This document shows, piece by piece, positions 1 to 64,000 of a stretch of 64,000 nt of DNA. The DNA is taken from the NCBI GenBank assembly GCA_013695765.1, contig JACCZW010000155.1, forward strand, positions 1 through 64,000, written 5' to 3'. Origin of the DNA: Gammaproteobacteria bacterium. Lineage in GTDB: Bacteria; Pseudomonadota; Gammaproteobacteria; JACCYU01. The notes beneath the pieces were generated by a model. The model worked only from the letters and a program-made list of their open reading frames with translations. It had not been told where the DNA came from and did not search any database. A program made the position numbers and the translations under genes. Each line of letters begins with the position of its first letter. The first letter of the stretch is position 1.

Positions 1-172
1 GCTCCGCGCCGGCTCATGACCGGACAGGGTTCGCCGTCCGACGGCGAACGGGCAGGCAGGGACAGCCTGCCCTGGGCTTCCAGCGTTGTCGGGAACACAA
101 CGCGCCGGAAGTCCGGGCGGGGGTTTCTAGAAATCGCTAGAGTTTTGCCACGGGTGGCTACGCGATCCTTGG
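1..172 (+). repeat. Structured dispersed repeat, copy A (left edge of window)
   Basis: About 170 bp that recur in inverted orientation at 31268-31430 with near identity over the first 125 bp. The element is rich in hairpins: 10-bp arms at 29-38/40-49 around one base, GGGCAGGC/GCCTGCCC at 50-57/65-72, and GCGTTGT/ACAACGC at 83-89/97-103. A fourth short palindrome lies at 105-116. All are kept in the other copy. It may start before base 1. A short motif at 207-227 ending in ATCCACCCTAC also recurs near copy B (31526-31550). No gene is seen in 1-277. Confidence 0.8.
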
Positions 173-277
173 ATTCGGCGAGATGCGTCCGCGTATCGAG
201 GCACGGGGCAGGCTTAATCCACCCTACAAAGCCTCATTCACCTGAAAAAAATGCAGAGGCGTTTACTTTTTTGCTTG

Positions 278-547
278 CTATTCTTCCTCGCCGAAGCGCC
301 TGTTGATCAGCGCTTCGAGCTGCTGCACGGCTTCGTTTTCGTCGTTGCCCTCGACGAGCAGGGTTACGATGCTGCCCTTGCCCGCGGCCAGCATCATGAC
401 GCCCATGATGCTCTTGCCGTTGATCTTTCGCGAGCCTTTCGCGAGCTCGACCTCGCTTTCGAAATTCGACGCCAGATTGACGAATTTGGCGGCCGCCCGC
501 GCGTGCATGCCGAGCTTGTTGATGATGGTGAGTTCCTTAACGATCAT
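278..547 (-). CDS. ptsH: Phosphocarrier protein HPr
   Basis: Small PTS phosphocarrier of 89 aa, the usual family length. His15 in NKLGMHARAA is the phosphorylation site for enzyme I. Ser46 in GKSIMGV is the regulatory site used by HPr kinase, and hprK lies upstream in the same cluster. It starts at ATG 547 and overlaps the end of the EIIA gene by 11 bp, so translation is probably coupled. Enzyme I, which often follows HPr, is not seen; a repeat element occupies the downstream edge instead. With EIIA-Man and HprK this looks like a regulatory, not sugar-transporting, PTS. Confidence 0.95.
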   Translation of the reverse strand: MIVKELTIINKLGMHARAAAKFVNLASNFESEVELAKGSRKINGKSIMGVMMLAAGKGSIVTLLVEGNDENEAVQQLEALINRRFGEEE

Positions 548-947
548 GTCGCTCTTCCTCGCGCTCGCAAAACAGGATGCCGTCGTGCCCCCCGCTCAGC
601 GCCTTGTTGACCATTTCATAAAGATTAAGACTCGGATAATTCAGCACGCGCACCAGCATCGGCAGATTGATACCGGCGACGACCTGCACCTGCGGATGAT
701 CCAGCAGCCGGTTGGCAATGTTGCTTGGTGTGGAGCCGAACATGTCGGTCAGCACCAGCACGCCCTCGCCGCAGTTCAGATTTTCGCAGAGCTCGCGCGC
801 CTCGCGCAGCGCGCTCTCGGGGTCGGTCCTTTGCGACACCGCCAGATGTGCGGTTTGCAGCGGGCAGAACCCCAGAACCGAGGTCGCCGTTTGGAGCAGC
901 TGTTGGCCGACGCCGCCGTGCGTGATAATGAGCAAACCTACCGTCAT
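537..947 (-). CDS. PTS mannose/fructose-type EIIA protein
   Basis: 136-aa EIIA of the mannose superfamily (ManX N-terminal type). The N-terminus runs MTVGLLIITHGG, with His10 the predicted phosphorylation site. LTDMFGSTPSN is the family signature. No EIIB, EIIC or EIID gene is nearby, so a role in regulatory phosphorelay with HPr is more likely than sugar uptake; this is inferred from context. It lies between rapZ and ptsH, an arrangement typical of proteobacterial rpoN clusters that also carry hprK. Start is ATG 947, 87 bp after rapZ ends. Confidence 0.9.
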   Translation of the reverse strand: MTVGLLIITHGGVGQQLLQTATSVLGFCPLQTAHLAVSQRTDPESALREARELCENLNCGEGVLVLTDMFGSTPSNIANRLLDHPQVQVVAGINLPMLVRVLNYPSLNLYEMVNKALSGGHDGILFCEREEERHDR

Positions 948-1034
948 GTTGGTACCAAAACCTTGTGCGCCTTCACTGATGAATCACTGGATAATACGAC
1001 GAGCGTGCTAATCCGGAGGCGCACACGTTATGCG

Positions 1035-1895
1035 TCAGTCCAGCTCCCGATGGCGCACCGTGATATTTTCAAAGCGCGACTGCTTGAAATGATCGGCCAG
1101 GCGTTCGACCAGATATACCGACCGGTGACGCCCGCCCGTGCAGCCTATCGATACACTCAGATAACTGCGATTGTCCGCCTCGAAGCGCGGCACCCAGCGC
1201 ACCAGAAAATCCCGCAGCGCGAGAAACATATCTTCCGTATCGGCGTGCACGCACAGAAACTCGACGATTTTCGCATCGCGCCCCGTCAGCGGACGCAACT
1301 CCGGCTGCCAGTGCGGATTGGGCAGACAGCGTACGTCGAACACAAAGTCGGAGTCGGTGGGCACACCGTGCTTGTAACCAAACGACTGGAACAGCAGTGA
1401 CAACGCGGAATTGGCGCTGGTACGGACCCGTTCGCTGACCAGCGCGCGCAACTGATGCACATTCATGCGCGTGGTGTCGATCTTAAGGTCGGCGCGCGAG
1501 GCGATCGCCTCCAGCAGCGAGCGCTCCAGATGTATCGCCTCCACCAGCGGCATGCCCTTGCGCGTGAGCGGGTGCCTGCGCCGCGTCTCGCTGAAACGCG
1601 AGATGAGTACCTCGATGGCAGCCTGCAAAAAAATCACTTCCACGTCCAGGCCGCTGAACTTGATGTTATCCACAATCTCGGGAAAGCGCGCGAGATCATC
1701 GACGCCGCTGCGCGCATCGATGCCGACCGCGGCCTTGTCGTAGAGCTTCGGACCGGGACTCGCAAGCTGCTCGACAAACGCGGGCAGGAGGCCCATATGT
1801 AGATTATCGATGCAGTAGAAATCTTCGTCTTCCAGGGTATGGAGCGCCACCGTTTTGCCCGAACCGGATAGCCCGCTGACGATTAGCAGTTTCAT
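1035..1895 (-). CDS. rapZ: RNase adapter protein RapZ
   Basis: 286-aa RapZ/YvcJ-family P-loop protein. Walker A is GLSGSGKT at residues 8-15. The C-terminal half carries the conserved GCTGGRHRSV region. In Escherichia coli RapZ brings the small RNA GlmZ to RNase E and so tunes GlmS and cell-wall precursor supply; whether GlmZ exists here cannot be told. I chose ATG 1895, preceded by AAGG about 8 nt upstream, over an in-frame TTG one codon earlier. It sits downstream of hprK in the minus-strand rpoN cluster. Confidence 0.95.
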   Translation of the reverse strand: MKLLIVSGLSGSGKTVALHTLEDEDFYCIDNLHMGLLPAFVEQLASPGPKLYDKAAVGIDARSGVDDLARFPEIVDNIKFSGLDVEVIFLQAAIEVLISRFSETRRRHPLTRKGMPLVEAIHLERSLLEAIASRADLKIDTTRMNVHQLRALVSERVRTSANSALSLLFQSFGYKHGVPTDSDFVFDVRCLPNPHWQPELRPLTGRDAKIVEFLCVHADTEDMFLALRDFLVRWVPRFEADNRSYLSVSIGCTGGRHRSVYLVERLADHFKQSRFENITVRHRELD

Positions 1896-1961
1896 CAAGA
1901 CCTTGTTAGTTATTCGGTGCCGCGCCGTCGCAACGGTCCGCCGCGGCCGTCAAATCAGCGA

Positions 1962-2885
1962 TCAGGTCATCAGCCGCCGTTGCCGGGCGGCCAGATCTTC
2001 GCCTGCATTATACCCGTTGAGCCGTAACAGGTGGTTGCGCACGGCCGCTTCGACCAGTACCGCCAGGTTGCGGCCCGGCGCCACCGGCAGCGAAAATACT
2101 GGAATATCCAGTCCAAGCACGTTGCGCGTCTGCTGTTGGTCACGCAACCGATCCACGAACGCCGCGTCACCTTGCCGCAGATGCTTAAGCTCGATGATCA
2201 AACGCAGGTATTTGCCTTTCTTGATAATACTGTCGCCGTACATGGCGCGGATATTCAACACGCCCAGGCCCCGCACCTCCAGAAAATCCTGAATGATCGA
2301 AGGGCAGTTGCCATTGAGGATATCTGGTGCAATCCGCGCGAATTCCGGCGCATCGTCGGCCACCAGCCTGTGACCACGGGAGATTAATTCCAGCGCCAGT
2401 TCGCTCTTGCCCACACCGCTGTCGCCGGTCAGCAGCACGCCGATACTCAAGACTTCGAGAAACACGCCGTGCAACGTGATGCGGTCCGCCAGCTTGTGCG
2501 TGAAGTAATAGCGCAGATCGTTGATCAGGTCGTTGCTGGGTATCGCCGACTGCAACAGCGGCACGTTGAACCGGTCCGCGAGCTGCACAAACTCGTCCGG
2601 CGGCGCGCACTCGTCGGCGAGCAGGATCACCACCGGGTCGTTCTCGAACAATTGCTCGCTGGCGTCCTGACGCCAGTTTTTGCGCAGGTTCGCGAGATAG
2701 TTGAGTTCCGTTTTGCCGAGCACCTGCGCCTGATTGGCGTGGATGAGATTGAAGTGTCCGATGAGTCCGGGGTTGCCGCGCTGGGCGAATTCTCGTTCGC
2801 CGCCCCCCGCGCCGGCCAGCCACTTCAGGCGCAGCCGCGCCAGCAGGTCATCGTAAAGGGTCTGGACAGTCAGCGATTCGGTCAT
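1962..2885 (-). CDS. hprK: HPr kinase/phosphorylase
   Basis: 307-aa bifunctional enzyme that phosphorylates and dephosphorylates HPr on Ser46. Walker A is GDSGVGKS at residues 154-161, His139 lies just before it, and the HprK signature EVRGLGVLNIRAMYGDS is at about 203-219. The N-terminal half (about 1-130) is the usual non-catalytic HprK domain. Start is ATG 2885. In relatives ptsN often lies between hpf and this gene; here only about 170 bp without a gene separate them. Together with HPr and EIIA it forms a regulatory phosphorelay. Confidence 0.94.
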   Translation of the reverse strand: MTESLTVQTLYDDLLARLRLKWLAGAGGGEREFAQRGNPGLIGHFNLIHANQAQVLGKTELNYLANLRKNWRQDASEQLFENDPVVILLADECAPPDEFVQLADRFNVPLLQSAIPSNDLINDLRYYFTHKLADRITLHGVFLEVLSIGVLLTGDSGVGKSELALELISRGHRLVADDAPEFARIAPDILNGNCPSIIQDFLEVRGLGVLNIRAMYGDSIIKKGKYLRLIIELKHLRQGDAAFVDRLRDQQQTRNVLGLDIPVFSLPVAPGRNLAVLVEAAVRNHLLRLNGYNAGEDLAARQRRLMT

Positions 2886-3053
2886 GGCAGTTTACCCGGA
2901 CATGACGACAGCGCCCGGCCAGCATTCACGCCGCTTGAGCGGCGACCTCACGCTTGAGCAACGCCACCGTTTCCGTGCGCGTTGCGCATGCGCGCAAATC
3001 GTCGCATACGTGTTTGCACGCGCGTTAGACATCGATCAGGCGAAGGCGCCATT

Positions 3054-3389
3054 CTAAGACAGATCATTTCCGGACATGTTGCGATGCGACCCTTCCACCC
3101 GGTGATGATCTTTCAGTTTCTCTTTGTGTTTGACGATCTGGCGATCGAGTTTGTTGACCAGCCCGTCGATCGCCGCGTACATGTCTTCCTTGATATCGTC
3201 GGCAAACAGGCGGTTGCCGCTCAGCATCATCGCCGCTTCCGCCCGGTGGCGCAGTTTCTCGACCGTCAGTATGACGTGGACGTCGATGACGTGGTCAAAA
3301 TGCCGTTCCAGACGTTCGAATTTATCGGCGACATACTCGCGCAGCGCGCCGGTGATGTCCACGTGATGCCCGGTGAGATTGATCTGCAT
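3054..3389 (-). CDS. hpf: Ribosome hibernation promoting factor, short form
   Basis: 111-aa HPF/YfiA-family protein (start MQINLTGHHVDIT) that binds the small ribosomal subunit and promotes 100S dimers in stationary phase. It lacks the C-terminal extension of long HPF. The basic, His-rich tail (KHKEKLKDHHR) is typical. Start ATG 3389 has AGGGGG a few bases upstream. It follows rpoN, its standard neighbour, across a spacer that carries four short tandem units. Confidence 0.93.
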   Translation of the reverse strand: MQINLTGHHVDITGALREYVADKFERLERHFDHVIDVHVILTVEKLRHRAEAAMMLSGNRLFADDIKEDMYAAIDGLVNKLDRQIVKHKEKLKDHHRVEGSHRNMSGNDLS

Positions 3390-3397
3390 ATAAACCC

Positions 3398-3466
3398 CCT
3401 GTCGTTGGTAGAAATCTTGTTGTTGGCAAAACCCTGTCGTTGGTAAAACCCTATCGTTGATAAAAC
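3398..3466 (-). repeat. Four imperfect 17-18 bp tandem units in the rpoN-hpf spacer
   Basis: Units at 3398-3415, 3416-3432, 3433-3449 and 3450-3466 share the core cctgtcgttggtaaaac on the plus strand. The unit closest to hpf supplies the AGGGGG stretch that acts as the hpf ribosome-binding site, so copy number could affect hpf translation. No other copies were noticed in the window. Confidence 0.75.
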
Positions 3467-3517
3467 GTGGAAGGCGAGCGATCTCATCGCGCGGCGCGTC
3501 CCGCGGCCAGGACGTGA

Positions 3518-4987
3518 TCAGGCCATGCGTTTGCGTTCATTAGAAGGTGGAATGGACATGGCCTCACGGTATTTCGCCACGGTGCGCCGCGCCACATTGA
3601 TCCCTTTCAGCACCAGCATGGCGGCGATTTTGCTGTCGCTTAAAGGTTTGGTGGCGTGCTCCTGCGCGATTAAAGCCTTGATCATGGCGCGGATGGCGGT
3701 GGCCGAACATACACCGCCGTCGGCGGTCCCGACGTGGCTGGAGAAAAAATACTTGAACTCGAAGATGCCCCGCGGCGTGTGCATGTATTTGTGCGTGGTC
3801 ACCCGGGAGATGGTCGATTCGTGCATCTCCAGTTGCTCGGCGATGTCTTTCAGCACCAGCGGCTTCATGGCCTCCGCACCATATTCGAGAAACCCGCGCT
3901 GGTGCGCCACGATGGCCATCGCCACCTTGAGCAGCGTTTCGTTGCGGCTCTGCAGACTCTTGATAAACCAGCGCGCCTCCTGCAACTGGTTGCGCATATA
4001 GGTGTTGTCGGCGCTGTTGTCGGCGCGTTTTACCAAACCCGCGTACAGCGAGTTGATGCGTATGCGCGGCGCGGTGTTAGCATTAAGCTCCACTCTCCAC
4101 GTACCCTGCGCGCGGAACACGCTCACGTCCGGCACGATGTATTCCGGCGCGCGGCTGCTGATCTGCGACCCGGGGCGCGGGTTGAGCGTCTGGATCAGCG
4201 CCGCGACCTCTTGCAATTCGGCCTCGGTGAGCTTCATGCGCCGCGACAACTGCTTGAAATTGCGCGCACCCAGCAGATCCAGGTGCTCGGCCACGAGCTC
4301 CCGCGCCTCCTTGAGCCACGGTATCTCGCGCGCAAGCTGTTGCAACTGGATGCCGAGACATTCCGATACACTGCGCGCGCCGGAGCCGACGGGGTCGAAA
4401 CGCTGCACCAGATGCAACACGGCCTCTACTTCGTCCAGATCGATGTCCGCACCCAGCGCGAGATTGGCGTGAATCGACTCCAAGGATTCGCCCAGATAGC
4501 CGTCGTCGCCGATGGCGTCGATCACCGCCATCGCGATCGCCCGGTCGGTGTCACTCATCTGGGTCAGCCGCATCTGCCACAGCAGGTGATCGCGCAACGA
4601 TTCCTGCGCGCCGCTCTGGTTCTCGAAGATATCCCGGCCATCGTCGGACGCGCCGTTATAGGGGCTGGAGGTCTCGTAGCTGTCCTCCCAACCGCTGTCC
4701 ACCGGTAATTCGTCCGGCGTTTCGGCGGGCGCCGGAATGCTGTCGTCATTACTCGCCACGGCTGTTTCGGCCTCGGACGCGGGCGTTTCCCCGTTCAGCG
4801 GATTGCTGTCGCCTTCGGATTCGCCGTCATCGTCCACGGTTTCCAGCATGGGGTTGTTCTCGAAATTCTGCTGAATCTCCGCCTGCAGTTCCAGGGTGGA
4901 TAACTGCAACAGGCGGATGGCCTGCTGCAGTTGCGGCGTCATGGTCAGTTGCTGACCGAGGCGCAGCTGGATGGAAGGTTTCAACAT
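3518..4987 (-). CDS. rpoN: RNA polymerase sigma-54 factor
   Basis: 489-aa sigma-54. Region I ([20 protein letters not shown]) contacts enhancer-binding proteins. An acidic linker follows at about residues 50-115, then the core-binding and helix-turn-helix regions, and the RpoN box [11 protein letters not shown] near the C-terminus recognises the -24 element. I chose ATG 4987; a TTG four codons upstream is possible, but the family normally begins MLKPSIQL. It is followed by hpf, hprK and rapZ and preceded by lptB, the standard gammaproteobacterial order. Confidence 0.96.
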
Positions 4988-5207
4988 CGACACTCTCAAT
5001 CTCGATCGGCAGTTATTGCCGACGGTATGTCTGACGGCAGGTCGCGCCCAACGCGGCCTGACATGACCGCATTGCGGATTTCAGCATAATCATGGCTTGA
5101 AGTATAAGGCACTGCCGGACTTTCTTCCCCTATTGAGACGAGGACAATCTTTCAGCGCGCCGCCCAACGCGATTTCTCGACGGCCGCCCATCGGCGCAGC
5201 CACGGAA

Positions 5208-5933
5208 TCAAAGGCGGAAATGCTCGCCAAGATATATTTCGCGCACGCGGGCATCGGCCAGAATGCTCTGCGGCGCGCCCTCGGCGATGACCCTGCCTTC
5301 GCCCAGAATATAGGCCCGGGCGCAGATCCCCAAGGTCTCGCGTACGTTGTGATCGGTCACTAACACGCCGATCCCGCGTTCCGTCAGGTGCCCGATGATA
5401 CGCTGGATATCCATCACCGCAATCGGGTCCACACCAGCGAAGGGTTCATCCAACAGCATAAAGGCCGGCTCCATCGCCAGCGCGCGGGCGATTTCCACGC
5501 GCCGCCGCTCGCCGCCCGACAGGCTGATACCCAAAGTCCCGGCGATATGAGCGATCTGCAATTCGTCGAGCAGCCGCTCCTGATGCCGCGCGCGCTCCCG
5601 GCTTGTCAGGCCGCGACGCGCCTGCAGCACGGCCATGATGTTGTCCGCCACGTTAAGCTTGCGGAAGACCGACGCTTCCTGCGGGAGATAGCCCAATCCC
5701 GCGCGCGCGCGCGCGTGCATGGGCGCGCGGGTGAGATCGCGTTCATCCAGCGTGATCGCTCCGCGATCGCAGCGCGCCAGGCCAACGATCATGTAAAAAC
5801 AGGTGGTCTTGCCGGCGCCGTTGGGACCCAGCAGACCCACCACTTCGCCGCTTGCCACGTGCAACGACACGCCGTCTACGACCTGCCGGCCCTTGTAGTT
5901 CTTGGCGAGATCGCGCGCGCGCAGTTCGCTCAT
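5208..5933 (-). CDS. lptB: LPS export ABC transporter ATP-binding protein LptB
   Basis: 241-aa ATPase that powers lipopolysaccharide extraction from the inner membrane with LptFG and LptC. Walker A is GPNGAGKTT, the signature is LSGGERRR, Walker B ends in FMLLDEP, and the switch His lies in TDHNVRE. Start ATG 5933 overlaps the lptA stop as ATGA, showing translational coupling in the kdsD-kdsC-lptC-lptA-lptB operon. LptF and LptG are not in the window. A non-coding gap of about 220 bp separates it from rpoN. Confidence 0.96.
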
Positions 5934-6511
5934 CGCGTAGCGGGCGAGTCATCGCCGTCGTCCGCATCCTCGGGCACCAGGGTCATTTTCACGCGCCCGG
6001 TATGTTTAGGATCGTCCGCGTCCACCACGCGCCGCCGGATGTCATAAACGATACGTTCGGCCGCAAAATCGTTCTTCGCTCGGCGCAAAAACGCGTCACC
6101 GAGCAATGTGATGCGATGCTTGTGCGGCTCGTATTCCATGCGCAAGGCCTCGGCCCATAATACGTCCTCTCCGGGTCCGCTCTCCCCGGGCTCGTCCTCC
6201 CCAGGTTTGTCTTTGTTGGGCGCATTGCCGCCGGAGACGGTCTGACGAAAAGTGCTCTTGTCGCCTTGCGCGATAATTTTTTGCAGGCGCCTGCCCGGCG
6301 CGATGACCGTTACCGTGGCCGCGTTGAGCACCATGCCGCCCTGGGTGACGCGCACATCGCCGCGATAAATGCCGATGCCGGTCACCTCGTTAAGTTCGGC
6401 GCGATCCGCCTCGATCTCCAGCGGCAGCTCGGAATCGTTCTGCTGAGCGAGGCTCAACGGCGGCATCGCCAGCATCAGCATGAACGCCAGACGGACGGCG
6501 TTACGGCACAT
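5930..6511 (-). CDS. lptA: LPS transport periplasmic protein LptA
   Basis: 193-aa periplasmic OstA-fold protein that bridges LptC and LptD for LPS transport. Residues 1-22 are a Sec signal peptide ([13 protein letters not shown] then QQ). The beta-jellyroll core starts near residue 30 ([13 protein letters not shown]). Unusual is a Gly/Pro/acidic stretch at about 94-116 with repeated PGED-like units between two strands. The C-terminus is acidic. It overlaps lptC upstream and lptB downstream. Confidence 0.92.
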
Positions 6512-7061
6512 ATCGCCCCCGCACCCGCGATCTCAAATGCAGCGTACCGGCGGCCAGATCGAGCCGCATGCCCACGCCTTCCAGCCGCTGCGCGCCACTG
6601 ATGGCTCTTACCGGCGCCCCGGTGCGCGCGAGTTCGGGGTCGGGAAACACGGTGACGTCGCGCGTTATAACGTCAAGCCGGGCGCGCCTGCCGTACGGCG
6701 GCCGCTCGATGTCGACGGCGCCAGGCAGCCAGATGCGCTCACCCATGGCCGTCACCCGCGCGCGCTCGGCGCGCAGTTCCACCGGCGGACCGTCGTCACG
6801 GAAAAACCAGACATCCGGCGAGGTGAGGACCGATCTGTCGTCAAGCGGGAAGTGCACCATGCGCGGCGCCTCGATACGGTATTTCGGCGCGCCGTCCACG
6901 CCCATCATGGTGAGCAGTACGTCGGTAAAGGCGAAATCGGGCACACGCGGTGCGGCGGCTGCCGGCACGCGCCGCAGATCCTCCTGCAGGTCGCGCAGCC
7001 AGTCGCTCACGCCCACCGTAATTCCGATCAACGCGAGCAGCAGCAACAGGCGCAGCATCAT
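6501..7061 (-). CDS. lptC: LPS export ABC transporter periplasmic protein LptC
   Basis: 186-aa single-span protein linking LptBFG to LptA. Residues 1-18 (MMLRLLLLLALIGITVGV) form the membrane anchor, followed by a periplasmic OstA-like domain. ATG 7061 overlaps the kdsC stop codon, so the long upstream reading frame was not used. Its 3' end overlaps the lptA start by 11 bp. Identity rests on the anchor, size and position between kdsC and lptA. Confidence 0.92.
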   Translation of the reverse strand: MMLRLLLLLALIGITVGVSDWLRDLQEDLRRVPAAAAPRVPDFAFTDVLLTMMGVDGAPKYRIEAPRMVHFPLDDRSVLTSPDVWFFRDDGPPVELRAERARVTAMGERIWLPGAVDIERPPYGRRARLDVITRDVTVFPDPELARTGAPVRAISGAQRLEGVGMRLDLAAGTLHLRSRVRGRYVP

Positions 7062-7585
7062 GTCAGGTAATGTTTCATAGCAGTATCCAGCTTGCCTTGC
7101 GCCTCGAGGATCAACTCGCACACTTCGCGCACCGCGCCGTGGCCGCCCGCGCTGGGCGTGATCCAGTGCGCGTAACGCGCGACCAGCGGATGCGCGTCCC
7201 GCACGGCAATGGCAAGGCCCACGCGCCGCAACACGGGGATATCGACCACATCGTCGCCCACGTAGGCGCTCTGTGCCGCCGCGATATGCAAACCATCCAA
7301 TAACTTTTCGAACGCGGGCAGCTTGTCAGCTTTTCCCTGTACGACGTGTTCTATCCCTAAGTCCGCCATGCGCCGAGTGACGATTTTCGACTCGCGGCCG
7401 GTGATGATGGCGATGACGACGCCATAATGTTGCAGCATGCGCAGACCGTGGCCGTCCTTCACGTTGAACGCCTTGTATTCCTGACCCTCGTCGCCGAACA
7501 CCAGCGCGCCGTCGGTGAGCACGCCGTCCACGTCGAACACCGCCAGTTTGATGTTCGCGGCACGCCGCATGACGTCGTCGTCCAT
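7058..7585 (-). CDS. kdsC: 3-deoxy-D-manno-octulosonate 8-phosphate phosphatase KdsC
   Basis: 175-aa HAD-superfamily phosphatase that makes free Kdo for lipid A attachment. Motif I is DVDGVLTDG with the two catalytic Asp, motif II lies in IITGRES, and motif IV is GDDVVDIPV. ATG 7585 was chosen over an upstream GTG because it fits the family start and leaves a 16-bp gap to kdsD. The 3' end overlaps lptC. Confidence 0.95.
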   Translation of the reverse strand: MDDDVMRRAANIKLAVFDVDGVLTDGALVFGDEGQEYKAFNVKDGHGLRMLQHYGVVIAIITGRESKIVTRRMADLGIEHVVQGKADKLPAFEKLLDGLHIAAAQSAYVGDDVVDIPVLRRVGLAIAVRDAHPLVARYAHWITPSAGGHGAVREVCELILEAQGKLDTAMKHYLT

Positions 7586-7601
7586 ACCTACATTTCTCTG
7601 G

Positions 7602-8579
7602 CTAAAGCACGCCCGCACGCAGCAGATCGTGCATGTTCAGCGCACCCACCAGGACGCCGCGCTCGTCCACCACCGGCAGCGAGTTGATCTTGTGATCCTG
7701 CATGGTCTTCAGTAACTCGGCCGCGAGTTGTCCGGGCCGCGCGGTTCTGGCGCCAATCGTCATGACTTCGCCGATGCGTGTCGCGTGAATATCGATCGCG
7801 CGGTCCAGGGTCCGGCGCAGATCGCCGTCCGTGTAAATACCGATGACGCGCATTTGTGCGTCGACCACGGCGGTCATACCCAAACCCTTGCACGTGATCT
7901 CGATCAGCGCGTCGGCGAGCAACGTGGACGCCGTTACCGCCGGCACCCGCTCGCCGGTCTGCATGATGTCACCCACGTGCAGCAGCAGGCGCCGGCCGAG
8001 CCGTCCGGCAGGGTGCGAGCGGGCGAAGTCGTCGGCACTGAAGCCGCGTGCCTGCAACAGGGCGATAGCGAGCGCATCACCCATGACCAGCAGCGCGGTG
8101 GTGCTGGACGTGGGCGCCAGACCTAGGGGACACGCTTCTTTTTCGACGCTTACGTCGAGATTGACCGTCGCCTCGCGCGCCAGACTGGATTCGGGATTGC
8201 CGGTCAGCGCGATCAGTGGCGCGCCCAGTCGTTTGATAAGCGGCAATAACAGCAGCAACTCGTCGGTCTCGCCGGAACTGGACAGGGCGACGACTACATC
8301 TTTCGCCGTAATCATGCCCAGATCGCCGTGGCTCGCCTCGCCGGGATGCACGTAAAACGCCGGGCTGCCGGTGCTGGCGAAGGTAGCCGCGAGCTTGCCG
8401 CCGATGTGTCCCGATTTGCCCATGCCCATGACTACGATCCGGCCGTCGCACGCCAGTAGATACTCGCAGGCGCGGATGAACTTGATGTCGATGCGAGCGC
8501 CAAGTGCTGCGATCGCGGCGGCCTCGGTCTCGATTACCGCCAGCGCCAGCGCGCGGATTTGTTGTGTATCGATAGGCAT
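7602..8579 (-). CDS. kdsD: D-arabinose 5-phosphate isomerase KdsD
   Basis: 325-aa isomerase converting ribulose 5-phosphate to arabinose 5-phosphate, the first committed step to Kdo. A SIS domain occupies about residues 35-170 (GMGKSGHIGGKLAATFAST, SSSGETDE) and a CBS pair about 205-325. The start was set at ATG 8579 (MPIDTQQIRALAL), the family N-terminus; the 32 codons upstream look non-coding. It is the first gene of the kdsDC-lptCAB run. The calcium/sodium antiporter often upstream is absent here. Confidence 0.94.
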   Translation of the reverse strand: MPIDTQQIRALALAVIETEAAAIAALGARIDIKFIRACEYLLACDGRIVVMGMGKSGHIGGKLAATFASTGSPAFYVHPGEASHGDLGMITAKDVVVALSSSGETDELLLLLPLIKRLGAPLIALTGNPESSLAREATVNLDVSVEKEACPLGLAPTSSTTALLVMGDALAIALLQARGFSADDFARSHPAGRLGRRLLLHVGDIMQTGERVPAVTASTLLADALIEITCKGLGMTAVVDAQMRVIGIYTDGDLRRTLDRAIDIHATRIGEVMTIGARTARPGQLAAELLKTMQDHKINSLPVVDERGVLVGALNMHDLLRAGVL

Positions 8580-8865
8580 GATGATGTTGACGTTGCCGCG
8601 GAGTGCGCCAGTAATCGTTCCGCTGACCCAAGGCGAGTCGAGACAAATGAAGCACACCGCCGGAGTATACCGCACGCGCCACCGATGATAAGACCAAGTC
8701 TATGCATGGCGCAGCCCGGTTTACCATGCACCCGTGGTTGCCCCCGCCAAGTTCGAAGGGCTATGATTCCAAAAAAACGCAAAACACTGGATACGACTTA
8801 CGCCGTCGGTTCACAATAATTCAGCCGTTCACAATCATTGAAGGGGCCGGCGGGGAGGGCCATCT
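8580..8865. other. Intergenic region between divergent kdsD and kaiB
   Basis: 286 bp without a convincing gene. It must carry divergent promoters for the kdsD operon and for kaiBC, but no clear -35/-10 pair or operator stands out. The kaiB Shine-Dalgarno (GGGGAGGG) lies at its right end. Confidence 0.6.
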
Positions 8866-9171
8866 GTGAACACATTCATAAAGTACCGGCTGCGCCTGTT
8901 TGTCACGGGGCACACGCCTGCCTCGCTGAGCGCGCAGAAAAATCTTCGCAAGCTTTGCGAGGGTGAATTACGAGGCTGGTGCGAGTTTGAGGTGGTGGAC
9001 GTGCTCAAGCAACCGGAATTGGCCGAGGAGGCCCGGATCATCGCCACGCCCACTCTGGTCAAACTGACGCCGGAGCCACAGCGCAAGGTCATCGGCGACC
9101 TGAGCAATCACGACCAGTTGCTGCACGTCCTGGATATGCACCTTCCGGCGTCGGAACCAGCCGGCCACTAA
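8866..9171 (+). CDS. kaiB: KaiB-like circadian clock protein
   Basis: 101-aa thioredoxin-like KaiB. The N-terminal strand RLRLFVTGHTP, VIDV-like VVDVLKQPELAEE and the cis-proline segment IIATPTLVKL match the KaiB family, and IGDLSNHDQLL ends the fold. In cyanobacteria KaiB switches fold and binds the KaiC CI ring. GTG 8866 is used, with GGAGGG upstream. It lies 56 bp before kaiC. No kaiA is nearby, as is normal outside cyanobacteria. Confidence 0.92.
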   Translation: MNTFIKYRLRLFVTGHTPASLSAQKNLRKLCEGELRGWCEFEVVDVLKQPELAEEARIIATPTLVKLTPEPQRKVIGDLSNHDQLLHVLDMHLPASEPAGH

Positions 9172-9227
9172 TCGAACATTGAAATGGCCCGGCTTAAAGC
9201 GGCCCATAACACTTCGAGACAGTTCTT

Positions 9228-10739
9228 ATGAATGCTCAAACGCTTGAAATCGAGAAACTGCCTACGGGTATAGGCGGCTTTGACTACATCTCGTATGGCG
9301 GCTTGCCAAAGCGCCGCACCACCCTGATTGCCGGCACCTCGGGCTCCGGCAAGACCCTGCTGGCGTTACAGTTCCTGCATAACGGTATCGAGCGGTTTCA
9401 CGAAGGCGCGGTACTGGTCACCTTGCAAGAGCAGCCGGAAGACCTTTTCGCCAACGTGCGCAGCCTGGGTTGGGATCTGGCAAGCCACGTGGCGCAAGGC
9501 CGCCTGGAGGTGGTCGACGCCTGCGGCGAGACCCAGGAATACGCGCAGGTCAGCGGTGAATATGATTTGGGCGCGCTGACCGCGCGCATCGAGCACGCCG
9601 TCGGCAAGGTACGGGCAACGCGTCTGATCCTCGGCGGCGCCGGCGCGTTGTTTTCACTGTTCCGCGATCCGCACTTCGTGCGCCGCGCGTTGCGACGGGT
9701 GGTGATGGCGCTGCGGCAACTGGAAGTCACCGCGCTGATAGTCGTGGAACGCACCGACGATGACAAGATGGCGCGCTACGAGGTGGAGGAGTTCGTAGCC
9801 GACAACGTCGTCATCCTGCGCAACCGTCTGGATAATGAGCGGCGGCGACGCACCGCGGAGGTGCTGAAATTCCGCGGCAGCTTTCATCAGAAGGGTGAAT
9901 TTTCCTTCACCATCGATCCCGTGGACGGCATCGATATCTCCCCGATCTCAAGCCTCGCGAGCAGCGCGGAAGCCGCCACTACGCGCATCAGCCTGGGCGT
10001 CCCGGAACTTGACCAGATGTGTGGCGGCGGCGTATATCGTGACAACATCGTGCTGGTGAGTGGTGCGACGGGTACCGGCAAGACCTTGATGGTTACCGAG
10101 TTTATCGACTCTGGTATCCAGGCGGGAGAGCGCTCGCTACTGTTCAGTTTCGAAGAAGACCGCGAACAACTCGTGCGTAACGCGTCGAATTGGGGAGTCG
10201 ACCTCGGGGCCGCCGAGGCAGGCGGACTCCTGAAGATATTCAGCGAATACCCGGAACGGCGCGGAATGGAGGATCATCTCATCCACATGCGGCGCGCGAT
10301 ACAGGACTTCAAACCGGAGCGGGTCGCAATCGACAGTATCTCGTCCATGGAGCAGTCCGCCAACGCCCGCTCGTTCCGTGAGTTCATACTGGGCGTAATC
10401 AGCTATCTGAAGGTCAAGCGCATCGCGGGGATGCTGATCCACAGCAGCACCGAAGTCATCGGGAACCCGCCCCTCAATGACGCCTACGCCTCGACCATAG
10501 CGGATGTCATCGTGGCGCTGCGGTATGTTGAGGAGGGCGGCGCCGTGCGGCGCGCGCTGACCGTGCTCAAGATGCGTGGCTCGCAGCATGACAAGAGAAT
10601 CCGCGAGTACGACATTGACGGCGACGGCATGCACATCAAGGAACTGCACGGCGGCGAGAAAGGCATTGGCAGCGGCGCGGCCCCATCCGCGCCGCAAAGC
10701 GACGCCGCGCTGGGCGCAAGCGCGCAGAAGCGCGAGTAA
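9228..10739 (+). CDS. kaiC: KaiC-family two-domain RecA-like ATPase with degenerate CI site
   Basis: 503-aa KaiC with two RecA-like domains. CI Walker A is GTSGSGKT (36-43), CII Walker A is GATGTGKT (279-286). CII keeps the catalytic Glu pair (309-310), the Walker B Asp (VAIDS, Asp369) and the Ser-Thr phosphorylation pair at 422-423 (YASTIAD). CI looks altered: the FEE motif reads LQEQ (Gln67-Glu68), and the Walker B Asp of SIDS is replaced by Gly136 (LILGG). The C-terminal tail shows no resemblance to the KaiA-binding tail. Likely co-transcribed with kaiB and the following GGDEF gene. Confidence 0.9.
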   Translation: MNAQTLEIEKLPTGIGGFDYISYGGLPKRRTTLIAGTSGSGKTLLALQFLHNGIERFHEGAVLVTLQEQPEDLFANVRSLGWDLASHVAQGRLEVVDACGETQEYAQVSGEYDLGALTARIEHAVGKVRATRLILGGAGALFSLFRDPHFVRRALRRVVMALRQLEVTALIVVERTDDDKMARYEVEEFVADNVVILRNRLDNERRRRTAEVLKFRGSFHQKGEFSFTIDPVDGIDISPISSLASSAEAATTRISLGVPELDQMCGGGVYRDNIVLVSGATGTGKTLMVTEFIDSGIQAGERSLLFSFEEDREQLVRNASNWGVDLGAAEAGGLLKIFSEYPERRGMEDHLIHMRRAIQDFKPERVAIDSISSMEQSANARSFREFILGVISYLKVKRIAGMLIHSSTEVIGNPPLNDAYASTIADVIVALRYVEEGGAVRRALTVLKMRGSQHDKRIREYDIDGDGMHIKELHGGEKGIGSGAAPSAPQSDAALGASAQKRE

Positions 10740-10742
10740 CCG

Positions 10743-11989
10743 ATGGACGAGTCGTCCGCTTTGTCGCTCGGCCTGCTGCTGATCGCGGAGACACCCGCGG
10801 ATGCGGACTGGCTGCGCCAGCACATCGCCGACTGGCCATCGTCGCGGCCGCTCCTCGAACATGTGGCCGACACGCAAAGCGCGTGCGCGCGGCTCGCGGC
10901 GAACGATGTCGATGTAGTGATACTGGTGCTGCACGACGCCTCGCCGACCGATCTTGAGGTACGTCTCAAACCGGTAGCGCGCCTGCGCAAAGCCAACGCC
11001 GGGATCACGGTGCTGGTACTGACCGATTTCGAACCCGATGAACACGCCGCCGCGCGGATACTCCAGTCTGCCAACGACTATCTCGTCAAGCATCAACTCT
11101 CGCCATGGTCGCTGACGCGATCGATTCGCGTGGCGGGCAAATATCACGGTTTGCAGCGGCAGTTACTCGATGTCCTGGGCGCGAGCCCCGATGGCATGAT
11201 CGTCGTCGATGAGGATGGCCGCGTGCTTTACGTCAATCAGGCCGGCGCCCGGATGTTCGGGCGCGTACCTTCCGATCTGCAAGGCGAGCTGTTTGGCTAT
11301 CCCGTCGCCGGCGCCGACCGCACCGAGCTCGATATCGGCACCGAACACACCGCCGAGATGCGCGTGGTAGACGTGGAATGGTCGGGAGATCGCGCGCACC
11401 GATCACGCTGCGCGACGTGACGGAGCGCAAACATCAGGAGCAGCGGCTGACCTACATGGCCGGGCACGACTCGCTCACCGGACTGATGACCCGAGACCGA
11501 TTCTGCGAGGAATTGACAGCGGCGGTAGCTCGCGCGCAACGCAAACACTCAAGGCTCGCGGTGCTGTTTATGGACCTTGACGGTTTCAAGGCCGTTAACG
11601 ATACCTACGGCCACGAGCAGGGCGATGCGCTGCTCACGGCGTTTGCGCGGCGCCTGTCCTTCGCCTGCCGGACGGGTGAATTCGTGGGCCGGCTGGGTGG
11701 CGACGAGTTCACCCTGATGGCCGAAGACCTCACCGCGGGTGACGAAATGCTTATGGCGCAACGTATTCTGAAAGTGCTCTCCAGGCCGTTCGATCTGGCC
11801 GGCGCTTCTTTTAAGGTTCCTGTCAGCATCGGTATCGCCGTCTATCCAGAAGGCGGGAGCACGGCCGACGAACTGCTCGCTTCGGCGGATTCCGCCATGT
11901 ATGTCGCCAAGCAGTCCGGTGGCAACGCGTACCGTGAGTATGCCCGCGAAATCGATGACACTCGGGCGCTGCGCCACCGGCCGGTGTAA
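10743..11989 (+). pseudogene. PAS-GGDEF diguanylate cyclase with a single-base frameshift
   Basis: Two overlapping frames make one protein. Frame one (10743-11420) gives a receiver-like N-terminus (VVILVLHDASP) and a PAS domain from about residue 140. Frame two, open through 11989, begins at the PAS end (PITLRDVTERK) and contains a full GGDEF domain with GRLGGDEF. The switch lies near 11390-11405 in a GC-alternating stretch and is explained by loss of one base. The inhibitory I-site RxxD reads RTGE. It starts 3 bp after kaiC, so c-di-GMP output of the Kai module is suggested if the gene works. A sequencing error is possible. Confidence 0.75.
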
Positions 11990-12155
11990 CGTTTTGTGCG
12001 CCGTCCCGCAGGCCTGGTATCAGAAATCAGGCGTCAGGGCTGATCCTGCCCGTACGCATCTTTGGGTCAGGCGCAAAATTTCGTTTGCGGCGCATTAACG
12101 TATATCATCCACGCTTTTCTTTTTCTCTCAAGCCTTCCACTCACAATCCTATTTT

Positions 12156-12989
12156 TTGCTGGAGTCGATCATCGAGCAGCAACCCACCCCGCAAGAGCCG
12201 CTGGTGGCTGTGCGCAACCTGCATTTCGCGCGCGGCGACCGGCCGATCTTCAATGATCTGAGCCTTGACATTCCGCACGGCAAGATCACCGCGTTGATGG
12301 GTCCCAGCGGCACCGGCAAGACCACCTTGCTGAGGCTGATCGGCGGGCAACTCAAGCCATCGCGCGGCACCGTGCACGTGGACGGACAGAACGTGCACAA
12401 ATTGCGCCGCGGCGCGTTATACGAATTGCGCAAGCGCATGGGCATGCTGTTTCAGACCGGCGCGCTGCTGACCGACCTCAACGTGTTCGAAAACGTCGCC
12501 TACCCGCTGCGCGAACACACGAAACTGTCCGAAGAACTGGTGCGCGATCTGGTGCTGATAAAGCTCGAAGCGGTGGGCTTGCGCGGCGCGCGCGGCATGA
12601 TGCCGAGCGAACTTTCGGGCGGTATGGCGCGGAGGGTGGCGCTGGCCCGCGCGGTGGTGCTGGACCCGATGATGATCATGTACGATGAACCATTCACGGG
12701 TCTGGACCCGATCACCAAGGGCACCATCGTGACACTCATTAAACAGCTTAGCCAGACTTTGGGGCTCACCAGCGTGGTCGTGTCCCATGACGTGGAGGAG
12801 ACCTTGGGCATAGCGGATTATATTTACGTCATCGCGGAAGGGCGGGTCATCGAGGCCGGCGATGCCCGCGCGTTGACCGACAGCACATCGGACTGGGTGC
12901 AGCAGTTCCTGCATGGCCGGCCCGATGGTCCCATGCCGTTTCACTATCCGGCGCGGGACTACGCGCAAGAACTGCTGGACGGACGCTGA
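12156..12989 (+). CDS. mlaF: Phospholipid ABC transporter ATP-binding protein MlaF
   Basis: 277-aa ATPase of the Mla system, which keeps outer-membrane lipid asymmetry. Walker A is GPSGTGKTT, the signature is ELSGGMARR, Walker B runs into [11 protein letters not shown], and the H-loop is VVSHD. TTG 12156 was chosen because the family N-terminus aligns from there; no clear Shine-Dalgarno is seen, and a GTG 16 codons later is an alternative. It is first of mlaFEDCB. Confidence 0.94.
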
Positions 12990-13041
12990 TACGCCATGGA
13001 CACTCCTGTGCAAACAATCGGCCGCCCGATTTAAACACGAC

Positions 13042-13827
13042 ATGCTGGACACGATCGCAAGTCTAGGCCGCTGGGGCTTGAACGTATTCGAGCGGCTCGG
13101 TCGCGGGCATATTTTTCTGCTACGCGTGCTGGCCAGTCTGGGCAGTGTGGTGGTACGCCCCGGCCTGGTGGTGCGGGAACTGTATTCGGTCGGCGTGCTG
13201 TCGTTCCTTATTATTCTCGTCTCCGGCCTGTTCGTGGGCATGGTGCTTGGGCTGCAGGGTTACGTCACCTTGTCGACTTTCGGTGCGGAGAACTCGTTGG
13301 GCGTGGTAGTGGCGCTGTCGCTGGTGCGGGAACTGGGACCCGTAGTCACGGCATTGCTTTTCGCGGGCCGCGCGGGCTCGGCGCTGACGGCCGAGATCGG
13401 TCTCATGAAAGCGACCGAACAGTTGTCCGCGATGGAAATGATGGCCGTGGATCCGATCAGAAGAGTCGTGGCGCCGCGCTTCCTGGCGAGCATCATCGCG
13501 ATGCCGTTGCTGGCCGCCATCTTCAGCGCGATCGGCGTTTACGGCGGGATGTTCGTAGGGGTCGGTCTGCTGGGTGTCGATCCGGGTTCGTACTGGTCGC
13601 AGATGCAGGCCGCGGTGGACCTTAACGCAGATATCGTAAACGGAGTGATCAAGAGCGTTGCGTTCGGCTTCGTCGCCGCATGGATCGCCGTTTTCGAGGG
13701 TTACGACGCCGTGCCCACTTCCGAGGGCGTCAGCCGCGCCACCACGCGCACCGTAGTTCACACCGCGCTGGCGGTGCTGTGGCTGGATTTCATCCTGACC
13801 GCGCTGATGTTCGGCGATCCGGCATGA
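13042..13827 (+). CDS. mlaE: Phospholipid ABC transporter permease MlaE
   Basis: 261-aa multi-span permease of the MlaE/YrbE family. Typical are [38 protein letters not shown] and [14 protein letters not shown], with four to five hydrophobic segments. ATG 13042 ([12 protein letters not shown]) matches the family start and length; the longer frame overlapping mlaF is not needed. It forms the membrane core with MlaF. Confidence 0.95.
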
Positions 13828-13879
13828 TGCTGGCCCTCGCGCGCCTGCGCACGTCGATACCACAGACCGCCATGGATAT

Positions 13880-14341
13880 ATGATGATGAAGCGTTCGCTT
13901 GAAGTTCTGGTTGGAGTATTCGTGGCGGCGGGCTTAGCCGCCCTGCTGACTTTAGCCATGCAGGTCAGCAATCTCAGCAGTCTGGACACCGGCAGCGGTT
14001 ATCAGGTTACCGCCTTTTTCGAAAACATCGGCGGCCTGAAGGCGGGCGCGCCCGTGACGATCTCCGGTGTGACGGTCGGGCGCGTCGCCAGCATACGTTA
14101 TAATGCGGATCGTTATATGGCCGAGATCACCATGGACATTGCCCCGCAACACGATTATCTCCCCTTCGATACGAGCGCCAGCATTTACACGGCGGGGCTG
14201 CTGGGCGAACAGTACATAGCGCTGGAGCCGGGCGGCTCGCTAGAAAACCTGAAGGATGGCGATAACATCGAATTCACGCAGTCGGCGCTGGTGCTCGAAG
14301 AGATCATCGGCGATCTGATGGTGAAGATGACCACCAACTGA
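13880..14341 (+). CDS. mlaD: Outer membrane lipid asymmetry protein MlaD
   Basis: 153-aa MCE-domain protein anchored by one N-terminal helix (LEVLVGVFVAAGLAALLTLAM). The MCE core has GGLKAGAPVTISGVTVGRV and LLGEQYIALEPGG. It forms the hexameric periplasmic ring on MlaE that passes phospholipid to MlaC. Three consecutive ATG codons start the gene at 13880, 13883 and 13886; the true one cannot be chosen. It lies 52 bp after mlaE. Confidence 0.94.
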   Translation: MMMKRSLEVLVGVFVAAGLAALLTLAMQVSNLSSLDTGSGYQVTAFFENIGGLKAGAPVTISGVTVGRVASIRYNADRYMAEITMDIAPQHDYLPFDTSASIYTAGLLGEQYIALEPGGSLENLKDGDNIEFTQSALVLEEIIGDLMVKMTTN

Positions 14342-14450
14342 ATGAAACCCCAATATGAATGAAACCAATGGGCGCGCGACGCATCTCAGCCTCGCGAGTG
14401 GCCGCTCGGCCGCCACCGACCCTCGTTCACTCAACCACAGTTTACCCAAT

Positions 14451-15116
14451 ATGAGAGCAAGCACAACCATGCACACCCACGGCTCCGCAATAACCCTGTT
14501 GCTGACCAGTTTTCTGGCGCTGGCCGTCACGGTTAGCGCACCATTGTCCGCGGCGACAAAGGAACCGGACGAGATCGTCCAGGAAACCTCCGACCATGTC
14601 CTGGAGCTCATTAATAACAGGGGGGAAGAGCTGGAGAATGACCCCGAGGCGCGCATGCGGCTGATCGACGAAATCATCCTTCCCATCATCGACTTCCCGG
14701 TGTTTTCGCAGCTCGTGCTGGCCACGGACTGGAGGACCGCCACCCCGGAACAACGCACGCAGTTCATGGGCGCGTTCAAGAGCATGATGGCGCGCACCTA
14801 TACCAAATCGCTGTCTGACTACGCCGGTACACGGTTCAACGTGCTGCCCGCGCGCGGCGAGCAACGCGAGGATTATCGTACTGTAAACACCGAGATCCGT
14901 ACGGGTCAGGGCCTGTCACCGCTCAGGGTCGATTACAGCTTCCGGTTCAACGAAGGTCAATGGAAAGTTTACGATCTGGTCATCGATGGTCTGAGTCTGG
15001 TCAAGAACTTCCGCTCAAGCTTCGGCAACGAAATCAATCGCAACGGTCTGGACGCGCTGATAACGCGCCTCAAGCGCGGCGGCGAGGGACTGACGCCGCA
15101 AGGCGCGGCGCCGTGA
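14451..15116 (+). CDS. mlaC: Phospholipid-binding periplasmic protein MlaC
   Basis: 221-aa periplasmic lipid shuttle of the MlaC/Ttg2D family. An N-terminal Sec signal (ITLLLTSFLALAVTVSAPLSAA) is followed by the NTF2-like lipid-binding domain. Family motifs include the ILPIIDFPVFSQLVLATDW region and VYDLVIDGLSLVKNFRSSF. ATG 14451 is used; ATG 14469 is an alternative that still leaves a good signal peptide. The stop overlaps the mlaB start. Confidence 0.92.
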   Translation: MRASTTMHTHGSAITLLLTSFLALAVTVSAPLSAATKEPDEIVQETSDHVLELINNRGEELENDPEARMRLIDEIILPIIDFPVFSQLVLATDWRTATPEQRTQFMGAFKSMMARTYTKSLSDYAGTRFNVLPARGEQREDYRTVNTEIRTGQGLSPLRVDYSFRFNEGQWKVYDLVIDGLSLVKNFRSSFGNEINRNGLDALITRLKRGGEGLTPQGAAP

Positions 15117-15469
15117 TCACCGCCTCTCTCGTCGCGCAAGGCAACGGACGCTTTGCTGTCGAGGGCGACTTGAGCTTCACCACGGCGCCGGGGCTATGGG
15201 CGCAGTCTAACGAAGCATTCGCACTCGCCGGTGATCGGGTAATCGCCATCGATCTTGACAAGGCGGGGCGCGCGGACAGCGCCGGGCTGGCGTTGCTGGT
15301 GGCGTGGACGCGCTGGGCGCGGGAGCGATCGCGGTCGATACGCTTCTTGAACGCACCATCACAGGTCGCCTCGCTCGCTGGCGCCAACAAACTCGGCGAA
15401 CTGCTGGGGTTGCAAGGCCCCGGATCCGGCACCAGTCACGCGGGAGCACACACGGCACAACCCGGTTAA
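15113..15469 (+). CDS. mlaB: STAS-domain protein MlaB
   Basis: 118-aa STAS protein that binds and stabilises MlaF in the Mla transporter. The STAS core with DLDKAGRADSAGLALL carries the conserved Asp-Ser. The start is GTG 15113, overlapping the mlaC TGA as GTGA; the longer frame inside mlaC is a shadow. The short C-terminal tail is Gly/Ala-rich. The ibaG/bolA gene often found before murA is missing. Confidence 0.85.
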   Translation: MITASLVAQGNGRFAVEGDLSFTTAPGLWAQSNEAFALAGDRVIAIDLDKAGRADSAGLALLVAWTRWARERSRSIRFLNAPSQVASLAGANKLGELLGLQGPGSGTSHAGAHTAQPG

Positions 15470-17075
<1,606 letters not shown>

Positions 17076-17079
<4 letters not shown>

Positions 17080-17291
17080 ACAAACATAGTCGCGTCAAGC
17101 TAGTCCACGAAGGTCAGTATCTTGCGGAAGTCAAGGTCGAACTGCTTGTGACGGACGCCGACTGGGCGCCTTATTTATCGGTCGCGGACGCGTACAGGCT
17201 CGATGATGTACGGGAGGCATTGAGAAAAGGGGCTATTTCGACGGCCGCCCGGTATGGCCGCATCTTCAGTCTTACGCCAGTCGCCGTATGA
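17076..17291 (+). CDS. Small protein paired with the DUF4258 gene
   Basis: 71-aa hypothetical protein. GTG 17076 has a strong AGGAGG seven bases upstream and overlaps the DUF4258 stop as GTGA, so the two are translationally coupled. The sequence is mostly hydrophilic with a possible short helical C-terminal part (RLDDVREALRKGAIS). No Cys motif of the YgiT type is seen. Toxin-antitoxin-like pairing is suggested by layout only. Confidence 0.65.
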
Positions 17292-17407
17292 CCTGTGCTC
17301 CGGCCTTTGGATTACACGTATTGACTAAGAATCTTCACCTCCGATTTTTCTAGAACGCAGTGGCTTGAAAGCGATTCAGCATACCGTCAGGAACAATCCA
17401 TCGAAAC

Positions 17408-18064
17408 GTGATATCTGACCCGTTAACCATCGCACTGCCCAAGGGCAGAGTCAGCGAGGAATGTCTGCCGTTGCTGGCGGCGGCGGGTATTGTGCCGCTC
17501 GATGACCCGCGCACGAGTCGCAAGCTGATCCTGGAGACGAACGTCAACGGGCTTAAATTAATCATCCTGCGCGCCGCCGACGTGCCGACCTATGTACAAT
17601 ACGGCGCCGCCGAGCTGGGTGTGACGGGCAAAGACGTGTTGATGGAGCACGGCGGCGACGGCATCTACGAACCGCTGGACTTGGGGATTGCCCGCTGCCG
17701 CATGGTGGTCGCGGGGCGCGAGCACGCACCGCCGGTGGAGGGCCGCCTGCGAGTGGCTACCAAATACGTTAACTGCACGCGGCGTTATTACGCGCAACAG
17801 GGCATGCAGGTGGAGATCATCAAGCTGTACGGGTCCATGGAACTGGCGCCGCTGGTGGGCCTGGCTGATCGCATCGTCGATCTGGTGGACACAGGCAATA
17901 CGCTCAAGGCCAACGGTTTGACACCACTGGAACACATCGCCGACATCAGCTCGCGCTTGATTGTTAACAAGGCGGCCATGAAAATGAAGCATGCGCGGGT
18001 GAAGCATTTCATCGAGTTGCTGCGCGCGGCGCGCGAAACCGGTCGCCAGGTGACCGATATTTAA
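17408..18064 (+). CDS. hisG: ATP phosphoribosyltransferase catalytic subunit, short form
   Basis: 218-aa short-form HisG catalysing the first step of histidine synthesis. Motifs: [29 protein letters not shown] and [14 protein letters not shown]. Short HisG lacks the C-terminal regulatory domain and needs HisZ, which is not in the window. GTG 17408 is the start. The 116 bp before it hold no gene and presumably its promoter. Confidence 0.95.
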
Positions 18065-18083
18065 GTAACTTACGGACCGCACC

Positions 18084-19154
18084 ATGAAATACCAGACCGA
18101 CGACCTGCGCATCCGGGGCTTGAGCGAGCTCGCCACACCGCTGCAGATCCACGGCGAATACCCCATCTCGGAGCAGGCAGCAAAGACTGTGTTCGAGACG
18201 CGCGAGCAGATTCATCGCATCCTGCACGGCCAGGACGATCGGCTGCTGGCCGTGGTCGGCCCGTGCTCGATTCACGACCCGCAAGCCGCGCTCGACTATG
18301 CAAGGCGCCTGCTGCCCGTGCGTGAGGCCCTCGTGCGGGACGTGCTGGTGGTGATGCGCGTCTATTTCGAAAAACCGCGGACCACCGTGGGCTGGAAGGG
18401 CCTGATCAACGACCCGAAGCTCGACGGTAGCTTCAAAATCAACACGGGCTTACGGCTCGCACGCGAGCTGCTGCTGAACCTGAACGACATGGGCATGCCG
18501 GCGGGCACCGAATATCTGGACGTGATCAGCCCGCAATACGTGGCCGATCTCATCAGCTGGGGCGCGATCGGCGCGCGCACCACCGAAAGTCAGGTGCACC
18601 GCGAGCTCGCCTCGGGGCTGTCCTGCCCGGTCGGCTTCAAGAATGGCACCGACGGCAGCGTACAAGTAGCCGTGGACGCCATCCGTTCGGCCTCGCAGCC
18701 GCATCGTTTCCTGTCCATGACCAAGGAAGGACGCTCGGCGATCTTCTCCACCGCCGGCAATCGAGACTGCCACGTTATTCTACGCGGGGGTGCCAGCACC
18801 AACTACGATGCGGACAGCATCAACGAAGCCGGTGAACTGCTGGCGAAAAGCGGCCTGCAGCCGCGTCTGATGGTGGATTGCAGCCACGCCAACAGCCGCA
18901 AACTGCATCAGAATCAGATAGAAGTCGGTCAGACCTTAAGCGAGCAAGTCGCCGGCGGCGACGACCGCATCATCGGCGTCATGATCGAGAGTCATCTGGT
19001 GGCCGGCCGGCAGAATGTCGGCGAAGGCAAACCGCTGATCTACGGGCAAAGCATTACGGATGCCTGTCTCGGCTGGGAGGATACGCAACCGCTGCTTGCG
19101 CATTTCGCCGAGGCCATCCAGGCTCGGCGAAGCCGCCTGCGCGCCAGCGCCTGA
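18084..19154 (+). CDS. 3-deoxy-7-phosphoheptulonate synthase (class I DAHP synthase)
   Basis: 356-aa AroF/AroG/AroH-type enzyme joining PEP and erythrose 4-phosphate at the entry to the shikimate pathway. Motifs include [38 protein letters not shown] and [10 protein letters not shown]. Which feedback type it is cannot be decided. It sits between hisG and hisD with a short gap on each side, an unusual aromatic gene inside a his run. ATG 18084. Confidence 0.95.
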
Positions 19155-19161
19155 TACCACC

Positions 19162-20463
19162 GTGCCCGACATCAGTCGTCTCGATTCCGCGCAGGCTGAT
19201 TTTAAAGCGCGCTTCACCGCGCTGCTGACAACAGGCCCGGGCGCCGAGCGCGAGGTGTGGGATCAAGTACGGGCGATCGTGGACGACGTGCGCGACCGCG
19301 GCGATGCGGCGCTGCTGGAATACACCCGCCGCTTCGATCAATACGAGGTCGCCCACGCGCGGAATCTGGAGATTCCGCATGCGCGTCTGCAAGGCGCGCT
19401 GGACGCGCTGCCTTCCGCGCCGCGTCAGGCGCTGGAAACCGCTGCCAGGCGCCTGACGGTCTACGCCGAACACCAGAAGCTCGCGCCTTTCGAATACACC
19501 GAAGACGACGGCACGCGGCTGGGTCAGCAGGTCACGCCGCTGGATCGGGTTGGGCTTTACGTGCCGGGGGGCAAGGCGGCGTATCCCTCCACCCTGCTGA
19601 TGAACGCCATTCCGGCACGCGTCGCCGGCGTAAAAGAACTGATTATGACTGTGCCAACCCCTAAAGGCGTGGTGAGTGACATGGTGCTGGCCATCGCGGC
19701 CTTCATGCGGGTGGATCGCGTATTCACGGTGGGCGGCGCGCAAGCCGTAGCAGCACTTGCTTACGGCACCGAGACAATTCCTGCTGTAGACAAAATTGTC
19801 GGCCCCGGCAACACGTATGTCGCGACCGCCAAGCGGCTGGTGTTCGGCGCGGTGGGCATCGACATGATCGCGGGACCGACCGAGATCATGGTGGTCTGCG
19901 ATGGACAGGTGGATCCCGACTGGACCGCCATGGACCTGTTCTCGCAGGCCGAACACGAGGAATTCGCCGGTGCGGTGCTGCTGTGCCCGGACAGCGATTA
20001 TCTGGAGAAGGTCGCGCGTGCCATGGATAAGTTACTGCCGACCATGCCGCGCGCCGACATCATCCGCGCCGCGCTGCGCAACCGCGGTGCGCTGATTCAC
20101 GTGCGCGATCTGGAAGAAGCCGCCGCATGGGTCAACTTCGCCGCGCCCGAACACTTGCAACTGGCGGTCGCCGACCCCGAAACGCTGGCGAAAAAAATTC
20201 GCCATGCCGGCGCGATATTCTTAGGCAATCACAGCCCCGAAGCACTGGGCGACTACTGCGCGGGCCCCAACCACGTGCTCCCCACCGGTCGCACGGCGCG
20301 CTTCTCGTCGCCCCTTGGCGTGTACGACTTCCAGAAGCGCAGCAGCGTGATCCATTGTTCGCCGCGCGGCGCGGCGACACTGGCGCCCGTCGCCGCGATC
20401 CTGGCGCGCGAGGAAGGGCTGGTCGCGCACGCGGAGTCCGCCGAGTATCGCGGCAGGAACTGA
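19162..20463 (+). CDS. hisD: Histidinol dehydrogenase
   Basis: 433-aa zinc enzyme for the last two steps of histidine synthesis. Motifs: [33 protein letters not shown]-like [14 protein letters not shown] and the catalytic Glu-His of [12 protein letters not shown] 19162 lies 8 bp after the DAHP synthase stop; the longer overlapping frame has no family homology upstream. Length equals the usual 434 aa. Confidence 0.95.
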
Positions 20464-20505
20464 TGGGGCGTGTACGCACACGGACTTTCAATCTGAACCG
20501 TTGAC

Positions 20506-21264
20506 GTGACCTCACTCAAAGAACTCGTGACTTACACTGATCGGTTGCTCGACATCGGCGCGTTCAAGGATTACTGCCCCAATGGCCTGCAGGTCGAAGG
20601 CGGCGCAGAGGTCGAGCACCTGGTCAGCGGCGTCACCGCAAGCCGACGGCTTATCGAGGCCGCCATCGATCGTGGCGCGCAGGCGCTGCTGGTGCATCAC
20701 GGCTTCTTCTGGCGTGGCGAAAACCCGTGTATTACGGGCATCAAACGCGAACGCCTGCGACGCCTTCTTGGCGCGGACTTAAGCCTGCTCGCCTATCATC
20801 TGCCGCTGGACGCGCATCCCGAACTCGGCAACAACGCGCAGCTTGGGCGGCTGCTGGGGCTGAACATCGAGGGCGCGCTCGATCATAATGCGCTGCCCGC
20901 GCTCGGACTACTGGGCCGTTTCAGCGAACCTACCAGCGTGGATGCGCTGCGTCGCCGGCTGTGCGCCGTGCTGGATCGCGAACCGCTGTACATCGCGGGC
21001 GGGCCCGCCTATATCGAGACCGTCGGCTGGTGCACGGGTGCGGCGCAGGGCTTCATCGAGCAGGCGGCGGCGCGTGGGCTGCACGCCTACATCAGCGGCG
21101 AGATCTCCGAACAGACCGTGCACATCGCGCGCGAGGCCGGCATTCATTATTTCGCAGCGGGTCACCACGCGACCGAACGCTGCGGGCCCAAGGCGCTGGG
21201 CGAACACCTGGCGCAGCAGTTCGGGCTGCGGAACGAATTCATCGATATCGATAACCCGGCATGA
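20506..21264 (+). CDS. NIF3-like dinuclear metal centre protein
   Basis: 252-aa NIF3/YbgI (DUF34) family protein. The metal-binding residues lie in LLVHHGFFW and AAGHHATERCG. YbgI-type proteins have been linked to GTP cyclohydrolase-like metal chemistry and folate/queuosine precursors, but the role is unsettled. GTG 20506. It commonly precedes petABC in proteobacteria, as here. Confidence 0.9.
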   Translation: MTSLKELVTYTDRLLDIGAFKDYCPNGLQVEGGAEVEHLVSGVTASRRLIEAAIDRGAQALLVHHGFFWRGENPCITGIKRERLRRLLGADLSLLAYHLPLDAHPELGNNAQLGRLLGLNIEGALDHNALPALGLLGRFSEPTSVDALRRRLCAVLDREPLYIAGGPAYIETVGWCTGAAQGFIEQAAARGLHAYISGEISEQTVHIAREAGIHYFAAGHHATERCGPKALGEHLAQQFGLRNEFIDIDNPA

Positions 21265-21406
21265 GTCTCGCCGCATGGCCCGAGGCGCGTGACCGGTCCG
21301 GATATAGCGTTTGCCTCGCTTAACGCGGCGCGGCGCGTACGATCGACATCGGCGAGCTGAAGTCGAGCTTGACGTAAAACCCTACTTGAGCGACCCTACG
21401 CGGCCT

Positions 21407-21434
21407 AGCAGCCGCCTTAGATGCGGCGCTTTTT
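21407..21434 (+). terminator. Rho-independent terminator after the NIF3 gene
   Basis: AGC plus GCCGC (21407-21415, one bulged A) pairs with GCGGC plus GCT (21423-21430), with a 7-nt loop and a five-T run. It ends the his/NIF3 unit and separates it from petABC, whose promoter should lie in the remaining ~90 bp. Confidence 0.55.
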
Positions 21435-21524
21435 GTGCCCGGGTGCGCCTCAGAATCGATCCGCGGCAGCATTGCCTCGCGACGTCCACTAAAGATTTGT
21501 AACTTCGAACCGGAGACTTGAGAA

Positions 21525-22142
21525 ATGCCTGAGAAAGGCGTGAACCTCAGACGACGCCGCTTTCTGACCGCTGCGACCGGAACCGTGGGCGGTGTGGGCC
21601 TGGCGGCCGTGGCGTGGCCGTTTCTGACATCCATGCAACCCAGCGCGCGCGCGCGGGCGGCGGGTGCGCCGGTCGAGGTTAATATCGGCAAGATCGAACC
21701 CGGCCAGTTGATCCGTCAGGAATGGCGCGGCAAGCCCGTATGGGTCGTGCGGCGCACGCAGAAAATGCTGGACGAGCTGGAAAAGATTGCCTCGCAGCTT
21801 CGCGACCCCGAGTCCAGAACCGCGTCGCAACAACCCGTGTTCGCGCAGAATAAATATCGCTCCATCAAACCCGAATACCTGGTGCTGGTCGGCATCTGCA
21901 CGCATCTGGGCTGCTCGCCGACGTTCATGCCAAAACCCGGGGCGGGCGGCATGGGCGGCGACTGGCCGGGCGGGTTCTTCTGTCCCTGCCATGGTTCGCG
22001 CTTCGACCTGGCCGGCCGCGTGTTCAAAAATGTACCCGCGCCCACCAATCTTGAGGTGCCGCCTTACAAATACCTGAGCGATACGCGGCTATTGGTCGGT
22101 GCATCCGCCAAGGGCAACAACGACAAAGGCGGGGCGGCGTAA
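21525..22142 (+). CDS. petA: Ubiquinol-cytochrome c reductase iron-sulfur subunit (Rieske)
   Basis: 205-aa Rieske protein of the bc1 complex. A twin-arginine-like N-terminus (RRRRFLT) precedes the membrane anchor. Cluster ligands are Cys125/His127 in CTHLGC and Cys153/His156 in CPCHGS, with Cys130-Cys155 the expected disulfide. GGAGA lies upstream of ATG 21525. The stop overlaps the petB start as TAATG. Confidence 0.97.
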   Translation: MPEKGVNLRRRRFLTAATGTVGGVGLAAVAWPFLTSMQPSARARAAGAPVEVNIGKIEPGQLIRQEWRGKPVWVVRRTQKMLDELEKIASQLRDPESRTASQQPVFAQNKYRSIKPEYLVLVGICTHLGCSPTFMPKPGAGGMGGDWPGGFFCPCHGSRFDLAGRVFKNVPAPTNLEVPPYKYLSDTRLLVGASAKGNNDKGGAA

Positions 22143-23548
22143 TGGCCAAAAGCAGCTTCATGCAATGGATAGACGCGCGCCTGCCGGTGACGGAAAACTG
22201 GGAGAAGCATGTCGCCAAGTACTACGCGCCCGCCAACTTCAATTTCTGGTATTACTTCGGTTCGTTCGCGCTGCTGGTGCTGGTGATCCAGCTCGTCAGC
22301 GGCATTTTCCTGACCATGCATTACAAGCCCGACGCGGCGCAGGCCTTCGGTTCGGTCGAGCACATCATGCGTGACGTCAACTGGGGCTGGCTGATCCGCT
22401 ACATGCACTCCACGGGCGCCTCGGCGTTCTTCGTCGTGGTGTATCTGCACATGTTCCGCGGCCTCATGTACGGCTCGTTCAAGCAGCCACGCGAACTGAT
22501 CTGGGTGATCGGCATGTTCATTTATCTGACCCTGATGGCGGAGGCGTTTTTCGGCTATCTGCTGCCCTGGGGACAGATGTCGTTCTGGGGCGCGCAGGTG
22601 ATCGTCAACCTGTTCAGCACCGTGCCGATCGTCGGCGAGGATCTGGCATTGTGGATTCGCGGTGATTTCAACGTGTCCGATGCGACCCTGAACCGCTTTT
22701 TCGCGTTGCACGTGGCGCTGATGCCGATGGTGTTGATCGGGTTGATAGTGGCGCACATCGCGGCTCTGCATCAGGTGGGCTCCAACAACCCCGAGGGTGT
22801 CGAACTCAAAAAGAACAAGACTAACAAGAACGTACAGCCGGCCGGCAGCGTCCCGTTTCACCCGTATTACACGGTCAAGGACACGTTCGGCGCGACGGCG
22901 TTTCTGATCCTGTTCTGCGCGGTGATGTTTTTCGCACCGGAAATGGGCGGCTATTTTCTGGAACACGATAACTTCATCCCGGCCGATTTACTGGCGACAC
23001 CCGAACACATCGCGCCGCTTTGGTATTTCACGCCGTATTATTCGATTCTGCGCGCGGTGCCCAATCCGTTTATCGGCGTGGTGGCGATGGGCGCGGCGGT
23101 GGTGATCCTGTGTTTTGTGCCCTGGCTCGATCGCAACCCGGTGAAGTCGATACGCTACCGCAGCCCGCTGCACAAGCTGAACCTGGCTCTGTTCGTGGCG
23201 GCGTTTCTGGCGCTGGGCTACCTCGGCATGCAGCCCGTATCGACCCTTTCCACCGAGATTTCCGCGCGCCTCGCCAATGTCTACTTTCTGTTCTTCGCAA
23301 TGCTTTGGATTCACAGCCGGCCGCGCGGCGCGGTATTCAGCATCGGCTGGTTCATCGCGCTGCTGGTCGCCGTAACGCTGTTCGATTACGTGTATCGATA
23401 CTCTCCGGACAACTTAAGTCTGATGGCGACAAGCTGGTTGATCCCAGTCGTGTATCTGACCCTGATGCTGTTGCTGCCGCTGGTCACCTCGCTGGGACGG
23501 GACAAGCCCGTGCCGGCGCAGTTGAACGTGCGGGGCGTCAGCGCATGA
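22142..23548 (+). CDS. petB: Cytochrome b of the bc1 complex
   Basis: 468-aa multi-span cytochrome b carrying both b hemes. Heme His pairs lie in YMHSTGASAFFVVVYLHMFR and in the NRFFALHVALMPM segment further on; the Qo-site PEWY-type motif appears as PLWYFTPYYSILR. It is full-length b (no split subunit IV) and somewhat longer than the usual 400-430 aa because of a C-terminal extension with extra helices. Overlaps petC by ATGA. Confidence 0.97.
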   Translation: MAKSSFMQWIDARLPVTENWEKHVAKYYAPANFNFWYYFGSFALLVLVIQLVSGIFLTMHYKPDAAQAFGSVEHIMRDVNWGWLIRYMHSTGASAFFVVVYLHMFRGLMYGSFKQPRELIWVIGMFIYLTLMAEAFFGYLLPWGQMSFWGAQVIVNLFSTVPIVGEDLALWIRGDFNVSDATLNRFFALHVALMPMVLIGLIVAHIAALHQVGSNNPEGVELKKNKTNKNVQPAGSVPFHPYYTVKDTFGATAFLILFCAVMFFAPEMGGYFLEHDNFIPADLLATPEHIAPLWYFTPYYSILRAVPNPFIGVVAMGAAVVILCFVPWLDRNPVKSIRYRSPLHKLNLALFVAAFLALGYLGMQPVSTLSTEISARLANVYFLFFAMLWIHSRPRGAVFSIGWFIALLVAVTLFDYVYRYSPDNLSLMATSWLIPVVYLTLMLLLPLVTSLGRDKPVPAQLNVRGVSA

Positions 23549-24297
23549 GCCGGATCTTCAGCAGTCTGTTGATCTTCGCGCTGGCGCTGTACGCGACCGC
23601 GCCGGACGCGCTTTTCGCCGCCAGCGAAGGCGGGCACACCGAGTCGATCGAGATCGATCTGCAAAACAAGAGTGTGCTGCAGCGTGGCGCCAAATATTTC
23701 GTCAACTATTGCCAGGGTTGTCACGCGGCCACGTACATGCGCTACAGCCGCCTCGCCGAGGATCTGGAGATAGTCCCGAAGCTGATGGGACAGAACCTTA
23801 TCTTCGGCGAACAGGAGATCGGCGACACCATGAACTCCGCTATGTCCGAGCAGGACGGCGCAGCTTGGTTCGGCAATGCGCCGCCCGATCTGACCCTTAT
23901 AGCGCGTTCGCACGGCGTGGACGCCTTATACAGTTACCTCAAAAATTTCTATCTGGACCCGTCGCGACCGCTGGGTGTGAATAATCTGATGGTTCCGGAC
24001 GTCGCCATGCCACACGTGCTGGGCGCGTTGCAGGGCTGGCAGAAACCCGTTTACGAAAAATCCAAAGACGCAAACGGCGAGCGGGTGATCAGCCACCTGG
24101 AACTGGTGAAACCGGGTATCCTTACACCCGCGGAATACGACCAGATGGTGCGCGAACTGGTAACCTTCCTCGCCTACGTCGGCGAACCGGCGCTGATGTC
24201 ACGCGCGCGGATCGGGACCTGGGTGATACTATTTCTTTGTGTGCTCCTCGTGCTGTCGTACCTGCTGAAAAAGGAATACTGGAAAGATGTCCATTAA
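23545..24297 (+). CDS. petC: Cytochrome c1
   Basis: 250-aa c1 subunit. Signal peptide at 1-26 (LLIFALALYATAPDALFAA). Heme c is bound by CQGCH at residues 56-60; the axial Met lies in the VPDVAMPHVL region. One C-terminal anchor (WVILFLCVLLVLSYLL) ends in KKEYWKDVH. ATG 23545 overlaps the petB stop. Much upstream sequence in this frame belongs to petB and is a shadow. Confidence 0.96.
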   Translation: MSRIFSSLLIFALALYATAPDALFAASEGGHTESIEIDLQNKSVLQRGAKYFVNYCQGCHAATYMRYSRLAEDLEIVPKLMGQNLIFGEQEIGDTMNSAMSEQDGAAWFGNAPPDLTLIARSHGVDALYSYLKNFYLDPSRPLGVNNLMVPDVAMPHVLGALQGWQKPVYEKSKDANGERVISHLELVKPGILTPAEYDQMVRELVTFLAYVGEPALMSRARIGTWVILFLCVLLVLSYLLKKEYWKDVH

Positions 24298-24455
24298 GAC
24301 CGCAACGGCGCGCCGGGTGAACAACCGGGCACATTCCACGCGATGAACTCGGCTTCGTATATCTTTGTCGTTAATCATTTGATTATCTCCATATGCACGC
24401 GTCGGGTGCCGGTCCGGCCACGTATTGCCACTCAAGCCACCGAGCGGAGGATCGC

Positions 24456-25082
24456 ATGGCGCTACTAGCCAGCCGCAGATCGGGGATGACCCTGTTTTCG
24501 GATTCGCTGTGCGCGCACAGCCACCGCGCGCGCATCGCGCTCGCGGAAAAAGACATATCGGTCGATGTCGTCTACGTGGACCAGGGCAACAAGCCCGAAG
24601 ACCTGGCCGACCTCAATCCATACAACTCCGTACCGACCCTGGTGGATCGCGATCTGGTGCTGTACGACTCGCGGGTCATCATCGAGTATCTGGACGAGCG
24701 CTTCCCGCACCCGCCGTTGATGGCGGTCGATCCGGTGTCGCGCGCCAAATCCCGGCTGGCGCTCTACCACATTGAACGCGACTGGTACGGGTTGCTGCCC
24801 GAACTGACCGGCAGCGACAAGAAAGCCGCCGCCGCGGTGCGTCAGATCCTGCGGGAAAGCGTGCTCTCGACGATTGAGCTGTTCAAGGCCAAGCCGTATT
24901 TCTTAAGCGACGAGTATTCGCTGGTGGATTGCACCATCGCGCCGATATTATGGCGCCTGCCGAGCCTGGGGATAGAGTTGCCGCCGCAGGCCAAACCCAT
25001 CCAGCGCTACGCGGACCGCGCCTTCGCCCGTCCATCGTTCCGCGAGAGCCTGTCCGAACAGGAGCTGGAACTGCATTCTTGA
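24456..25082 (+). CDS. sspA: Stringent starvation protein A
   Basis: 208-aa glutathione-S-transferase-fold protein that associates with RNA polymerase. The thioredoxin-like N-terminal half (MTLFSDSLCAHSHRARI, YNSVPTLVDRDLVLYDSRVI) and helical C-terminal half match SspA. ATG 24456 has GGAGG six bases upstream. Its position after petABC and before sspB is standard. About 160 bp before it contain no gene. Confidence 0.94.
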   Translation: MALLASRRSGMTLFSDSLCAHSHRARIALAEKDISVDVVYVDQGNKPEDLADLNPYNSVPTLVDRDLVLYDSRVIIEYLDERFPHPPLMAVDPVSRAKSRLALYHIERDWYGLLPELTGSDKKAAAAVRQILRESVLSTIELFKAKPYFLSDEYSLVDCTIAPILWRLPSLGIELPPQAKPIQRYADRAFARPSFRESLSEQELELHS

Positions 25083-25136
25083 ACCAGGTCGCGTCGTGTT
25101 TTAATCGTGAGACGTGATCGTTTTATTCAATAATCC

Positions 25137-25523
25137 ATGACCGATGCAATGACATCCAGCCGCCCCTACCTCATCCGCGCGATGTATCAGTGGATCTTGG
25201 ATAACGGCACCACGCCGCATCTGCTGGTGGACACCTCCAGCGATTTGGTGCTGGTGCCGCGGCAGTACGAACAGAACGGCAAGATCGTGCTCAACATCGG
25301 TCCCACCGCCGTACAGGGACTCACCCTGGGCAACTCCACCGTCACCTTCCATGCGCGCTTCGGCGGCCAGCCCATGAATGTGTCGGTGCCGATCGCGAAC
25401 GTCCTCGCCGTCTACACGCGCGAGAACGGGCAGGGCATGATGTTCAGCGAGGACGATACGCCGCCGCCACCCGAGCCCGGCAAGTCCAGCCCTTCGCGGC
25501 CGCGGCTCAAGGTGATTAAGTAA
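25137..25523 (+). CDS. sspB: ClpXP protease specificity-enhancing factor SspB
   Basis: 128-aa adaptor that delivers ssrA-tagged proteins to ClpXP. The folded domain starts [18 protein letters not shown]; an acidic/Pro linker ([11 protein letters not shown]) leads to the C-terminal ClpX-binding tail [11 protein letters not shown] 25137 is used; ATG 25149 is an alternative closer to the family start. Confidence 0.93.
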
Positions 25524-25533
25524 CTTTGCACCG

Positions 25534-26019
25534 ATGATCGAGGTCATCCGCGGCGACATCACGAAGCTGAAGGTCGACGCCATCGTCAACGCCGCGAACG
25601 AATCGCTGCTCGGCGGCGGTGGCGTGGACGGCGCGGTCCATCGCGCGGCAGGCCCCGACTTATTGACTTACAACCGCGGACTCGGCGGCTGTCCCACCGG
25701 CGAGGCGCGCATAGCGCCCGGCTTCAGGCTGCCGGCGAAATGGATCATCCACACGGTCGGCCCGGTCTGGCGCGGCGGCGAGCATGGCGAACCGGCGTTG
25801 CTGGAATCCTGCTATCGCGAAAGCTTCGCACTCGCGCTTGAACACGGGTTAGGCAGCCTGGCGTTCCCGTCGATAAGCACCGGCGTATACGGTTTTCCGA
25901 AAGCACAGGCGGCCGGCATCGCGGTCGCCGTGATGCGTGAGTTGGAGCCACGCTTCGACCGCATCATCGCCTGCTGTTTCAGCGAAGACGACGAACGCAT
26001 CTATCGCGTGGAGATTTGA
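25534..26019 (+). CDS. Macrodomain protein, O-acetyl-ADP-ribose deacetylase type
   Basis: 161-aa MacroD/YmdB-like macrodomain. ADP-ribose-binding motifs are [21 protein letters not shown] (positions ~14-34) and [11 protein letters not shown]. It probably removes ADP-ribose or deacetylates O-acetyl-ADP-ribose. It begins 10 bp after sspB with no clear Shine-Dalgarno, so coupling is likely. Confidence 0.92.
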
Positions 26020-26178
26020 CGGCGCCGGACCGGTTTGAACCGAACGGACTCCTGTTCACGATCCAGCAATATTCGCGGCCGCACATGGAGTCCACGTCCT
26101 CCCGTAAACGTCTACTTATGAAAGCCGTAAAGCTGTACAGCGCGCCCCCGTAAACAATCGATAGAGGAGACAGGACGC

Positions 26179-27870
26179 TTGCCGCACAGCGTTAGCTTGA
26201 TCACAACGATTGCAGCGTGCCTCGGCCTCGCGCTGATCATGGGTTTCCTCGCAGCGCGTCTCAAGCTGCCGCCCCTGGTCGGTTACCTCATCGCGGGCGT
26301 GATGCTGGGCCCCGCAACCCCGGGTTTTGTGGCCGACGTGGAATTGTCGAATCAGCTCGCCGAGATCGGCGTGATGCTGTTGATGTTCGGCGTCGGTCTG
26401 CACTTTTCCCTGGAAGATCTGATGGCGGTGCGCCGCATCGCCCTGCCCGGCGCGATTGTTCAGATCGTCGTGGCCACCGCGCTCGGTCTGGGTGTGACTC
26501 AAGCTTGGGGCTGGAGCCTCGGCGCCGGCGTCGTGTTCGGTCTTTCGCTCTCGGTGGCCAGCACGGTGGTCCTGCTCAGGGCGCTGGAGGGTCGCGGTGT
26601 GCTGGAGTCGGTTAATGGCCGCATCGCAGTCGGCTGGCTCATCGTCGAAGACCTGGTCATGGTGCTGGTGCTGGTGCTGCTGCCGCCGCTGGCCGGCTTG
26701 CTGGGCGGCAGCGCCGCTGAAGGCGCAAGCGATGTCAGCCTGTTGACGACGCTTAGCCTGACGCTGGCCCAGGTGGCGATTTTCGTAGCGCTGATGCTCA
26801 TCGTCGGCAGGCGTGTGTTTCCATGGCTGCTTTGGCAGGTCGCGCGCACCGGCTCGCGGGAGCTGTTTACCCTGTGCGTCGTGGCGGCCGCCGTCGGTAT
26901 TGCCTACGGCTCCGCCGCCCTGTTTGGGGTGTCGTTCGCGCTCGGCGCCTTTTTCGCCGGCATGGTAATGCGGGAATCCGCGCTAAGCCATCGCGCCGCG
27001 CAGGAGTCTTTGCCCTTAAGGGACGCTTTCTCGGTATTGTTCTTCGTGTCGGTTGGCATGCTGTTCGATCCGGAAATCCTGATCCGTCAACCCCTCCTGG
27101 TGCTTGCCGTCGTCACGATCATCGTTATCGGCAAATCCCTGGCTGCCTTGCTGCTGGTCCTCGCCTTCCGCTATCCGCTCAACACGGCGCTCACGGTCTC
27201 GGCGAGTCTGGCGCAGATCGGAGAGTTTTCGTTCATTCTGGCGGGGCTCGGGGTCAGTCTGGAACTCCTGCCGAAGCTCGGCCAGGATCTCATTCTGGCC
27301 GGAGCCTTATTCTCTATCGCGCTCAATCCGCTGGTCTTTCATGCGATCGAGCCCGCGCAGGCGTGGATTCGATCACGCTCCAGGCTCGCGCGCAGGCTGG
27401 AGCGTCGCGACGACCCGCTCGCGGAGCTGCCGACGACGATCGATCAGCGCCGCCTGACCGGACACGTGGTACTGGTGGGCTACGGCCGCGTAGGGCGGCG
27501 TATTGGTGAAGCGCTAGCCGAGCGCGGCGTGTCATTCGTCGTCGCCGAGCAGAACCGCGAGCTGGTCGAGCAGCTGCGCGCGCGCGGCGCGCCCGCGGTC
27601 TCGGGCGATGCGTCCGATCCTGCCGTGCTCATCCAGGCGCACATCGTGCGGGCCCGGATGCTGGTGATAGCCACCCCCGATTCGTTTCACGCGCGCAAGA
27701 TGATCGAGATCGCGCGCACGCTGAACTCTAAAGTCGAAACCGTCGTCCGTACGCATAGCGAAGAAGAGGCCGTGCTGCTGCAAAAAGAGCAAGCGGGAAG
27801 GGTATTCATGGGCGAGCATGAACTGGCGCTGGGCATGACCCGCTATGTGCTCGAGCGGATCACAACGTGA
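26179..27870 (+). CDS. YbaL-type monovalent cation/proton antiporter with RCK domain
   Basis: 563-aa KefB/YbaL (CPA2) protein. Residues 1-390 hold about 12 membrane segments, starting with the YbaL-like SLITTIAACLGLAL and LPPLVGYLIAGVMLGP. A cytoplasmic TrkA-N domain follows (VVLVGYGRVGRRIGEAL, about 425-560). TTG 26179 follows AGGAGACAGGA. Likely K+/H+ or Na+/H+ exchange; the ion cannot be told. Confidence 0.9.
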   Translation: MPHSVSLITTIAACLGLALIMGFLAARLKLPPLVGYLIAGVMLGPATPGFVADVELSNQLAEIGVMLLMFGVGLHFSLEDLMAVRRIALPGAIVQIVVATALGLGVTQAWGWSLGAGVVFGLSLSVASTVVLLRALEGRGVLESVNGRIAVGWLIVEDLVMVLVLVLLPPLAGLLGGSAAEGASDVSLLTTLSLTLAQVAIFVALMLIVGRRVFPWLLWQVARTGSRELFTLCVVAAAVGIAYGSAALFGVSFALGAFFAGMVMRESALSHRAAQESLPLRDAFSVLFFVSVGMLFDPEILIRQPLLVLAVVTIIVIGKSLAALLLVLAFRYPLNTALTVSASLAQIGEFSFILAGLGVSLELLPKLGQDLILAGALFSIALNPLVFHAIEPAQAWIRSRSRLARRLERRDDPLAELPTTIDQRRLTGHVVLVGYGRVGRRIGEALAERGVSFVVAEQNRELVEQLRARGAPAVSGDASDPAVLIQAHIVRARMLVIATPDSFHARKMIEIARTLNSKVETVVRTHSEEEAVLLQKEQAGRVFMGEHELALGMTRYVLERITT

Positions 27871-27989
27871 CTTTGCTACCGCGGCCTGCGCTTAGTTCAA
27901 CGAGAGCGTCGAGTATGCAGGCCAAGAACGAAAACTTATGCCGCGCCGTCGGTCGCCTTCCGCGTGATGGACGGCCTGGACACCACTAT

Positions 27990-29114
27990 TCACGGACTGA
28001 AGATCAACACGATGTAGACGAAAAACAGCACCAGATGCACCGCGCCTTCCAGCACGGTGGTGCGCTGGACGCTGAATGTCAGCATGCTGACCGCCAGGGT
28101 GACCGCCAGCAGGACCATCTCGGCCGGACTCAATCCCAGAATCACGGGCTGGCCGGTGATCAGGCCGATCGCGAGCACGGCTGGGACGGTGAGTCCGATG
28201 GTGGATAGCGCGGCGCCCAGACACAGGTTCACCGCGCGCTGCAACTGATTGGCGAGCGCCGCCCGCAATGCGCTCATACCCTCGGGCGTGAATACGATCA
28301 GCGCGATCAGCACACCGCCCAGCGCCGCCGGCGCGCCGAGCGCGGCGATACCGTGGTCGATCAGCGTCGCCAGTTGTTTGGCCAGCAACACGATGGGGAG
28401 CACCGTCACAATCAGCAGCAGCGTCTGAATTCCGATTTCCAGCGATGACGGTTTTGCGCGGCTGTGTGCGCCATGGTCGTCGCTCGCGAGTACGCCCACG
28501 GCCTGCGGGGCGACGAAAAAACTGCGATGACGCACCGTCTGCACGGCGAGAAAAACGCCGTACAAAAGTATCGTGAACAACGCCACGGAGAACGCCTGCA
28601 CGCCGGTAAGCGACGGGTCCGGCGTGGAGCGCGTGAAATTCGGCAGCACCAGCGCGATCACCGACAAGGGCACGATGACCGCGAGGAACGCCGCAGCACC
28701 TTGCAGATTATATTCCTGCGTGTGATGGCGGATCCCGCCCAGCAGCAGTGCTAAGCCCACCACGCCATTCAAGATAATCATCAGCAGCGCGAACATCGTG
28801 TCGCGCCCGAGCGTGGGCGCGGCATCGGAGGTCAGCATCACCGCCGAGATCAGCGCCACTTCGATGATGATGATGGAGAGCGTAAGGATCAAGGTGCCCA
28901 GCGGCTCGCCGAGGATTTCGGCCAGATGCTCCGCGTGCTCGACCACACCGAACGCGCACCAGGCGATGACGGCGAACAGCCAGACGAACAGCGCGGTGGC
29001 CTTGATGGGCGAATCGAGATCGGCGAGCAACCCCGCGCCTAGCACATAAGATGCGATAACCGTGCCCCATGCGACCAGCAGCCTGCCCGCAATAAACATG
29101 GTGTTCTTCACCAT
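27990..29114 (-). CDS. Calcium/sodium-proton antiporter, ChaA/CaxA family
   Basis: 374-aa integral membrane protein with about 11 hydrophobic segments. Two CaCA alpha repeats are visible: GEPLGTLILTLSIIIIEVAL and VFTPEGMSALRAALANQLQ. A short cytoplasmic loop near 215-235 (SDDHGAHSRAKPSS) divides the halves. ATG 29114 starts 3 bp after the stop of the GlcD-like gene, so the two are one unit. Convergent with the YbaL gene. Confidence 0.88.
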   Translation of the reverse strand: MVKNTMFIAGRLLVAWGTVIASYVLGAGLLADLDSPIKATALFVWLFAVIAWCAFGVVEHAEHLAEILGEPLGTLILTLSIIIIEVALISAVMLTSDAAPTLGRDTMFALLMIILNGVVGLALLLGGIRHHTQEYNLQGAAAFLAVIVPLSVIALVLPNFTRSTPDPSLTGVQAFSVALFTILLYGVFLAVQTVRHRSFFVAPQAVGVLASDDHGAHSRAKPSSLEIGIQTLLLIVTVLPIVLLAKQLATLIDHGIAALGAPAALGGVLIALIVFTPEGMSALRAALANQLQRAVNLCLGAALSTIGLTVPAVLAIGLITGQPVILGLSPAEMVLLAVTLAVSMLTFSVQRTTVLEGAVHLVLFFVYIVLIFSP

Positions 29115-29117
29115 AAA

Positions 29118-30536
29118 TTACTCTCCTTCAGGTGAATTACTTTCCTCTGGCCAACCCTTGCCGGGGTTCAGAATTCCGTGGGGATCGAATGTGCGCTTGA
29201 TGTCGCGCATCAATCGCAGCGCCACCGGATCGAGTTCGCGCGCGACAAAATCCCGCTTCGAAAGGCCTACGCCGTGCTCGCCCGACAACGTGCCATCAAG
29301 CGCCAGCACCAGGCTGAAGACTTCGTTCAGACAGCGTTCGGCAGCGCGCACCTGACTCAAATCCCGCGGGTCCAGCAGCAGGTTGACGTGTATGTTGCCG
29401 TTGCCGGCATGCCCGAAATTCACGATTTTGATGCCGTGCTTGATGCTTAAACTCCGCAAGCCGTCGACCAGTTCAGCAAGGCGCGACACCGGCACCACCA
29501 CGTCTTCATTTATCTTGCCGGGAGCGACGTTGCGCAGCGTCGGCGAAAGCGCCTTGCGCGTCGCCCACAGCGCAGCGACTTGCGTCTCGTCGCGCGCGCG
29601 CACGATGTCGATTAAGCCATCGACCGTCGCGGCCCGCGCTAGCGCGTCCGCCGCAAAGTCGATGTAGTCTTCCGCGCCGTCCACCTCGATCATCAGCAAC
29701 ACGCCGGCCCGCTCCGGCAACTCGGCTTGCGAATGCGCGCGGATCATGTCGATGGCGGCGGCGTCCATGAACTCCAGCGCGCACGGGATTACGGGTTGCG
29801 CCATGATGCCTGCAACCGCGCGCGCCGCGGCGTCCACATCGGCGTAGATCGCGCGCAAGGTGCGCTTGCAAACTGCTACCGGCGTCAGTTTCAAGGTCGC
29901 CTCGGTAATGATCGCGAGCATGCCTTCGGAGCCGATCAGCAAGCGGGTCAGGTCCAGCCCGACCACGCCCTTGCTGGTTCGTACGCCGGTGCACAGTTCT
30001 TCGCCCGCGCCGGTCACGGCCCTTAAACCCAGCGTGTTCTCGCGCGGCGTCCCGTATTTCACGGCACGCGGCCCCGCCGAGTTGAAGGCGAGATTGCCGC
30101 CTACCGTGCAATAAGCCGCACTGCTGGGATCGGGCGGCCAGAAGAACCCGTGTCGGGCGGCGGCTTCCTGCACCGCCTGATTGGTGGCGCCCGTCTCCAC
30201 CACCATCAGCCGGTCGGCGGGGTTGATTTCCAGGATACGGTCCATGCGCTCCAGCGATAACACCACACCGCCCTGCACCGGCACCGAGCCGCCGCAAGTG
30301 CCGGTGCCGCGCCCGCGCGCGGTCAGCGCGACACCATGCCGGTTGCACAGGCGCACCACACCAAGCACCTGCGTATGGCCACTGGCGAAGACCACGGCCG
30401 CGGGCGGCACGTGGCGGCGGCTGTTGTCGTAACCATAAGGCCAGCAATCGGCCGGGTCGGTGCGCAGATTGCCTGTCCCCGCAACCAGCGTCAGCGTTTC
30501 CAGGAATGCCGGACGCAGCATCTCGCCTGCCGCCAT
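29118..30536 (-). CDS. FAD-linked oxidase, GlcD/D-lactate dehydrogenase type
   Basis: 472-aa oxidase. The PCMH FAD-binding domain spans about 45-225 (ARGRGTGTCGGSVP, GGNLAFNSAGP, LLIGSEGMLAIITEATL); the FAD-oxidase C domain follows with FGHAGNGNIHVNLL and GTLSGEHGVGLSKR near the end. Substrate is probably glycolate, D-lactate or another 2-hydroxy acid; no GlcE/GlcF partner is adjacent. It begins 1 bp after the DiaA-like gene, in the place where dolP stands in enteric relatives. Confidence 0.9.
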   Translation of the reverse strand: MAAGEMLRPAFLETLTLVAGTGNLRTDPADCWPYGYDNSRRHVPPAAVVFASGHTQVLGVVRLCNRHGVALTARGRGTGTCGGSVPVQGGVVLSLERMDRILEINPADRLMVVETGATNQAVQEAAARHGFFWPPDPSSAAYCTVGGNLAFNSAGPRAVKYGTPRENTLGLRAVTGAGEELCTGVRTSKGVVGLDLTRLLIGSEGMLAIITEATLKLTPVAVCKRTLRAIYADVDAAARAVAGIMAQPVIPCALEFMDAAAIDMIRAHSQAELPERAGVLLMIEVDGAEDYIDFAADALARAATVDGLIDIVRARDETQVAALWATRKALSPTLRNVAPGKINEDVVVPVSRLAELVDGLRSLSIKHGIKIVNFGHAGNGNIHVNLLLDPRDLSQVRAAERCLNEVFSLVLALDGTLSGEHGVGLSKRDFVARELDPVALRLMRDIKRTFDPHGILNPGKGWPEESNSPEGE

Positions 30537-30537
30537 G

Positions 30538-31431
<894 letters not shown>

Positions 31432-31571
31432 TCAACGCTCCACCCATGAATTTATCGAATAGGCCCGGCTCACCCACTGCGGTCGGTGGCTACGCCCGCA
31501 AAGTTTGTGCTGAGCGTGTCAAGTGGGGCGGCGAGCTTTATCCACCCTGCATGCGTTCCACAAATCCGCCG

Positions 31572-31922
31572 TCAGTCGGTGGCGTCGAAGGCGTTGCGCA
31601 CCCAGTCCAGACGCTCGCCGGCCTCGATGGCGATAACGTCGAAACGCGCCGCGCGGGTCGAGCGGCTGGTTTGCAGGTAATGCTGCGCGCAGGCGATCAG
31701 GCGCGCGCGCTTGCCACGGTCAACACTGATAAGCGCGCCGCCGAAACCCGGATGCCTGCGCATGCGCACCTCCACGAACACCAGTGACTTGCCGTCCCGC
31801 ATGATCAGATCGATCTCGCCCGCGCGGCAGCGATAATTGCTCTCCAGCAGGCACAAACCCTGACCTTCCAGAAAAACGCAGGCGCGTTGCTCGGCGTCGC
31901 GGCCACGCGCCTGTCGCGTCAC
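31572..31922 (-). CDS. yraN: UPF0102 protein YraN
   Basis: 116-aa YraN-family protein with a nuclease-like fold. Family motifs are GRDAEQRACVFLEGQG, NYRCRAGEIDLIMRDG and LVFVEVRMRRHPGFGG; the Asp and Glu-Val-Arg/Lys resemble a PD-(D/E)XK core. GTG 31922 overlaps the lpoA stop as GTGA. Function in the cell is not established. Confidence 0.92.
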   Translation of the reverse strand: MTRQARGRDAEQRACVFLEGQGLCLLESNYRCRAGEIDLIMRDGKSLVFVEVRMRRHPGFGGALISVDRGKRARLIACAQHYLQTSRSTRAARFDVIAIEAGERLDWVRNAFDATD

Positions 31923-33856
31923 GGCGCGGTCTGGGCGGCGAGCGACCCGGGCGGCGCACGCAGGCTGTCCATCACGGTGGCCGAACCATCGACGAACTGC
32001 GCCCATTGCAGCGCGCGATGGAGGCGGCCGCGAGCGTCCATGTGCAGCGTGCCGGTGAGCCCCGCGTAGCGCTCGTACGGCCGCGCCGCCAGACGCTTGA
32101 GGTAGTAGATCACCCGGTACGCATCGAAACCCAGTGCGGCCAGACGCGGCAACTGCTGACTTTCCTGAGGAAACAGGCGGTCCATGCGCGCGCGCAGTGC
32201 CGGCAGCGGATTCGCCCCCGGCACGGTCCACGGCATGTCGCAATACATGACGCCATCGATGTCGCGATCGGTGCCCGGGTCCGCAATCCCGGTGTAAATG
32301 TGCGAAGTCGAGTAAACGGGCAGATCGCTGGCGAAGTGGAAGCGCAGTTGCGGGCGCAACAGTCTAGCCTGACGCGGCAGCGCCACCATGAACATCATGT
32401 CGGCGTCCGGACGGCGACGCGGCTCGAACTGCAAGTCCAGATTAAGCAGACTGCGCAGTTCGCTGTTGCGCTGCTCGCTCATGTCGATGCCCAGCACATC
32501 TTTTATGGGCGCGGCGAAGTCCGCGGCGCTCTCATCGTAACGGTTTACGGCCAGCACGGTGCCGCCCAGATCCTCGAAACGCGCGCGAAACGTATTGAGC
32601 AGACGTTCGCCCCATTCGCCAACCGGTGCGAGCACCAGCGCGGTGCGGTGGCCGGCAAGCGATGCGCGCTCGGCCGCCTGCCGGGCCTCGTCCTCCGGCA
32701 GCAGACCGAATTCATAGAGATTATTCGGCGGACCGACCTTCTCGTCGCTGTAATTAAGGCTTAATACCGGCACCGGCAGACGCCGATTTTGCGCGAGCGC
32801 GGCCACACCTTCCTTGTCCAGCGGACCGACCACGAAATCAGCACCTTCGCGCACGGCTTGCTGATATACCTGCCGCGCATCGTCGCCGCTACCGACGTCA
32901 TATATACGGATCGAGGGCTTGTCCGGTGCGATTTCATCGGTGTAATGCGCCGTCATAAAGCCCGCCAGCACCGCGCTGGAGACGCTGGCGTACGCGCCCG
33001 ACAGCGGCAGCATCACCGCGATCTGCCGCGGGCGCACTTGCAGCGATCGCCAGTCGCGGCGCAGTTGAGCGAGCAGCGTGTCGCCGGCTGGATGTCCCGC
33101 GTAACGCCGCTGCCAGTCGTCCAGTTGCCGGTCGAAAGAGTCGAAATCCGCGGGCGAGGTTTTGGCTATGTAGCCCAGCTCCAGCCAGCCGCGCAGCCGC
33201 GGATCGCGCTCGACGCGCAACCAGCGGGCAAGTTCCTGATCGCTTGCTCGCGCCAGCGCCTCCCATATTTTCTGGTGATTGGCCGCGATCGCTTTTTGGT
33301 CGATAATTTCCGTCGTAAGCGCGGAACGCACCCGTACACTGTCCAGCACGCGCCCCGCCGCCAGCAGCGCCTGCGCGCGCAATTCTTCGACTTGCGTATA
33401 GAAGTCCGGCGTGGTGAGGCTCAAACCCGGCGGCAGCGCCGCCAACGCGACATTGTGCTGCCCGTCCATCAGCCCCAGCCGCGCCTGCGCGATACGCGCG
33501 CGCACCAGCGCCGTGCCCGCCAGCCGGTCGGCCGGAATCATGCTTAAGTATCGCTTCGCAAGCGCCGTGGTTTTGGGCGTGAGCACGGTCTCCACGGCGC
33601 GCAGTTGCAGATCTTCTCTCCGTGGCGAATCCACGCCTTTCGCCTGCTCCCAGTAAGCAGCCGCGGCGCCAGCCAGATTGCCCTGCTTGATGAGTCTGGA
33701 TATCTGAACCTGCACCGGTCGCACGTCTTCGCGCGGCGGGTCGGTGGCGCAGGAGACGAGCGTCAGCGCCACGACGACGCACAATAGAGCGACGCACCGC
33801 GGGCCGCGCAGGCTGAGGACGCTGATTGGATCGCGCAATACCAAGCCCTGTATCAT
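31919..33856 (-). CDS. lpoA: Penicillin-binding protein activator LpoA
   Basis: Outer-membrane lipoprotein of about 645 aa that stimulates PBP1a. Lipobox LVSC follows a hydrophobic segment (CVALLCVVVALTLVSC). An N-terminal TPR-like part is followed by a C-terminal periplasmic-binding-protein-like domain (IAVMLPLSGAYASVSSAVLAGF). ATG 33856 is used, but the likely promoter would start RNA at about that base; TTG at 33838, preceded by AGGG, is an alternative. Divergent from rsmI. Confidence 0.88.
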   Translation of the reverse strand: MIQGLVLRDPISVLSLRGPRCVALLCVVVALTLVSCATDPPREDVRPVQVQISRLIKQGNLAGAAAAYWEQAKGVDSPRREDLQLRAVETVLTPKTTALAKRYLSMIPADRLAGTALVRARIAQARLGLMDGQHNVALAALPPGLSLTTPDFYTQVEELRAQALLAAGRVLDSVRVRSALTTEIIDQKAIAANHQKIWEALARASDQELARWLRVERDPRLRGWLELGYIAKTSPADFDSFDRQLDDWQRRYAGHPAGDTLLAQLRRDWRSLQVRPRQIAVMLPLSGAYASVSSAVLAGFMTAHYTDEIAPDKPSIRIYDVGSGDDARQVYQQAVREGADFVVGPLDKEGVAALAQNRRLPVPVLSLNYSDEKVGPPNNLYEFGLLPEDEARQAAERASLAGHRTALVLAPVGEWGERLLNTFRARFEDLGGTVLAVNRYDESAADFAAPIKDVLGIDMSEQRNSELRSLLNLDLQFEPRRRPDADMMFMVALPRQARLLRPQLRFHFASDLPVYSTSHIYTGIADPGTDRDIDGVMYCDMPWTVPGANPLPALRARMDRLFPQESQQLPRLAALGFDAYRVIYYLKRLAARPYERYAGLTGTLHMDARGRLHRALQWAQFVDGSATVMDSLRAPPGSLAAQTAP

Positions 33857-33863
33857 GCGCGCC

Positions 33864-33892
33864 AGTATCTTGACTGGCTGACACAGTGTCAA
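33864..33892 (-). promoter_or_regulatory. Sigma-70-type promoter for lpoA, overlapping a 13-bp palindrome
   Basis: On the minus strand TTGACA (33892-33887), a 17-bp spacer and GATACT (33869-33864) make a near-consensus promoter pointing at lpoA. The perfect palindrome TGACACAGTGTCA (33879-33891) covers the -35 region and the rsmI GTG codon, so it could be an operator. No factor is identified. Confidence 0.55.
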
Positions 33893-34797
33893 TCGAAGTT
33901 GGATCAATCAAACCCAGGCCAACCAAACCCGGATCAATCAGGACGGGGACAGGCAAAGCCGGCGTGCTGTACGTCGTCGCCACACCGCTGGGCAATCTCG
34001 CGGACATCACCTATCGCGCCGTGCAGGTGCTCAAAGACGTGGATCTGATCGCGGCGGAGGACACCCGCCACAGCCGCCCTCTGCTGACGCATTACGGCAT
34101 CGAGACGCGCACCATCAGCCTGCACGAACACAACGAGCAGGCGCGCGCCCGCACGCTTACGGCCCGCCTGCTGGCCGGCGAGTCGATCGCGCTGATTTCC
34201 GACGCGGGCACGCCGGTGATCAGCGACCCCGGATACCGTCTGATCGCCGGCGTGCGCGACGCCGGCGTGCGCGTATCGCCGGTGCCCGGCCCCAGCGCGC
34301 TGATTGCGGCCTTGAGCGCCGCCGGCCTGCCGACCGACCGTTTCGTGTTCGAAGGCTTTCTGCCGGCGAAAGCAGGCGCGCGGCGGCGGCGGCTCGAGGG
34401 ACTCGCAACCGAGACCCGCACGCTCGTAATTTACGAATCGAGCCACCGCATCGAGGCAAGTGTCGCAGACATGCGCGACGCGTTCGGGCCGGAGCGCCGG
34501 GCGGTTATCGCACGGGAGCTGACCAAGGCGTTCGAGACCCTGCATGACGATGCCCTCGAGGCTTTATGTCAATGGCTCGCGGACGACTCGAACCACCGTC
34601 GAGGCGAGTTCGTGGTCATCGTCGCCGGCGCGACGGAACTCGAAGAAGGCGATGCAGCCGAAGTTCGCCGCGTGCTGAGCCTGCTGTTGCGGGAGCTGTC
34701 GCCCAAAATCGCGGTGCGGCTGGCCGCGCAACTCACCGGCGAGAGCAGAAACAGGGTTTATGAAATGGCGCTCGCGTTAAGCCGCAACGATAAATAA
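33886..34797 (+). CDS. rsmI: 16S rRNA 2'-O-methyltransferase RsmI
   Basis: 303-aa tetrapyrrole-methylase-fold enzyme methylating C1402 of 16S rRNA. Motifs: LYVVATPLGNLADITYRAVQ, AAEDTRHS, SDAGTPVISDPG and VPGPSALIAALSAAGL. The N-terminus is uncertain: GTG 33886 gives about 26 residues before the conserved LYVV; GTG 33964 would remove them. Divergent from lpoA, as in many gammaproteobacteria. Confidence 0.93.
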   Translation: MSIEVGSIKPRPTKPGSIRTGTGKAGVLYVVATPLGNLADITYRAVQVLKDVDLIAAEDTRHSRPLLTHYGIETRTISLHEHNEQARARTLTARLLAGESIALISDAGTPVISDPGYRLIAGVRDAGVRVSPVPGPSALIAALSAAGLPTDRFVFEGFLPAKAGARRRRLEGLATETRTLVIYESSHRIEASVADMRDAFGPERRAVIARELTKAFETLHDDALEALCQWLADDSNHRRGEFVVIVAGATELEEGDAAEVRRVLSLLLRELSPKIAVRLAAQLTGESRNRVYEMALALSRNDK

Positions 34798-34819
34798 GCC
34801 GCCGGATCAAGAGTAACGC

Positions 34820-35386
34820 TTACGTCTTCGGTAGCGTGACGCCCCGCTGGCCCTGATATTTGCCGCCGCGATCCTTGTACGAAGTCTCGCATTCCTCATC
34901 CGCCTCCAGGAACACCACCTGCGCCACGCCCTCGTTGGCGTATACCTTGGCCGGCAGCGGTGAGGTGTTGGAGAACTCCAGGGTAACGTGGCCTTCCCAC
35001 TCTGGCTCCAGCGGCGTTACGTTGACGATAATGCCGCACCTCGCATAAGTGCTCTTGCCCAGACATATCGTCAGCACGTTGCGCGGAATGCGGAAGTATT
35101 CCACCGTGCGCGCCAGCGCGAAGGAATTGGGCGGGATGATGCACACGTCGGCCTTGAGATCCACGAAGCTCCGGTCGTCAAAACCCTTGGGATCGACCAC
35201 TGCTGAATTGATGTTGGTGAAGATCTTGAATTCATCCGAGCAGCGCACGTCGTAGCCGTAGCTGGAGACGCCGTACGACACAATGCGCCCCTGCCCGTTG
35301 GTCCGCACCTGGCCGGGCTCGAACGGCTCGATCATGCGATGTGCGGCGACCATGCGCCGGATCCATTTGTCGGATTTGATGCTCAA
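34820..35386 (-). CDS. dcd: dCTP deaminase
   Basis: 188-aa enzyme converting dCTP to dUTP for dTTP synthesis. Family motifs: [44 protein letters not shown] and [18 protein letters not shown] with the catalytic Glu. TTG 35386 matches the family start. Convergent with rsmI, 22 bp apart. The 225 bp between dcd and apbC hold no gene. Confidence 0.95.
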
Positions 35387-35611
35387 GGGTAACGCCCCAC
35401 GGAAACTGGTTTGTGAACTCGGCGAACGCCGACCTGGATTTTACATGCCTTTATCAGCGCCACGACAAGTAATGATTGCCGGCTAACCGCTCGCTCCAAT
35501 CGAACGCCAATTTTGGCTCGTCCTGGCAACCGATGTCGCCAGCATTCGATCGCCGCCGTGGCCGCCTGCGGCTCCGCGTGCCGGCGCGCAATGGGATTGC
35601 CCCGCCGTGCG

Positions 35612-36703
35612 CTAGTTGTTCTGAATCACGATCTTCGGGAAGCGGGCGCTGAAATCCTTGCCCTTCAACGCGAGTTTGGCCGCGGTGCGGCGCGCGATGT
35701 CGCGATAAATGGCCGCCACCTTGCCGTCTGGATCGGCCACCACGGTCGGTGTGCCGCTGTCGGCCTGTTCGCGGATGTGGATGTCCAGCGGCAGCGAACC
35801 CAGCACGTCCACGCCGTAGTCCCGGCTCATGCGCGCGGCACCGCCCTCGCCGAAGATGTGCTCCTCGTGCCCGCAATTCGAACATATATGCGTGCTCATG
35901 TTCTCGACGATGCCGAGCACCGGCACATCGACTTTCTCGAACATCTTCAAGCCCCGGCGCGCATCCAGCAGCGCGATATCTTGCGGCGTGGTGACGATGA
36001 CCGCGCCCGAGACCGGAATCTTCTGCGCGAGAGTGAGCTGGATGTCGCCGGTGCCGGGCGGCAGGTCGACGATCAGATAATCGAGATCGCGCCAGCGCGT
36101 ATCATTCAACAGCTGCTCCAGCGCCTGCGTGACCATGGGGCCGCGCCAGATCATGGGCGTTTCTTCGTCGATCAGAAATCCAATGGACATAACCTGGATG
36201 CCGTGATTCTCCTTGGGTTCGATGCTCTTGCCGTCCTTCGATTCCGGCTGACCGACCAGCCCCATCATGCGCGGCTGGCTGGGCCCATAAATGTCCGCAT
36301 CCAGAATCCCCGCCACAGCACCCTCGGCCGCCAGCGCGAGCGCCAGATTGACCGCGGTGGTTGATTTGCCCACGCCGCCCTTGCCCGAAGCCACGGCGAT
36401 GATGTTCTTGACGTTCTGCATGGGCTTGAGCGACTTTTGCACGGCGCGCGCCTGAATCTTCCACGACACGTCCACCCGCGCGTCGCGCACACCTTCAACA
36501 CCTTCGACCGCTTCGCGCACCCGCGCGGCCAGTTCGTCCCTGAAGCCTTTGGCCGGATAGCCGAGCACAACATGGACCTTGACACGGCCGCCATCGATCG
36601 CGATGTCGGCGATCGATTTCTCCGAGACCAGGTCCGTGCCCGAATGGGGATCGATCACGCCTTTAAGCGCCGCTTCGACCTGCTCGCGGGATATATCAGT
36701 CAC
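35612..36703 (-). CDS. apbC: Iron-sulfur cluster carrier protein ApbC/Mrp
   Basis: 363-aa P-loop protein with an N-terminal DUF59/MIP18-like domain (1-90) and a Mrp/Nbp35 ATPase domain. The deviant Walker A is GKGGVGKST at about 107-115. The CxxC of ICSNCGH can hold a bridging [4Fe-4S] cluster. GTG 36703 has AGGAGG upstream. It is divergent from metG, a common arrangement in gammaproteobacteria. Confidence 0.94.
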   Translation of the reverse strand: MTDISREQVEAALKGVIDPHSGTDLVSEKSIADIAIDGGRVKVHVVLGYPAKGFRDELAARVREAVEGVEGVRDARVDVSWKIQARAVQKSLKPMQNVKNIIAVASGKGGVGKSTTAVNLALALAAEGAVAGILDADIYGPSQPRMMGLVGQPESKDGKSIEPKENHGIQVMSIGFLIDEETPMIWRGPMVTQALEQLLNDTRWRDLDYLIVDLPPGTGDIQLTLAQKIPVSGAVIVTTPQDIALLDARRGLKMFEKVDVPVLGIVENMSTHICSNCGHEEHIFGEGGAARMSRDYGVDVLGSLPLDIHIREQADSGTPTVVADPDGKVAAIYRDIARRTAAKLALKGKDFSARFPKIVIQNN

Positions 36704-37029
36704 TGGATAATTCCTCCTGGTATGCCGGTACGAGCATGAGTCGCGGCTGGAACGCCGCGCCTGTACGGGCCGAATGGGGGCGCGATTCGCATAAGCGAGC
36801 CGCTAAACCTCAATATTAATAAGCTTTGATTGTATCGCATGGGGGCACGGCGAGATAACCCGATCACATGGCGGTCGCTCGTGGTGAATGGTATTATTTG
36901 TATCACTGGGCGAAACTATTAAATTGATGCCACATTCGCTAACACCTTGTTAACTCTGCATTGCCGCCGAACCAGCCATCCTCATTGCAGGCATTTTTGT
37001 TTCTCCACTAATAACAATTACATTGGCTC
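36704..37029. other. AT-rich intergenic region between apbC and metG
   Basis: 326 bp without a gene, more AT-rich than its surroundings on the metG side. It must hold divergent promoters. I see no convincing consensus pair, riboswitch or T-box-like structure, though a leader for metG would be possible. Confidence 0.6.
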
Positions 37030-39168
37030 ATGAATCAAACGGCAAGAAAAATCCTCGTCACCAGCGCCTTACCCTACGCGAACGGGCCGATCCACCTCGG
37101 GCATCTGGTGGAATATATCCAGACTGACATCTGGGTACGCTTCCAAAAGCTGCGCGGCCACGACTGCATTTACGTATGCGCCGACGATTCTCACGGTACG
37201 CCCATCATGCTGAAAGCGCGCGAGCTGGGCATCACCCCGGATGCGCTGATCGAACGCATCGGGCGCGAGCATCAGGCGGACTTCAGGGATTTTCTCGTCG
37301 GCTTTGACAACTACCACAGCACGCACTCCGAGGAGAATCGCGCGCTTTCGGAGCACATCTACCGTCGGCTGAACGAACAGGGATTGATCGCGAAGCGCAC
37401 CATCTCGCAAGCCTTCGATCCGGAAGTCAAAATGTTCCTGCCCGACCGCTTCATCAAGGGCGAGTGCCCGCGCTGCGGCGCGCCGGATCAGTACGGCGAT
37501 TCGTGCGAGGTGTGCGGCGCGACGTACGCGCCCACCGATCTCAAGAACCCGCGTTCCGTGTTATCGGGCGCGGTGCCGGAAACCCGCGAGTCGGAGCATT
37601 ATTTCTTCACCCTGGGCAAATTTGAGGACGACCTGGCGGCGTGGATGCACACCGGCTCGCTGCAGCCGGAGATCCGCAACAAGCTCAACGAATGGTTCGA
37701 AGCCGGCCTGCGGGACTGGGACATCTCCCGCGACGCTCCTTATTTCGGCTTCGAGATTCCCGACGCGCCCGGCAAATATTTGTACGTGTGGCTGGACGCG
37801 CCGATCGGCTACATGGCGAGCTTTAAGAATTACTGCGACCGCGAAGGCGTCGCATTCGAAGATTACTGGGCGGCGGACAGCGAAGCCGAGCTATACCATT
37901 TCATCGGCAAGGACATCGCCTATTTCCACACCTTATTCTGGCCGGCGATGCTGCAAGGGGCGGGCTTTCGCAAACCCACCGGCGTCTACTGCCACGGATT
38001 CCTGACCGTGCAGGGTCAGAAGATGTCCAAGTCGCGCGGCACCTTCATCATGGCGCGCACGTATCTGGAGCACGTCAATAATCCGGAGTACCTGCGCTAC
38101 TACTTCGCCGCCAAGCTGGGCGCCGGCGTTGAGGATATCGACCTGAATTTCGATGACTTCGTCGCGCGCGTGAATAGCGATCTCGTGGGCAAAGTCGTCA
38201 ACATCGCCAGCCGCTGCGCGGGGTTTATTAGTAATAGTTTCGATGGCCGGCTGGCAGACAAGTTGCCAGAACAGGATCTCTTGGAGCGTCGTCTATCGAG
38301 CGATGAACCTGATATGGCCGAAAGCGATACGCTAATGGAGGATCACGCATACGAACACTCTTTCGCGCCAGCAGACCTGATGTTCCAGTTTATTCAAAGC
38401 CGGCGAGTCATCGCACAATGGTATGAGGGTCGAGAGTTTTCGCGGACGATGCGTGAAGTGATGGGGTTGGCTGATCTTGCAAATCAGTATATCAACGAGC
38501 GAAAACCGTGGGCGCTGGCGAAACAGGCAGGTCGAGAAAACGACGTCCAGGCCATCTGCACCATGGGCCTGAACCTGTTCCGAATACTCATGATTTACCT
38601 GAAGCCCATACTGCCGCGCATGGCCACGGAAGCCGAAGCATTTTTGAACATCGATCCGCTGACCTGGGACGACCTCAGCAAACCACTTATGGCGCACCGG
38701 ATCAATCCCTTCAAGCCACTGATGACCCGTATCGATACCAACGAGATTAACGCCATGATCGACGCCTCCAAGCAAACCACCGGCAGCGCACCAGCCATCA
38801 GCACCAATCAGCAAACGGCGCTGGAGAAAGACCCCATCGCGCCCGAAATTGCATTTGAGGACTTCGCCAAACTGGACTTACGACTTGCCGAGATCGTACA
38901 GGCGCAGCCAGTGGAAGGCGCAGACAAACTCCTGCAACTGCGCATGAATCTAGGCGGCGAAACGCGCACCGTGTTCGCCGGCATCAAACAGGCATACACA
39001 CCGGAACAATTAATCGGCCGCCTCACCATCGTCGTCGCCAACCTCGCGCCGCGCAAAATGCGCTTCGGCCTCTCCGAAGGCATGGTCCTCGCGGCCGGCC
39101 CAGGTGGTAAAGACGTCTTTCTGCTCAAACCGGATGCGGGCGCGAAGGCGGGTATGCGGGTGAAATAA
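37030..39168 (+). CDS. metG: Methionyl-tRNA synthetase
   Basis: 712-aa class I synthetase. The HIGH-like motif HLGH is at 22-25, the knuckle Cys residues at CPRCGAP and CEVCGAT, KMSKS in GQKMSKSRG, and a C-terminal EMAP-II-like tRNA-binding domain at about 610-712. Longer than the usual ~680 aa: an acidic stretch at about 415-450 ([12 protein letters not shown]) has no counterpart in the E. coli protein as I remember it, and codon use there is AT-richer. ATG 37030. Confidence 0.96.
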
Positions 39169-39169
39169 A

Positions 39170-39187
39170 TACGCGGGGCGCCGCGTA
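39170..39187 (+). terminator. Hairpin after metG
   Basis: TACGCGG/CCGCGTA with a 4-nt loop directly after the metG stop, without a proper T run. It may be a weak terminator or only an RNA 3'-end stabiliser. Confidence 0.35.
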
Positions 39188-39345
39188 ATCATTATCAAGT
39201 TCGCTGTGCCCAGCAAGCAGATTTACCCCTCCATCGAGTCGACAGCCACGAGCAAGCGGGCGGCTGCGGCTCATGTCGAACATTAGGTGTTCCCTACGCA
39301 GGACAGTACAATTATATTTCCGAGAGTTGCTTGCAGGGAGTCATC

Positions 39346-39552
39346 ATGAATTTCAGTATCGAGCACGAGCAGGAAGATGATGGTCGCTGGCTGGCCGAAG
39401 TTCCTGAGCTGCCTGGCGTACTGGCTTACGGCGTCAATGCCGAAGACGCGATGGCGAAAGCGGAAGCCTTGGCCTTGCGGGTCTTGGCAGAGCGTCTCGA
39501 GCATGGCGAAAGCCGCCCTATTCCAATTAGCATCTCCTTTGCGACGGCGTGA
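39346..39552 (+). CDS. hicB: HicB-family antitoxin
   Basis: 68-aa HicB-like protein of the partial RNase H fold (MNFSIEHEQEDDGRWLAEVPELPGV, YGVNAEDAMAKAEAL). No DNA-binding domain is present beyond this core. ATG 39346 has GGGAG eight bases upstream. It overlaps hicA as GTGA. Antitoxin-first order. Confidence 0.88.
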   Translation: MNFSIEHEQEDDGRWLAEVPELPGVLAYGVNAEDAMAKAEALALRVLAERLEHGESRPIPISISFATA

Positions 39553-39761
39553 GTTCATGGTCTGCGCGCAAGGCGAAGCGTGTTTTAGTCGCGCTGCTGC
39601 GCATTGGCTGGCAGATTAAGAGACAATCCGGTTCTCACCGTACCCTCTCGCGTAGCGGTTGGCCCGATGTCACGTTCGCCTTCCACGACAAAGACGAGAT
39701 CGGCCCAAAGATGTTGGCCCGTATCGCAAAACAGACGGGGCTGAGTCCCGATGACTTCTAA
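39549..39761 (+). CDS. hicA: HicA-family mRNA interferase toxin
   Basis: 70-aa HicA with a dsRBD-like fold. The catalytic His lies in SGSHRTLSR, preceded by KRVLVALLRIGWQIKRQ. GTG 39549 overlaps the hicB stop. It should cleave mRNA when HicB is lost. Stands alone between metG and a frameshifted DUF3883 gene, at the left end of the accessory region. Confidence 0.88.
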   Translation: MSSWSARKAKRVLVALLRIGWQIKRQSGSHRTLSRSGWPDVTFAFHDKDEIGPKMLARIAKQTGLSPDDF

Positions 39762-39912
39762 ACCTGACAAATCCCCGCAGCCGATCGCCCGTGAAATCCC
39801 TCGGTTCTTCCAGGTAAAGGAGGCGGGCGGTGGTGCGCGAAGACGGGGACGCGGATGAAATAGACACACCCACACCGGGCGCGCGCGGTGGCATCACACA
39901 TATCTACGCTGG

Positions 39913-40769
39913 ATGAGCAGCCAAGATCCAACGGGAACCGATTGGACTGCGCGGGAAATTGACCTGATCCTGCTAGACTATTTCCATATGCTCAAAATGG
40001 AAACGGTCGGGCAGCACTACGTCAAATCCCATCGTAACGCCGCGCTTCAATCAGTCATAGGACGTTCGCGCGGATCGATAGAATTCAAACATCAGAATAT
40101 CAGCGCCGTATTGTTGAAACTCGGCATGCCTTGGATTCCAGGTTACAAGCCGATGGCAAATTATCAAAGGGCACTTATAAATGGCATCGAGCGATATCTG
40201 GATGCGAGCCCTGAAATTTTTTCACCGCGTGTTGTTCATCAACCAGATCGCCTGGCGGAGGAAGGCGCGTTGTTTTTCGAGCCGCCACCTGCCATCACCG
40301 CGGCCAAAAGCCCGCAACCGAGTTTCTTGAGCCGGTTGGTGCGCAAATTCGATCCTGCCAAGCGCGACGCGCGTGACCGTGCATTGGGCAGATTGGGTGA
40401 AGAGCGCGTGCTGCTGTCCGAGAGGGCGCGCCTCACGGCGTCCGGGCGCAAAGACCTCGCCGGCAAAGTACGCTGGATTGCCGAAGAAGACGGCGATGGC
40501 GCCGGTTTCGATATTTTGTCATTCAGCAAATCTGGCCAGGAACGCTTGTTGGAAGTTAAAACGACGTCAGGTCACAAACAAACGCCGTTCTATTTGTCCG
40601 AGAACGAAAGGTCACTCTCTACGGAGCGGCCCGGCGATTTCCGGTACGGTTGTATGATTTCATCAAGACTCCAAGAGCTTTCAAGCTTATCCCTCCTCTG
40701 GAGAATTCCGTGATGCTCAAACCCAGCATCTATCGAGCATCATTTAATACTTATTCTGCCGGGCGATAG
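39913..40769 (+). pseudogene. DUF3883-domain gene with a one-base frameshift near the 3' end
   Basis: From ATG 39913 the frame holds a helical N-terminal part (TAREIDLILLDYFHML) and a C-terminal DUF3883 domain with a PD-(D/E)XK-like core (GAGFDILSF then RLLEVKTT). At 40641-40650 the expected reading continues in another frame as RLYDFIKTPRAFKLIPPLEN to a stop at 40769; loss of one C in a TACCGG-like stretch explains it. Uncorrected, the frame ends at 40713 with 266 aa. DUF3883 proteins are often nuclease-like and linked to defence loci. Confidence 0.72.
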
Positions 40770-40891
40770 GCATCAGCTTATAGTGCGCCGCGTGATTATC
40801 CGGCGTGCATTAGCACGCTTTAGCCGCGAACGACATCGAAGCAAAGCGCACCTGGCGCCGTGGACCAAACGGTCGTGACCTGCCTCATGCG

Positions 40892-41449
40892 TCATGCGAT
40901 AACCGCTACTCCGAACAGGTAGGGATGCAGCGTAAGAAAAATGCCGTACGCGACGAGTCCCGCGACCAAGGCAGTTAAATCTTTGACTAGAGGCTGCCTC
41001 GTAGCTGAAATCTCCGCTCCGCGCCTGTTGGCCAACCACATGTCGATCAAAGCGAAGCTACCCAGACCGCCGAACAGCACTAAAGAGGCCAGATCGCCGT
41101 TGGCCAGCAGGTGCGCGACGGCCCATGCGCTAACACCCCACAGCATAGGATGCGCCGTGAAACGTTTGATGTTCGTTGGAAGATACGCGGTTGCGAGGAG
41201 GACAAAGGCGAGCGGGGTGATCAGTAATGCTGCCACGCGGCCCCAACCTGGAGGCTGCCACAGGGGCACGAAATCCGCAGCGCTTTTGCCAATGATGATC
41301 AATACCAGCCCGGCTAAAGCAACGCCCGAGAAGAGGGCCATGTAACGGCCTTCACCGAGCCTGCCTGCCAGGCGTTCACGCAATGCTGGAAAGCCGGGCA
41401 CCAGATGTACGCCGACGAAGACGATGATCCCAAGAGTAAGCAGCAGCAT
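40892..41449 (-). CDS. NnrU-family membrane protein
   Basis: 185-aa protein with five hydrophobic segments. The NnrU family signature is seen in LGIIVFVGVHLVPGFPALRERL and in the HPMLWGVSAWAVAHLLANGD part. NnrU is linked to denitrification or to isoprenoid/carotene isomerase-like chemistry; no nir or nor genes are near. ATG 41449. Confidence 0.85.
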   Translation of the reverse strand: MLLLTLGIIVFVGVHLVPGFPALRERLAGRLGEGRYMALFSGVALAGLVLIIIGKSAADFVPLWQPPGWGRVAALLITPLAFVLLATAYLPTNIKRFTAHPMLWGVSAWAVAHLLANGDLASLVLFGGLGSFALIDMWLANRRGAEISATRQPLVKDLTALVAGLVAYGIFLTLHPYLFGVAVIA

Positions 41450-41612
41450 TCGTCAGCAGACCAAAGTAGCACCGATCAAAATCCTAAGCGTAAGCGCAGC
41501 CGAAGTCGAGTCTGCGTCACAGGGGCAGGTCGGGAATCCTTGGCCGGCGGCAGATCGCCACAGGTGTTGGCGACCTGCATAAAGCACACGCTAAAACGCG
41601 TTATCCGCTTTC

Positions 41613-44165
41613 TCAAACCGGTGTCGGACGCAGTTCGGCCAGTAGCTTCGTGAGCGCGGAGAAGTCCACGGGCTTGACCAGGTGGGCGTTGAAGCCAACC
41701 TCTGCGGAGCGGCGACGGTCTTCCGCCTGACCCCAGCCGGTCAGGGCCACCAGCGACATGCGTTTGCCCCACGGCGCTGCGCGTATTTTGCGGGCCACCT
41801 CCAAGCCGTTGAGTTTCGGTAGACCGATGTCGAGCAATATGACGTCGGGTTGGAACGTCGCCGCCGACTCCACGGCCTCAACGCCGTCGTAGGCGGTGTA
41901 CGTCTCGTGGCCCGTCATCTTCAACAGCAGGGCGAGAGACGTGGCCGAGTCACGGTTGTCATCGACCACGAGGATGGTTAGGGCCACGGCGCTGGTCGGC
42001 GCGCCGGCGTCGGGCTCTGGTTGCGGCGGCGCTTCGGACATTGCGACCCAGGCCGGCAAACTGATTACGAACTCGCTTCCCTGACCCGTGCCGGCACTGC
42101 GGGCGGCCACCGTACCGCCGTGCATCTCCACCAGGCTCTTGACCAGGGTCAGGCCGATGCCCAGCCCGCTGCGCGAACGTTCCAGCGACGTATCGAGCTG
42201 CTTGAACATTTCGAAGACGGCGGGAAGTTGCTGCACGGTCATGCCGATGCCGTTGTCCCGCACCCGAAGGACGACCTGCTCACCCTCCGGCTCGACCAGC
42301 AGGTCAATGCGCCCGTCGGGGTCCGTGAACTTGCAGGCGTTGGTCAGCAGGTTGTCCACGACCTGAGCCAGACGGATCGGATCCGCGTGCAGGTATACCG
42401 GGTGCGCCGGCAAGGTGACATTCAGTTGGTGGCCCATGCTCTCACACAGCGGACGGACGGATTCGAGGGCGTGACTCACCACGGACGCGAGCTCAACCCG
42501 CTCTGTGCGCAGGTCGATCCTGCCGCGGCTGAGGCGGCTCACGTCGAGCAGGTCATCCACCAGATGGACCAACTGACCGATTTGACGCTCCATGATGTCC
42601 GAGGCCGAGCGGACGGCGTGCCGGTCGCCCTCCATGGCCCGTATGATCTCAACAGCGTTGCGGATCGGCGCCAGCGGGTTACGAAGTTCATGCGCCAGCG
42701 TCGCCAGGAATTCATTCTTGCGGCGGTCGGCCTCGGACAAATCGGCGGCGAGTGTCCTCAATTCATCGTCAATCAGCTTGCGCTCCGTCCCGTCGCGCAT
42801 AATCTTCGTGAATCCGATCAATGCACCCGTCTCGTCGCGGTAGGCGGTGGCGACGCCAAGCGCGAAGAACGCCGTGCCGTCCTTTTTCCGCATCCAGCGA
42901 TCATCACCGGCGCTGCCCGTGGCGGCGGCTTTCTCCAGCTCTCGCCGTGCGACCCCGCTTCGCACGTCCTCCGGCGTGAAGATGGTCGGCACGATATCCT
43001 TGCCAATGAATTCGACCTCATCGAAGCCTAAAACCCGCAAGACGCCTTCATTCCAGCTGGTCGCCCTTCCTTTCGGATCGGTCGTGAAGATCGCGTAGTC
43101 GCTGATCTGCTCGATGACGATGCGGAAGCGGTGCTCCTCTTCGCGCCGCTGGTGTTCCGCCCGCCGATATTCGCTGATGTCACGAAAAACCAGTACGACA
43201 CCGACGACGCGCCCTGCGGCATCGCGGATTGGAGCGGCGCTATCGTTGATCGGACGCTCGCTGCCGTCCTTGTGTATCAGTACCGTGTGATTCGTCAGCG
43301 AGACGACATCGCCTTGAGACCGCACCTTTTTGACCGGATCCTCGATTCCCCGGCGGGTTTTCTCGTCAACGACGCGGAACACTTCCCCAAGCGAGCGACC
43401 CGCCGCCTCGTCCTCCGTCCATCCGGTCAGGGCTTCTGCTACGGGATTGAGCGTGGTCACGCGCCCCTCGTCATCGGTAGCGATGATGGCGTCGCCAATG
43501 CTGGCGAGCGTGACTCGCAACCGCTCACGGTGGTCCCGCAGTGACGTTTCGGCGTGCATGATACCCCGGCCCACGGCCACGCTCGTCGCGCCCGCGATGG
43601 CCACACATGCCGCGAGCAGCATCACGGCAAAGCCAAGGACCGCCTCCATGCGTTGAAAGGCGACTTCCCTGCTACCCTCGTACGTCGCGGTCGCGTCGAT
43701 CTGCATCGCGTCGCCCAGAAAACCTTCCAGTTCGACGCGTAGTGTGTGCAGCCGGGCCAGTTTTCCCGCGCTCAGCTGGCGATTCCTGGCGTTCAGCAGG
43801 TCCCCGCCGACGGCCTTGAAATCCCGCCACAAGGCGGCAAACCGGACAGCCAGGGCGCGCTGGTTGGCCGTAGACGCGACTCGTTCGTACTCGGCAAGAT
43901 ACCGCGCCACGTCCAGCGCGCGTTTCGCTGCCGCCTGCCGGGTTTCCGGGTCGCCACTTCGGAGGTGCGTACGTACGTCCAGCGCGTAGCCAAGGATGCT
44001 GCTCTTCAGCTCCCGCACCGCCGCGCTACGTGTGCGCGCGTCGTTCGCCATCTCGTCTACCTGCCCTTCTATGGACAGCAGACGGACGGTCATCGTCAGA
44101 ATGGCAACGACCAGCAGGACAATCAGCGTCCCGAATCCGAGCATGAGTTTTCTTGCACTGGTCAT
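41613..44165 (-). CDS. Hybrid sensor histidine kinase with PAS domains and receiver
   Basis: 850-aa sensor. A periplasmic four-helix-like region lies between membrane helices at about 8-30 and 174-198. Two PAS domains follow (about 214-335 and 345-460), then HisKA with the phospho-His at about 492 (LATLAHELRNPLAP), HATPase_c (NLLTNACKF, DNGIGM, SGLGIGLTL) and a C-terminal receiver (VVDDNRDSA, LLDIGLPKLNGLEVA). ATG 44165 begins the first helix; the 42 earlier codons are unlikely. No paired regulator is adjacent. Confidence 0.92.
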   Translation of the reverse strand: MTSARKLMLGFGTLIVLLVVAILTMTVRLLSIEGQVDEMANDARTRSAAVRELKSSILGYALDVRTHLRSGDPETRQAAAKRALDVARYLAEYERVASTANQRALAVRFAALWRDFKAVGGDLLNARNRQLSAGKLARLHTLRVELEGFLGDAMQIDATATYEGSREVAFQRMEAVLGFAVMLLAACVAIAGATSVAVGRGIMHAETSLRDHRERLRVTLASIGDAIIATDDEGRVTTLNPVAEALTGWTEDEAAGRSLGEVFRVVDEKTRRGIEDPVKKVRSQGDVVSLTNHTVLIHKDGSERPINDSAAPIRDAAGRVVGVVLVFRDISEYRRAEHQRREEEHRFRIVIEQISDYAIFTTDPKGRATSWNEGVLRVLGFDEVEFIGKDIVPTIFTPEDVRSGVARRELEKAAATGSAGDDRWMRKKDGTAFFALGVATAYRDETGALIGFTKIMRDGTERKLIDDELRTLAADLSEADRRKNEFLATLAHELRNPLAPIRNAVEIIRAMEGDRHAVRSASDIMERQIGQLVHLVDDLLDVSRLSRGRIDLRTERVELASVVSHALESVRPLCESMGHQLNVTLPAHPVYLHADPIRLAQVVDNLLTNACKFTDPDGRIDLLVEPEGEQVVLRVRDNGIGMTVQQLPAVFEMFKQLDTSLERSRSGLGIGLTLVKSLVEMHGGTVAARSAGTGQGSEFVISLPAWVAMSEAPPQPEPDAGAPTSAVALTILVVDDNRDSATSLALLLKMTGHETYTAYDGVEAVESAATFQPDVILLDIGLPKLNGLEVARKIRAAPWGKRMSLVALTGWGQAEDRRRSAEVGFNAHLVKPVDFSALTKLLAELRPTPV

Positions 44166-44352
44166 GTACGGCAATTGTCCGTCAGTTGCCTGGCACGTCC
44201 CGTATACGTGACGGCCGCCTGGTGGTTGCGGGTGCATTGTACGCCCGCGGCACCGCCGTCGCTTTGCCGCGAACGCTTTGGCTACAACCACGATTTCTCA
44301 TACCGGCGTGCCGAGTCTACGCAAGGAACGGCGTTTTCTTCACGAAGAATAA

Positions 44353-45252
44353 CTACCACTTTATTCGCCCGCGCGCCCGTAGTCCCTGCGGCAGCAGGCT
44401 CGCATAGATCAGCGCGTTGATCGGCGTCTCGACCCCCGCCTCGCGGCCGAGGCGCGCCACCGCGCCGGTTTGTGCTTCGAGCTCGGACGGCAACCCGGCC
44501 ATGATGTCGCGTTGCATGGAGGCGGTGCCGTCAGGCGGCATGCCGTCCAATAGATCCAGCGCGGTTGCCGGCGCGCCAGGCGGCACATCGACGCCGCGCC
44601 CCTTTGCGACGTTCTCGATTTCCAGCATGGCCTGTTGCAGCATTTTGCGCGTCTCAGGGTGCGCGCCACCCCAGGCGGCGATGAACAGGAATTTTTCCCA
44701 CATCGCGGCATCGATATTCGGTGCGATATCGATTGTCAGCCCGTGCGCACGTTCGAAAGCGTGTTGTATGCGAATCAGACGTTCGCTACGCAGTTTGTCC
44801 AGTTCGCCGAATTTGATGAACGGTTTGCCGGCGGCGTGACGCACGTGACCCGGTTCGACCACGTAAGCAATCAGGCTGCACAGACCGCCCAACACTTTTT
44901 CGCGACCCAGTTCAGCGGCAAGCATTGCTGGCGCTTCTACGCCATTTTGCAGCGGGATCACGCAACTCTCCGGTCCCAGCATCGGCGGGAGCGCGCGCGC
45001 CGCTTGCGCCACCTGCCAGGCCTTGACGCACAAAAGCACCACATCGAAGGTGCCTGCATGTTCAGCATCGTCGGTGACCTGCACGTGCGGCACGATGAAA
45101 TCACCGTCGATGCTATCGACCCGCAAGCCGCCGGTGCGCAGCGCTTCGAGTTGCCGGCCGCGCGCGATGAACGTCACGTCCTCGCCGGCGTCAGCCAGCC
45201 GCCCGCCGACGTAGCCGCCGATGCCGCCGGCGCCGAAGATCGCTAAGCGCAT
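44353..45252 (-). CDS. panE: 2-dehydropantoate 2-reductase family protein
   Basis: 299-aa ApbA/PanE-like NADPH-dependent reductase. The Rossmann motif is AIFGAGGIGGYVGGRLA; LLCVKAWQ and IPLQNGVEAP follow, and the C-terminal helical domain has the family Lys in WEKFLFIAAWGG. Probably reduces ketopantoate for pantothenate, although paralogues with other substrates are common. ATG 45252; 22 bp after the lspA gene. Confidence 0.85.
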   Translation of the reverse strand: MRLAIFGAGGIGGYVGGRLADAGEDVTFIARGRQLEALRTGGLRVDSIDGDFIVPHVQVTDDAEHAGTFDVVLLCVKAWQVAQAARALPPMLGPESCVIPLQNGVEAPAMLAAELGREKVLGGLCSLIAYVVEPGHVRHAAGKPFIKFGELDKLRSERLIRIQHAFERAHGLTIDIAPNIDAAMWEKFLFIAAWGGAHPETRKMLQQAMLEIENVAKGRGVDVPPGAPATALDLLDGMPPDGTASMQRDIMAGLPSELEAQTGAVARLGREAGVETPINALIYASLLPQGLRARGRIKW

Positions 45253-45273
45253 GGATAAATCTCGTCTGAAAAT

Positions 45274-45762
45274 TTAACGAGCGACAGTCCGCCGAAGAGC
45301 CAGGTATAGCAGCATGATCATTCCCAGCGCGATCGACACGTCCGCCAGATTGAAGATCATCAAGTGCAGCGGCGTCATCACGATGTTGATAAAATCCAGC
45401 GCGCGCCCCTCGTGCAGCAGCCTGTCGATAACGTTACTCAACGTACCGCCGGCGATCAGCGACCCGGCGGCCACACCAGTCGGCGTCAGCCCGGCCCTCA
45501 ACACGATAAACGCGATCACGGCAGCGGCGAATATCGCGGGACCGATCATAAACGCCCAGCACCGCAGTGCGCGCGGTGAGTCGTCCAGACTCATGACCGT
45601 GCCGGCATTTTCCCAATGGCTCAAGCGCAGCCAGCCGTTCAGATAATACCGCGCCGGCGCATCGACCAGAGTTGCACGCACGACCGCCTTCGAACCCAGG
45701 TCGGCGCCGATGCAAAGACACACGATACAAATCGTGAGCGCGGTGCGGTGAACCGTGCTCAT
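45274..45762 (-). CDS. lspA: Signal peptidase II-like protein
   Basis: 162-aa membrane aspartyl protease with four hydrophobic helices. Motifs: DLGSKAVV (first), a NAGTVMSL segment matching the usual NxGxAFS, then catalytic Asp in SNVIDRLLHEGRALDFI and in FNLADVSIALG. It removes lipoprotein signal peptides; lpoA in this window is one client. ATG 45762. It is not in the usual ileS-lspA-ispH context, so it may be a second copy. Confidence 0.85.
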   Translation of the reverse strand: MSTVHRTALTICIVCLCIGADLGSKAVVRATLVDAPARYYLNGWLRLSHWENAGTVMSLDDSPRALRCWAFMIGPAIFAAAVIAFIVLRAGLTPTGVAAGSLIAGGTLSNVIDRLLHEGRALDFINIVMTPLHLMIFNLADVSIALGMIMLLYLALRRTVAR

Positions 45763-45840
45763 GCCCGATAGATGAGCGGTTCGATTTTCAGCGTATTCCC
45801 ATGGCGAATGCACCGCAGGCAGCGGCGGTGCTCAGCCCGG

Positions 45841-47082
45841 CTAGCCACCGCCGCGCGAAGCGAGTTCAAGGCGCAGAAAGTTCAGCAGGTTGATCGCCGC
45901 GAACTGACGTTGACGCTCGCGGTCGCCGGGCAGGCGCACGTTTCGCGTTTCGACTTCGCCATCGAGCGCGACGGCGAGCACGACAAGGTCGCGCGCTGCG
46001 TTTTCCGCTTCGCTTTCGTCGTGCGCGTCGATCGCGGCCAGCCCCACGTCCGCGGCGAACAGCTTGCGGACACCCGCCGCCATGGCGCTGGCCGCGACTT
46101 GCGGATCGGTGGGTAACGACGCATCCAGCAAACGCTCAAGCGTTTGTGCGCCAACGGCGATCACGCTGCCGCACAGGATGTCGTCCGCGCCGGGAGTTCG
46201 GGTCAGTCGCGCGCTGATCAAGCCGCCGGTCAGGGTCTCCGCCAGCGCAAGGTTAAGCCTGTTCGCGCGCAACAGATCGATCACCACGGATTCCATGGTC
46301 TGCGCATCGACGCCGAACACGAGGTCGCCTAAAATCTCGCGCAGGTTACGGTCTTCATCGTCGAGCAATCGTTGCGCGGTGGCCTCATCCTGCGCTCTGG
46401 CGGTGATGCGCACCTTGATGCCTTCGATGCCGCTCGCCAGCAGCGCCAAAGTGGGATTGTCGATTTCGTCCAGCGCGGCAATGCGCGCTTCGAGCAGTTC
46501 GGCCAAGCCGGATTCCGATTGCCCCCAGGTGCGCAGGGTGCGGCTCCTGATGACCGCCACCGCGCCCGCGCGCTTCTGCAGATCGGGAACGATTGTGCCC
46601 GCGATCATCTCGCGCATCTCGTACGGCACGCCGGGCACGGCGTAAATCACTTTGTCGCGCAACGGACACACCAGTCCCGGCGCGGTACCGGGCATCTGCG
46701 CAATGACCAAGGCGCCCTCCGGCACATCGGCCTGGCGCAGATTGTTTTGCGGCATCTCACGTCCGCGCGCGAAAAAGCGTTCGCGAATGCGCGCAACGAT
46801 TGCCTCATCGCGCACCAGCGCCGCATCCATGATCTCCGCGATCGCCTCGCGCGTGATGTCGTCGTGCGTGGGACCTAAGCCGCCGCACATGATTACCGCG
46901 TCGCTGCGGTTCAGCGCAATACGCAATGTCTCGACGATGCGCGCGCGGTTGTCGCCTACATGCGTGTGGTAGTAACTGTCGATACCGGCCAGCGCGAGCT
47001 GCTCCCCGATCCACGCCGAATTCGTATCGATGTTCTGGCCGAGCAGCAACTCGCTGCCGACGGCGATCACTTCACAGCGCAA
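45841..47082 (-). CDS. cinA: CinA-family protein with altered amidase site
   Basis: 413-aa protein: N-terminal MoaB-like COG1058 domain (EVIAVGSELLLGQ, GGLGPTHDDITREA) and C-terminal PncC-like domain (about 255-410). In the latter the AESCTGG motif reads AETLTGG, so the nucleophilic Ser is Thr, and the following Tyr/Lys positions also differ, suggesting weak or no NMN deamidase activity. Start TTG 47082. Parts of its 3' and 5' ends recur at 49697-49865 and 51566-51605. Confidence 0.9.
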   Translation of the reverse strand: MRCEVIAVGSELLLGQNIDTNSAWIGEQLALAGIDSYYHTHVGDNRARIVETLRIALNRSDAVIMCGGLGPTHDDITREAIAEIMDAALVRDEAIVARIRERFFARGREMPQNNLRQADVPEGALVIAQMPGTAPGLVCPLRDKVIYAVPGVPYEMREMIAGTIVPDLQKRAGAVAVIRSRTLRTWGQSESGLAELLEARIAALDEIDNPTLALLASGIEGIKVRITARAQDEATAQRLLDDEDRNLREILGDLVFGVDAQTMESVVIDLLRANRLNLALAETLTGGLISARLTRTPGADDILCGSVIAVGAQTLERLLDASLPTDPQVAASAMAAGVRKLFAADVGLAAIDAHDESEAENAARDLVVLAVALDGEVETRNVRLPGDRERQRQFAAINLLNFLRLELASRGGG

Positions 47083-47117
47083 CGCTTAGCCTCCATCGAT
47101 CAAGGTCTTACGGTGCT

Positions 47118-48182
47118 TCATCCGGTACCATTATCCTCTGTCGCTGCCGGGCGCCGCCGATATTCGATCATCGCCTCGGAAGCGTCGCGCCTCAGCATCG
47201 AATCGACCTCGGCGCCGACCTGTACAGCGACCGGATCACGACGCGCAACCGCGGCGCAGTGCGCCCGATAGTCCGTCGCCAACTTGACGTCGCTCAGCAG
47301 TGGGTCGTCCTTTTTCAGAGCCTGCGCCTGCCATGCCCGGTTGATGCTGATAACCCGGCCGGCCCCGTCGACAACCGCGATGCTTGCGTGCAGCGAATGA
47401 AGAATGGCATGCACCAGCGCCTCACGCTCTTGCAACGCCGCCTGCGCAAGTCCTTTTTTGACGATTTCGGCCTGCAAATCCCGATTGGCGGACGCTTGCT
47501 GTTCACGGGAGTAGCGGACGCGCCGTAGCAGTTCCGCGTTCTCGAAATTCAGTCTGAGCGCGCCCGTAAACGACATATGCAGCCGGCGCGACGCCATGCG
47601 CATCAGCACCATGAAAAGCAGCGTCATCACGCCCATGGTGATCTGCGTCGGTTCGCTCTCCATCATCAGCCGTGTCGCGTACGGCAGTAAGGCGAGCAGC
47701 AGGAATGCCAACGCGGCGCCGGGATGTGGCGAGAGCGTAGTTAGACTTGCGGCCGACATGCCCGCCAGCACGGCGCCAATGAGCGCTTGGTAGGGCAGGT
47801 TGTCTGCCGGAAACAGCAGAGCACCGAAAATGCCCCAACTGGCTCCCGCCAGCACCACCGCGACCAGCGACAAACGCCCCCAGTATCGCGCCTGGAGCGG
47901 CGTGGGCCGGGCGCGATTGTAAGCAAGAAGCAGAAAATAGCGAGTCGCGGTTAGGACGTTTATGAGTACCAGCCAGCCGACGATCGCGGCGCGTGGCACG
48001 TGATCCCAGAGAACAAAGGCAGTGAGGAAAGCAATGATCACCGTGGCGACCAAGGCAATCGGCAACTGCCGATGCAGCAACGCGAGCAGTTCACCGCGGA
48101 TCTCGTCCGCGTGGTCGGGCGCGCTTGAGTCGTATGGGATGTCCTGTGGCGCTGGCGAGGCGCGCTGCTGGTCTAGAGTCAC
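47118..48182 (-). CDS. Membrane PAS protein lacking an output domain
   Basis: About 354 aa with six hydrophobic helices (about 40-205, MASE-like), a coiled-coil linker (SREQQASANRDLQAEIVKKG) and a PAS domain (HASIAVVDGAGRVISINRAW). It stops inside the PAS fold at RRRPAATEDNGTG, where a kinase or GGDEF domain would be expected. It is probably a truncated signalling protein. GTG 48182 is favoured over TTG 48251. Ends 35 bp before cinA. Confidence 0.65.
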   Translation of the reverse strand: MTLDQQRASPAPQDIPYDSSAPDHADEIRGELLALLHRQLPIALVATVIIAFLTAFVLWDHVPRAAIVGWLVLINVLTATRYFLLLAYNRARPTPLQARYWGRLSLVAVVLAGASWGIFGALLFPADNLPYQALIGAVLAGMSAASLTTLSPHPGAALAFLLLALLPYATRLMMESEPTQITMGVMTLLFMVLMRMASRRLHMSFTGALRLNFENAELLRRVRYSREQQASANRDLQAEIVKKGLAQAALQEREALVHAILHSLHASIAVVDGAGRVISINRAWQAQALKKDDPLLSDVKLATDYRAHCAAVARRDPVAVQVGAEVDSMLRRDASEAMIEYRRRPAATEDNGTG

Positions 48183-48329
48183 GTGCGACCTAAGTCTGGG
48201 CAGAATGGGGCGCCACGATTTTTCATTGGCGAGTTTCCAGGCTGTAACCAAGTTCTATATTGAACGACGGCTTCACGATATACCTGCGACCCTGTTGAGG
48301 CTCGCATCTCGTCAGACTTACACCTCATG

Positions 48330-48584
48330 TTACTCCCCTGGCGTTCTCGCATCTGAACTTTCGAGACCGCGCTCGCTGATCCACCTTTGACGTAGATCGC
48401 CCGCCAGCATTAACGCCCTCTGTGTGACGGACGCGACGCCTTCGTAACCGTATTCGCGCCGGACCGTAAGGCGCGCACGGATCGTATCTACCAGCGCGAG
48501 TTCGTATTCCTCGCCGCGATCAGTCTCCTCGATCAGCTCACGCCCACGCGCATGCTGCTTTACGCGTGCGGCACGCTCAGGCAT
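48330..48584 (-). CDS. Hypothetical 84-aa protein
   Basis: I do not recognise this frame. It is charged and helical (KQHARGRELIEETDRGEEYELALVD is 25 residues of it, positions ~9-33, cited by position only) with no Shine-Dalgarno at ATG 48584. It lies downstream of the YoeB-like toxin on the same strand. It could be a remnant of a larger gene. Confidence 0.3.
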   Translation of the reverse strand: MPERAARVKQHARGRELIEETDRGEEYELALVDTIRARLTVRREYGYEGVASVTQRALMLAGDLRQRWISERGLESSDARTPGE

Positions 48585-48728
48585 CCGAAGGTAGTAACTC
48601 GCCTTTGCGCCCCTGACGTTTTTCCGGCCGAGTGCGGCGCCTCGAACGGTGAATTGACGATGGGTTGCTGGAGTATGGAGGGTTGGGTCGTCATTTCGTC
48701 CAGTTTCATATAAGTTCGGAAACCGCAG

Positions 48729-49031
48729 TCAATAGTGATAGCGGGCCTGCAGGAAATCGATCCGATCGCGCGCGACGAGATAGACAATCCGATGCTCCTG
48801 CGTGAGGCGGCGCGACCACGTATCCGGCGCAAGATACTTAAGCGGCTCCGGCTTGCCGATGCCTGCAAAAGGGTTGCGCAGTATTGCCTCGACTAGAGCC
48901 AGGGCGCGCAGCGCGATCTTTCGATCGGTCTGGATCCAATAGCGCAAATCCTCCAGAAACTCGGGTTGAAAAACGGCTTGACGCTGCGTACCCGCTTTAG
49001 TGGGTGGCTTAAGCGGTTTCTTCAAGTCCAA
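48729..49031 (-). CDS. YoeB/Txe-family toxin
   Basis: 100-aa RelE-superfamily toxin. Typical features are FLEDLRYWIQTDRK, the NPFAGIGKPEPLK turn, SRRLTQEHRIVYLV and the C-terminal YHY. It should be a ribosome-dependent mRNA nuclease. Start TTG 49031 overlaps the antitoxin gene by 23 bp, the usual coupling. Confidence 0.85.
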   Translation of the reverse strand: MDLKKPLKPPTKAGTQRQAVFQPEFLEDLRYWIQTDRKIALRALALVEAILRNPFAGIGKPEPLKYLAPDTWSRRLTQEHRIVYLVARDRIDFLQARYHY

Positions 49032-49296
49032 TCTCTCGGCGCAACTCCTCTAAAGATTTCGGCGGGATCGTTTCGCCCCTTGCGCGCGCCAGCGCCGTCA
49101 GGAGGCGCTCGGCGTTCTTTGGCGATCGAAGCAGGTGCGCCGTCTCCATCAAGCCGGCAAGCTCGTCCGCGGCGATCAGCGCCACATCTTCCGCCGCGCG
49201 GCGCCGGATGATTACAGTCTCGCGATTCTGTACGACCTCGTTACAGAATTTAGCCAGATTGGCTCTTGCTTGTGTGTATGTAGTTTTAACCGTCAT
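49009..49296 (-). CDS. YefM/Phd-family antitoxin
   Basis: 95-aa antitoxin. The Phd/YefM N-terminal DNA-binding fold reads MTVKTTYTQARANLAKFCN, followed by VIIRRRAAEDVALIAADEL; the C-terminal tail that would wrap the toxin is charged. ATG 49296. Forms an operon with the YoeB-like toxin. Confidence 0.87.
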   Translation of the reverse strand: MTVKTTYTQARANLAKFCNEVVQNRETVIIRRRAAEDVALIAADELAGLMETAHLLRSPKNAERLLTALARARGETIPPKSLEELRREIGLEETA

Positions 49297-49363
49297 AGTC
49301 TGAACTCCCAGCATGTACAGGAATACGGTACATGTACTGCCTTCCGCTGTCAAACAAATGGCG

Positions 49364-49645
49364 CTATGCCTTCATCTCCCGCACCGCCATCAACTCGTTG
49401 CCACGCTCATCAATGACCTTAACGGCAATACGGCGATGTTCGCCGATCGAAAAGGGTTCGCTGAGTGTTGCGGCAAGTTGGTCCCACACCGATTCGTCGA
49501 TACTCGCCCCGAGCGAGCGCTTGAGGTCGTCCCAGGCCGATGTCTTCGGGAAGAACACCTGGCTGGCGTAGAAGCACATACCGTTGTAGTCGGTGTCCAG
49601 CATCCACGCGGGCAGATTCTTGCCGTCTATGGATTCGGTCTCCAT
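49364..49645 (-). pseudogene. Possible C-terminal remnant of a type III-like DNA methyltransferase
   Basis: 93-aa frame with AWMLDTDYNGMCFYASQVFF and RIAVKVIDERGNELM. From memory this resembles the C-terminal tail of Mod-type adenine methyltransferases, which end in a similar IAVKVI..GxE segment. No methyltransferase motifs precede it, so it would be an orphan tail, or else a small free-standing protein from ATG 49645. Only moderate support. Confidence 0.4.
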
Positions 49646-49696
49646 ATCAGCGGTTCCTCGCAAAACAGCAGCGAGTTAACGTTGAGTCGTGCTAAT

Positions 49697-49865
49697 CCCT
49701 GATATATGAGCGATTCGATAGTCAGCGTATTCCAATGGCGAATGCGCTGAAGGCAGCGGCGGTGCACCGTCCGCCTGACCACCGCCGAGCAAAGCGAGTT
49801 CCAGCCGCAGACAGTTCAGGTTGATCGCGTCGGCTACCTTGCAATGGCGGTCGCGCGCGCGGTCT
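49697..49865 (-). pseudogene. Fragment of a second cinA copy, 3' end
   Basis: About 165 bp align with 45763-45930, covering the cinA stop region and the spacer up to the lspA start, with scattered substitutions and small gaps (for example the shared stretch GGCAGCGGCGGTGC). Reading frame is lost. It lies in the same orientation as intact cinA and is followed about 1.7 kb away by a matching 5' fragment. Confidence 0.75.
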
Positions 49866-50004
49866 TATTAAAATCCACACCCCGGCGATTGCGCTGAATC
49901 TGCGTTGCCGCACCCTCCTGACAGCATCCGGTATCATCGCGCCTGAAAATACCTGCGCCCGGCACACCCACTACATTCATTCTTCACCACGAGGTTTTCG
50001 CTCG

Positions 50005-50595
50005 ATGGATCCAACTTATCAGATGCTGCGTTATCTCACTTCCCCGGTCGTGGCGATTACCAGTTCGGCGCAAGGGCGCCGCAATGGGCAGATCGTCAAC
50101 AGCGCGCAGCGAGCGTCGCTGGTGCCGACGGTGCCGCGCGTTTCCATGTACATTTCCAAGACCAACGCTTCGCACGATCTGATCTACGCAAGCGGCGTGT
50201 TTGGCATGCACCTGCTGCGCACCGACCAGTGGGCGCTGATCTGGCGGCTGGGCCTGCAAAGCGCGCGTGACGTGCCGGACAAGCTGGCCGGGCTGGAAAC
50301 CCACGTCGGCGAAACCGGCTGCCCGCTGCTCGTCGATGTACTGGCCGGTCTCGAGTGTCGTGTAATCAACACGATGGACACAGGCGTATCGACCTTCTTT
50401 CTCGGCGATGTCGTGTCCGTGCACCCTGGCCGCGAGGGGTCGCTGATGACCAGTGAGTATTTCCGCGCCAATATGAACGCGGACAAGAAGGTTATCTACG
50501 AAAGATTGCTGCGGGCAGCGCAAAACGAGCTGGAAAGCATGGCGCGCAACGTGGATCCCGAGCGCACCTGGCCCGGCCCGGCGGTGCGTCCGTGA
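50005..50595 (+). CDS. Flavin reductase-like FMN-binding protein
   Basis: 196-aa member of the flavin reductase domain family. Typical features are PVVAITSSAQGRRNGQIVNS, the middle VSMYISKTNASHDLI and FFLGDVVSVHPGREGSLM. It should bind FMN and use NAD(P)H to make reduced flavin for a partner oxygenase, none of which is adjacent. ATG 50005. It lies between the two fragments of a second cinA copy, on the opposite strand. Confidence 0.85.
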   Translation: MDPTYQMLRYLTSPVVAITSSAQGRRNGQIVNSAQRASLVPTVPRVSMYISKTNASHDLIYASGVFGMHLLRTDQWALIWRLGLQSARDVPDKLAGLETHVGETGCPLLVDVLAGLECRVINTMDTGVSTFFLGDVVSVHPGREGSLMTSEYFRANMNADKKVIYERLLRAAQNELESMARNVDPERTWPGPAVRP

Positions 50596-50950
50596 TGGCT
50601 GCTGGCGTGCGGGCGAAGAGAGAGTGCCTTTGTGCACGGTGCGCTTCGATGGGTTTTAAGCTATCGAAACTTGCACTTGATGGGCGCTACTCCCCAAATT
50701 CGTGCAACATGCTCAGCTCGCATAAAACGTATCACGCCAATGGGATACGGCCTTGCGCACCATGTTGATAAGAGCTATCGGCGATGGCCGCCGACCTTTG
50801 ACTATTGTCGCCGGTGCGCCCGGCGTAGCTCCACGCTGGCGATGCGCATTCGGTTGTTCCATGGCGCGCACAAAGGCTCAAGCTCCTTGAGGTTTAATGA
50901 ACCGGTTTCAGGACGCTCGATTTGATCCGTGCTGGCGACGCTTGCCATGA
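50596..50950. other. Intergenic region after the flavin reductase
   Basis: 355 bp with no supported gene. A 48-codon minus-strand frame from ATG 50948 directly follows the DUF2442 gene but shows no recognisable family and no Shine-Dalgarno. No repeat or terminator was seen. Confidence 0.5.
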
Positions 50951-51232
50951 TCAGCCTTCGCTGACTAAGCTTTGCTCGCCGGGCAATGGCGCGCCGATGA
51001 TTTTCGCGTACAGAACGCAAGGATCAAGATCGGCGCCATTTGGCCAGCAGATCGTGCCCAGTTCCGGGTTGACGTACACTTCTTCAAAGCGTGCCGGCTC
51101 CCTTAATGGCGCGAACACGCCATTAAACTCAACCAATGCACCAACATCGATTTTCCCCTCGACACCATCCTCAAACCTCAAATAGAGGACGCGACCACCC
51201 ATCGTTTTGACCTCCACGATATCTTTCAGCAT
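50951..51232 (-). CDS. DUF2442-domain protein
   Basis: 93-aa DUF2442 protein (VLYLRFEDGVEGKIDV, FEEVYVNPELGTICWPNGAD). ATG 51232 has GGAG nine bases upstream; GTG 51241 overlapping the DUF4160 stop is less well placed. The DUF4160-DUF2442 pair is common in bacteria and often near toxin-antitoxin genes; its function is not known. Confidence 0.9.
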   Translation of the reverse strand: MLKDIVEVKTMGGRVLYLRFEDGVEGKIDVGALVEFNGVFAPLREPARFEEVYVNPELGTICWPNGADLDPCVLYAKIIGAPLPGEQSLVSEG

Positions 51233-51237
51233 CGATT

Positions 51238-51498
51238 TCACTCCAGCGGTGCGATCTTCTCCAAGGGCGCTTGTTCACGCGCGCGCTTCCAGTCCTGCAT
51301 CAGCTCTGTCTTGTGGGCCGCCGCCCATTCAGTCACCAACCCCAGCACGCGCGGCGACAGTGTTCCTTCCAGTAAAGCGAGCGTCTCGATAGCAATGATC
51401 GCCTTCTGCTCCGAGTAACGCACATGAAAATGCGGCGGCGCATGATCATTGTAGAACATGGCGATTACTATCCCGAAAAAGCGGCTGATCTCGGGCAT
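51238..51498 (-). CDS. DUF4160-domain protein
   Basis: 86-aa DUF4160 protein with the signature IAMFYNDHAPPHFHVRYSE, whose His residues suggest metal or nucleic-acid contact. It precedes DUF2442 in the same unit. ATG 51498 stands 2 bp after the stop of a 34-codon frame that begins with the cinA N-terminus, so it may be translated by coupling to that fragment. Confidence 0.9.
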   Translation of the reverse strand: MPEISRFFGIVIAMFYNDHAPPHFHVRYSEQKAIIAIETLALLEGTLSPRVLGLVTEWAAAHKTELMQDWKRAREQAPLEKIAPLE

Positions 51499-51500
51499 GC

Positions 51501-51605
51501 TCAGACGTGTATTTCAACCGCGATGACAGCTTGCGTAAAGGTGGTGGACACCTTCTGCTGCGACACCAGCAAATCGGTGCCGACGGCGATCACTTCACAG
51601 CGCAT
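51501..51605 (-). pseudogene. Fragment of a second cinA copy, 5' end
   Basis: From ATG 51605 the frame reads MRCEVIAVGTDLL, matching MRCEVIAVGSELL of CinA, with about 38 of 40 bases identical at the start. Homology is lost after some 14 codons and the frame stops at 51501. The fragment keeps an ATG where intact cinA has TTG. Confidence 0.75.
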
Positions 51606-52198
51606 GGCAGTCTTCTTCAATTACAACAAAGAGCATACGGGTTTGTACACGCGGCGTTAGCTGGGCATACCCGACAATCCGAGCTGCGCGCCACCCCCAG
51701 AAATGGTTGGAATGGGCGAAAGCGCGCCGAACCGCCCTCACTCCGTCACTTATCACATTCGGCATCATTCGCCGCTAAAGAACGCGGGCCGCTAAGCATT
51801 TTTTGTCAAATCCGGCGATAAGCCAATCTGTGTGTTGATGTCTATGCGGTGCGACGCAACGCACTTTGAGATATTGTATCATCCAAGAGCATATGGTGGT
51901 GCGTGGCAGCTGTCGCAACGACGAAGACTTCGTCGTGTTCGTCTGCGACGATTGGCGGACGATCGAGAAAACACTGCACGTGAATCAAGCGACTGGCTTC
52001 GTTGATAGCATCCATCAAACCGCCGAGAGGTCTCTCGGGTACGGAACGCTGAAGGGAAGGGTCAAGTGGTGAGTTCCAGCACATCACGTGGGAAGTCATG
52101 CTGAGTCGCCAAGCGGTCAGAGGCGCAAAGAAACCCCTGGGCTGACCGAGCCGAAAACGAAGGCTGATGTTTGGCTGTATCTGCTGCACTAAGACCCA
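51606..52198. other. Intergenic region, no assignable gene
   Basis: 593 bp. Overlapping frames exist on both strands (51866-52072 plus, 51842-52204 minus), but neither matches a family I know, has a ribosome-binding site, or shows coding-like composition. It may contain decayed sequence upstream of the truncated YoeB gene. Confidence 0.5.
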
Positions 52199-52348
52199 AT
52201 GCAAACACTACCCAGCTTTGAGAAGTCAGTCGGTAATCTGAGCGGCTTCTACTCCCGCCGCATCAGCATTCAGCATCGCTTGGTTTATCGGGTCGACCTC
52301 GAAAAGCAAGTCGTGCATATCCTGCACATGTGGACACATTACCAATGA
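52199..52348 (+). pseudogene. Truncated YoeB/Txe-family toxin, C-terminal half
   Basis: 49 codons from ATG 52199 read PSFEKSVGNLSGFYSRR and IQHRLVYRV then MWTHYQ, the C-terminal half of a YoeB/Txe toxin. A TAA at 52190-52192 closes the frame upstream and the N-terminal half and antitoxin are missing. It overlaps the next gene as ATGA. Distinct in sequence from the YoeB-like toxin at 48.7 kb. Confidence 0.75.
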
Positions 52349-52806
52349 CTTCTTTGCAAAAAGTAATCTCCGGCGGTCAGACCGGCGTAGATCGCGCGGC
52401 GCTGGATGCGGCGATGGCGGCGGGACTTGAAGTCGGCGGCTGGTGTCCGAGCGGGCGTCGCGCGGAAGACGGGGTGATCGCCGATCGGTATCCGCTTGAG
52501 GAGACGCCGAAACGCGACTACCGTCAGCGCACCGAGTGGAACGTGCGCGACGCGGATGGTACGTTGGTTCTGTACTGGGGCGAGCTTCAAAACGGCACGT
52601 TGCTTACGGTAGGGCTCGCGCGCGATCAATACCAGCGCCCGCTACAGAAGGTAAATTTGCTCGAACCCGTCGAACTGGCGCCGGTCATCGCCTGGATCAC
52701 GCGCAACACGATCGCAACGCTCAATGTCGCCGGCCCGCGCGAAAGCACCAGGCGCGGTATCTATGACATGTCGCGTGCGTATCTGCGAAAGCTATTTGCG
52801 CGCTAG
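52345..52806 (+). CDS. Putative molybdenum carrier / YpsA-like Rossmann protein
   Basis: 153-aa protein of the MoCo_carrier family (SGGQTGVDRAALDAAMAAGL, GGWCPSGRRAEDGVI, LNVAGPRES). The family is related to TIGR00725/SLOG-like Rossmann folds and binds nucleotides or molybdopterin-like ligands. ATG 52345 overlaps the toxin-fragment stop. Its 5' extension in the same frame lies in that fragment and is not used. Confidence 0.85.
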   Translation: MTSLQKVISGGQTGVDRAALDAAMAAGLEVGGWCPSGRRAEDGVIADRYPLEETPKRDYRQRTEWNVRDADGTLVLYWGELQNGTLLTVGLARDQYQRPLQKVNLLEPVELAPVIAWITRNTIATLNVAGPRESTRRGIYDMSRAYLRKLFAR

Positions 52807-53024
52807 AACACCGCGCGGATGCGTTATCGCGGCACCCGCTAACCTGCAACTTGCTACGGCAGGATTGGATCGCACATGTTGCATGCATTGCCGGCGGCGT
52901 TCGGCGTGCGTGCATTTCGTGTGGCGCAGTTCGTGCAGCCCTACGCAGTGATGCGCACTAACACGACGTCGCATGCGGCATCCAACATTCTAATGAACCC
53001 TGATTTCACACGAGGGGCCCGCCT

Positions 53025-53819
53025 TTGACACAAGAACCAATGAACCCGAACAGCAAACCCAGGCGCCGCGGCATCAAGGCCAGGGTGCGGCGCGGCATCG
53101 CTGGCGTCGTGGCCAGCATTCTTAAGACCCCCGAGGTGCGGACCGAACTCTGGGAAATCATGCACCGGCCCGTCGGGCGTCACGCAGCCCAGGATATTCA
53201 ATCGAACCTTTACCTCCAGGCCACTGAGGAGACGGCCGCGTATGTAAAAGAGCACATGACCGGCGACACCTGTTTCGACGGCCGCTACGAGCTGCTGGAA
53301 ACCGCCCTGCGCCAGGTCAATGTGTCGGGCATGTATCTCGAGTTTGGCGTGTACAGCGGCAGGAGCATCAACTTCATTGCGCGGCATGCGTCAGGCCAAA
53401 CCGTGCACGGATTCGACTCCTTCAGGGGCTTGCCAAAAGACTGGATTCCCGGCCGGGGCAAAGGCGAATTTTCGATGCACGGCGAATTGCCCGAGGTAGA
53501 GGACAATGTACAACTTCACGATGGCTGGTTCGACCAGACCCTGCCGGCGTTTGCGAGCGCACACACCGGGCCGGTCGCGTTCATGAACATCGACTGCGAC
53601 ATCTACTCGTCAACCAAAACTATTTTCGAGACGCTGGGCGATCGCGTGGCGCCAGGCACCGTGATCCGCTTCGACGAATATTTAAATTATCCCGGCTGGC
53701 AGGAGCACGAGTACAAGGCATTTCAGGAACTGGTTCGGGCGCGCAATCTTGACTATCGTTACATCGGCTACAGCAGACGCGATTACTCTGTGGCCGTGAT
53801 CATCGAAGGCGTGCGCTGA
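53025..53819 (+). CDS. TylF/MycF-like class I SAM methyltransferase
   Basis: 264-aa methyltransferase. MYLEFGVYSGRSINFIA is the SAM motif I, VHGFDSFRGLPKDW and MNIDCDIYSSTKTIFE carry the metal-binding Asp residues, and IRFDEYLNYPGW completes the TylF-like fold. Substrate is probably a sugar or glycan but unknown. TTG 53025 has GAGGGG upstream; ATG 53040 is possible. A basic N-terminal segment (KPRRRGIKARVRRG) precedes the domain. The 218 bp before it show no gene. Confidence 0.88.
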   Translation: MTQEPMNPNSKPRRRGIKARVRRGIAGVVASILKTPEVRTELWEIMHRPVGRHAAQDIQSNLYLQATEETAAYVKEHMTGDTCFDGRYELLETALRQVNVSGMYLEFGVYSGRSINFIARHASGQTVHGFDSFRGLPKDWIPGRGKGEFSMHGELPEVEDNVQLHDGWFDQTLPAFASAHTGPVAFMNIDCDIYSSTKTIFETLGDRVAPGTVIRFDEYLNYPGWQEHEYKAFQELVRARNLDYRYIGYSRRDYSVAVIIEGVR

Positions 53820-53872
53820 ATCCCTGGATCATGCATGGCGTATGTCGCGTGTTTCCGCGTCCGGCCCGGGCA

Positions 53873-54328
53873 TCACGACTCGGGCGGAAAATCCGGCGTG
53901 TGCGCAAGCTCCAGCTTGATGCCGTCCGGATCGGTAAAAAACACGGCGTAGAAGCCCGGCATGTAATCGTATTCCGCCGGTTCGTTGAGAATATCGACGC
54001 CGGTTTTTTGCAAGTGCCGGTGCAGTTCATCCACCTGTTCGCGGCTGTCGGCCGCCAGCGCCAGATGGTGCAGACCGGGCGAGTACATTTCGTAGTTCTG
54101 GTTCGATGAATCCGGATTTTTCGGCCAGATGCTGAACGCGCCGCCCGGCCCCGCCCAGATAATGAACGTGTTTTTTGCGCCGGGCACGTGCTTTGAAATG
54201 TTCTCGTCTTTCATCTCCTGCCCCGCGGCATAACCCAGATGTTCCAGCAGTGAAGCATAAAACTTCTCCGAGCGCTGCATATCGCTGACGCAGATGGCGA
54301 GGTGATGCAATTTGCCGAGCTGACTCAT
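53873..54328 (-). CDS. VOC-family (glyoxalase-like) protein
   Basis: 151-aa vicinal oxygen chelate protein. Two beta-alpha-beta modules: KLHHLAICVSDMQRSEKFYA and GLHHLALAADSREQVDEL, ending FFTDPDGIKLELAH. Metal ligands would be His and Glu of these strands. Substrate unknown. ATG 54328 has GGAGAA upstream. Divergent from rsxB. Confidence 0.9.
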   Translation of the reverse strand: MSQLGKLHHLAICVSDMQRSEKFYASLLEHLGYAAGQEMKDENISKHVPGAKNTFIIWAGPGGAFSIWPKNPDSSNQNYEMYSPGLHHLALAADSREQVDELHRHLQKTGVDILNEPAEYDYMPGFYAVFFTDPDGIKLELAHTPDFPPES

Positions 54329-54406
54329 ATTTCGTTCTCCCGTAACTGAAATGGGCGCAGCAACGCAACGCCTGACGCGCGCGCCGCGTTGCTCTAGAAT
54401 CGCAGC

Positions 54407-55057
54407 ATGCATAATGCCAACCTCGCCGCGTACATCGATGAACTGCTGCCGCAAACGCAGTGCCGGCGCTGCGGCTACGCGGGCTGCCGGCCCTACGCGG
54501 ACGCCATCGCCGCAGGCGAGGCGGCAATCGACCGGTGTCCGCCGGGTGGCGAGGCAACCATTATGGAACTAGCGCGATTGCTGAACCGCGAAGTCGTTCC
54601 TCTCGACCATTCTAGCGGCACGCACTATGCGCCCGTGCGCGCCGTCATAGACGAGGACACCTGCATCGGTTGCACCAAGTGCATTGCCGCCTGCCCGGTC
54701 GATGCGATCGTGGGTGCGGCGAAGCTCATGCACACGGTTATCGCGGACGCCTGCACGGGCTGTGAGCTGTGCCTGCCGCCCTGCCCCGTCGATTGCATCG
54801 ATCTGGTTCCGGCCGGCGCCGATGTTGTACCGGCGATCGATGACGGCGCGCGTGAACAGGCCCACCGCGCGCGAGCAAGATACGAGTGGCGCAACCTGCG
54901 CCTGGCGCGCGACGCGGCGGAACGGGAAGCTGCCCACCCTGCGTTAGCATCGCAACCCGCGCGGCCCACGCTGGAGCAGAAACAGGCGGTGATTCGCGCG
55001 GCGGTGGCAAGGGTCAAAGCGAAGCGCGCGGCGGGGCAGCTGACCAACACACGATGA
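54407..55057 (+). CDS. rsxB: RnfB/RsxB-like ferredoxin
   Basis: 216-aa iron-sulfur protein. The Fe-S domain [17 protein letters not shown] with a distal Cys is followed by two [4Fe-4S] motifs ([16 protein letters not shown] and [16 protein letters not shown]). It lacks the N-terminal membrane helix of Rnf-complex RnfB, and no other rnf/rsx gene is present, so it is a free-standing ferredoxin. Overlaps nth as ATGA, a frequent pairing. Confidence 0.92.
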
Positions 55058-55704
55058 ACGCGCGCAAGCGCCACGAAATATTCACGCGCCTGCGTGCCGC
55101 GCTGCCGGAGCCGCGCGGCGAGCTGGTGTATGCCTCGCCATTCGAGCTTCTGGTGGCGGTAATCCTCTCGGCGCAGGCAACCGACGTGAGTGTCAACAAG
55201 GCCACCGCACGTCTGTTTTCGGTCGCCGGCACGCCGCGGGCAATCCTCGAACTCGGCGAAGACGGGCTTAAGAGCTACATCAAAACCATCGGACTTTACA
55301 ACAGCAAAGCCAGGAACATTATCGGCGCCTGCCATATGCTGCTGGAGCACCACGGCGGCGAGGTGCCGCGGGATCGCGAACAACTCCAAGCGCTGCCTGG
55401 TGTGGCGCGCAAGACCGCCAACGTGATCCTGAATAACGCCTTTGACGAGGCCACGATCGCGGTGGATACGCATGTGTTCCGCGTCGCCAACCGCACGCGC
55501 ATCGCCAGGGGCCGCAACGTTACCGAAGTCGAAAACAGGCTGCTGCGCGTGGTGCCCGTGGAATTCCGCCGCAACGCGCATCACTGGCTGATCCTGCACG
55601 GGCGCTACGTGTGCGTCGCGCGCCGCCCGAAGTGCCCGCGGTGCGTCATCGCCGATCTTTGCGAATATCCGGATAAAACGCCGGCCGTGCCGTCCACGGC
55701 CTGA
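55054..55704 (+). CDS. nth: Endonuclease III
   Basis: 216-aa DNA glycosylase/AP lyase for oxidised pyrimidines. The helix-hairpin-helix reads [14 protein letters not shown] with catalytic Lys120; Asp138 lies in [12 protein letters not shown]. The [4Fe-4S] loop uses Cys187, 194, 197 and 203, the same numbers as in E. coli Nth. ATG 55054. Confidence 0.97.
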
Positions 55705-55903
55705 TGCGCAGGCTGCCCGCATCGCAAAACATGGTCGATGAAACACGAGACTTTAAATCGGATTGTTCAGGTTTGTCTTGTCGGCGCGGAACGGTTTTGC
55801 CATATCCGTTTCAGCAACTAAGGCGCCGATGATCCATGGCGCCGGGTTGTGCGCCCTCTGGCGGGCAGCCGGTAACCCAACGTTCACGCATGGAGACTAT
55901 TCA

Positions 55904-56164
55904 ATGAGCAAGCGCAATTTCAAACCTCTGGCCATCGCAGCCGGCGCGGCGTTGACCGCCGGCGTCGCGACTATGCCCGCCGCCAACGCCGATGCCAACC
56001 AGTTCGGCATGAACAGCTTGTCTTCCGGCTACACGGTAGCCGAGAAGGGCGAAGGCAAGTGCGGCGAGGGGAAATGCGGCGAGATGAAGGACGAAAAGAA
56101 GCTGTACGGAAAAGATAAAAAAGGCGAAGGGAAATGCGGCGAGGGCAAGTGCGGCGGGAACTAA
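55904..56164 (+). CDS. HvfA/bufferin-like secreted RiPP precursor, orphan copy
   Basis: 86-aa precursor. Residues 1-29 are a Sec signal ending AAPAANA-like MPAANA. The mature part has four GKCG motifs (Cys53, 58, 78, 83) in two pairs EGKCGEGKCG split by a Lys/Asp-rich spacer. In the HvfA family MNIO enzymes change such Cys into copper-binding oxazolone/thioamide groups. ATG 55904 has GGAG nine bases upstream. It is monocistronic: a terminator follows, and no maturase gene is adjacent. Strongly similar to the precursor at 63119-63391. Confidence 0.85.
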   Translation: MSKRNFKPLAIAAGAALTAGVATMPAANADANQFGMNSLSSGYTVAEKGEGKCGEGKCGEMKDEKKLYGKDKKGEGKCGEGKCGGN

Positions 56165-56187
56165 CCGCTCGCTCCGTTGCTGACAAT

Positions 56188-56222
56188 AAATGGTGGGCCG
56201 CTTGCGCGGCCCACCATTTTTT
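56188..56222 (+). terminator. Strong Rho-independent terminator after the orphan precursor
   Basis: A 14-bp perfect stem (AAATGGTGGGCCGC pairing with GCGGCCCACCATTT), TTGC loop, ending in six T. It lies between the precursor gene and the convergent TonB-receptor gene. Confidence 0.92.
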
Positions 56223-56230
56223 AGCACGAA

Positions 56231-58244
56231 TTATTCGAATCCAACCCTGTACGTGACCGCGACGCTGCGCCCTGGCGAGAAGATCCCGGAGCCGTGGGTC
56301 TTGTATGTCTTGTCGCCCAGGTTTTCCAGGGTGACCAGAACCTGCTGATTCGGAGTCGGGCTGTAACCCGCGCCAAGATTAAATACGGTGTAGCCCGGAG
56401 TACCGTCCGGGCCGATACGGGGATCTTCTATGTCACCGCTCGAAAGCTCGTCCTGCCGATCGGCCACCAGGGTGGCCGCCTCGAACCACAGCCGCGAACT
56501 CGGTAAATAACGTACACGCAGTGACCCGTTAAGCGGCGGAATGCGGCGCACCGGTTCGCCTGTGCTGGTATCTTCACCGTCGGTCCACGCCAGGGTCGTG
56601 GCGGCTGAAAGATTGCGTGATTCCGGCCTCGACGCCGTGGATGCGCGCCTCATCTATGTTTTGCCGCTGCTCAATCGGCGTGCCGTCGGCCTGCGTGCCG
56701 ACCTCAACGCGGTCGATGAGATTTTCATAATCGCTGTAATAGTAATAAACGTCCGCCGACGTGCCGCCCTTGAAAAAGTTGACTCCGATCTCGCCGTTGA
56801 TCGACTCCTCGGGTTTCAACTCCGTGTTCGGGATCTCGCTGAAGAAATCCACGCGGCCGAAAAAGTCCTCCATGTTGGGCGCGCGAAAACCTTGCGCGAC
56901 ACCGCCTACGAGATTCAGCGAGGGCGTGAGACTGTATAGCGCGTTGAGACTTCCCGTCACCTTGTCAGTCTCCAGACTCAAGTTTTCCGCGCCCAACTCA
57001 CCCTCGGTCTCGAAGCGGCTGTAGCGAACGCCGGCAATTAAATCCGCGCGATCGGTCAGCGCCAACTCGTCCTGCACGTAGGCGCCGATGCTGGTGTAGT
57101 ACGCGTCGTCGGGCGTGCCGGGCTGGACGGCTGTCTCGACGCCGGTAGTTCTGTCGATCTCAATCTTGCCGGTGTCGTAGTCGTCCCGGTAGTAATCCAC
57201 ACCGTAAGTAAAACGATGGCTCTCGCCGATAAGGTTGGTAAACTGCGCCGTCGCACCCTTGGTCTCTACGCCCGTCAGTTCGCGTGTTTCGATCAGGGGC
57301 AATTCTCCGTCGATAATCTCTTCGCCTTCCTTTTGGCGGTTGTAAGAGACATTCAGCCTGATCTGATCGAACGGCCCGAAGTCCTGCCCGCGATACTCGC
57401 CATAAGCCAGCTCACGCTCCTGCGGTTCGTAGTTGAATTTGAGCAGATCTCCCAAGGTGACCTCGCTGGTCTTGGGGACGTCGTACTGGCGGGTATACTG
57501 GCCGGCGACGATGAACTCGCTGTGTTCGTCGGCCCGCCAGTTGAGCTTCAAGTCCGCGTCGAGTTCGTCATAGCCGCTGGGAACCTGCTCGCCGACACCA
57601 TCGCCGCCTTCCAGGTCATCGAATATTTTGCCGGTCACGCCGCCAATGAACCCGATGTCGCTCCGGTTGCCTTCGACCTGTGCACGCGCGCTGCCGCCGT
57701 CGACCCCGCTGTCGTAGCGGCCTTCGATAAGCCCGCCCAGATCCGCCGAACTCGAAAAATCCGTGCGTCGCTTCGTGATAATGTTGATGACACCCCCCAG
57801 CGCATCGCTGCCGTAGAGCACGGAGCCTGGACCCCGCACTACTTCGATGCGTTTGATGAGATTCGGGTCAATCGTGTTCAGATACTGGTGCGGACCGAAG
57901 CGATAGAACGAGTTATTCAGGCGCACGCCATCCACGAGAATCAGCACCTGTTTGCCGGTCAGTCCACGGATGAACGGCGAGCCGCCGCCGAGGTTGGTGT
58001 TTTGTATGTAGACCCCCTGTGCGTAGCGCAACAGGTCGGGCGTGCGCGACGTGTTGGCCCGCTGTATTTCCTTCTGGCCGATCACCGTGGTAGCTCGCGG
58101 CGTATCGAAATCGCTGCGCATGACCCGCGCGGCGGTGACGGTTATTTGCGGCAGCAGCAGCGGTTTCTGGGCAACAACGAGGGTGCTGCTGGAGTTGAGC
58201 AAAACGAGTGCGGCGCAGCGGCTGATGCGTGATTGTCCGAACAT
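56231..58244 (-). pseudogene. TonB-dependent receptor gene with a single-base frameshift
   Basis: The first frame from ATG 58244 gives a signal peptide (ALVLLNSSSTLVVAQ), the plug domain (QITVTAARVMRSDF, FIRGLTGKQVLILVDGVRLN, GSDALGGVINIITKR) and much of the barrel to HGVEAGITQSFS. From there the other frame continues AATTLAWTDGEDTSTGEP to a proper C-terminus ending AVTYRVGFE. The shift lies near 56606-56612. The plug resembles heme/hemoglobin or siderophore receptors; the ligand is unknown. It lies between two HvfA-like precursors. Confidence 0.82.
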
Positions 58245-58404
58245 TTTGATAAACCGTGGTATTCGAGTTGTTAGCCAACAGGCAGCGCGCGATCCGTGCA
58301 CTTCGACTGCTCGCTGGAGTTTTCTACGAGTTGTCAATTGGCGCGAAGCCCATACGGCTTGCGACGGTCTCCTGTGACCGCCGCCAAGCCGCGTTACGAC
58401 GTCG

Positions 58405-61400
58405 TTATCGCTTAGCTATCCGCTCAGCTTGCGGAGTGCAGGCCTTCCGCAGACTGGTCTCGTGGCGTGCGAGCAGCACCTGACGATTCTCGCGCATGTC
58501 CCTGCCGTGTCTGATCATCGGATAAGGCGCGTCCTCGCCTTTAAGACCGGCCCACAGGGCGTGGTTGAAGCGCGCCGTATGGAGGTTATCCTCGACCGTG
58601 AAATCCTGGCCACGCATCGCGCGCGTCCAGTAAACCGCGCTCTGCTGTGGCTCATCGAAGCAAATAGGGTAATCGACCGCGGCAAACCTGGCGCCCGCAC
58701 GTTTCGGCGGCAGGGTCAGCTCCGTGGTGCGCAGGATTTCGGGCACGATGGCCTTGTAATCCCATTCGATCTGGTTGCGGTCGAACACATCGGCCATGGG
58801 CTCTGCCAGTCCGTCGTTCAGCCCCATCGGTTGCATGCCGAGGACGTCCTCGATGGTGCGCAGCATGCTCACGGTCGTGTAATGCTCGGACACGACCGCG
58901 CCCTGCTTGACGTACGGCCCGATGACGTAGCCGATGCTGCGGTGGGCATCCACGTGATCGCCGCCGTCCTGCGCGTCGTCTTCGATGACGAAGATCAGTG
59001 TGTTGTGGGCGTACGGGCTGTTGGCAATCTTCTCCACCAGCAGCGCGGTAGCGTAGTCGTTGTCGGCCATTTGCGTCTCCACCGTGTTCACACCCGCCAC
59101 TGCGGTATCGAAGTCGCCGAAGTGATCGTGCGGAAGGCGCACCAGGCTCAGGTTAGGCAGATTGCCGCTGGCGACATATTGGTCGAACTCGCGTTCCCAT
59201 TCCTGATAGCGCCATAGGTCCGGGTACTTCTGGTCGTAGCCGCGGAAGTAGGGATCGGTGATGTTCATCAACGACTGCTTGGTGGGGAAGAACTGGAGGA
59301 TGCCGTGCGCAAACGGGTCTTGTACCGTCGGGATAAAGTTCGGATCGTCCTCGGAAAGGAAATACCGGCTAAGATCGCCGTAGAACCCGTAATTGCGTAC
59401 CGTGAGTCCCGCGCGTAACGCCGTGTCCCACAGGTAGCCGGTCCCGGCTTCGTTCTCCTCAATCTCGCTCTCCGGCGCGTCGGGCGCGGCTACGTCCGCT
59501 GTGCCGGGCAGCAGATCGGGGTCGAACGGCACCGCCGGGTTGGAAAGCTGCCGCTTCTCGATGCTCTTGTAGGCGACATTGACGTTGCGGTTGGTGCCTT
59601 CCCAGTCATAGGTGAGCCCGCGGCCGGCGTAGTTGACCGGCGAGGACTTCTCCGTGTAGTCGGTGGTGCGCGCGGCCGTGGTCCAGTTCCAGCCGGTGTT
59701 GCTGGTCTCGCCGCTGTCGTAGAAGTTGTCCAGGGTGATGAACTGGCGCGCCCACTGCTGATGGTTAGGCGCGTACGGGGAAAGAATGGCCAGGCTCGGG
59801 TCGCCGTTGCCGACTTCCAGATCGCCCAGCACCTGGTCGTAGGTGCGATTTTCCTTGACGACGTAGATCACATGCTCGATCCGGTTGCGGACAAAGTTCA
59901 TCATGCGGCTGCGCTGTGCGTGATCCCGCGCGGTGGGAAAATTGCTGTTGGCCGCCACTTGCCAGGTCAGCGTCGCTAACTGCTGTGCATCGGGCATCGG
60001 CATCGCCAGCAGCCCGGCTTTTTCAAGCTGCCACACATAGAGGTTCCTGCCACTGCACTCAGCGGATGCATCCTCTTCCTCGGACAGATTGTCGGTGCAT
60101 CCGCCCGGATTGGGGCCGGCTTCGTCCTTGCCGTTGACTGCGTACAACCAGCCGCCGTCGGCGCTTACGCTGACCGCGTTGGGATACCAGCCGGTCGGAA
60201 CCAGGCCGACCACATCGCTGTTTTGCGCAAGGCTGTCTTCTTCGGCAGCTTCGGCATGACGAGCCTCCGCCAGCGCGGGATCGAGCGCCATCTCGCCGAG
60301 TTCGACAAAGGCCACCGAGTTGGTGCCGCCGTTGGTAACGAATAGCGTTGCCTCATCCGGCGACAGGGCAAGATTATTCGGGTTGCTGCCCTTGAAGCCT
60401 TCGTCGTTGGGGAAAATCGACTCTGGCGCGGTGGTGGAGATCTGCTCGATGATCTCGTCGGCTTCCGTGTCGACCACGTCCACCGTGTCGCTGTTGTCGC
60501 TGGCCACGTACAGGCGGGTCCCGGCCGCGTTCAATACCAGGTGATTGGGCTGGCCGTCGGTTTCGATGCGGCCGGTCACGCTCAAGACGTCGTCTTCTAC
60601 CGACAGCACCACGATCTCCCGATCGCGCTGGCTGGTGACGTAAGCCTTGTCGTCGCCCTTGAAAACCACGCCGAACGGAAATTCGCCGCCCGCGACACCG
60701 GACTTGCCGGGATCGATCAAACCAGGCCGCAGATCCTGCTCCGCGACCTCGACCCGCAGATCCAGATCGATCAGGCTGGCCGAATCGTTCTCCAGATTGA
60801 CCACGAGCAGCCGGTCACCTGAAGAATTCACGGCCACGCCGGCAGCGAGCGGGGCCACGTCGACGCCCAGACCGGCGTCGTGCCCTAACTCGATCGGCAT
60901 GCCGTCTTCCGCCCAGGCGCCGCCGGCATTCGAGTAAATGTGCACATTGTCGTCCACGCCGCCCGATACATAGAATTCCTGACGCGCCGGATTCCAGGTA
61001 ACGCCGTTGTAGGCATTCGGCACCTGCAAGACCTGCTGCTTGCGCGGCTTGCCGCGGCTGATATCGTAGACGAATACGTATTCGTTGGAGGCTTCCGGAA
61101 CCTGCTCGCCGCTGGGGTCGTTGAGACGGTTGTAGCCGCTGGTGAGCACCAGCATCGTATCACCGTCGGGACTGATGGCCGTGTCCACCGCCTGGCCCGC
61201 GCGATAATCCGGAAACGCCGGCAGGTTCGGGTTCAGCGGTTCGAAACTCGCTGTATCGGCCGCCTCTGGTGTGATGCGCATGCCGGTAGGCAAAACCTCT
61301 CCTCTGACAGGTTGCCACTGGCCTGGACGGGCGATATTCACGCCCTCGCTCTGCGCCGCCACGCCGCTCAACCCGCTGGCCAGCATCGTGGCGGCGACAG

Positions 61401-61443
61401 CGCCGGCCACAAACGCCGAATGAAATGGATTTCGATGATTCAT
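58405..61443 (-). CDS. Secreted beta-propeller / phosphoesterase fusion protein
   Basis: 1012-aa periplasmic or exported protein with signal peptide (1-30, LSGVAAQ). Residues about 60-480 form a YncE-like beta-propeller (VAVNSSGDRLLVVN, LVLNAAGTRLYVAS, LALSPDEATLFVTN); about 520-930 form an alkaline-phosphatase-superfamily phosphoesterase (VVKENRTYDQVLGDL, RLPHDHFGD, IEDDAQDGGDHVDAHRS). GGAGGTAATAAATG gives a strong start at 61443. Same strand as the TonB receptor downstream (160-bp gap), so they may share a transcript. Confidence 0.88.
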   Translation of the reverse strand: MNHRNPFHSAFVAGAVAATMLASGLSGVAAQSEGVNIARPGQWQPVRGEVLPTGMRITPEAADTASFEPLNPNLPAFPDYRAGQAVDTAISPDGDTMLVLTSGYNRLNDPSGEQVPEASNEYVFVYDISRGKPRKQQVLQVPNAYNGVTWNPARQEFYVSGGVDDNVHIYSNAGGAWAEDGMPIELGHDAGLGVDVAPLAAGVAVNSSGDRLLVVNLENDSASLIDLDLRVEVAEQDLRPGLIDPGKSGVAGGEFPFGVVFKGDDKAYVTSQRDREIVVLSVEDDVLSVTGRIETDGQPNHLVLNAAGTRLYVASDNSDTVDVVDTEADEIIEQISTTAPESIFPNDEGFKGSNPNNLALSPDEATLFVTNGGTNSVAFVELGEMALDPALAEARHAEAAEEDSLAQNSDVVGLVPTGWYPNAVSVSADGGWLYAVNGKDEAGPNPGGCTDNLSEEEDASAECSGRNLYVWQLEKAGLLAMPMPDAQQLATLTWQVAANSNFPTARDHAQRSRMMNFVRNRIEHVIYVVKENRTYDQVLGDLEVGNGDPSLAILSPYAPNHQQWARQFITLDNFYDSGETSNTGWNWTTAARTTDYTEKSSPVNYAGRGLTYDWEGTNRNVNVAYKSIEKRQLSNPAVPFDPDLLPGTADVAAPDAPESEIEENEAGTGYLWDTALRAGLTVRNYGFYGDLSRYFLSEDDPNFIPTVQDPFAHGILQFFPTKQSLMNITDPYFRGYDQKYPDLWRYQEWEREFDQYVASGNLPNLSLVRLPHDHFGDFDTAVAGVNTVETQMADNDYATALLVEKIANSPYAHNTLIFVIEDDAQDGGDHVDAHRSIGYVIGPYVKQGAVVSEHYTTVSMLRTIEDVLGMQPMGLNDGLAEPMADVFDRNQIEWDYKAIVPEILRTTELTLPPKRAGARFAAVDYPICFDEPQQSAVYWTRAMRGQDFTVEDNLHTARFNHALWAGLKGEDAPYPMIRHGRDMRENRQVLLARHETSLRKACTPQAERIAKR

Positions 61444-61527
61444 TTATTACCTCCAGTGATTGGAAAAACAGGAATGTCGCCTGTTCCAGATGGCGGATTG
61501 AGGAGGTATGTTCAGTGCCCTCTTCGC

Positions 61528-61546
61528 GTTGAACTTCTGGTTCAAC
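61528..61546. promoter_or_regulatory. Inverted repeat upstream of the propeller-phosphoesterase gene
   Basis: GTTGAAC-TTCTG-GTTCAAC, a perfect 7-bp inverted repeat 85 bp before the start codon. It has operator size and position. The 281-bp gap 61444-61724 holds no gene. Confidence 0.4.
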
Positions 61547-61724
61547 TACCGAAGGAGTATCGGGGGGCCGTGTGACTAAAGGATGACGTAATCTTGAAGA
61601 ATTGAAAAAAGCTTGTTGACGCAGACCACTGATAAGAAAGTCGTCATTGCGCCTTGTGCAGAGGCTTCCTAGCGCTGCGTTTTGTAGCTTCGCACGCCGA
61701 TGCCCTGACGACGTGATGATGTCG

Positions 61725-62387
61725 TCACGCGCGGCGCGACGTCCTCGGCCAGTGGTGAAGATAACGCCCAAGGGCGCCCGCCAGCGCGCTCAGCAGGGCC
61801 ACTCCGCCGAAGTGCCAGACCAGCACCATTAGACTCGCATCCGGCGGATGAAAAAGCCGTAAGCCGAAATTACCCAGCGCGGCCGCGGCCAGCGCGCCCA
61901 TTGCCATGGTCATACGCGGCGCCAGCGGGGCGCCACGACGCAACATGACGAACATCGCGATCGCGGGGATGGCGCCGACAATCATGATTTTAGGCGCACA
62001 GTGCCAGTCCGGCTGGATAGTCAGACCCGCCGCGCCATAGCGCAGCCAGTCCTGCAGGCAGCCGTGACCCAGACTGCCAAACCACACCGCGAGCGGCAAC
62101 AGCGGCAACAACAGTAGCCGGCGTGAAATGCCGGGGATCACCGCGCAGAACGCGGCGAACGCGGCGCAAACCGCCGTGAGCAGGGTGGCTGTCTGTTCGA
62201 TCAGAAAACGGGTACTGGCGATTTCGTCCAGGTCGGCGCGCACGCCCATGCCGATCACGATCAGCGCGACGCAAGGCAGTGCGACGATGAGCCACAGAGC
62301 CAGGCGCCGCCACGGGGACGGCAGTCGGCCCGCGCCTGTGTCGGACGCCACCAGATTACGGATCAGATCGTCTGTCGTTTCCATCAT
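61725..62387 (-). CDS. nrsF: NrsF-family (DUF1109) anti-sigma factor
   Basis: 220-aa integral membrane protein with six hydrophobic helices of the DUF1109/NrsF family. The short cytoplasmic N-terminus (MMETTDDLIRNLVAS) would hold the sigma factor. Cys110 (GHGC) and Cys130 (DWHC) are candidates for sensing metal or redox stress, as proposed for Caulobacter NrsF. ATG 62387 overlaps the sigma gene as ATGA. Confidence 0.9.
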   Translation of the reverse strand: MMETTDDLIRNLVASDTGAGRLPSPWRRLALWLIVALPCVALIVIGMGVRADLDEIASTRFLIEQTATLLTAVCAAFAAFCAVIPGISRRLLLLPLLPLAVWFGSLGHGCLQDWLRYGAAGLTIQPDWHCAPKIMIVGAIPAIAMFVMLRRGAPLAPRMTMAMGALAAAALGNFGLRLFHPPDASLMVLVWHFGGVALLSALAGALGRYLHHWPRTSRRA

Positions 62388-62959
62388 TCGGGTTTCTTAA
62401 GCCTTGTGCGCAACGCCTTGATCGCCCTGTGCACGGATACTTTCAGCGACGCGACGCTCATGCCGGACTCGTGCGCGGCCTCCTTCAAGGACATTTCACG
62501 CAGCTTTACCAGTTCCACCGCGCGGCGCTGTCCGGCGGGCAGGCTTGCTATGGCGTGGAGCAGCGCTTCGCCGTCCTCGGATCCGTTTTCATTAGTAGTA
62601 TTCGTTTCGTCCGGCGAAAAGGTTTCATAAAACCCTTCCGCCGCCTGTTCGGCCGACTTCAAGCGCACGTAACGTCGCCCGCTGTCGGCCACACGATTGC
62701 GCACGATCGCGGCCAGCCACGGCGCGAACGGGCGCTCGGGGCTGTAAGTCGCCCGCACGGCGTGCACCGACAGCAACACGTCCTGCACGATATCCTCGAT
62801 ATCCACTGGCCGGATATAACTCCGCTGCACACGCACTGCGTTGCGCACCTTGGGGACGAGCTTGCGCAATAGACAGTCGTAAGACACACGATCGCCCTCC
62901 TGCGCCGCTTTCATCAGGCGGCGCAGTCCGGAATCCCCGTCGTCCTCCTGTCTCTCCAT
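62384..62959 (-). CDS. SigF-like ECF sigma factor
   Basis: 191-aa ECF sigma factor. Region 2 spans about 17-85 (DIEDIVQDVLLSVHAV), region 4 about 130-185 (LPAGQRRAVELVKLREMSLKEAA, SVASLKVSVHRAIK). The partner is the DUF1109 protein encoded next. In Caulobacter the equivalent pair controls a DUF692/DoxX operon from GTAACC-N16-CGAA promoters, and that sequence precedes the divergent hvfA-like gene here. Confidence 0.93.
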   Translation of the reverse strand: MERQEDDGDSGLRRLMKAAQEGDRVSYDCLLRKLVPKVRNAVRVQRSYIRPVDIEDIVQDVLLSVHAVRATYSPERPFAPWLAAIVRNRVADSGRRYVRLKSAEQAAEGFYETFSPDETNTTNENGSEDGEALLHAIASLPAGQRRAVELVKLREMSLKEAAHESGMSVASLKVSVHRAIKALRTRLKKPE

Positions 62960-63036
62960 ACAAACTCTGCGATGGGTGAAACGTTGTGATCAGCACCGTT
63001 AATGGCTTACATCGACCGTGTTTTTTTCGGCGCAGT

Positions 63037-63062
63037 GTAACCTTTGCCGGGGTGATAACGAA
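63037..63062 (+). promoter_or_regulatory. SigF-type promoter for the hvfA-hvfX unit
   Basis: GTAACC (63037-63042), exactly 16 bp, then CGAA (63059-63062): the published Caulobacter SigF consensus. It lies in the divergent region between the sigma gene and the precursor, about 57 bp upstream of the precursor ATG, a sensible leader length. Confidence 0.75.
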
Positions 63063-63118
63063 TAGACGGGTGTAACGCCGAACAAAACATTACATAACCC
63101 TTAACGGAGATTTGACAC

Positions 63119-63391
63119 ATGAACACACAACGCAACCTCAAGATGCTGGCGATCGCCGCCGGCACGGCACTGACGGCAGGCGCGGCAGCCATACCAGCGG
63201 CCAACGCCGGGCAGAATCCGTTCAGCATGACCGAACTTTCATCCGGCTACAGCGTCGCCGGCATTGACCTGGACGTCGTCCGCTTCGCCGACGGCAAGTG
63301 CGGCTCGAACAAGGAAAAGGAAGGCAAATGCGGCGAAGACAAACAGGGCGAAGGTAAATGCGGCGAGGGCAAGTGCGGAGAGAATAAGTAA
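63119..63391 (+). CDS. hvfA: HvfA-like RiPP precursor (copper metallophore type)
   Basis: 90-aa precursor with a Sec signal (1-30, IPAANA end) closely matching the copy at 55.9 kb. Four GKCG motifs (Cys61, 71, 81, 86), the last three as EGKCG. Between signal and motifs lies a short unique part (SSGYSVAGIDLDVVRF). ATG 63119 has GGAGA upstream. Under a SigF-type promoter and followed by hvfX. Maturation would need an MNIO enzyme not seen here. Confidence 0.9.
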   Translation: MNTQRNLKMLAIAAGTALTAGAAAIPAANAGQNPFSMTELSSGYSVAGIDLDVVRFADGKCGSNKEKEGKCGEDKQGEGKCGEGKCGENK

Positions 63392-63416
63392 GCTGCCGGT
63401 CAGCCCTGCAATGACA

Positions 63417-63447
63417 CGGCGGGCCGGTCTCCGGTCCGCCGGTTTTT
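63417..63447 (+). terminator. Terminator-like hairpin between hvfA and hvfX
   Basis: CGGCGGGCCGG pairs with CCGGTCCGCCG (one G-T pair) around a 3-nt loop and is followed by five T. It should let only part of the transcripts reach hvfX, keeping the precursor in excess. Confidence 0.85.
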
Positions 63448-63520
63448 GATATCCACCATAGCGTTCAATACAGACCTGCCCTACGCCGGCCGGCCACATA
63501 GCATTGAAGGAGCCTCCACC

Positions 63521-63982
63521 GTGATTACCCTGATTCGCGCCGCAACCCCGCTGATCGACGGACTGAACAGAACTGGCGAATGGCTGCCGCAACTGGGACT
63601 GCGCGCGCTGATCGCGTACGAATTCTGGGGATCGGGCGTGGAAAAACTGCGCGGCGAGAACTGGTTTGGGGACGTAATGCACATGTTCCCATTTCCGTTT
63701 AATGTGGTGCCGACCGACATTAGTTGGGCAATTGCGACCTGGTCGGAGTTAATAGGCGCCGTGGCGCTGGCGGTCGGTCTGGGCACGCGATTCTTCGCTG
63801 CCACTTTCATCATCCTGGACCTGGTGGCCTGGTACACGGTGCACGCGGGCCTCGGCTACAACGTATGCGACAACGGTTTCCAACTGCCGCTGATGTACCT
63901 GATTTTGCTGCTGCCGCTGCTGTTCAGCGGCGCGGGCAAGGCGAGCGTGGATTATCTGCTCTCACGGCGGTTCCTGGCATGA
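63521..63982 (+). CDS. hvfX: HvfX/DoxX-family membrane protein
   Basis: 153-aa DoxX-family protein with four hydrophobic helices (ALRALIAYEFWGSGVEKL, ELIGAVALAVGLGTRFFAA, LPLMYLILLLPLLF). DoxX proteins are standard partners of HvfA/MNIO copper-RiPP operons. GTG 63521 with AAGGAG ten bases upstream; the longer frame runs through the terminator. The window ends 18 bp later, so hvfB/hvfC could follow. Confidence 0.88.
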   Translation: MITLIRAATPLIDGLNRTGEWLPQLGLRALIAYEFWGSGVEKLRGENWFGDVMHMFPFPFNVVPTDISWAIATWSELIGAVALAVGLGTRFFAATFIILDLVAWYTVHAGLGYNVCDNGFQLPLMYLILLLPLLFSGAGKASVDYLLSRRFLA

Positions 63983-64000
63983 CTTGCGGACGCGACTGAA

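Follow-up and report, generated by a model that had tools for sequence, protein, structure and literature searches.

A putative captophorin-type RiPP operon, hvfA-hvfX-hvfB-hvfC, divergent from a sigma-F/NrsF-like gene pair in a gammaproteobacterial genome

The stretch of DNA analysed here (the window, 64,000 nucleotides, C155:1-64000) ends inside what is probably a copper-buffering RiPP operon of the captophorin type (HvfA/oxazolin/fontiphorin-like), with the order hvfA-hvfX-hvfB-hvfC and control by a divergently encoded sigma-F-like sigma factor and its NrsF-type anti-sigma factor (Table 1). All of its parts are known; the regulator is the uncommon component, and the locus presents a natural regulator swap and no new kind of system. 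A preliminary description of this DNA had placed the sigma factor and NrsF genes divergent from an HvfA precursor and an HvfX/DoxX gene at 62384-63982. Open reading frames and profile scores confirm the four genes there, with the correction that nrsF lies outside this span, whose lower end is that of the sigma gene. The operon is truncated by the window edge and complete beyond it, with contig C155 running on to 82125; the MNIO appeared to be absent because the window ends before hvfB and hvfC. Past base 64000, where the description had proposed to look for MNIO and HvfC (DUF2063) genes, both are present, and the genome, in which the lack of any MNIO had been named as evidence to the contrary, has two, including the one that follows hvfX in the operon.

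Table 1. Features of the locus and the related stand-alone precursor
Feature	Position	Strand	Remarks
Stand-alone EGKCG precursor (A2), 86 aa	55904..56164	+	four EGKCG; related to A1, outside its operon
nrsF-like anti-sigma factor, 220 aa	61725..62387	-	membrane protein; PF06532
ECF sigma factor, sigma-F-like, 191 aa	62384..62959	-	PF08281/PF04542 over cut-off
Sigma-F promoter match, GTAACC-N16-CGAA	63037..63062	+	exact Caulobacter consensus; identical in sister species
hvfA-type RiPP precursor (A1), 90 aa	63119..63391	+	Sec-type signal ending in AANA, before GQ; four KCG motifs
Terminator-like hairpin between hvfA and hvfX	63417..63446	+	folding z -4.2
hvfX (DoxX family), 153 aa	63521..63982	+	GTG start, AAGGAG upstream; NF050144, PF07681
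hvfB (MNIO)	C155:64102-65016	+	NF003818, PF05114; beyond window
hvfC (DUF2063; PME type 1 partner)	C155:65009-65779	+	NF050145, PF09836; beyond window

The signal of the precursor A1 is evident from its hydrophobic core and terminal residues, as judged by eye and hydropathy only. The four GKCG motifs first described stand as a count; by type they are one DGKCGS, which comes first, and three EGKCG(E). A1 scores 27.7 bits against the NCBIfam KCG-repeat model NF050137 (cut-off 19.5) and 13 bits against the full-length HvfA equivalog model (cut-off 95); by sequence profile it belongs to the HvfA class through its repeat domain and not through the full-length model. The hairpin behind it (folded stretch -25.4 kcal/mol), the stem of which is identical in the sister species, is probably a partial terminator that would keep the precursor in excess. 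Beyond it, hvfX alone intervenes before hvfB, which sits about 710 bases past the hvfA stop codon. HvfX matches NF050144 with 129.3 bits (cut-off 80) and PF07681 with 63.5 bits, over the cut-off, and the GTG at 63521 is more likely to be its start than a TTG at 63446. HvfB reaches 444.7 bits with NF003818 (cut-off 360) and 353 bits with PF05114, has a solved relative in PDB 3BWW (E 1e-77), and finds its closest relatives mostly in gammaproteobacterial MAGs; HvfC reaches 340.6 bits with NF050145 (cut-off 142), is over the cut-off of PF09836, and has a solved relative in PDB 3DEE (E 1e-11). The HvfA and HvfX family assignments made earlier are thus borne out by profile scores, and the families of HvfB and HvfC downstream are established likewise.

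The sole same-genus genome among the relatives searched, a sister species (G001), conserves the entire locus in the same layout, nrsF-sigma / hvfA-X-B-C. Every gene of the locus shows a dN/dS of 0.10-0.18 in this comparison (0.14 for the sigma gene), which indicates purifying selection, and conservation of the full set in this range rules out chance open reading frames. The genes, their families, their order, the promoter match and the conservation are observed directly. The preliminary description had held a DoxX gene behind the precursor, with no maturase between, to be an unusual order; the MNIO does come after DoxX, and in the 80 nearest MNIO loci from genome_contigs the hvfX gene lies ahead of hvfB 18 times and behind hvfC in most others. 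Six of the 18 hvfX-first loci have a KCG precursor at most 4.5 kb upstream, and Antoine et al. (PMC12452194) state that the core genes occur “in various combinations”. The A-X-B-C order is a known alternative and not an oddity.

The sigma gene overlaps nrsF by 4 bases. Its product has its best NCBIfam matches in PRK12512 and PRK12536, both below their cut-offs, and in the sigma tree forms with its counterpart from the sister species a long branch of its own. The NrsF protein, encoded with this ECF sigma gene, scores 91.1 bits against PF06532 (cut-off 26.8) and only 27.2 bits against the NCBIfam equivalog model NF042994 (cut-off 300); judged by these profiles it is a divergent member of the family by Pfam and not an NCBIfam equivalog. 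Five segments exceed a simple hydropathy cut-off, versus the six reported in Caulobacter. Of the two conserved cysteines the first is present, as Cys130; in the alignment the position of the second is taken, in the window and in the sister species alike, by the histidine of LFHPPD. Caulobacter NrsF has Cys131 and Cys181 tied to its response, and single substitutions there stay inducible (PMC3511200), so the missing second cysteine weighs little on the claim that the window's protein works like NrsF. Since the same position is a glutamate in 2 of the 11 other relatives aligned, the second cysteine is possibly no strict requirement. The histidine at this position, together with the divergence of the protein, means therefore that the sensed signal may differ from the chromium and cadmium of Caulobacter.

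The Caulobacter sigma-F promoter consensus is GTAACC-N16-CGAA (PMC3511200), and its exact match in the window ends at 63062, with 56 bases separating it from the hvfA ATG. There are 5 exact matches genome-wide, against 6 for the reversed control pattern, and from these genome counts about 1.4e-4 would be expected by chance on the right strand of the 160-base intergenic stretch. The sister species has the promoter block unchanged, while the whole 160 bases are 70% identical without gaps; identity per 20-base bin from -100 to -41 is 19/20, 20/20 and 19/20. No motif pointing at the sigma gene was found within two mismatches in the intergenic stretch.

To place the pairing of NrsF with HvfB in context, we sampled NrsF in the class, where 13 of 370 genomes had a match above the cut-off, and in the phylum, where 84 of 398 did. 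MNIOs were then sought in 80 genomes with NrsF, a set from which near-duplicate genera had been dropped. Linkage was counted with the HvfB model because the KCG domain model is insensitive, missing A1 itself in genome searches. An MNIO lies at most 5 kb from NrsF in 32 of the 80, and in none of these are the start coordinates of the two genes more than 2.8 kb apart. Of the 32 MNIOs, 29 fall below the HvfB cut-off and are bufferin-type or at least not HvfB, and the remaining three are HvfB-type and come from two genera, namely the window's genome, its sister, and G568, which belongs to another family. The G568 locus (L134, same class) has the order A-B-C-X divergent from the sigma gene, with nrsF behind the latter on the same strand; its sigma factor groups with one adjoining a bufferin-type MNIO (support 88/87), apart from the window's. 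As the two sigma factors fall apart in the tree, at least two separate pairings are suggested, and the NrsF/HvfB pairing probably arose more than once. In the literature text surveyed (PMC12452194), sigma/NrsF genes are reported in Buf1 and not in Buf2 bufferin clusters, and there is no mention of them for EGKCG clusters. The joining of a sigma-F/NrsF regulator to an EGKCG precursor, proposed in the preliminary description, is upheld, and the pairing with EGKCG/HvfB is rare in our sample, undescribed in the literature text surveyed, and made of known parts.

It is very improbable that sigma-F and NrsF are chance neighbours that control other genes, with hvfA being served by another promoter. 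Such an arrangement would fit the stand-alone precursors, which have no exact or one-mismatch sigma-F motif upstream, and the finding that phmmer detects no NrsF relative near the 80 nearest MNIO loci, many of which end at contig ends; this zero is weaker than the count from NrsF genomes because phmmer misses distant NrsFs, including one in L134. It is opposed by the exact and conserved sigma-F promoter before hvfA, with its low chance expectation, and by the divergent layout, which the sister species conserves and which is conserved in G568 too, independently according to the sigma tree.

Precursors also occur outside the operon. A2 is followed by a strong terminator-like hairpin of its own (about 56190-56220, z -6.2), has an endonuclease III gene on one side and a TonB-receptor gene on the other, and is conserved in the sister species (dN/dS 0.17). 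A third EGKCG precursor is represented by its 3' end at L005:1-55, the rest being lost at the start of contig C12; downstream of it are genes for a cytochrome c-type protein (162-1814), a radical SAM protein and a DUF547 protein, and the same cytochrome c-type gene also stands behind a precursor in G001, which carries a fourth precursor. We rejected the idea that all precursors are under sigma-F: no sigma-F motif, exact or with one mismatch, precedes A2 in either species or A3 and A4 of G001. Stand-alone precursors are already known in the EGKCG class (PMC12452194). The genome's two MNIOs are one HvfB and one bufferin-type enzyme (C12:25249), the latter behind two BufA2-like precursors, the first of which scores 80.8 bits against NF050166 (cut-off 60). 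At L094:6422-8847 a bufferin-2 type cluster has a tandem pair of BufA2-like precursors together with an MNIO and a DUF2063-like gene; two SAM-methyltransferase-like genes come after it. In three of the nearest MNIO loci, L009, L010 and L018 (around 6200-9700), ferredoxin and endonuclease III genes are followed directly by hvfX-hvfB-hvfC, and no precursor is nearby; after the window's counterparts of the two genes (54407-55704) A2 comes next instead. As these loci have hvfXBC where the window has A2, there is a hint that hvfXBC may have moved.

The TonB-dependent receptor gene beside A2 (56231-58337, minus strand) is split over two frames near 56574-56653, by an assembly error or a real frameshift; both pieces match one frame in the sister species (L131:12075-14201). 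Between it and nrsF lies a gene (58405-61443, minus strand) whose 1012-aa product combines beta-propeller with phosphoesterase domains and is 85% identical in the sister species, where the neighbourhood is similar. One might take the peptide for a copper-acquisition chalkophore, released and retaken via this receptor, given that the latter is a neighbour of A2, with the order unchanged in the sister species. We regard this as very improbable: the receptor matches heme/hemoglobin models best (TIGR01785, 237 bits, below the cut-off; TonB-copper only 51) and is frameshifted in the assembly, the set is without an exporter, and peptides related to this one are considered to buffer copper in the periplasm.

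For the copper-buffering operon that we favour, we infer the signal, the release of the sigma factor, the use of the promoter, termination, the cysteine chemistry, export and copper binding as follows. In the absence of stress the sigma factor would be bound at the membrane by NrsF; thiol stress or too much metal, most likely copper but possibly others, would inactivate NrsF, and the freed sigma factor would then transcribe hvfA from the GTAACC-N16-CGAA promoter, much as sigma-F/NrsF drives MNIO operons in Caulobacter (PMC3511200). Through partial termination at the hairpin after hvfA, more precursor than enzyme would be made. HvfB and its partner HvfC would convert each KCG cysteine, with 5-thiooxazole as the expected product, and HvfX would have an accessory membrane role. 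The Sec system would export the modified peptide to the periplasm, where it would buffer copper; the product described earlier as “secreted” is better taken as exported in this sense. The cysteine modification and copper binding are suggested by analogy with characterised homologues: enzymes of the HvfBC type form thiooxazoles in EGKCG repeats, the products bind Cu, and the chemistry expected for the KCG cysteines follows by homology to fontiphorin, oxazolin and gonophorin (PMC13097082). HvfBC may also modify A2 and possibly the other stand-alone precursors in trans.

The main trigger and role of such a captophorin cluster could instead be oxidative or thiol stress or another agent (Cr, Cd, Au, hypochlorite). 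We consider this unlikely, though it deserves some weight, in that dichromate and cadmium elicit the sigma-F response of Caulobacter (PMC3511200), the HOCl-induced Haemophilus RpoE2 regulates a DoxX operon (PMC7907618), and the window's NrsF is without the second sensory cysteine. Copper is favoured by the characterised products of the class, which bind copper and help against it (PMC13097082, PMC12452194), and by the membership of the window's enzymes and precursor in this copper-binding class.

With copper buffering retained as the preferred reading, we tentatively suggest, as a possibility that falls short of being probable, that the genus rewired an EGKCG/HvfB operon to a divergent sigma-F/NrsF pair (with a sensory cysteine changed to histidine), so that one precursor is induced by stress and several others are expressed independently, all of them served by a single shared HvfBC pair. 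The locus joins to the EGKCG/HvfB branch a metal-stress switch reported for Buf1 and not Buf2 bufferin clusters (PMC12452194), and such regulator swaps argue that the bufferin and EGKCG/HvfB branches answer the same stress. A NrsF without one of the two sensing cysteines of Caulobacter is a natural test of what NrsF senses, and the co-occurrence of just one HvfB with an inducible precursor and several others expressed on their own bears on the question whether stand-alone precursors are modified in trans.

Among known systems, the closest in content are hvf of Haemophilus influenzae (oxazolin) and fon of Fontimonas thermophila (fontiphorin), captophorins of the EGKCG class (PMC13097082, PMC12452194). 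They share with the window a KCG-repeat precursor with a signal peptide, the HvfB MNIO, the HvfC DUF2063 partner and an HvfX/DoxX gene; unlike in these, the window's DoxX gene stands directly behind the precursor, and the repeats of A1 begin with DGKCGS after an insert that is absent from A2. The regulator is NrsF-type in the window, whereas Haemophilus has RpoE2 with HrsE, a 67-aa cytoplasmic anti-sigma factor, in a system that is HOCl-induced and regulates a DoxX-containing operon (PMC7907618); NrsF control of Haemophilus hvf is not reported in the literature surveyed (PMC7907618). Caulobacter CC3252-CC3257, with nrsF-sigF beside DUF2282-DUF692-DUF2063-DoxX (bufferin 1), has in common the nrsF-sigF pair adjoining an MNIO operon, the GTAACC-N16-CGAA promoter and accessory genes. 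It differs in its DUF2282 (Buf1) precursor, its BufB-type MNIO and the last position of DoxX, whereas the window has a histidine in place of the second NrsF cysteine and no sigma-F motif with at most two mismatches towards the sigma gene. The G568 locus (L134) shares with the window an EGKCG/EAKCG precursor operon divergent from sigma and NrsF genes and an HvfB over the cut-off, and differs in its A-B-C-X order and in a sigma factor that groups with a bufferin-linked one.
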